From a bacterium (GTDB lineage: Bacteria; JACRDZ01; JAJRWM01): DNA of 27,017 nt. Below the pieces are notes generated by a model. It was not told where the DNA came from. It was given only the letters and a program-made list of their open reading frames with translations, and searched no databases. Position 1 is the stretch's first letter. The number at the start of each line of letters is the position of its first letter. Made by a program: the position numbers and the translations under genes. The DNA is taken from contig JAJRWM010000171.1 in assembly GCA_024276815.1 (NCBI GenBank), forward strand, positions 1-27,017. The letters run 5' to 3'. Shown here one piece after another: positions 1 through 27,017 of this stretch.

Positions 1-1
1 A

Positions 2-2164
2 GAACAGCAGGTGATTCTCAGGGAAATTGACATGAATATTGACGATCCCAATCGCTACATGTACCGGATTTTCTGGAATTCACTGTTCCAAACGCATCCC
101 TATCACTACCCGGTTATCGGCGAACGGGAATTATTCAGCGCTCTGACCGTGGAGGACGTCCGGGATTATTATCAATCTCGTTATGTGCCTAACAACATGA
201 TCCTGGTCGCGGTCGGCGATTTTGACACGGCGGCGGCGCTGGAAAAAATCAAAGCGGCCTTCGCTGATTTTAAACCAAAACCGCTGCCTTACGTTTATCT
301 GCCTGAAGAGCCGCGTCAAATTGCCCCGCGGAATTATGTGTTCGAGAAAGATGTCAAGGTCGCCCGGCTGAGCATTGGTTATCATACCGTTGATATCAGG
401 CATCCCGATCTATACGCTCTTGACGTGATGGCGATGATCCTGGGGCAGGGACGTTCATCCCGGCTTTACCGGAATATCAAGGACGAGGGGCTGGTTTACT
501 CAATTTCGTCCTGGTCGTATACTCCGGGTCAGCCCGGAGTCTTCGGTATCAGCGCTCAACTGGAAGAGGAAAATATTGAAAAGGTAAAATCAGCGATTTC
601 CAAAGAACTTAAACGCTTTCAAAGTGAATTGGTAAACGATGAGGAATTGGAACGGGCCAAGCAAAAAGTTATCAGTCAATATTATTTTTCCGGCCAGAGT
701 GTTCAGGGTAAAGCCCGGGAACTGGCCGGCGATTATTACCTGACCGGGGATCTTAACTTTTCCGGAACTTACGTGGAAGGCATTAAAAAAGTAACCGCCG
801 CGGAAATAGAACGAGTGGCGCGGCGCTATTTTTATCCGCAAAACCGGACTGTCGTCACCATGGTTCCCGTCAATACTCAGGAAGCCGACCAGGCGCAAGC
901 GGCCCCGGCGGCCGATTTTAATTTTCAGGACAGTTTCCGTAAATTCACCCTGAAAAATGGAATCACCTTGTTGGTCAAAGAGAATTTTAGCGCTCCTATC
1001 GTGTCGGTCCAGACCTTTTCACTGGGCGGAGTGCGCTTTGAAAAGGAATCGGAAAACGGGATCGCCAGCTTCATGCAGAGTATGCTGACGCGGGGCACTA
1101 AAAACCGGGACGCCGCCGCTATCGCTGAAGAACTGGAATCCATGGGAGCCTCCCTGGGCACGCATTCAGGTTATAACAGTTGCTATAATCAGTTAGCGGT
1201 TCTGAGTGATGATTTTGCTCACGGGGTGGAAATATTAGCCGATGTGGTCAAGAATCCCGACTTCCCCGAAGATGAAATCGAGAAGTTGCGAAAAGACGTC
1301 CTGGCCTCGATAAAACAGCAGGATGAAGAAATATTTTCCGTCGCTTCCAAGCTTTACCGGGAAACTTACTTTACCGATCATCCTTACAAAAACAGACCGC
1401 TTGGCAGTAAGGAAGCCGTCGAAAAAATTGACTCCCGGGCGTTGTTTGAGTTTTACCGGAAAATATATCAGCCACAGCGCTTGGTTATAGCTGTTGTTGG
1501 CGCTGTGAAGGCTGAACGGGCGAGGAAGGTGATCGGAGAATATTTTGAGGGCCTGGCGAAAGCGCCCCTGGTGGAAGTCGCCTGGAAAGATCAGGCCCCG
1601 CCGTCACAGGCCAGAGAAGCGGTAAAAATACTGCCCGGCAAAAAACAGGCTATCCTGATGCTGGGTTTCCCGGGTATCTCCCTTAAAAGTCAGGATATTT
1701 ACGCTTTCGAGGTAATGTCGGCGATTCTTTCCGGTCAGGGGAACCGGTTATTCCAGGAATTAAGGGATAAGCTGGGGCTGGCGTATTATGTCGGCACTTT
1801 TAACATTATCGGCTTGGAAGCCGGTTCTTATGTCTTCTACATCGGCGCCAAGCCGGAGAATATCGCTAAATCAGAAACGGCTTTCTGGAGTGAAATCGAG
1901 AGAATCAAAAAAGAGCCGGTAACGGCCGAGGAATTAAGTCGGGCCAAGAAAGCCCTGGTCGGCCAAAAGGAAATCAATTTACAGACTAACGGGTCGCAGG
2001 CGTTTAGCGCCGGTCTTGACGAATGCTATGGTTTAGGTTACGATAATCTTGATAAATACGCCGGGTCAATCGAAAAAGTGAGCGCCGCGGATATCCTGCG
2101 TATTGCCCGTAAATATTTCAGGAAAGAAAACAGCGTTAAAATAGTTGTTAAGCCACAGGAATAA
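2..2164 (+). CDS. M16 family zinc metallopeptidase, 5'-truncated
   Basis: This is the C-terminal part of a two-module insulinase/processing-protease (M16) peptidase. The reading frame is open to the window edge, and the first residues (EQQVILREI) match the segment that normally follows the HxxEH zinc site. The true start and the catalytic His/Glu residues therefore lie outside the window. The first module continues through a typical NMILVAVGDFD strand. A second M16 module starts near residue 315 (FTLKNGITLLVKEN) and has no HxxEH; the equivalent stretch reads IASFMQSMLTRGT. This is the usual inactive partner module that forms half of the substrate chamber. The family usually acts in the periplasm or envelope on peptides. 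The signal peptide cannot be checked because the N-terminus is missing. lysA follows after 16 bases and is probably co-transcribed. Confidence 0.9.
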   Translation, partial: EQQVILREIDMNIDDPNRYMYRIFWNSLFQTHPYHYPVIGERELFSALTVEDVRDYYQSRYVPNNMILVAVGDFDTAAALEKIKAAFADFKPKPLPYVYLPEEPRQIAPRNYVFEKDVKVARLSIGYHTVDIRHPDLYALDVMAMILGQGRSSRLYRNIKDEGLVYSISSWSYTPGQPGVFGISAQLEEENIEKVKSAISKELKRFQSELVNDEELERAKQKVISQYYFSGQSVQGKARELAGDYYLTGDLNFSGTYVEGIKKVTAAEIERVARRYFYPQNRTVVTMVPVNTQEADQAQAAPAADFNFQDSFRKFTLKNGITLLVKENFSAPIVSVQTFSLGGVRFEKESENGIASFMQSMLTRGTKNRDAAAIAEELESMGASLGTHSGYNSCYNQLAVLSDDFAHGVEILADVVKNPDFPEDEIEKLRKDVLASIKQQDEEIFSVASKLYRETYFTDHPYKNRPLGSKEAVEKIDSRALFEFYRKIYQPQRLVIAVVGAVKAERARKVIGEYFEGLAKAPLVEVAWKDQAPPSQAREAVKILPGKKQAILMLGFPGISLKSQDIYAFEVMSAILSGQGNRLFQELRDKLGLAYYVGTFNIIGLEAGSYVFYIGAKPENIAKSETAFWSEIERIKKEPVTAEELSRAKKALVGQKEINLQTNGSQAFSAGLDECYGLGYDNLDKYAGSIEKVSAADILRIARKYFRKENSVKIVVKPQE

Positions 2165-2180
2165 TTCAGGAGGCAAACGC

Positions 2181-3428
2181 TTGATATCAGAAGACGCCTT
2201 TCGCTATCATGATGGTGAACTGTTCGTTGAGGATGTCTCCTTGCGGAAGCTGGCCGAAGAGTTTGGCACGCCCTTGTATGTCTACAGTAAACGGACTATG
2301 GTCAGCGCGTTAGCGGCCTACCATGACGCTTTCCATAGGTTCAATCCCCTTATTTGTTACGCTGTGAAGGCCAATTCCAACCTGGAAATAATCAGGACGC
2401 TGGCTGAGCGTGGGGCCGGGGCTGATATTGTCTCGGGCGGAGAGTTGTTTCGGGCGATTAAGGCGAATGTTCCGTCCCAAAAGATAGTCTTCGCCGGCGT
2501 CGGCAAGACGAAAGAGGAAATTCGTTTCGCGCTCAACGAGAATATCCTGATGTTCAACGTGGAATCTGCTCCGGAACTGGAATTGATCTCGCGGGTCGCT
2601 AAAGAGGCGGGCAAGGTCGCTCCCATCGCTTTCCGGGTCAACCCCGACGTGGATCCTCTGACCCATCCCTATATCTCGACCGGACTGAAAAAGTACAAAT
2701 TTGGTATTCCTCTTGAAGACGCGCCTGAATTGTACCGCCGGGCGGCTCAGGACAGGCATGTCAAGGCGCTGGGGTTTCAGATGCACATTGGCTCCCAGTT
2801 AACGGATATCACGCCTTATCGTGACAGCCTGGTCAAAGCCGTTGATCTGATCAAGAAGCTCCGGCGGGAGGATATTGACCTCAGGTACCTGGATATCGGC
2901 GGTGGGCTGGGTATCAGGTATAACGATGAGGAGGTGCCCACGCAAGGAGAGATGGCGGAGCTTCTGGAACCTCTTTTGCTGGAGAGCCGCTGTCAATTGA
3001 TTCTTGAGCCGGGGCGTTCTATTGTCGGCAACGCCGGGGTTTTGCTGACCGAAACGCTTTATCATAAACAAACCGCGGAAAAAAGTTTTCTGATTGTTGA
3101 CGCGGCGATGAACGATTTGGCCCGTCCTTCTTTGTACGGAGCCTATCACTACATGCTGCCGGTCAGGCAGACTTCGGCTGAGGTGCGGGTTTTTGATGTG
3201 GTTGGCCCGATTTGCGAGTCGGGTGATTTTTTGGCCAAGGATCGTGAATTACCCTTGATGGACTCGGGAGATCTGCTCGCTGTGCTGGGAGCCGGCGCTT
3301 ATGGTTTCACCATGTCCTCGAATTATAATTCAAGGCGCCGGGCGGCTGAGGTTTTAGTGGATTCGACGCGTTATAGTTTGATTCGGAAACGGGAAACCTA
3401 TGATGAGCTGATCCAGGGTGAACTTTAG
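2181..3428 (+). CDS. lysA: Diaminopimelate decarboxylase
   Basis: Fold-type III PLP enzyme that decarboxylates meso-diaminopimelate to L-lysine, the last step of lysine synthesis. The protein has 415 residues, normal for LysA. YAVKAN carries the PLP-binding lysine (about Lys63), HIGSQ and DIGGGLG lie in the barrel, and EPGRSIVGNAG is the phosphate-binding loop. CESGD holds the catalytic cysteine of the C-terminal domain, and GAYGFTMSSNYN is the characteristic C-terminal signature. I chose the TTG at 2181 because CAGGAGG ends 7 bases upstream. An in-frame TTG at 2145 would overlap the peptidase gene and add 12 residues not typical of the family. A stretch of about 420 bases without a gene follows. 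Confidence 0.95.
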   Translation: MISEDAFRYHDGELFVEDVSLRKLAEEFGTPLYVYSKRTMVSALAAYHDAFHRFNPLICYAVKANSNLEIIRTLAERGAGADIVSGGELFRAIKANVPSQKIVFAGVGKTKEEIRFALNENILMFNVESAPELELISRVAKEAGKVAPIAFRVNPDVDPLTHPYISTGLKKYKFGIPLEDAPELYRRAAQDRHVKALGFQMHIGSQLTDITPYRDSLVKAVDLIKKLRREDIDLRYLDIGGGLGIRYNDEEVPTQGEMAELLEPLLLESRCQLILEPGRSIVGNAGVLLTETLYHKQTAEKSFLIVDAAMNDLARPSLYGAYHYMLPVRQTSAEVRVFDVVGPICESGDFLAKDRELPLMDSGDLLAVLGAGAYGFTMSSNYNSRRRAAEVLVDSTRYSLIRKRETYDELIQGEL

Positions 3429-3596
3429 CGGTCGCACGGAATATTGGCCGGTTGCGGGGTGTGAGGTTCGTCATGTTGTCTGATTTTGATAATTCAGGGA
3501 ACCCAAATAGTTGGAACCTGTTCTAATTGTTTGGAGTTGTTTAAAATTGATAAAGGTTGGCAGTATCTGATTGACGTCAGGTGATAAACGGCCTGG
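3429..3596 (+). other. Non-coding stretch after lysA
   Basis: I see no convincing ORF, RNA gene or terminator hairpin here. A small TGACGTCA palindrome sits at about 3573-3580. The segment is bounded on its right by the first copy of dispersed repeat family 1. Confidence 0.4.
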
Positions 3597-3757
3597 TCGC
3601 AAAACTAAAGCGTTTTACGACCAATCATACTGTCTGTCATTCCCGCGTTCGCGGGAATGACCAAGGCTGAAAAGCATTGTACCTTTGATCGTGATTTGCT
3701 TTAGAAAACACTATTAGTTTTGATATTTCAACAGATTGATCAAAGAAGCGAATAGCC
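3597..3757 (+). repeat. Dispersed palindromic repeat family 1, copy 1
   Basis: This 161-base segment is repeated in the same orientation at 10269-10459 with only scattered substitutions outside the core. Imperfect inverted arms are visible: AAAACTAAAGCGTTTT at 3601-3616 matches the reverse complement of 3705-3721 with one extra base and one substitution. The middle (3635-3661) holds a hairpin with 11-base arms, TCATTCCCGCG and its complement. This core is about 30 bases shorter than in copy 2. The unit has a MITE-like architecture with no coding capacity. It ends 94 bases before the HU gene. Confidence 0.85.
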
Positions 3758-3778
3758 TTGGGGAAACGGCTTGTTTCC

Positions 3779-3807
3779 TTGTAAATCGTTTTTCATTAAG
3801 TTAAAAT
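3779..3807 (+). promoter_or_regulatory. Predicted sigma70 promoter of the HU gene
   Basis: TTGTAA (3779-3784) and TAAAAT (3802-3807) are separated by exactly 17 bases, placing a transcription start near 3814, about 38 bases upstream of the GTG start. It lies just downstream of repeat copy 1. It is predicted from sequence only. Confidence 0.55.
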
Positions 3808-3851
3808 GGACCAGTATTGCTTGTTAAAATAAAAAAAGGGGGGGTATTAGA

Positions 3852-4118
3852 GTGACGAAAGTTGATCTGGTGAAGAAAGTCGCGGACTCAATCGGAGTGC
3901 GTAAAAGCGATGCCAAGGTTGTGGTTGACATTGTTTTTGACACTGTCGCCAAAGCTCTTGCCCAGGATGAACATGTGGAACTTCGCGGGTTTGGCAGCTT
4001 TGACGTACGCCGCCGCGGTTCCTGGAGCGGCCGCAATCCGCAAACGGGCGAGAAAGTCCAGGTGCCGGCGAAAAAGATTCCTTATTACAAGCCCGGAAAA
4101 GATATGAAAAGGATCTGA
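3852..4118 (+). CDS. hup: HU/IHF-family nucleoid DNA-binding protein
   Basis: An 88-residue protein of standard HU length that bends and compacts DNA in the nucleoid as a dimer. The N-terminal helices (TKVDLVKKVADSIGVRKSDA) precede the signature GFGSF at about residues 46-50. The beta-arm motif GRNPQTGEKVQVPA, with the DNA-intercalating proline in RNP, follows. The C-terminus KKIPYYKPGKDMK is typical. The start is GTG at 3852, preceded by a run of seven Gs (3838-3844) that serves as ribosome binding site. The sequence does not distinguish HU from an IHF-like paralogue. The gene has its own promoter and is followed 14 bases later by a lipoprotein gene. Confidence 0.93.
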   Translation: MTKVDLVKKVADSIGVRKSDAKVVVDIVFDTVAKALAQDEHVELRGFGSFDVRRRGSWSGRNPQTGEKVQVPAKKIPYYKPGKDMKRI

Positions 4119-4132
4119 GTCCGGAGTGAATA

Positions 4133-4939
4133 TTGGTGTTAAATAAGAAATTTGCGCTATTTCTTTGTCTGGCCGCCGCGTTGTTTTTATCCGCCTGTGC
4201 CGCTACGCCCAAAAAGGTTAGCCGGGAGATGGTGAAAAGCGATCTGGTTGTTCCGGCGGATGCGGAAGAAAAGCAGGGATTGGCTCGTAATTACTATGAG
4301 GAGGGGATGACTCTCTATCATTCCGGCAAACTGGTCGAAGCGGAAGGGCTTCTTGAGAAATCGTTGGAACTGGATGATTCCCGGGCGCGGGTGCATAACA
4401 ATTTGGGCGTGATATACCAGGCCCGGAAGGCCTATCAGGATGCCGAAAGGTCTTTTCGGCTGGCGCTTGAAATTGAGCCGGAATACCGGTCCGCCAGGTT
4501 TAACCTGGGGATCGCTCTGTTGCGTCAGGATAATTACCGGGAAGCGCTTAAAATATTTAAGGGGCTTGACGAGGCTAAAGCGAAGTTGGAAGGCCTCAAT
4601 ATGTATATTGGTTTATGTTATTATGGTTTAAAAAAGCCGGGGATGGCGATTAAGTACCTGAACAAGGCTCTGGCCGACTCGCCCGATAACGCGAAGATCG
4701 CTTACTGTATCGGGATCAGCGACTACCGGTTGCGGGCTTATGTCGCGGCTGAAGATAATTTGAGAAAGGCTGTTGAACTGGACCCGGACTTGGCTTGCGC
4801 TTACTTTTATCTGGCGACCATCAAGCAGACTCAGGATGAATATACGACCGCCGCCGGGTACTGGAAGAAGTTTCTGGAATTTCCCGTTTCTCCTCAATGG
4901 CAAAAAATCGCTCAGGCCAATTTAAATAAATTCAAATAA
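4133..4939 (+). CDS. TPR-repeat lipoprotein
   Basis: A 268-residue predicted lipoprotein. After a short basic N-terminus and hydrophobic segment, LSAC (residues 19-22) forms a lipobox with Cys22 as the lipidation site. The mature part is almost entirely tetratricopeptide repeats. About six can be counted from residue 48 to the C-terminus, for example ARVHNNLGVIYQARKAYQDA and CAYFYLATIKQTQDEYTTAA. It is similar in design to PilF/PilW and to generic outer-membrane TPR lipoproteins, which scaffold protein complexes, but I cannot name the partner. The start is TTG 4133 or GTG 4136, both served by GGAG at 4123-4126. Lipidation implies an envelope location. It follows the HU gene closely and may share its transcript. 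Confidence 0.85.
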   Translation: MVLNKKFALFLCLAAALFLSACAATPKKVSREMVKSDLVVPADAEEKQGLARNYYEEGMTLYHSGKLVEAEGLLEKSLELDDSRARVHNNLGVIYQARKAYQDAERSFRLALEIEPEYRSARFNLGIALLRQDNYREALKIFKGLDEAKAKLEGLNMYIGLCYYGLKKPGMAIKYLNKALADSPDNAKIAYCIGISDYRLRAYVAAEDNLRKAVELDPDLACAYFYLATIKQTQDEYTTAAGYWKKFLEFPVSPQWQKIAQANLNKFK

Positions 4940-4975
4940 ATCCGCTCTGCCAGAGAACTATTTAGACAGGATCGT

Positions 4976-5362
4976 ATGAGTTTTTGCACCGTTATCAATT
5001 GTCTTGACGGCCGTGTTCAACTGCCGGTAATAAGCTATTTGAAGAAACGCTTTGGCGTTAATTACGTCGATTCGGTCACGGAGGCGGGTCCTAACCATAT
5101 CCTGGCTGACGGAACTTGCCGCGAGCGAATTGAAGCGATCCTGGAACGGTTGGACATTTCTATTACTAACCACAATTCAGTTGGTATCGCGGTTGTTGGT
5201 CATTATGACTGTGCCGGCAACCCGGCCTCCGGGGAAGAGCAAAGAGTTCACACTTTAGAAGCGGTCCGATTTTTAAAAAGTCGATATAAAGACTTTGAGG
5301 TTATCGGTCTCTGGGTTGATGAAACCTGGCAGGTAAACGAACTATCCCTTGCGGTCGATTAA
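4976..5362 (+). CDS. Small beta-carbonic-anhydrase-like protein
   Basis: A 128-residue protein with the residues expected of a beta-class carbonic anhydrase zinc site. CLDGR supplies Cys9, Asp11 and Arg13, and GHYDCAGN supplies His76 and Cys79. It is much shorter than ordinary beta-carbonic anhydrases of about 200 residues. It resembles short 'carbonic anhydrase' family proteins seen in anaerobes, whose activity I do not know to be established. The first strand begins directly at CTVINC, so there is no signal peptide and the protein is predicted to be cytoplasmic. The start is ATG 4976, with only a weak AGACAGG at 4964-4970. The gene lies 36 bases after the lipoprotein gene and before a gene-free, repeat-bearing stretch. 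CO2 hydration is an inference from the zinc motif. Confidence 0.75.
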   Translation: MSFCTVINCLDGRVQLPVISYLKKRFGVNYVDSVTEAGPNHILADGTCRERIEAILERLDISITNHNSVGIAVVGHYDCAGNPASGEEQRVHTLEAVRFLKSRYKDFEVIGLWVDETWQVNELSLAVD

Positions 5363-5594
5363 GGCGTTTTACGAAGCAGCGTAAGTCGAACGATTTTAAA
5401 GAAGAGCTCTCTTTGATAAACGCCGTCTTCGATTTCTCTCCCAAGCTTTAGTGCGTTTTACAAACAGATGGGAATTCCTTGGGCGATCAGGTCAACTAAA
5501 GTTTTTGCGAGGGGAGGGGAGTGGTTTTTGTCTAATGTTGGCGTGGAGGAGAAGGTAATTTTGAAGTATGTCCGTTGGCAGGGGAGCCAGGACT
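5363..5594 (+). other. Non-coding stretch before uvrC, first part
   Basis: I find no ORF or RNA gene that looks real. Two short segments (about 5364-5375 and 5448-5465) contain GCGTTTTAC, recalling the left arm of repeat family 1, and may be decayed fragments. GGCGTTT (5363-5369) and AAACGCC (5418-5424) are inverted to each other. None is strong enough for a functional call. Confidence 0.35.
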
Positions 5595-5639
5595 CAGGTC
5601 AAGCTTCGCTTGACCTGTGAAGTGCCCCGGGCATGCCCG
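5595..5639 (+). repeat. Pair of perfect palindromes
   Basis: CAGGTCAAGC (5595-5604) pairs perfectly with GCTTGACCTG (5608-5617) across a TTC loop. Directly downstream is the perfect 12-base palindrome CGGGCATGCCCG (5628-5639). No T tract follows, so this is not a standard intrinsic terminator. It looks like another repetitive extragenic palindrome, but only one copy is in this window. Confidence 0.6.
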
Positions 5640-5698
5640 TATCTACAAATAACTCCCCCCAAGGTTCCCTTGGTTTGGACCGTAAAATGTTCTAACAG

Positions 5699-5821
5699 GT
5701 AAGGCGTCAGTCTTCCGGGGAAAAGACCTTATTTGTCTATTCCCGTGCCAACGGGAATCCACTAGATTCCTGCATACGCTGGCATGACATTACTGGTTCC
5801 CCCACTTAACTGACGGGTTAC
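5699..5821 (+). repeat. Dispersed repeat family 2, copy A (MITE-like)
   Basis: The first 105 bases (5699-5803) match 17106-17209 almost base for base, with one inserted T and a single substitution near the end of the core. The ends form an imperfect terminal inverted repeat: GTAAGGCGTCAG at 5699-5710 against CTGACGGGTTAC at 5810-5821, which pairs at 10 of 12 positions. The core at 5734-5789 has the same layout as the core of family 1. The element ends 21 bases before the uvrC ATG and has no coding capacity. Confidence 0.85.
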
Positions 5822-5842
5822 TCTAACAGTTGAGTGAAAAAA

Positions 5843-7630
5843 ATGTCTGATTTACTGATCCAAAAAAGATTAAGTCTGCCGAACCAGCCCGGCGTCTATC
5901 TGATGAAGAACGCGGTGGGCGAAATTATCTATGTCGGCAAGGCCAAATCGATCAAGAAGCGGGTCAGTTCATATTTCCGCGTTACTTCCCGGGAAGCGAA
6001 AACCCTTTCCTTGATGGAAAATCTGGTTGATCTGGACTACATCATTACCGGCAACGAACTGGAAGCGTTGATCCTGGAATGTAACCTGATCAAGAAACAC
6101 CGTCCCTTTTATAATATTGAGCTTAAAGACAACCAGCGTTATCCATATATCAAAATAACCGTTTTTGACAAATTCCCCAGGATGTTCTCCACCCGCAACC
6201 TGGATAAGGACGGCTCCTTGTATTTTGGTCCCTATCCTGATGCCGGCGCGGTTAAGCGCGTCCTGGAAACGATTCGTAAACTCTTTCGTATGCGTAGCTG
6301 CCGCCAACGTATCAGACGTAAACAAGCCTGTCTTAATTTTCATATTAAACGCTGCTGGGCGCCTTGCGAGGGTCGGATTACCGCCGAGGGATACCGGGAA
6401 ATAGTGGACGAGGTGGTCCTCTTTTTAAAAGGCCGTAATGATTTTCTGCTGAAAAAATTGAAAACGCAGATGAAGACGGCCGCCCGAAATATGGATTTCG
6501 AGAAAGCCATCATTATCAGGGAGCAGATAGCGTCGCTGGAAAAGATCTCCAGCCGGCAGATTGTCATGGAACTCAGGAACCAGAACGAGGATGTCATCGC
6601 TCTGACCAATGACCTGGACCGCTACTGTGTGGTATTGTTGATGATACGAAACGGGCAGATCCTGGGGGAAAAGCACTTTTTTCTCAAGCCCCTGGTGAAT
6701 GATGAAAAAGAAATCTTGAGTGAATTCATCAAACGCTATTATTTCGATTCGGATTTTATCCCCGGAATGTTGCGGGTATCAGTTTTACCTCAAGAAGTTG
6801 AGCTGCTGGAAGACTGGCTGACCGGCCGGAAAGGTCAGTTGGTTAAAATTCATCAACCGCGAAGAGGCCGCAAGCTTTCCCTGTTGAAAATGGCGGAGAA
6901 TAACGCCCGGCAGTTTTTGACCGAGCCTCGGCCGGCGGCTGAAACCGACCTGAACCGGGTGTTGTCAAAGTTGCAGGCCGGACTGGGGCTGAAAAATTTC
7001 CCCCGCCTGATTGTCGGACTGGATATTTCCAATACCGGCGGCTGCCAGGCGGTTGGTTCCCTGGTTGCTTTTGAAATGGGGCGAAAAACCCCGAAACTGT
7101 ACCGGCGGTTCAGGATCAGGTCGGTAACGGGCATTGATGACTACTCAATGATGCGGGAAGTCGTCTCTCGCTATCTCAAACGGGTGGGAGATGGGAGCGA
7201 ACCGCGGCCGGATTTGATGTTGATCGATGGCGGCAAGGGGCATCTGGGCGTGGCATTTTCCGCTTTACAAGGGGCCGGCTTTAATGATATTGATATAATC
7301 AGTTTAGCTAAAAAAGAGGAAGAAATATTTATCACCGGCAGTAGTGAACCGGTTGAGTGGTCGAAAAACGCTCCGCAAAATCAGTTGCTGATGCGGGTAC
7401 GGGACGAGGCTCATCGTTTCGCCGTAACTTTTCACCGCCAGCGCCGGGCCGGAACATTAAGAACTTCAGCTTTGGATAATATCCCTGGGATAGGGGAGTC
7501 GCGCAAAAAAGAGCTGCTTAAGCGTTTTGGCTCTATCACTAAAATAAAAGAAGCCACGGCGGCGGAGATCGCCGGGGTAAAAGGCGTTGGCCCGAAGCGG
7601 GCGGCTTTGATCAAAGAGAAATTACGATAG
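5843..7630 (+). CDS. uvrC: UvrABC excinuclease subunit C
   Basis: UvrC makes the dual incisions around bulky DNA lesions in nucleotide excision repair, recruited by UvrB. Domains in order: the N-terminal GIY-YIG nuclease (PGVYLMKN then IIYVGKAKSIKKRV, about residues 15-90), a cysteine cluster near 150-175, the UvrB-interacting UVR motif (MDFEKAIIIREQI, about 215-245), the RNase H-like nuclease (IVGLDISNTGG and LMLIDGGKGHL, with DEAHRFAV), and C-terminal helix-hairpin-helix motifs (IPGIGESRKKELLKRFGS, VKGVGPKRAALI). The length of about 595 residues is normal. I prefer ATG 5843. An in-frame GTG at 5834 would add three residues, and neither has a strong ribosome binding site. It leads a cluster with the bactofilin-cmk fusion, plsC and ispH. 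Repeat copy A occupies its immediate upstream region. Confidence 0.96.
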   Translation: MSDLLIQKRLSLPNQPGVYLMKNAVGEIIYVGKAKSIKKRVSSYFRVTSREAKTLSLMENLVDLDYIITGNELEALILECNLIKKHRPFYNIELKDNQRYPYIKITVFDKFPRMFSTRNLDKDGSLYFGPYPDAGAVKRVLETIRKLFRMRSCRQRIRRKQACLNFHIKRCWAPCEGRITAEGYREIVDEVVLFLKGRNDFLLKKLKTQMKTAARNMDFEKAIIIREQIASLEKISSRQIVMELRNQNEDVIALTNDLDRYCVVLLMIRNGQILGEKHFFLKPLVNDEKEILSEFIKRYYFDSDFIPGMLRVSVLPQEVELLEDWLTGRKGQLVKIHQPRRGRKLSLLKMAENNARQFLTEPRPAAETDLNRVLSKLQAGLGLKNFPRLIVGLDISNTGGCQAVGSLVAFEMGRKTPKLYRRFRIRSVTGIDDYSMMREVVSRYLKRVGDGSEPRPDLMLIDGGKGHLGVAFSALQGAGFNDIDIISLAKKEEEIFITGSSEPVEWSKNAPQNQLLMRVRDEAHRFAVTFHRQRRAGTLRTSALDNIPGIGESRKKELLKRFGSITKIKEATAAEIAGVKGVGPKRAALIKEKLR

Positions 7631-7688
7631 CGGTGCGGAGAAGACTTCTATTATGAAAAGTGAATTTGGCTTGGAGGAGAACGAAGGT

Positions 7689-8753
7689 ATGGATGAGTGC
7701 TTGATTCCAAAATCGGCTGTATTCGAAGGTAATCTTAACGCGGAGGGAAAAGTCATCATCAACGGCCGTTTTGTCGGGGGTAAAGTGACTGTCAACGGGC
7801 AGGTCTATGTGGGTACGGAAGCCCTGGTGACCGGCGAGATCGAAGCGAACGAGGTAATTGTCGGCGGTCGTTTCGAGGGTAACGTGATCGCTCTCGACCG
7901 GCTGGAAATTGAATCGGCGGGCAAGCTCTTTGGCGAGATCCAGGCCAAGAGACTGTTAATTAATGATGGAGCGGAGTTCGAGGGGACTTGCCGCATGACT
8001 GGCGGGGAAGCAAAGCCCGCCGCCCAGAAAACAAGCGCTCAGCCGGTGACAAAACAACCGCCGGCGTCTGAACCAGTGGCTGAATCGAAAAGAATTACCG
8101 TGACGATTGACGGACCGGCCGGGGCCGGCAAGACCACGATCGCCCGGCGTCTGGCCAGCGAACTCAACTATACCTATCTGGATACCGGCGCCATGTATCG
8201 GGCTTTGACCTGGAAGGCTCTCAAGAACAAGCTGGACCTCAAGGATGAGAACGCTCTGGTTGAGATGGCCGCCGGCACGGAGCTTAAAATAATCTCCCAA
8301 AAGGACTACACCCAGGTGCTGGTGGACGGCCGGGATGTCTCGGAGGAGATCCGCAAGCCTTATGTTTCCAGAGGGACCTCGGCTATCGCCGATGTTAAGG
8401 GGGTCAGGGAGATTATGGTGTGGTTGCAGAGAAAATCAGCCAACGGCCGGGGCGTTGTTCTCGAGGGACGTGATACCGGCACGGTTGTTTTCCCGGACGC
8501 GGAAAAGAAATTTTACCTGGACGCCTCACTGGAGGAGCGGGCTTTACGCCGGGCCAACGAACTGGAGAAGAAAGGCGTCAACCTTGATCTCGACCAGGTT
8601 ATGGATGATATCAGGAAACGGGATGAAAGAGACCGCTCCCGTCCTTACGGGGCCTTGAAAAAGGCGGAGGGCGCTATTATCATTGATACCACCAAGATGA
8701 ACATTGACGATGTCACCAAAGTCGCCTTGAGACATATTGGCCTGAATAATTAG
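7689..8753 (+). CDS. cmk: Bactofilin-cytidylate kinase fusion protein
   Basis: One uninterrupted frame encodes two proteins that are normally separate. Residues about 6-103 are a bactofilin (polymer-forming cytoskeletal) beta-helix domain with repeating hydrophobic/glycine rungs such as GKVIINGRF, ANEVIVGGRFEGNV and GAEFEGTCRM. Residues 104-135 are a linker rich in Ala, Pro, Gln and Lys. Residues 136-354 are a complete cytidylate kinase, which converts CMP/dCMP to CDP/dCDP. It has the P-loop GPAGAGKT (142-149), LDTGAMYRA, EGRDTGTVVFPDA and the RDERDRSR lid region. I chose ATG 7689 because GGAGGAG (7673-7679) is 9 bases upstream. ATG 7653, with GGAG 12 bases upstream, would add 12 residues. 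Gene order uvrC-cmk-plsC-ispH matches the usual cmk neighbourhood. The kinase domain looks intact, so essential activity is expected. Polymerisation of the fusion is an inference. Confidence 0.92.
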   Translation: MDECLIPKSAVFEGNLNAEGKVIINGRFVGGKVTVNGQVYVGTEALVTGEIEANEVIVGGRFEGNVIALDRLEIESAGKLFGEIQAKRLLINDGAEFEGTCRMTGGEAKPAAQKTSAQPVTKQPPASEPVAESKRITVTIDGPAGAGKTTIARRLASELNYTYLDTGAMYRALTWKALKNKLDLKDENALVEMAAGTELKIISQKDYTQVLVDGRDVSEEIRKPYVSRGTSAIADVKGVREIMVWLQRKSANGRGVVLEGRDTGTVVFPDAEKKFYLDASLEERALRRANELEKKGVNLDLDQVMDDIRKRDERDRSRPYGALKKAEGAIIIDTTKMNIDDVTKVALRHIGLNN

Positions 8754-8764
8754 CCAAGGCCTTT

Positions 8765-9385
8765 ATGTTGATCCGTCTGATTAGATTTGTTCTCCATGTG
8801 TTTTGCAGACTGTGGTTTCGTATCCAGGCGGTTGATCTGGAAAACGTGCCTGTGAATGGTCCGTTGCTGATTGTCAGTAACCATGCCAGCAATCTGGACC
8901 CGGTACTGCTGTCGGTTCTTTTATACCTGAGAAGACCGGTGCATTATCTGGCCAAGCAGGAGCTGTTTAACCGGTTTACCACTCCTTTTCTGAAATATTT
9001 CCTGACTCATCCGGTGAAACGGGGGCGTCTGGACCGCAAAGCGATTAGGACGGTCATGACGCTTTTGGGGGAACAGAACGCCGTGGTTGTGTTTCCTGAG
9101 GGAACTCGTACTCACGACGGTAATTTGCGGCCTGGGAAAGCCGGGGTGGGATTTTTGATTTACCAGGCGAAAGTTCCGGTTTTGCCGGTTTATATTGATA
9201 ATTCGTTCCGGGCCCTTGGCCGAGGTAAAATAATTCCCCGTTTCTGTAAGGTGAAAGTTGTTTTTGGCCAGCCTCAAAGCTGGCCTGAGCTGTGGCGGGA
9301 ACCGTCAGGCAAGGAAATTTATCAGAAGCTTAGCGAGCGCAGTATGGAGGAGATCCGGAAATTAAAGAGAGCGATGAGCGTTTAA
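8765..9385 (+). CDS. plsC: 1-acyl-sn-glycerol-3-phosphate acyltransferase
   Basis: A PlsC-type acyltransferase of 206 residues that places the second acyl chain on lysophosphatidic acid to make phosphatidic acid for membrane lipids. The catalytic HX4D motif is NHASNLD (residues 39-45) and the glycerol-phosphate-binding motif is FPEGTR (110-115). An N-terminal hydrophobic stretch (LIRLIRFVLHVFCRLWF) fits monotopic inner-membrane attachment. It starts 11 bases after the cmk fusion. Its 3' end overlaps the apparent start of ispH by 25 bases. The final codons, GCG ATG AGC GTT TAA, lie exactly where a single extra T would fuse PlsC in frame to IspH. The boundary should therefore be checked. Confidence 0.92.
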   Translation: MLIRLIRFVLHVFCRLWFRIQAVDLENVPVNGPLLIVSNHASNLDPVLLSVLLYLRRPVHYLAKQELFNRFTTPFLKYFLTHPVKRGRLDRKAIRTVMTLLGEQNAVVVFPEGTRTHDGNLRPGKAGVGFLIYQAKVPVLPVYIDNSFRALGRGKIIPRFCKVKVVFGQPQSWPELWREPSGKEIYQKLSERSMEEIRKLKRAMSV

Positions 9386-10236
9386 ACATCATCAGCGCGG
9401 ATTACGCCGGTTTCTGCTTTGGGGTAAAGAGGGCGATCCAACTGGCGACCCAGACTGTCGAAAAAACCGCCCAGGGCGTAGTCTACAGCATCGGGCCGTT
9501 AATCCACAATCCTCAGGAAGTCGTCAGGCTGTCGCATAAAGGGGTGCGGATCATCGAGTCGCCCGATGAAGTCAAAGAGGGAACCGTGATTATCCGTTCC
9601 CACGGGATTGCCCCGGCCTTCATGGATAAACTGGTGGCTAAGGGGCTGAAAATTGTCGACGCGACCTGTCCTTTTGTTAAAAATGCCCGTAACATTGCCT
9701 TGATGCTGGAGGAGAAGGGGTTTGTCCTGGTGATTATTGGCGAGCCTAATCACCCGGAGATTTGCAGCCTGGTAGATTCCTTGAAAGGCAAAAGCTGGGT
9801 TATCAATCATCTCAATGAAATTGAGTCGATTCCCAAGCAGGAAAAGATCGGCGTTATCGCCCAGACCACCCAGTATTTATCCCGTTTCCGCGACGCGATC
9901 GACCATCTGTTGCCCCGGGCGCGGGAACTGGCTGTTTACAACACTATCTGCGACGCGACCACCAGGCGCCAGGACGCGACCCGTAATTTAGCCGCCAATG
10001 TCGATTTGATGTTTGTGGTGGGTGGCAAGAACAGCGCTAACACGGCTCGTCTATATGAGATAAGTCAGGAATGCGGCGTCGAGTCATATTTTATCGAGAC
10101 GGCCGAAGAGATCAGGACGGAATGGCTCAAGAACAAGAAGAACATCGGGATAACCGCCGGCGCTTCGACTCCTGACTGGATTATTGATCTGGTCTACCGA
10201 AGAATACAGGAACTTTCCGATAAATTAATTCTCTGA
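9361..10236 (+). CDS. ispH: 4-hydroxy-3-methylbut-2-enyl diphosphate reductase, apparent AUU start
   Basis: IspH is the [4Fe-4S] enzyme that makes IPP and DMAPP in the last step of the MEP isoprenoid pathway. The three cluster cysteines are in GFCFGV (Cys19), DATCPF (Cys103) and NTICDATTRRQ (Cys197), and the substrate His residues are in LIHN and EPNHPE. The conserved N-terminus begins at about 9391, yet no ATG, GTG or TTG exists in frame between the stop at 9331 and GTG 9544. Starting at 9544 would delete the first iron ligand. ATT at 9361 has the strong site GGAGGAG (9346-9352) 8 bases upstream and gives 291 residues, a normal length. Alternatives are a PlsC-IspH fusion by frameshift or a one-base sequence error at 9381-9385. 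Confidence 0.85.
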   Translation: MKESDERLNIISADYAGFCFGVKRAIQLATQTVEKTAQGVVYSIGPLIHNPQEVVRLSHKGVRIIESPDEVKEGTVIIRSHGIAPAFMDKLVAKGLKIVDATCPFVKNARNIALMLEEKGFVLVIIGEPNHPEICSLVDSLKGKSWVINHLNEIESIPKQEKIGVIAQTTQYLSRFRDAIDHLLPRARELAVYNTICDATTRRQDATRNLAANVDLMFVVGGKNSANTARLYEISQECGVESYFIETAEEIRTEWLKNKKNIGITAGASTPDWIIDLVYRRIQELSDKLIL

Positions 10237-10268
10237 AAAAACTTCAAACATCCTGATCGCAAGTCCTT

Positions 10269-10459
10269 TCGCAAAACTAAAGCGTTTTACGACCAATCAC
10301 ACTGTCTGTCATACCCGCGAAAGCCGGTATCCAGTCCTGGATTCCCGCGTTCGCGGGAATGACCAAGGCTGAAAAGCACTGTACATTTGATCGTAATTTG
10401 CTTTAGAAAACACTATTAGTTTTAATATTTCAATAGATTAATCAAAGAAGCGAATAGCC
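10269..10459 (+). repeat. Dispersed palindromic repeat family 1, copy 2
   Basis: Second copy of the 3597-3757 unit, same orientation, 191 bases. The outer arms are conserved, but the core (10307-10363) is about 30 bases longer and forms a near-perfect palindrome of about 54 bases. Its left arm begins TCATACCCGCG, its right arm ends CGCGGGAATGA, and 22 of 26 arm positions are complementary. Inside the right arm, TTGCTT (10398-10403) and TTTAAT (10421-10426), 17 bases apart, could act as a promoter reading toward rpsA. The unit ends 74 bases before the rpsA start. Confidence 0.85.
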
Positions 10460-10474
10460 CTGCTAAAAAAGAGC

Positions 10475-10503
10475 TTTACATAAAACAATTCGTAAGATAA
10501 AAT
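10475..10503 (+). promoter_or_regulatory. Predicted sigma70 promoter of rpsA
   Basis: TTTACA (10475-10480) and TAAAAT (10498-10503) are spaced by 17 bases, giving a start near 10510 and a short leader before the GTG at 10534. It begins 15 bases after the right end of repeat copy 2. Confidence 0.6.
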
Positions 10504-10533
10504 TACACTTCTAAAAAAATAGGGAGTTAAGGT

Positions 10534-11091
10534 GTGGAAACGGAAACTGGGAATGAATTGAGCGGAAAAGAAATCGTTACGGATGAAGAACCTTCAATGG
10601 AAGAGCTCCTGGCTGATTTTGAAAAACTAAGTGAAGGGCAGATCGTTAGCGGTCAGGTTATCAGGGTTGGCTCTGATGAAGTTGTTCTTGATATAGGTTA
10701 CAAGTCGGAGGGTGTAGTCTCCTTGAGGGAGTTTGAGGGCCTGGGCGGCAATCTGAATGTCAAGGTTGGCGACGAGGTTGATGTCATGATCAAGAAGATC
10801 AACGGTCCCGATGGTCTGGTGGTGTTGTCCAAAAGAAAGGCTGACCAGAATCGCGGCTGGGCGCGTTTAAAGGACGCCGCTCAGGAGGACCAGGTGGTCC
10901 GGGGTAAGATTGCCCGGGAAGTCAAAGGCGGCTATCTGGTTGATCTGGATGGGGCCGGCGCTTTTTTGCCGTCTTCCCAGGTATCGGTGGTTCGCCGGCC
11001 TAAAAACGCGCAGATGATCGGCGAGGTGAGGGATTTTAAAATTATCAAGCTGGACAAAAGAGACATTGTTGTTTCGCATCGTGTGCTTTAA
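10534..11091 (+). CDS. rpsA: Ribosomal protein S1, N-terminal part (interrupted)
   Basis: S1 binds mRNA and helps load it on the 30S subunit. This 185-residue piece holds the first two S1/OB domains, about residues 35-101 and 118-183, which anchor S1 to the ribosome. It ends at TAA 11089-11091, directly after DIVVSHRVL. In S1 proteins this position is followed by a Leu/Glu-rich linker (SRRVLLEEEREK type). The downstream bases continue in the same frame as EVEREKMRKD, so the stop replaces what is probably a leucine codon; TTA to TAA is a single change. The start is GTG 10534 with AGGGAG 7 bases upstream. It is either a sequence error, a true nonsense or split gene, or stop readthrough. Confidence 0.85.
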   Translation: METETGNELSGKEIVTDEEPSMEELLADFEKLSEGQIVSGQVIRVGSDEVVLDIGYKSEGVVSLREFEGLGGNLNVKVGDEVDVMIKKINGPDGLVVLSKRKADQNRGWARLKDAAQEDQVVRGKIAREVKGGYLVDLDGAGAFLPSSQVSVVRRPKNAQMIGEVRDFKIIKLDKRDIVVSHRVL

Positions 11092-11109
11092 GAAGTTGAG
11101 CGTGAGAAA

Positions 11110-12279
11110 ATGCGGAAGGATTTGCTTGATTCTCTCGAGGTAGGCCAGTTGGTTGAAGGTAGCGTAAAGAGCCTGACCACTTTTGGCGCTTTTATCGATT
11201 TAGGCGGGATCGACGGTCTTTTGCATATCAAGGATATGAGCTGGGGGCGGATTAAGCATCCTTCAGAAAAAGTAAAGATAGGGGAGGTCGTTAAGGCCAA
11301 GGTTGTCAATTTTGATCCTGAGAACGGTCGGATTTCCCTGAGCCTGAAAATGTTGCAGCCTGATCCCTGGGAAAAAGTTTCTTTCCGCTATCCGGTGGGT
11401 GAAAAAGTCAAGGGCAAGGTGGTAAGCCTCACGAAATACGGCGCTTTTGTGGAGTTGGAAGAAGGCGTTGAGGGATTGATTCATGTCAGCGAGATGTCTT
11501 GGACGAAGAGAATTAACCGTCCCGCTGATATCTTGAAGACCAACCAGGAAGTGGAAGCGGTGATTCTGGATGTCAAGCAGGTTGAGCGCAAAATATCTTT
11601 GGGATTGAAGCAAATCACGGCTGATCCCTGGCAGGAGTTGGCCAAGCGCGTTCAGGTTGGCTCGAAGATCAGGGGGCGGGTTTGTAACCTGACCAATTTC
11701 GGGGCTTTTGTGGAAATTGAGCCGGGTATTGACGGGCTGATTCATGTCAATGATTTATCCTGGGATGAAAAATCCAAAAATCCTTCGGATATCCTTCAGG
11801 TTAACGATGAAGTTGAGGCCGTTGTAATCAGCTTCGACGCCGAGAAAAGAAAAATAGCCTTGGGACTGAAGCAGTTGAGCGACGATCCCTGGAAGCAGTT
11901 GCAGCGGAAATATTCGGTTGGGAAAACCATTCCGGTCAAGGTTGTCAGTATTGTGGATTTCGGTGTTTTTGTGGAGATTGAGCCTGATGTCGAGGGCTTT
12001 GTGCATATTTCCCAACTGGATGTCAAGAAAGTCAACGATCCCCGGGAGGTTGTCAAGGAAGGCGATGAATTGACCGCTTCGGTAATCAAGTTTGATCTGA
12101 AAAACCACAAGATCAACCTCAGCGTCAGGGATTATCAGTCGCGTCAGGAGAAAAAGGATATCAGTAAATATCTCAAGGATAACAGCGGGTTTTTCTCGCT
12201 CCTTGGCGAGGCCACCGATAACGCCTTGCAGAATCACTCTCTGGTAGTGAACGGTGAGCGGAAAAAGAACGAGGAGTAG
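11110..12279 (+). CDS. rpsA: Ribosomal protein S1, C-terminal part (interrupted)
   Basis: In-frame continuation of the upstream S1 segment. It carries four more S1 domains, each with the FGAF/YGAF/FGVF core: VEGSVKSLTTFGAFIDLGG, VKGKVVSLTKYGAFVELE, IRGRVCNLTNFGAFVEIE and VKVVSIVDFGVFVEIE. With the two upstream domains this makes a full six-domain S1. The frame actually reads on from 11092; ATG 11110 is the first possible start after the TAA. It has only weak GAG-rich sequence in front, so independent translation would depend on reinitiation from the upstream ORF 18 bases away. The last three or four domains are the mRNA-binding part in the family. The sequence after about residue 360 is low in conservation. 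Confidence 0.88.
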   Translation: MRKDLLDSLEVGQLVEGSVKSLTTFGAFIDLGGIDGLLHIKDMSWGRIKHPSEKVKIGEVVKAKVVNFDPENGRISLSLKMLQPDPWEKVSFRYPVGEKVKGKVVSLTKYGAFVELEEGVEGLIHVSEMSWTKRINRPADILKTNQEVEAVILDVKQVERKISLGLKQITADPWQELAKRVQVGSKIRGRVCNLTNFGAFVEIEPGIDGLIHVNDLSWDEKSKNPSDILQVNDEVEAVVISFDAEKRKIALGLKQLSDDPWKQLQRKYSVGKTIPVKVVSIVDFGVFVEIEPDVEGFVHISQLDVKKVNDPREVVKEGDELTASVIKFDLKNHKINLSVRDYQSRQEKKDISKYLKDNSGFFSLLGEATDNALQNHSLVVNGERKKNEE

Positions 12280-12305
12280 CGGGCAGTTTTCTTAAAGGAT
12301 TTGTT

Positions 12306-12548
12306 TTGGTGGTAGATATGGGTAGAAAGTTGCAATTGATATCCATCTTGCTTTTTGTTCCCGGTTTTTGTCTGATGAGCGCGGGGATTCTTCTAAGTTT
12401 GTCCGGTTTTTACCTGGTTTCGGAAAAATACGTAAAAATGGCCTCTGAGGTATTCGTCCTGGGGGCGCTGGCAAGCGTGTCCGGGTTTACTCTGTTGTTA
12501 TTGATCTCTTTAATGATCTACTTTAACGGTGACTGGGCTTCCCGGTAA
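12306..12548 (+). CDS. Small two-helix membrane protein
   Basis: An 80-residue protein I do not recognise. Two strongly hydrophobic segments are visible, about residues 10-36 (ISILLFVPGFCLMSAGILLS onward) and 48-72 (VFVLGALASVSGFTLLLLIS onward). They are separated by a short polar stretch with two lysines (SEKYVKMASE). This predicts an inner-membrane hairpin. The start is TTG 12306, with AAAGGA (12294-12299) 6 bases upstream; GTG 12309 and ATG 12318 are alternatives. It lies 26 bases after rpsA and is probably on the same transcript. It shows no enzyme motif. Confidence 0.65.
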   Translation: MVVDMGRKLQLISILLFVPGFCLMSAGILLSLSGFYLVSEKYVKMASEVFVLGALASVSGFTLLLLISLMIYFNGDWASR

Positions 12549-12630
12549 GCGGAGGGCGTCGGCGTTTGGGAGCGGCTGGTTTTCGTGAAAAAGGATGTGG
12601 AGCTGTTCATCTCCGCTGCCAAGTTTCTGC

Positions 12631-12659
12631 TTGACAAATGGTTGTTAACGTGTTAGTTT
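12631..12659 (+). promoter_or_regulatory. Possible promoter of tRNA-Val and the infC operon
   Basis: A perfect TTGACA at 12631-12636 is followed after 17 bases by TAGTTT (12654-12659), a weak -10 match. The predicted start near 12666 falls 8 bases before the mature tRNA. No terminator is seen between the tRNA and infC, so this may also feed the ribosomal-protein operon. Confidence 0.45.
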
Positions 12660-12673
12660 TCTCTGGTCGCGAG

Positions 12674-12750
12674 GGGCGATTAGCTCAGTTGGTTAGAGTA
12701 CTTGCTTGACATGCAAGGGGTCACTGGTTCAAGTCCAGTATCGCCCACCA
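12674..12750 (+). tRNA. tRNA-Val (anticodon GAC)
   Basis: A complete 77-base cloverleaf. The acceptor arms GGGCGAT and ATCGCCC pair over 7 bases. The D stem is GCTC/GAGT. The anticodon stem CTTGC/GCAAG closes the loop TTGACAT, giving anticodon GAC (valine, GUC codons). The T arm ACTGG-TTCAAGT-CCAGT is perfect and CCA is encoded in the DNA. It ends 50 bases before infC and probably shares its transcript. Confidence 0.97.
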
Positions 12751-12800
12751 TATATAGTTAGTTAAATAAGTTATTAAACTTTGAGGAGGGTTTTAAGCCA

Positions 12801-13403
12801 ATTAGTAAAAATGGAATAAGGGTCAATGAGCAGGTAAGGGCGAGTGAAGTTCGTCTGATTCATCCTGATGGCGCGCAGGCTGGCATTGTCAGCCGGGAAG
12901 AAGCGTTGAGGGAGGCCATGAGTCAGGGGCTGGACCTGGTTGAGGTTTCATCGAATACCCAGCCGGTTGTCTGCCGTATCATGGATTTCGGCCGGTATAA
13001 GTACGAACAGAGCAAGCGCGCTCGGGAAGCCAAAAAACACCAGAAAATAATTATTGTTAAGGAAATTAAGCTTCGTCCCAAGATTGGCGAGCATGATTAC
13101 CAGGTCAAGCTGAGTAAGATTCTTCATTTTCTGGAAAATCCTGATAATAAAGTCAAGGTTACTCTTATGTTCCGTGGCCGTGAGATGGCTCACGTCGATA
13201 TTGGCCGAGAACTCCTGAATCGGGTAGTTGGTGATTTAACCGAAGTGAGCGTTGTTGAAAGCAGGCCCAAGCTTGAGGGGCGTAATATGTCGATGATGCT
13301 GGCTCCGGTTCCGATAGTCAAAAGCAGAGATAAAAAGAAGAAGAAGGAAGAAGAGACTAATGCCGAAAATAAAAACAAAGCGAGCGGCGGCCAAAAGGTT
13401 TAG
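12801..13403 (+). CDS. infC: Translation initiation factor IF-3, AUU start
   Basis: IF-3 binds the 30S subunit, prevents premature 50S joining and rejects non-standard start codons. The frame reads [20 protein letters not shown], then [20 protein letters not shown], the classic N-domain. The linker ([16 protein letters not shown]) and the C-domain ([31 protein letters not shown]) follow. No ATG, GTG or TTG precedes the conserved N-terminus in frame. ATT at 12801, 10 bases after GGAGGG (12785-12790), matches the well-known AUU start of infC in E. coli and B. subtilis, which lets IF-3 repress its own synthesis. The protein has 200 residues with a lysine/glutamate-rich tail. That tail is overlapped for 44 bases by rpmI. 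Confidence 0.95.
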
Positions 13404-13556
13404 GGTCACCAAAACGGGCAAGGTTGTCCGTCGTCATGCTTTTACGAGTCACATTTTGACCAAGAAGAGTCAAAAAGAAAACGCAATCTCAGGCAGAGCG
13501 CTCTGGTCGCCAAGGGCGAGGTCAGAAGTGTCAAGCGCATGTTGGGGATGGGTTAG
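13360..13556 (+). CDS. rpmI: Ribosomal protein L35 (frameshifted)
   Basis: L35 is a small 50S protein. [20 protein letters not shown] and the following [16 protein letters not shown] are textbook L35. After the A5-G-A4 run at about 13471-13480 the current frame turns into unrelated sequence ([10 protein letters not shown]). The next frame instead gives [27 protein letters not shown] and stops at TAG 13554-13556. One base is missing in the purine run; restoring it gives 65 residues, exactly the family length. This is a sequencing error, a real mutation, or transcriptional slippage or -1 frameshifting. The unshifted frame would end at 13602 with a non-native tail. The gene starts inside infC, a sign of translational coupling. 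Confidence 0.88.
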
Positions 13557-13609
13557 GTCTAAAAAAACTAAAGTCAAACAGGTAGTAATTACCAGGAGGT
13601 AGTAATAGA

Positions 13610-13969
13610 ATGCCAAGAGCTACAGGGGCTTCAGTCGTAAAACGCCGTCGGCGCAAAAAAGTGTTAAAAGCCACCAAGGGTTTCTGGGGTGGCAAGAGCC
13701 GGCAGTACCGGCGGGCCAAAGAGGCTATGCTGAGAGCGGGCGCGTACGCCTATCGTGACCGCAAGGTGCGTAAAAGGGATTTCCGCAGTCTTTGGATTGT
13801 CAGGATTAACGCGGCTTGCCGTCAGAATGACATATCATACAGCCGGTTTATTGACGGGTTGACCAAGGCCGGCGTTTTGCTCAACCGGAAAGTACTCGCT
13901 CAAATCGCCGTCCACTTCCCACAGGATTTTATTCAGCTTACGGAAGTTGCCCGACAATCACTAAATTAA
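13610..13969 (+). CDS. rplT: Ribosomal protein L20
   Basis: L20 is needed for early 50S assembly and in several bacteria represses the infC-rpmI-rplT operon. The 119-residue length is standard. The basic N-terminal extension (KRRRRKKVLKATKGFWGGKS) and the globular part (RDFRSLWIVRINAACRQNDI, then SRFIDGLTKAGVLLNRKVLA) are conserved. AGGAGG (13594-13599) lies 10 bases before the ATG. The nonamer GGTAGTAAT occurs twice around this ribosome binding site (13581-13589 and 13598-13606). The gene completes the universal infC-rpmI-rplT cluster. Confidence 0.97.
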   Translation: MPRATGASVVKRRRRKKVLKATKGFWGGKSRQYRRAKEAMLRAGAYAYRDRKVRKRDFRSLWIVRINAACRQNDISYSRFIDGLTKAGVLLNRKVLAQIAVHFPQDFIQLTEVARQSLN

Positions 13970-13978
13970 CTATTTCTG

Positions 13979-15334
13979 ATGAGGCAGCTTAAGCCAGCTC
14001 AAATTATCGCTTTAAGCTTTGTTCTGCTAATATTGTTCGGTTCTTTTTTGTTGACTCTGCCGGTTTCCTCTGCCGAGGGCCGCGGGCTGGATTTTATCGA
14101 CGCGCTCTTTACCGCGACCAGCGCCGCTTGCGTCACCGGGCTGGTCGTTGTCGATACCGGCCGTTACTTTTCCCTGTTTGGCCAGTCGGTAATTCTGGTT
14201 CTGATCCAGTTGGGTGGTTTGGGTATCATGACCTTTTCCACCTTTTTTATTTTGCTGTTGGGGAAAAGAATGACCATCAAGGACAACCTGGTCATCAGGG
14301 ATGTTCTGAACCAGGAAGGCGTGGCCGGGATCGGTGGTTTGATAAAATATATCCTGGGCCTGACGTTTTTGTTCGAGGGGCTGGGCGCGCTGTTGCTCTT
14401 TGGCAATTTTTATTTTTTCGAGAACTTCAATCTGGCCCACGCTTCCTACTCGGCGGTCTTTCATTCCATTTCAGCTTTCTGCAATGCCGGTTTCTCTATT
14501 TATGAAACCAGTCTGATGGGCTTTAAAAGCAGTGTTTTTATTAATCTGGTGATCGCCGGCCTGATTATTTTCGGCGGTTTAGGTTTCGCGGTAATCATAG
14601 ATTTAAGAAAATTCCATTTCTGGCGTTCTGACCGCCTGCGGAACTGGAAAGGCACTAGTCTCCAGACCAAATCGGTTGTCTATACCTCAATCGCCTTGAT
14701 CTTGCTGGGCACTGTTTTACTTTTACTTTTTGAGTATAATAACACCCTGGCGGGAATGCCCTTCGGCCGGAAACTGACCGCGTCGTTTTACCAGTCAGTA
14801 ACCGCGCGCACCGCGGGTTTCAATACCTTGGCAATCGACAAACTGACCTCCCAGTCGCTTTTTTTGCTGGTGCTTCTCATGTTCATCGGCGCTTCTCCGG
14901 GGTCGACCGGCGGCGGGATCAAGACGACTACTTTTGTGGTCTTGATCGCCTCGGTTTACGCCATGCTCACAAGCTCTGATGATGTGGAGATATTGAAGCG
15001 GCGGCTACCCCGGAATGTGGTCAACAAGGCTTTATCCATCGTGGTAATCTCTGTCGTTGTCCTCTGTCTTTTTATTATGATATTATTAGTGACCGAACGA
15101 TTCGCGCATGGACGGGAAAGCTTTTTGCAGATTGTTTTTGAAATGGTGTCCGCCATGGGGACGGTCGGGCTTTCCACCGGCGTGACCCCGGAATTAAGTT
15201 ATATTGGAAGATTCGTGGTAATCATGGCGATGTTTATCGGCCGCATCGGTCCGATAACGCTGGCGCTGGCGATTGGCCAAAAAGAGAAGCGGGTTAATTA
15301 TCATTACGTGGAAGAACATATGATGGTAGGTTGA
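13979..15334 (+). CDS. ktrB: Potassium uptake protein, TrkH/KtrB-type membrane subunit
   Basis: An integral membrane K+ (or Na+-coupled K+) transporter of 451 residues with about 8-10 hydrophobic segments and four pore-loop repeats. The selectivity-filter regions are visible as TATSAACVTGLVV, FHSISAFCNAGFS, SVTARTAGFNT and SAMGTVGLSTG, each with the key glycine. The length and the opening QIIALSFVLLILFGSFLLTLP favour the KtrB branch over the longer TrkH. It starts 9 bases after rplT and ends one base before ktrA, so the two subunits are translationally linked. Its placement inside a translation operon suggests co-transcription with ribosomal-protein genes. Confidence 0.94.
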   Translation: MRQLKPAQIIALSFVLLILFGSFLLTLPVSSAEGRGLDFIDALFTATSAACVTGLVVVDTGRYFSLFGQSVILVLIQLGGLGIMTFSTFFILLLGKRMTIKDNLVIRDVLNQEGVAGIGGLIKYILGLTFLFEGLGALLLFGNFYFFENFNLAHASYSAVFHSISAFCNAGFSIYETSLMGFKSSVFINLVIAGLIIFGGLGFAVIIDLRKFHFWRSDRLRNWKGTSLQTKSVVYTSIALILLGTVLLLLFEYNNTLAGMPFGRKLTASFYQSVTARTAGFNTLAIDKLTSQSLFLLVLLMFIGASPGSTGGGIKTTTFVVLIASVYAMLTSSDDVEILKRRLPRNVVNKALSIVVISVVVLCLFIMILLVTERFAHGRESFLQIVFEMVSAMGTVGLSTGVTPELSYIGRFVVIMAMFIGRIGPITLALAIGQKEKRVNYHYVEEHMMVG

Positions 15335-15335
15335 G

Positions 15336-16025
15336 ATGAGGCAATTCGCGGTAATTGGTCTGGGGCGTTTTGGTTACAGCGTCGCCAAGACGTTAAGTGA
15401 AAATAACTGTGAAGTTCTGGCGATTGACCTGAACGAGGAAAACGTCAAGGCTGTCAGTTCCTTTGTGATTGAAGCGATTCAACTGGACGCCACCGATGAA
15501 ATGTCCTTGCGCTCGACCGGCATTCTGAATGTTGATGTCGCCGTTGTCAGTGTCGGCGATGACATGCTCTCGAGCATTCTCATCACGCTTCTTTTGAGGG
15601 ACATTGGCGTAAAACAGGTGGTCAGCAAGGCCGTGAGCCTTCAGCATGGCAAGATCCTGCAGAAAGTCGGCGCCGATAAAGTAGTCTTCCCCGAGCGGGA
15701 TATGGGAGTGCGGGTGGCGAACAGCCTGATCAGCCCGAACGTCTTGGAGCATATCGATGTCTCCAAAGGGCACAGCATTGTGGAAATCGTGGTGCCTCGT
15801 TCCTTCATTGGCAAATCGTTGATTGAGGTGGGCGTCAGGCATAACTTTGGTTTGAACATCATCGCTCTGAAGCGGTTGACTCCGGAAATTAACGAGGATG
15901 GCGAGATTGATCATATCGAGGAATTCGATATCACCCCCGACCCGGAAACGATCTTTGAGGATGGGGATTATCTGGTGGTCATCGGGCCGGAGGAAAATAT
16001 CAATAATCTGAGAAAAGTTGTTTAG
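15336..16025 (+). CDS. ktrA: Potassium uptake regulatory subunit, KtrA/TrkA (RCK) type
   Basis: Cytoplasmic gating subunit of the Ktr transporter. Residues 1-120 form an RCK_N Rossmann domain: FAVIGLGRFGYSVAKTL is the nucleotide-binding glycine motif, with an acidic strand end at LAIDLNE and VSVGDD following. Residues about 135-229 form the RCK_C ligand-binding domain (VEIVVPRSFIGKSLIEVGVR, then GDYLVVIGPEENINNL). The 229-residue length with one N and one C domain matches KtrA rather than the doubled TrkA. In the family, ring octamers open or close KtrB in response to ATP/ADP. It begins one base after the ktrB stop. Confidence 0.95.
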   Translation: MRQFAVIGLGRFGYSVAKTLSENNCEVLAIDLNEENVKAVSSFVIEAIQLDATDEMSLRSTGILNVDVAVVSVGDDMLSSILITLLLRDIGVKQVVSKAVSLQHGKILQKVGADKVVFPERDMGVRVANSLISPNVLEHIDVSKGHSIVEIVVPRSFIGKSLIEVGVRHNFGLNIIALKRLTPEINEDGEIDHIEEFDITPDPETIFEDGDYLVVIGPEENINNLRKVV

Positions 16026-16032
16026 GGAAAAA

Positions 16033-17049
16033 ATGCGAACACAATTAGCCGAGATTGAACAGGCAGCGCTCAGGGAAGCGAAGACGCTTGCCACGCTCAG
16101 GGAAGTGGAACAACTGAAGGTTAAGTACCTGGGGAAGAAAGGCCTGGTGACCGGTATTTTACGCGGCATGGGGCAGCTAAGCCCGGAGGAGAGGCCGCTG
16201 GTAGGTCAGTTGGCCAACCGGGTTAAAAAGGGGATCGAGTCCGCGCTTGATGAACTGGCGGGCAAACTGGCCCAAAAAGAGCTGGACGAAAAATTACTCA
16301 AAGAGAAAATTGATATCACTCTGCCGCCCCGCCTGATTAAGCTGGGGAAAAAACATATCCTGAGCCAGGTCAGGGAAGAGATAGAGGATGTCCTGATTGA
16401 AATGGGCTTCGCTATCGCTGAAGGGCCGGAAGTGGAACTGGATTACTATAACTTCAAGTCTCTCAACTTTCCCGACGAGCATCCGGCCCGGGACATGCAG
16501 GATACCTTTTATCTTCAGGACGACGTTTTGCTGAGGACGCATACTTCCTCGGTGCAGATCAGGACGATGGAGAAACTGAAACCGCCGGTAAAGATTATCT
16601 CTCCCGGGAAAGTTTACCGCTGTGACTATGATAACACCCACTCCCCGATGTTTATGCAGGTGGAAGGTTTATATGTCGATAAGGGTGTGACCTTCGCCCA
16701 GTTAAAGGGCGTACTCAATCTTTTCTACCGCAAGATCTTCGGTGAAGAAGTGAAAACCCGTTTCCGTCCCAGTTTTTTCCCGTTCACCGAGCCCAGCGCC
16801 GAAGTTGACGTGAGCTGCGTTATCTGCCGGGGAGAGGGTTGCCGGGTTTGCCAGGGGACCGGCTGGCTGGAAATTATGGGCGCCGGTATGGTTGATCCGA
16901 ACGTGTTTGATTTTGTTGGCTACGATTCCGAAGAGTACAGCGGCTTCGCCTTTGGGCTGGGCGTTGACCGGGTCGCCATGCTTAAATACGGGATCGATAA
17001 TATTCGTCTGCTATATGAAAATGATTTGCGTTTTTTAAGACAATTCTAA
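16033..17049 (+). CDS. pheS: Phenylalanyl-tRNA synthetase alpha subunit
   Basis: Catalytic subunit of the (alpha-beta)2 enzyme that charges tRNA-Phe. It has an N-terminal coiled-coil tRNA-binding arm (residues about 1-85, with VKYLGKKGLVTGILRGM). The class II catalytic core follows, with motif 2-like FRPSFFPFTEPSAEVDVSC and motif 3 GFAFGLGVDRVAMLKYGI. A cysteine set (CVIC...GCRVCQGTGW) typical of bacterial PheS is present. It is 338 residues long, the family norm. ATG 16033 follows AGGGA in the ktrA stop region; an in-frame TTG at 16018 lacks a ribosome binding site. pheT follows after about 209 bases that contain repeat copy B, so the usual tight pheS-pheT coupling is broken here. Confidence 0.97.
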   Translation: MRTQLAEIEQAALREAKTLATLREVEQLKVKYLGKKGLVTGILRGMGQLSPEERPLVGQLANRVKKGIESALDELAGKLAQKELDEKLLKEKIDITLPPRLIKLGKKHILSQVREEIEDVLIEMGFAIAEGPEVELDYYNFKSLNFPDEHPARDMQDTFYLQDDVLLRTHTSSVQIRTMEKLKPPVKIISPGKVYRCDYDNTHSPMFMQVEGLYVDKGVTFAQLKGVLNLFYRKIFGEEVKTRFRPSFFPFTEPSAEVDVSCVICRGEGCRVCQGTGWLEIMGAGMVDPNVFDFVGYDSEEYSGFAFGLGVDRVAMLKYGIDNIRLLYENDLRFLRQF

Positions 17050-17105
17050 AGTGGATTTCAAGCTTATGCGAGGTTTTTTTGCCAACAGGGCCAACTTATA
17101 TTTTT

Positions 17106-17221
17106 GTAAGGCGTCAGTCTTCCGGGGAAAAGACCTTATTTGTCATTCCCGTGCCAACGGGAATCCACTAGATTCCTGCATACGCTGGAATGACATTACT
17201 GGTTCCCCCGCATCGCCTTAC
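17106..17221 (+). repeat. Dispersed repeat family 2, copy B (MITE-like)
   Basis: Near-identical to 5699-5803 over its first 104 bases. It has perfect terminal inverted repeats: TGTAAGGCG at 17105-17113 and CGCCTTACA at 17214-17222. The core (17141-17195) contains TGTCATTCC and its complement GGAATGACA at its borders. It has no coding capacity of its own. It is inserted between pheS and pheT, ending 37 bases before the pheT ATG. Confidence 0.88.
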
Positions 17222-17258
17222 ATAAGGTTTTAATTTGTTTTAAGGAAAAGAAAGCATT

Positions 17259-19661
17259 ATGAAAATAAGTCTGAACTGGTTAAGAGATTTTGTTGATTTT
17301 GAGCTGTCCGCCGAGGAACTGGCTCATGGTTTGACTATGCTGGGGCTGGAAGTTGAGGGTATTGAATATCCGGGGCGGGATCTGGACAAGGTCGTTGTTG
17401 GCCGGTTGTTGAGCGTTGAGCCTCACCCGGACGCCGACCGGCTCAGCTATTGCGCCGTTGATACCGGGGCAGAAAAGCTGGATATTGTCTGCGGGGCGAA
17501 AAACATCAGCGTGGGGGACATGGTGCCGGTAGCTTTGGTCGGGGCGAAGCTGCCAAACGGGCTGAAGATCAAGCAGTCAAAAATTCGCGGCCTGGTCTCT
17601 AACGGTATGCTTTGTTCGGCTAAAGAACTGGAACTGGATGAAGACGCCGATGGAATCTACCTCCTGCCGGGCGCCGCTCCTCTTGGAGCCAAGCTCAGCG
17701 AATATTTGCATCTGGAGGACGTGGTTCTCGATATTGGCCTGACGCCTAACCGGGGCGACTGTCTGAGTATTCTGGGTATTGCCCGTGAAGTCGCCGCGCT
17801 TTGCAGGACAACCTTGAAAATGCCGGAGATTGATTTTTCGGAAGGCGGTCAGGAGGTCGGCGCGTCGGCCAGGGTGGAGATCGAGGCGCCTGAACTGTGT
17901 CCCCGTTACGCCGCCCGGGTTATTAAGGGAGTGACCATCAGGGAATCGCCCTTGTGGTTGCGGGCGCGGTTACGGGCGGTGGGCTTACGGCCGATCAACA
18001 ATGTGGTTGACGTTACCAACTATGTTTTGTGGGAACTGGGCCATCCCTTGCACGCCTTTGATTATGATCAACTGGCCGGACATAAAATTGTGGTCAAGCG
18101 GGCGCGCGACCAGGAAAAATTCACGACGCTTGACGGCGTCGAGCGGGAACTTGACCCGGATGACCTGGTTATCTGTGACGGTGAGAAAGCGGTTGCCTTG
18201 GCCGGCGTCATGGGTGGCGAAAACTCGGAAGTCTCGGAAAAGACTGCTAATATTCTGCTCGAAAGCGCTTTTTTTAAGCCGCAAAGCGTACATCGGACCA
18301 GTAAAAAACTGGGGCTGGAGAGTGAGGCGTCGCACCGTTTCGCCCGCGGCGCTGATATTGAGGGGTTGATTATCGCTCTGGAGCGGGCGGCACAGCTGAT
18401 AAGTCAACTCGCCGGCGGTGAAATAGCCCGGGGCCGGCTGGATGTTTATCCCGGTAAATCGGAGCCTTTAATTGTTACTTTACGTCCCACCCGGGTCAAT
18501 AAGATTCTTGGCGCCGCTATTGAGAAATCTGCGATCGAGGGTTTTCTCAGACAACTGAGCTTCCGAATAGAGCCTGATGGCGATAATTTCCGGGTCCGGA
18601 TTCCCGCTCACCGACATGATCTTACCAGGGAAATTGATTTAATCGAGGAGATCGCCCGCCTGTACGGCTATGATAATATCCCCTCTGAGTTAATGGGCAA
18701 CCAGGTTTTGACTAATGAGAATCGGGCTTATAAAACCAAGCGCCGGCTCAAGGATATCGTTCTTCATTTCGGTTTGGATGAGATTGTGACCTACAGTTTC
18801 ATTGATCCTGATTCGGTGACCAAACTTAACTTGCCGGCGAATCACGTAACAAGAAAAATGGTACAATTAGCTAATCCCCTGACGGAGAAACAGGCCGTTT
18901 TGCGGACCTCGCTTGTTCCCGGGATTCTGGCTACCTTGTGTCATAATGAATTTCAGCAGAACAGGCAGGGTAAAATATTCGAGTTAGGCAAGGTTTTCCG
19001 GCCGCGCGGGAACGGGAAACTGCCGTCAGAACCGGTATTTTTAGCCGGTGCGTTAAGCGGGAAGCGGGAAGTTGACGCCAGTTACAGCGATTCGGGGAAA
19101 GTTGATTTTTTTGATTTAAAGGCGATAATTATTACTTTGGCGGATAGTCTGGATATTCCCGCGCCTGATTTCAGCGTCGCCGGCGTTGACAGCTATTATC
19201 ATCCCGGCATGTCAGCCGTCGTTCTGGTCGAGGGAAAAAAGGTCGGTCAGCTTGGCGCTTTGCATCCGGTCGTGCAAGAGAATTTCCAGTTGACGGAGGA
19301 TGTCTATCTTTTCGAGCTTAATCTGGATCTGCTTCTGGGCTGTTCGGCGGCGCCTAAAAAGTACCGGTCGTTTGCCCGTTATCCGGCGGTAAACCGGGAC
19401 CTGGCCCTGGTTGTGGCTGAGGAAAAAAGTGTTGGCGAAATTACGGATATTGTCTGGCAGAGCGGCGGTAAACATCTGGAAAAAGTTGAGCTGTTTGATG
19501 TTTACCGGGGGCAGCCGATTCCTCAAGGCCACAAGAGTCTGGCTTTTTCCTTCAGTTTCCGTTCCCGGGAAGGCACCTTGACGGATTTGGAAGTTAATGA
19601 CCGCTACCAGAGGATAGTCGAGAAATTGACGAAGCTGACTGGAGCCGAGGTAAGGCAATAA
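17259..19661 (+). CDS. pheT: Phenylalanyl-tRNA synthetase beta subunit
   Basis: Structural, editing and tRNA-binding subunit partnering PheS. It is 800 residues, the family norm. Domains in order: the N-terminal B1 core (MKISLNWLRDFVDF), an OB-fold tRNA-binding (EMAP-like) domain at about 40-150 (VVVGRLLSVEPHPDADRLSYC), the B3/B4 editing region at about 205-385 (RPINNVVDVTNYVLWELGHP, VMGGENSEVS, SEASHRFARG), B5 at about 405-475, the catalytic-like module with motif remnants (NPLTEKQAVLRTSLVPGIL), and the C-terminal anticodon-binding FDX-ACB domain (FARYPAVNRDLALVV). A weak AAGGA lies about 13 bases before the ATG. It is followed 2 bases later by a coiled-coil gene and then zapA. Confidence 0.97.
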   Translation: MKISLNWLRDFVDFELSAEELAHGLTMLGLEVEGIEYPGRDLDKVVVGRLLSVEPHPDADRLSYCAVDTGAEKLDIVCGAKNISVGDMVPVALVGAKLPNGLKIKQSKIRGLVSNGMLCSAKELELDEDADGIYLLPGAAPLGAKLSEYLHLEDVVLDIGLTPNRGDCLSILGIAREVAALCRTTLKMPEIDFSEGGQEVGASARVEIEAPELCPRYAARVIKGVTIRESPLWLRARLRAVGLRPINNVVDVTNYVLWELGHPLHAFDYDQLAGHKIVVKRARDQEKFTTLDGVERELDPDDLVICDGEKAVALAGVMGGENSEVSEKTANILLESAFFKPQSVHRTSKKLGLESEASHRFARGADIEGLIIALERAAQLISQLAGGEIARGRLDVYPGKSEPLIVTLRPTRVNKILGAAIEKSAIEGFLRQLSFRIEPDGDNFRVRIPAHRHDLTREIDLIEEIARLYGYDNIPSELMGNQVLTNENRAYKTKRRLKDIVLHFGLDEIVTYSFIDPDSVTKLNLPANHVTRKMVQLANPLTEKQAVLRTSLVPGILATLCHNEFQQNRQGKIFELGKVFRPRGNGKLPSEPVFLAGALSGKREVDASYSDSGKVDFFDLKAIIITLADSLDIPAPDFSVAGVDSYYHPGMSAVVLVEGKKVGQLGALHPVVQENFQLTEDVYLFELNLDLLLGCSAAPKKYRSFARYPAVNRDLALVVAEEKSVGEITDIVWQSGGKHLEKVELFDVYRGQPIPQGHKSLAFSFSFRSREGTLTDLEVNDRYQRIVEKLTKLTGAEVRQ

Positions 19662-19663
19662 TT

Positions 19664-19942
19664 ATGAAAGAAAAATTTGAGCTGCTTAGTCAGAGTGTTG
19701 TCGAACTGCTGGAAGCTTTTCGGATGGTAAAGGATGAGAACGGTCGGTTGACCGACGCGGTTGCTGAATTGACCAGGGCCAAGCGGGAACTGGAAGAAAG
19801 AATGGCTTACCAGGTCAAACTGATCGAGGCTTTGCAGAGCGATAATGAGCGTGCCGGCGACCAAATGAAAGCCGCCCGGGCCAAGGTTGAGAAAATAGAC
19901 GGCCTGATCGCGGTTATTGAACAGGCCCAGGGTAAATCTTAG
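19664..19942 (+). CDS. Small coiled-coil protein next to zapA
   Basis: A 92-residue, highly charged protein predicted to be one long helix. Heptad-like runs span residues about 1-70 (for example LVSQ-like starts, VVELLEAFRMVKDENGRLTD and LTRAKRELEERMAYQVKLIE). It has no membrane segment, cysteine motif or enzyme signature. Size and composition recall ZapB/DUF904-type division coiled coils, and its position between pheT and zapA supports a division-related role. The sequence alone cannot prove the family. It starts 2 bases after the pheT stop, so translation is probably coupled. Confidence 0.75.
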   Translation: MKEKFELLSQSVVELLEAFRMVKDENGRLTDAVAELTRAKRELEERMAYQVKLIEALQSDNERAGDQMKAARAKVEKIDGLIAVIEQAQGKS

Positions 19943-19951
19943 GGGGAAGGT

Positions 19952-20236
19952 ATGAAAGATAAGAGTCATTCTTCGGTGCCGGTGGAAATCTTCGGTAGTG
20001 AATACACCATTAAGGGCGTCGCTCAACCGGAGTATGTCAAAAACCTGGCTCAATATGTTGATAGCAAGATGCGGGAAATTACCGAGAATACGGCAACGAT
20101 ATCTTCGACCAAGGTCGCGATTTTAGCGGCTCTCAATATTGCCGATGAATTTCATCAGATACGTTCTCTGGTTGAGGAAGACGAAGAGTTTTTCCGGCGG
20201 AAGAGTGATTGGTTGATTAATCAGATCAATGATTAA
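19952..20236 (+). CDS. zapA: Cell division protein ZapA
   Basis: ZapA binds FtsZ and cross-links protofilaments at the division ring. The 94-residue sequence shows the N-terminal globular motif VPVEIFGSEYTIKG, the AQPEYVKNLAQYVDSKM helix and a long C-terminal coiled coil (ILAALNIADEFHQIRSLVEE and on). AGGGGGAAGG lies just before the ATG. It sits 9 bases after the coiled-coil gene. Many bacteria have a 6S RNA directly after zapA; here a glycosyltransferase gene intervenes and the 6S RNA comes 1.7 kb later. Confidence 0.92.
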   Translation: MKDKSHSSVPVEIFGSEYTIKGVAQPEYVKNLAQYVDSKMREITENTATISSTKVAILAALNIADEFHQIRSLVEEDEEFFRRKSDWLINQIND

Positions 20237-20299
20237 TTGAAAAAACAATCTTCCCATGACTGACCAAGGAGTGGTTATTGTGCCCGGGGGATTGTAGCT

Positions 20300-21919
20300 A
20301 TGGCTTTCTCGCTGGCTTCCCGCAAGCAGTCGCTGGTTATCTGTTCCCTGATTTTTCTTTATTTCGCGCTTCTTCTTTTCTACGTGATAATGACTCAGCG
20401 TGGTGTTCATTTTGATGACGCGTTTATCACGTACCGTTACGCGAGGAATCTGGCTGACGGCGCCGGGATAACCTGGAATATCGGTCAGCGGCCGACTGAG
20501 GGTTACACTAATTTTCTGCTGGTCATCCTGCTCGCTCCTTTTATCAGGCTGGGTCTTGATCCTTTCTGGCTGACCCGTTTCTTGAATATCCTCGCCATTC
20601 TGGCTTCGGCGGTCGTTCTTTTCAACATCGGGCGGGAATATTTTCAGATGAACAGGGTCTCGGCTTTTTTAGCCGCGGTAATCATGTTGCATCCCATCGG
20701 CGCCTATGCCGCCATGCTGGGTCTGGAGACCTGTCTCTACACTTTTGCCCTGCTCCTGGTTTTATTTTACTATAATAGTTATTTGACGAAGAAAAACAAA
20801 CGTTATCTGCTTTATTTCGGTTTGAGTTCCCTGGCGGTTTTCTGGCTGCGTCCCGAGGGGATGTTGCTGGTCATTATTTGCCTGGCGAATTTTTTCTGGC
20901 ATCGGCGTTCGCTGGACTGGCGGGAAATCGGTTCGGCTCTCTTGCCCGCGTTTTTTCTGCCGCTGATAGTTTATCTGGTCTGGAAATACTGGTACTTCGG
21001 CGATCTTTTCCCCAATCCCTACTATTTAAAGGTCAGCGGCTCATTTTTCTCCGATTTGGGCTATAAAAGCGTCAGCAAGTACCTGACCTTGATGAGCCCT
21101 TTATTAATTCTGGGCTTGATATCATTCTTCCTTGAGGAGAGCCGCAATACCCTGATGGTTGTGACCGCGATTTTTGTTCTGGTCAATATTTTATTCTTTC
21201 TCCGGGTTGACACCATAATGGATTACCACAACCGTTTTCTTTATCCTTTGACCCCGATGCTGGTTGTGTTGGCTTTACCGGTTTTGAAGATCGGGTTTGA
21301 GGGTGTGGGTCGGAATCAGGGTAACATCATAGTAAAAATGGTTGTCTTGGTATTGTTTTTCACGATTATAATCGGTCGGGATTACGACGCGAAGGACCGG
21401 TTTTTTGTTTTCACTCTTTCGAAAATGAAAATGATGAAAACGCCGGTTAATATTTTCTATAAAGAGTATCTTGTCGCCAACCAACTGGCCAGGTATCCTG
21501 GTATCAGGAATTTGAAAATCGCGATACCCGACGCCGGTCTGATTCCTTATTATACCCGGGCTCAGGTCCTGGACGTGGTGGGGCTGAACGATACTTTTAT
21601 TTCCCGGGAGAAGAATCTTGGCAAGCTGATCAATTATTATTTAGATCAAAAACCGGATCTGGCGTTCATGCCGGCCCGGGCCAACTGGCTGCGGATTGGC
21701 CACGGGCCTTTGGGTGATTATAGCGTGCTGGCGCGCGACAGCCGTTGGGCCGACTATACTTACGCCGGCACGGTCAATGTGATTTACTATTATTATCATT
21801 TGTTTGTGCGCAACAACTACCTCAAATCAAAGCAGTTGCGTAACTTTTTGCGGCTCTACGTCGTGGAGCGCTATCTTGATCCTTTCCCCTTGCCAATGGG
21901 TGGTGGGAAAAGCCGCTAA
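20300..21919 (+). CDS. GT-C-type membrane glycosyltransferase (putative)
   Basis: A 539-residue polytopic membrane protein. After the first hydrophobic helix (about residues 10-31) comes HFDDAFITYRYARNLADGAG with GYTNF further on (about 38-72). An acidic pair in the first extracytoplasmic loop is the hallmark of GT-C enzymes that use lipid-linked sugars, such as arabinosyl- and mannosyltransferases. About ten further hydrophobic segments run to residue 370. The C-terminal 170 residues are soluble and probably periplasmic. The substrate cannot be inferred, though the FDDAFITYRYARN stretch resembles AftB/PMT-like families. The start is ATG 20300 behind GGGGGA. It lies 63 bases after zapA and just before the 6S RNA promoter. 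Confidence 0.72.
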   Translation: MAFSLASRKQSLVICSLIFLYFALLLFYVIMTQRGVHFDDAFITYRYARNLADGAGITWNIGQRPTEGYTNFLLVILLAPFIRLGLDPFWLTRFLNILAILASAVVLFNIGREYFQMNRVSAFLAAVIMLHPIGAYAAMLGLETCLYTFALLLVLFYYNSYLTKKNKRYLLYFGLSSLAVFWLRPEGMLLVIICLANFFWHRRSLDWREIGSALLPAFFLPLIVYLVWKYWYFGDLFPNPYYLKVSGSFFSDLGYKSVSKYLTLMSPLLILGLISFFLEESRNTLMVVTAIFVLVNILFFLRVDTIMDYHNRFLYPLTPMLVVLALPVLKIGFEGVGRNQGNIIVKMVVLVLFFTIIIGRDYDAKDRFFVFTLSKMKMMKTPVNIFYKEYLVANQLARYPGIRNLKIAIPDAGLIPYYTRAQVLDVVGLNDTFISREKNLGKLINYYLDQKPDLAFMPARANWLRIGHGPLGDYSVLARDSRWADYTYAGTVNVIYYYYHLFVRNNYLKSKQLRNFLRLYVVERYLDPFPLPMGGGKSR

Positions 21920-21924
21920 AAATC

Positions 21925-21952
21925 TTTACAATTATTTTTGGATATGTTAAAT
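21925..21952 (+). promoter_or_regulatory. Predicted promoter of the 6S RNA
   Basis: TTTACA (21925-21930) and TTAAAT (21947-21952) are 16 bases apart; shifting the -10 to TAAATT at 21948 gives 17. The predicted start at about 21959-21961 coincides with the 5' end of the folded RNA. Confidence 0.6.
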
Positions 21953-21960
21953 TTAATCAA

Positions 21961-22145
21961 GGCCCTGCCGTGCTCGTGATGTTACGATATTTTTGAGCCA
22001 ACACAATTTTTAGGGACCTTGGCTTTAGTTGTGGAATTAAGCCACTCACAAGGTGGATTACGGAAGCAGTTAAGAGGGGACCCACCTGCTTTATCTTAAT
22101 ATAAGCAGGTTCAAAAACATGGTAGCACACGGCACTTGGCGGGGA
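21961..22145 (+). ncRNA. ssrS: 6S RNA
   Basis: A gene-free stretch that folds into the long-hairpin layout of 6S RNA, which binds sigma70 RNA polymerase and mimics an open promoter. The closing stem is TGCCGTG (21966-21972) with CACGGCA (22128-22134), flanked by CCC and GGGG. AGCCAA (21996-22001) pairs with TTGGCT (22019-22024) within the region of the central bubble. The apical arm CCTGCTT...AAGCAGG (22085-22109) is strong. The opening CCCTGCCGTGCTCGTGATGTT with downstream GAGCCAACAC is typical of 6S sequences I know. The length of about 185 bases is right, and zapA lies nearby, a common neighbour. A promoter precedes it. The exact ends are estimated. Confidence 0.8.
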
Positions 22146-22319
22146 ACTTTATCTCTTTGCTGATCAAAAGCTATCCCGACGTCTTCTTTTCGAGGGATGA
22201 GGTCTTCATTTGTTAAGTTCCGCTCTGCCTTTCCTTGCTTTACTTTTATCTTATATCTGATCGAAAAACGCTTTAAGATGGGGTACGATGTTCCTTCCCT
22301 GTGAAAGCCAATGCCATGG
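22146..22319 (+). other. Spacer between 6S RNA and the DUF1015 promoter
   Basis: No ORF of real quality and no T-tailed terminator. A weak ATCCC/GGGAT hairpin around 22172-22199 is the only candidate structure for ending 6S transcription. Confidence 0.35.
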
Positions 22320-22348
22320 TTGACAAACGGGGTGAATTTTGCTATATT
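22320..22348 (+). promoter_or_regulatory. Near-consensus sigma70 promoter of the DUF1015 gene
   Basis: TTGACA (22320-22325), a spacer of exactly 17 bases, then TATATT (22343-22348). The expected start near 22355 gives a leader of only about 26 bases, holding the GAGGAG ribosome binding site. This is the best promoter match in the window. Confidence 0.75.
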
Positions 22349-22380
22349 CTCTAAAATTTGTCAGAGGAGATTTAAACCAC

Positions 22381-23691
22381 ATGGTTGATATCAGGGCTTT
22401 TAAAGGAACACTGTATAATCCTGAAAATATTGATAATTTAGCGAAGGTCACCGCCCCGCCTTACGATATAATTTCTCCGGCCCAGCGTGAGAATTATGAA
22501 AAAAAACACGAGCATAATATTGTGCGGCTGATCCTCAGCCAGGACCGGGATAACGATATTCCGACCAACAACAAATATACCAGAGCGACAGATTTACTTA
22601 ATGACTGGCTGAATAAGGACGTTTTGCGTATCGACAGCGAAGAAGCTCTGTACATTTATGAACAGCGGTTCGAAGCTAAGGAGCGCACCTTCCAGCGGGT
22701 AGGCTTTATCTGCCGGGTCAAGATCGAGGATTTCTCAACGGGCGTCATCCTGCCCCATGAAAAAACCTACGCCGGCGCGAAAACCGACCGCCATAACCTG
22801 CTGCGGGCCGCAAAAACCAATTTCAGCCAGATATTTTCCTTGTTCCAGGATGAAGAAAACAAGGTGGACCAGGTTCTAGACACTACCCGCGAGGAACCGC
22901 CGGCGTTTGATATTGTTGATGAGGACAATATTCGACACAAAATCTGGCGCATGACTGATCCGGCCCGGATTGAAAAAATCAGGGAAACGCTCAAAAACAA
23001 ACAGATCTTTATCGCTGACGGGCATCACCGTTACGAATCATCGCTGAATTATCGTGACGAAATGCGTGGTAAAAATAGTGGCCATAACGGTGAGGAGCCG
23101 TATAATTTCACCATGATGATGATGGTCAGCATGAGTAACCCGGGGCTTATTATCCTGCCCACTCACCGTATGCTCAAAGGTGTCAAGGATTTCACAACGG
23201 AAAAGTTCATTGAAACAGTCCGGCCGTATTTTGAGGTGGAAGTAATCGGGTTTACGCCGGAGAATAAGCTGGAAAAGCTCGCCGCCATCGAAGAGAAAAT
23301 CGAAGAGATGCATCATCACGATCACGTTTTCTGCCTGTATACCGCTAAAGAGTTCATCTTCCTGAAGTTGAAAGACATCGCGCCGGTTTTAGAGCAGGTG
23401 GCTGAACCTCGTACCGATGAATGGAAAAAACTGGATGTTACCATTCTCCACCACTTCATCCTGAAAAATCTCATGAATTATGTCCCGGAAACCGGGCAGG
23501 TCAAATATACGCCATTCGCCAAATTATTGGTGGAAAAGGTTGATAACCAGGATTTCGAAATGGGTTTTATTTTAGCGCCAACCAAAATCGAGGAAGTGCG
23601 GAACATCGCCGCGCTGCATGAGATCATGCCGCAAAAATCGACCTATTTCTACCCCAAGCTGCTTACCGGCCTGGTAATTAATAAACATTAA
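22381..23691 (+). CDS. DUF1015 family protein
   Basis: A 436-residue cytoplasmic protein of the widespread DUF1015 (COG4198) family. Conserved landmarks are IRAFKGTLYNP and VTAPPYDIISPAQRENY at the N-terminus, VGFICRVKIEDFSTGVILPHEKTY, and IADGHHRYESSLNYRDEM at about residues 215-232. In the C-terminal half is HHFILKNLM. The GHHRY element recalls the GxHR element of ParB/Srx-fold nucleotide-dependent enzymes, including serine kinases of the SerK/SbnI type. A kinase-like role is therefore possible, but I treat it as an inference. ATG 22381 is chosen with GAGGAG 11 bases upstream; a TTG at 22339 overlaps the -10 box and cannot be the start. It has its own strong promoter and no obvious operon partner. 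Confidence 0.88.
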   Translation: MVDIRAFKGTLYNPENIDNLAKVTAPPYDIISPAQRENYEKKHEHNIVRLILSQDRDNDIPTNNKYTRATDLLNDWLNKDVLRIDSEEALYIYEQRFEAKERTFQRVGFICRVKIEDFSTGVILPHEKTYAGAKTDRHNLLRAAKTNFSQIFSLFQDEENKVDQVLDTTREEPPAFDIVDEDNIRHKIWRMTDPARIEKIRETLKNKQIFIADGHHRYESSLNYRDEMRGKNSGHNGEEPYNFTMMMMVSMSNPGLIILPTHRMLKGVKDFTTEKFIETVRPYFEVEVIGFTPENKLEKLAAIEEKIEEMHHHDHVFCLYTAKEFIFLKLKDIAPVLEQVAEPRTDEWKKLDVTILHHFILKNLMNYVPETGQVKYTPFAKLLVEKVDNQDFEMGFILAPTKIEEVRNIAALHEIMPQKSTYFYPKLLTGLVINKH

Positions 23692-23743
23692 AAAGGTTCC
23701 CCCGCGAATTCACGCCCCGGTAAATAATCTTCTTAACTTTTTA

Positions 23744-23772
23744 TTGCTATGTATTCCGCGATGTGTTATATT
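23744..23772 (+). promoter_or_regulatory. Predicted promoter of the ModE-like gene
   Basis: TTGCTA (23744-23749), a 17-base spacer, then TATATT (23767-23772). The -10 box lies inside the operator at 23764-23787, so bound regulator would block the polymerase, consistent with autorepression. Confidence 0.55.
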
Positions 23773-23787
23773 TCTCAAAACATAACG
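23764..23787 (+). promoter_or_regulatory. ModE-type operator in front of the regulator gene
   Basis: Interrupted palindrome TGTTAT-N12-ATAACG. Read on the opposite strand, the element at 24215-24238 is identical at 22 of 24 positions, including 11 of the 12 spacer bases. ModE boxes of other bacteria share the TAT...ATA-AACG type of half-site. It overlaps the -10 box of the regulator promoter. Confidence 0.7.
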
Positions 23788-23805
23788 GTGGGTGCTATAA
23801 TCATC

Positions 23806-24144
23806 ATGGTAAAAAAGAAAATCGCTTTGGCCAAGGACGCTGTGACGGCCGGCTTGCTTGAAGAAGATATTCAGGTCAGGGGACGGCTGTGGGTTACCAG
23901 GAACGAAGAGACCTATTTAAGCTGGGGGCGTATCCGCCTGTTGGAAAATATCAGGCTGACCAGTTCCATCTCCGCCGCGGCCCGCAATATGAAGATGTCT
24001 TACAGTCACGCCTGGAAGCTGGTGAAAGCAATGAATGAACTGAGCGGGATACCGCTTGTCGAGAGCCGGGCCGGCGGTTCCGGCGGCGGCGGCGCCCACT
24101 TAACCGAGGCCGGGGAAAAAGTAGTGGAGTCTTTTGGCGGCTGA
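23806..24144 (+). CDS. ModE-type winged-helix regulator, DNA-binding domain only
   Basis: A 112-residue protein matching the N-terminal DNA-binding half of ModE. The residues about 51-76 (LTSSISAAARNMKMSYSHAW) form the helix-turn-helix. The wing LVESRAGGSGGGGAHLTEAG carries the glycine-rich ModE signature. Full ModE adds two Mop/TOBE domains that bind molybdate; these are absent, so molybdate sensing must be indirect or by a partner. ATG 23806 is the best start, though the ribosome binding site is weak; an in-frame ATG at 23749 would precede the promoter -10. It is followed by modABC in the same direction and flanked by matching operators. It probably controls itself and the transporter. Confidence 0.87.
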   Translation: MVKKKIALAKDAVTAGLLEEDIQVRGRLWVTRNEETYLSWGRIRLLENIRLTSSISAAARNMKMSYSHAWKLVKAMNELSGIPLVESRAGGSGGGGAHLTEAGEKVVESFGG

Positions 24145-24214
24145 TCAATGATTTTCAGGGCTGGTTGACAAAGCGTGATTTAACCGGCCTGATGACCTGA
24201 TTTTTTTTCTTTCA

Positions 24215-24238
24215 CGTTATGTTTTGAGAAAAATAACG
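24215..24238 (+). promoter_or_regulatory. ModE-type operator in front of modA
   Basis: Interrupted palindrome CGTTAT-N12-ATAACG, 21 bases before the modA ATG. It is the inverted twin of the element at 23764-23787. A weak -10-like TATGTT (24218-24223) lies inside it. The position fits repression of modABC when molybdate is plentiful. Confidence 0.72.
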
Positions 24239-24258
24239 AAGGGGGCGTCGGTTCAAGA

Positions 24259-25047
24259 ATGAAAAAGTATTTACTATTGAGTTTGTTTTTGGTTGTGTTA
24301 ATCGCTAAAAACTCATACTCCAAAGTTGAGGACCGGTCAGTTCTTGTCTTCGCGGCCGCTAGTACCGCCAACGCGGTAAGCGAGATCGCCAAGGTTTATG
24401 AAAAACAGACCAAGGTCAGGGTCAAGCTCTCCTTCGCTTCCTCCTCAACCCTGGCCAAGCAGATTGAAAACGGCGCTCCGGTGGATATTTTCATTTCCGC
24501 CAACCCTGAATGGCTGGACTATCTGAAGATTGAGCAAAACTTCGCTCGCAGCAAAAGGATAGATTTGCTGGGCAATAAACTGGTCTTGATCGCCCCCAAA
24601 GAAAGCTCGGTCAGCATCAACATGGGAAATGTCGCCGATTTCTCCGAGACTTTCAGCGGCCAGTTCGCTATGGGCGACTCCTCGCATGTACCAGCTGGAA
24701 TCTATGGCAAACAAGCGCTGACCAACATGGGCTGGTGGCGCAATTTATCCCGGCGGACGGTAAACGCGCTTGATACCCGGATTGCCCTGACCTATGTCGA
24801 GCGCGGTGAAGCCGATCTGGGCCTTGTCTACCAAACCGATGTCTTAATCAGCGACCGGGTAAAAGTCGTGGGGAGGATCCCGGCGTCGCTTCATGAGCCC
24901 ATAATTTACCCAGCGGCCATTTTGAATCCCGGCAATGGCTTCGCCCGGGATTTTTTCGCTTTTTTAAGAACCAGAACGGCCCGGAAAATTTTTCGCGAAT
25001 TCGGCTTTGATCAACCTGAGACCGGTTTTATTAACCGGGAGCTTTAA
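24259..25047 (+). CDS. modA: Molybdate ABC transporter substrate-binding protein
   Basis: A 262-residue periplasmic oxyanion-binding protein. An N-terminal signal sequence (KKYLLLSLFLVVLIA, cleavage near residue 21) precedes the mature start VLVFAAASTANAVSEIAKVY, the family hallmark in which early serines contact molybdate. Further conserved stretches are FASSSTLAKQIENGAPVDIF, FAMGDSSHVPAGIYGKQAL and ERGEADLGLVYQTDV. No lipobox cysteine is seen, so the protein is predicted to be soluble in the periplasm, as in Gram-negative bacteria. GAAGGGGG lies upstream of the ATG. It is the first gene of the modABC unit; modB starts one base after its stop. Confidence 0.94.
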   Translation: MKKYLLLSLFLVVLIAKNSYSKVEDRSVLVFAAASTANAVSEIAKVYEKQTKVRVKLSFASSSTLAKQIENGAPVDIFISANPEWLDYLKIEQNFARSKRIDLLGNKLVLIAPKESSVSINMGNVADFSETFSGQFAMGDSSHVPAGIYGKQALTNMGWWRNLSRRTVNALDTRIALTYVERGEADLGLVYQTDVLISDRVKVVGRIPASLHEPIIYPAAILNPGNGFARDFFAFLRTRTARKIFREFGFDQPETGFINREL

Positions 25048-25048
25048 A

Positions 25049-25735
25049 TTGTCCGGTTTTATCCTTACTACCGATGAAGCCAGCGCGCTTATGTTGTCGC
25101 TCAAGGTAGGTTTTTGGTGTGTGATTACCACTCTGCCCGCGGGTATCTTCTGCGGCTGGTTGCTGGCGAGAAAACAGTTCCGGGGTAAGGTGATACTGGA
25201 CAGTTTTCTGCATCTGCCACTGGTCTTGCCGCCGGTGGTCACCGGTTATCTGTTGCTGGTCGCTTTTGGCAAAACGGGCTTTATCGGCCGAGGACTTTTC
25301 CTGTTAACCGGCTGGCGGCTCTCGTTTAGTTGGCAGGGTGCGGTCCTGGCTTCGGCCGTGGTGGGATTCCCCTTGATGGTTCGTTCGATTCGGCTGTCAA
25401 TCGAAGCGGTTGACGTGCAACTTGAGGAAGCGGCTCGTAGTTTGGGGGCATCACCGCGGAAAGTTTTTTTTTCCTTAACTCTTCCCCTGTCCTTGCCCGG
25501 TGTTTTCACCGGCGCCTTGCTTTCCTTCGCCCGCAGCCTGGGGGAATTCGGCGCGACCATCACCTTTGTCGGCAATATCAGCGATAAAACCCGCACCCTG
25601 CCCCTGGCTATCTTCAGCTTCCTGCAACGTCCCAACGGCGAGCAGGCCGCTTTCCGCCTGGTGCTCATTTCAGTCATCCTGTCTTTTGCGGCGCTGCTGG
25701 CCAGTGAATTCATCGCCGGGAGAGGTCGAGAGTAA
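25049..25735 (+). CDS. modB: Molybdate ABC transporter permease
   Basis: Inner-membrane permease of about 228 residues, normal for ModB, with five or six membrane segments. The cytoplasmic coupling motif is EEAARSLGASPRKVFFSLTLPLSLPG (the EAA loop), which contacts the ATPase. LPLVLPPVVTGYLLL and ARSLGEFGATI are typical of the CysTWA/ModB group. TTG 25049 is chosen as start with GGGAG 7 bases upstream and one base after the modA stop. The longer in-frame alternative from 25007 would overlap modA by 41 bases. modC follows after 2 bases. Confidence 0.93.
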   Translation: MSGFILTTDEASALMLSLKVGFWCVITTLPAGIFCGWLLARKQFRGKVILDSFLHLPLVLPPVVTGYLLLVAFGKTGFIGRGLFLLTGWRLSFSWQGAVLASAVVGFPLMVRSIRLSIEAVDVQLEEAARSLGASPRKVFFSLTLPLSLPGVFTGALLSFARSLGEFGATITFVGNISDKTRTLPLAIFSFLQRPNGEQAAFRLVLISVILSFAALLASEFIAGRGRE

Positions 25736-25737
25736 AC

Positions 25738-26817
25738 ATGTTAAAAGCTGATTTATCCTGGCGAAGTAAAAACTTTTCGCTTGAGGTTGACTTGGCGATG
25801 ACGAGTTCACCTCTCGCTCTTTTCGGGGTTTCGGGAGCCGGTAAATCGACCTTGTTAAAGCTGGTCGCCGGGTTAATCACGCCTGACAGGGGGCGAATAA
25901 GCCTGGGAGGAACCGTTCTTTTCGACTCGGAAAAAAACATTAATATCCCGCCGGAAAAAAGACGCATCGGGTATGTTTTCCAGGATGGTCGGCTGTTTCC
26001 CAATCTGAATGTCGAAAAAAATCTCTTGTATGGCTTCAGCTTGATACCCTTGGCTGAGAGAAAGCTGGGGCTGGGGCGGGTTTGTGATATTTTGGCTCTT
26101 CGTCTCCTCCTGAAAAGGAGGGTCAGCAACCTGTCGGGCGGGGAAAAGCAAAGAGTCGCCCTGGGGCGGGCGTTGCTACTTTCGCCCAGATTACTTTTAA
26201 TGGACGAACCGCTGGCCGCTTTGGACGCCGGCTTAAAAAGCCAGATAATCTCCTTTATCCGGCGGATCAAGGACGAGTTCAGGATACCAATTATCTACGT
26301 CAGCCATTCCTTGAGGGAAATATTACAACTGACCAGGGAGATCGCCGTTATGAACAGGGGGCGTCTTTTAGCCGGCGGCGACTACTATTCAGTAATCAAC
26401 GAACCAACGGTTTTTCAGCTTGCTAATTCACTGGGGCTGGAAAACATCCTGCCGGTGACCATCTTGCGTCATGATGAGAAATATCAGATCACTTTTGTCG
26501 ATCTGAGGGGGCAGGAATTATGTATTCCCCATCTTGACCAACCGGTTGGCGGGCGGCATTACATCAGCATTTCCCCCGCTGATATTGTCATCTCGAAAGA
26601 GCGGCAGAAAAACATCTCGGCCCAGAACGCGCTAGCGGGCAAAGTCCACAATATCGCCGTGGTAGGCGACCGGGTCCTGGTTCAAATCGATATCGGGTTA
26701 TTGTTGCTCTCCGAGATTACCATCAAGGCTACTGAAAAACTGGAATTAAAGAAGGGCAGTTCCATCTATTGTCTGATAAAAACCTATGCCTGCCGTCCGC
26801 TTGGCCTGAACGCTTGA
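25738..26817 (+). CDS. modC: Molybdate ABC transporter ATP-binding protein
   Basis: A 359-residue ATPase that powers molybdate import. Walker A is GVSGAGKST (residues 30-38), the Q loop is in YVFQDGRLFP, the ABC signature is LSGGEKQRVALGRAL (132-146), Walker B is LLLMDEPLAALD (153-164), and the switch histidine is in VSHS. The C-terminal part after about residue 290 (ALAGKVHNIAVVGDRVLVQI and on) is a Mop/TOBE domain that can bind molybdate and, in other bacteria, trans-inhibits the transporter. It is the last gene of the modABC unit. Because the local ModE-type protein lacks its own Mop domains, this domain is the only molybdate-sensing module visible here. Confidence 0.94.
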   Translation: MLKADLSWRSKNFSLEVDLAMTSSPLALFGVSGAGKSTLLKLVAGLITPDRGRISLGGTVLFDSEKNINIPPEKRRIGYVFQDGRLFPNLNVEKNLLYGFSLIPLAERKLGLGRVCDILALRLLLKRRVSNLSGGEKQRVALGRALLLSPRLLLMDEPLAALDAGLKSQIISFIRRIKDEFRIPIIYVSHSLREILQLTREIAVMNRGRLLAGGDYYSVINEPTVFQLANSLGLENILPVTILRHDEKYQITFVDLRGQELCIPHLDQPVGGRHYISISPADIVISKERQKNISAQNALAGKVHNIAVVGDRVLVQIDIGLLLLSEITIKATEKLELKKGSSIYCLIKTYACRPLGLNA

Positions 26818-26961
26818 AGCTTCCCCCAATTACCTTCGGCGCGATAACAGGGTCATTCAATTATTCGATTTAAGGCGGCGGTGCGGCGTGGAGGGAGATC
26901 TTTGCCAATAACAGGGGATAGTGAAACTTGTTGACATTTAAAGTTTTTGGGAAAGGGGTGT

Positions 26962-26996
26962 GGGGAAGAACCTTTTTGGGAAAAAAGGTTTGCCCC
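26962..26996 (+). repeat. Stem-loop after modC
   Basis: AACCTTTTT (26969-26977) pairs perfectly with AAAAAGGTT (26982-26990) over a GGGA loop. GGGG at 26962-26965 and CCCC at 26993-26996 can extend the stem across a small internal loop. It lies about 145 bases after modC, with no T tract on the + strand. It is a repetitive palindrome or a terminator for something beyond the window edge. The rest of 26818-27017 shows no gene. Confidence 0.5.
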
Positions 26997-27017
26997 GCAA
27001 AAATGTAATCAATATTA

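Follow-up and report, generated by a model that had tools for sequence, protein, structure and literature searches.

A putative stop-loss fusion of a bactofilin and a cytidylate kinase in a draft bacterial genome

Bactofilins, which polymerise independently of nucleotides, are scaffolds that recruit separate client proteins, among them PbpC, M23 peptidases and, through PadC, ParA. In the window analyzed here (the whole stretch of DNA, 27,017 nt, from an uncultured bacterium), one reading frame appears to join a bactofilin covalently to cytidylate kinase (CMK), which converts CMP to CDP, an essential step feeding RNA, DNA and CDP-linked lipid precursors. This raises the question of whether the frame encodes a true fusion protein and, if so, what the bactofilin part would do for the kinase. 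An enzyme covalently joined to a bactofilin would be nature's own test of how the cytoskeleton can scaffold enzymes; if the fusion is accidental, it would still be a clear case of stop-loss fusion, with the unfused pair surviving in a relative.

One reading frame with two complete domains

The features of the window that bear on this question are as follows.

5834-7630, + strand: uvrC, the upstream neighbour (Pfam)
7689-8753, + strand: bactofilin-cytidylate kinase fusion gene, 354 aa; a longer form is possible from ATG 7653
7701-7991, + strand: bactofilin (PF04519) beta-helix domain, residues 5-101 (Pfam, AlphaFold2, structure match)
7995-7997, + strand: ATG codon 103, preceded by a Shine-Dalgarno-like AGGGG; possible internal start for a free CMK form
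8004-8087, + strand: linker, residues 106-133, rich in Ala, Pro, Gln, Lys and Ser (predicted disordered, pLDDT below 50)
8076-8078, + strand: GTG codon 130, at the alignment position of the ATG that starts the separate cmk of G002 (VAESKRITVTIDG / MNSRKKLIVAIDG); no Shine-Dalgarno sequence
8100-8735, + strand: cytidylate kinase domain (PF02224 / TIGR00017), residues 138-349 (Pfam, NCBIfam)
8765-9385, + strand: plsC-like acyltransferase (Pfam)
9361-10236, + strand: ispH (LytB), start codon uncertain
10534-12279, + strand: rpsA (ribosomal protein S1), broken by the in-frame TAA codon 11089-11091

Translation of the fusion frame runs without interruption from either of two ATG codons, at 7653 (22 bp from the end of uvrC) and at 7689, to the TAG at 8751-8753. 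The Shine-Dalgarno sequence at ATG 7689, GGAGGAG, is the stronger (-9.3 kcal/mol, compared with -6.6 at ATG 7653 and a random mean of -3.4), so the start at 7689 given in the first-pass annotation is reasonable. That annotation had also described a complete bactofilin and a complete CMK, each with its signatures, in one frame with a linker between them, and our analysis bears this out. The Pfam bactofilin profile matches residues 5-101 over positions 2-97 of 98 (E 9.7e-24; 83.9 bits, cut-off 27.9), and the Pfam cytidylate kinase profile matches residues 138-349 over positions 1-208 of 211 (E 1.2e-71; 241 bits, cut-off 26). The equivalog-level NCBIfam model TIGR00017 (cmk) matches at full length with 249 bits (cut-off 135.55). 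Since both domains match at full length, we ruled out a chance open frame.

AlphaFold2 (mean pLDDT 85) modeled residues 3-103 of the 354-aa product as a beta-helix, 106-133 as disordered and 137-350 as a CMK fold, with pLDDT values of about 80-93 for the bactofilin block, about 81-98 for CMK and below 50 for the linker. The input alignment contained homologues for the CMK half alone, and the bactofilin domain still folded well. By VIA-align, the predicted N-terminal fold matches the Thermus bactofilin filament 6RIB (Z 19.0, rmsd 1.2 over 100 residues) and Caulobacter BacA 2N3D (Z 16.9), and the predicted CMK fold matches E. coli CMP kinase 2CMK (Z 30.6); sequence searches of the PDB agree for both halves.

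The CMP- and ATP-contact residues of the E. coli enzyme, which we take to be K18, S36, R41, S101, R110, R131, D132, R157, R181, D185 and R188, provide a check on the active site. The fusion has the P-loop GPAGAGKT and keeps the P-loop residue K148 as well as R171, S231, R240, R261, D262, R287, R311, D315 and R318; all of the contact positions are identical except for that of S36, where it has Thr, like the majority of the aligned relatives. From these positions and the modeled fold, the product would be expected to act as a normal CMP/dCMP kinase, and it is the sole CMK in the metagenome-assembled genome (MAG; 2.39 Mb, 246 contigs, 91% complete, two bactofilins).

The gene lies in the usual cmk neighbourhood, as first described, with plsC, ispH and rpsA downstream; uvrC is upstream, and all are on the + strand. 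For ispH, no ATG, GTG or TTG start lies ahead of the conserved N-terminus (9361-9400), and translation may begin from a rare codon, for example ATT 9361, in which case ispH overlaps the end of plsC.

The linker and the reality of the join

The 32 in-frame codons of the linker region are free of stops, and 30 of the 32 encoded residues are disorder-promoting. Windows that were both stop-free and equally disorder-promoting made up 1% of the linker's own dinucleotide shuffles and were absent from 2,890 intergenic and 11,104 off-frame gene windows, which makes it unlikely that the linker is untranslated DNA. Its other two forward frames contain two stops each, and its GC content is 59%, compared with 45% for intergenic DNA. 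The linker scores low for codon usage (-1.9, with in-frame genes at 8.2 +/- 3.4 and off-frame sequence at about -5 to -6 +/- 4.7), and therefore the codon-usage test is not decisive by itself. Moreover, a similar composition could be found in the translated tail of a bactofilin. With this likeness and the low codon score taken into account, the case that the linker makes for a real join is strong, not final.

The join is known from one draft MAG, and rpsA of the same contig carries an in-frame TAA (11089-11091) where relatives read Glu (compared with G003). The TAA, which splits the gene at a point between the second and third S1 domains, is probably a base or consensus error, a nonsense mutation or a strain variant. 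The single draft source and this probable error leave a small chance that a stop codon between the two halves was misread. Twelve linker codons are one substitution away from a stop, including GAA 128 just ahead of GTG 130. After any stop in the linker, the only in-frame starts for cmk up to the CMK domain would be the GTGs at 8046, 8076 and 8100, none of which has a Shine-Dalgarno sequence; that of plsC is also weak. By our judgement, which is not a computed value, the bactofilin-CMK join is very probably a real fusion.

Relatives, rarity and origin

We compared three other genomes of the phylum (G001, G002 and G003). By near-full-length 16S, the organism is at most 84% identical to everything compared and 82% identical to G001 of the same phylum, a comparison that identified no sister phylum. 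In G001 and G003, cmk precedes plsC and has no bactofilin. In G002, which belongs to another family, a bactofilin ending in TAA is followed after 14 bp by the cmk start and then by plsC, as separate ORFs in the same order as in the window; its bactofilin and cmk are 32% and 46% identical to the respective halves of the fusion. Separate ORFs in close relatives had been named beforehand as evidence against the fusion. Such ORFs do exist, though only in a distant relative from a different family, and they explain how the fusion may have arisen instead of speaking against it: the unfused pair of G002 makes loss of a stop codon between an existing neighbouring bactofilin and cmk the likely origin, as judged by sequence comparison. 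In the simplest history, a second bactofilin would have been placed before cmk, and the intervening stop would then have been lost in the lineage of the window. GTG codon 130 may be a relic of the old cmk start. The bactofilins of the window and of the G002 pair share a one-residue insertion that is absent in the other aligned rows, and in the best tree these two cmk-linked bactofilins group together, though weakly supported (69/87).

The sole cmk of G002 (L113, G002:C53, 1260-1340, - strand) lacks the LID half: its reading frame is lost beyond VVFPE, with the C-terminal piece, KIDTTVLSPDEVVDKM, following in another frame. From the sequence, the break appears to be a deletion or an assembly fault.

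The first-pass annotation knew of no described protein of this kind, and the searches agree: among about 800 genomes and 80 further cmk loci, no second bactofilin-CMK fusion was found. None was present in 41 genomes; none among the matches listed (to about E 1e-47) in 386 genomes of widely spread families; none among the matches listed (E 1e-58 or better, a level at which diverged fusions with split alignments could escape) in about 437 additional genomes spanning five phyla; and none in viral contigs. At 80 cmk loci of GTDB contigs, flanks of up to 5 kb contained no bactofilin, and the literature searched contained no paper pairing 'bactofilin' with 'cytidylate kinase'.

Several candidates from these searches were rejected. 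The long CMK frames L024, L025, L030, L035, L099 and L148 have an extra N-terminal frame without a family match, and in L155 and L160 the extra N-terminal part overlaps, by eye, an upstream gene in another frame. The alignment of G218 starting from query residue 66, considered as an adjacent bactofilin, has no bactofilin profile match, and the upstream frames resemble other genes; the alignments of G197, G071 and G246 were rejected on the same grounds.

Other CMK fusions were observed in distant genomes.

L018, 1483-2823: CMK-acyltransferase (PlsC-like) fusion
L129, 1489-2772: CMK-acyltransferase (PlsC-like) fusion
L144, 28-2169: EPSP synthase-CMK (AroA-CMK) fusion

Curated families add PanC-CMK (PRK13477), AroA-CMK (PRK11860) and CMK-Der (PRK09518). 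Only the CMK part of our protein matches these three models, far below the curated cut-offs, and their partner domains PanC, AroA and Der are absent from it. They and the CMK-PlsC proteins share with the window the in-frame joining of CMK, often to an operon neighbour; their partners are enzymes or a GTPase, whereas in the window CMK is joined to a cytoskeletal protein that forms polymers. CMK fusion is thus a known kind of event, and the cytoskeletal partner is new relative to the literature searched.

Filament tether or passenger

The fused bactofilin has diverged strongly, with at most 39% identity to any other bactofilin compared, and nevertheless retains the core glycines, the full profile match and the polymerisation phenylalanine. 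This residue, F97, aligns with F105 of the Thermus bactofilin TtBac and F130 of Caulobacter BacA (phmmer alignments to 6RIA and 2N3D). F130R abolishes polymerisation of Caulobacter BacA, and F105R, the mutant of entry 6RIA, blocks that of the Thermus protein (PMC12448750, PMC10945521). Filament formation by the fused domain is therefore plausible from its sequence.

Bactofilins bind the membrane through a hydrophobic and basic N-terminal peptide, MFSKQAKS in Caulobacter BacA (PMC12448750). Such an amphipathic peptide is absent here, where the N-terminus reads MKSEFGLEENEG (MKSEFGLEENEGMDECLIPKS) or MDECLIPKS; the separate G002 bactofilin, by contrast, begins with MALFNNKK, which resembles a membrane-targeting peptide. 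This peptide is common in bactofilins and neither universal nor strictly defining. Without it, filaments of the fusion would probably not be membrane-bound by themselves, and the earlier suggestion that the kinase is localised near the membrane beside PlsC is not supported. Co-polymerisation with the canonical bactofilin of the genome could, as a matter of speculation, bring the kinase to the envelope. That second bactofilin lies on another contig, C242, in the order gidA-rsmG-parA-parB-M23 peptidase-bactofilin, and a related locus is found in G001.

G000:C242 (L118), 1165-5658: canonical bactofilin locus, rsmG-parA-parB-M23 peptidase-bactofilin
G001:C60 (L116), 4298-5640: M23 peptidase-bactofilin end of the canonical bactofilin locus

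Loci of this M23-linked type have been described (PMC10945521), and its presence on C242 marks the fused bactofilin as an extra, non-canonical copy.

On balance, we lean with moderate confidence towards a true stop-loss fusion of a non-canonical bactofilin and cmk, in which CMK subunits would be strung on bactofilin polymers through a flexible linker of about 30 residues, a reading based on sequence and predicted structure. The kinase would hang from the filament much as mVenus does in BacA-mVenus, which carries the fluorescent protein at its C-terminus and still polymerises and functions (PMC12448750, PMC12364344), indicating that bactofilins tolerate a C-terminal globular cargo. Tethering of CMK to the polymer would concentrate the enzyme in, or scaffold it by, cytoplasmic filaments. 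The further proposal, that the only CMP kinase of the cell forms part of the bactofilin filament itself, so that an essential step of nucleotide metabolism is built into the cytoskeleton and can be positioned or regulated by polymer assembly, is tentative and in our view rather doubtful.

The chief rival is a real but accidental, nearly neutral fusion, in which CMK would work freely at the end of a tether and the bactofilin would be a passenger with no role in filaments. We consider this unlikely, although several observations fit it: CMK is often joined to operon neighbours, as in the distant and curated fusions above; the usual bactofilin role could be filled by the canonical copy in the gidA-rsmG-parA-parB-M23 locus; and with no second example found, there is no sign of long retention. 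However, the retention of the full profile, core glycines and polymerisation phenylalanine through such divergence suggests selection on the bactofilin domain, and the make-up of the linker is that of a selected flexible linker. A sequence or consensus error, in which a stop was misread and the genes are in truth separate as in the G002 pair, appears improbable. The rpsA nonsense codon shows that base errors or strain mixtures exist in the contig, and the linker codons close to stops offer places for one; but the error would have to fall precisely on a single stop codon between genes that already share a frame, it would leave cmk with the GTG starts lacking Shine-Dalgarno sequences (a point softened by the weak signal of plsC), and the composition and GC content of the linker are unlike those of intergenic DNA, though a bactofilin tail could look alike.

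Slightly more improbable still is a dual product, in which free CMK is made besides the fusion, by internal initiation at ATG 7995 or by cleavage of the linker, so that CMK is tethered only in part. The AGGGG ahead of ATG 7995 is well spaced (-7.8 kcal/mol, equalled by about 5% of random sites), and the linker is long and exposed in the AlphaFold2 model. On the other hand, three of five other bactofilins of the phylum have Met at this position and the AGGGG bases encode the conserved FEG, so that the signal can be due to chance.

Under the preferred reading, a fusion with the kinase strung on bactofilin polymers, the protein combines features of two known systems. With bacterial CMP/dCMP kinase (Cmk; TIGR00017, E. 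coli 1CKE/2CMK) it shares the full domain, the active-site positions, the fold and the cmk-plsC-ispH-rpsA context, and it differs in having an N-terminal bactofilin where Cmk starts at the P-loop strand. With Caulobacter BacA and Thermus TtBac it shares the complete beta-helix, the polymerisation phenylalanine and the 6RIB-like fold; unlike them, it has no membrane-targeting peptide, its tail runs into an enzyme, and it is encoded in a cmk operon and not beside an M23 peptidase. CTP synthase (CtpS) forms filaments by its own fold. As there, a CTP-supply step would sit in a polymer, but here a separate cytoskeletal domain would do the polymerising.
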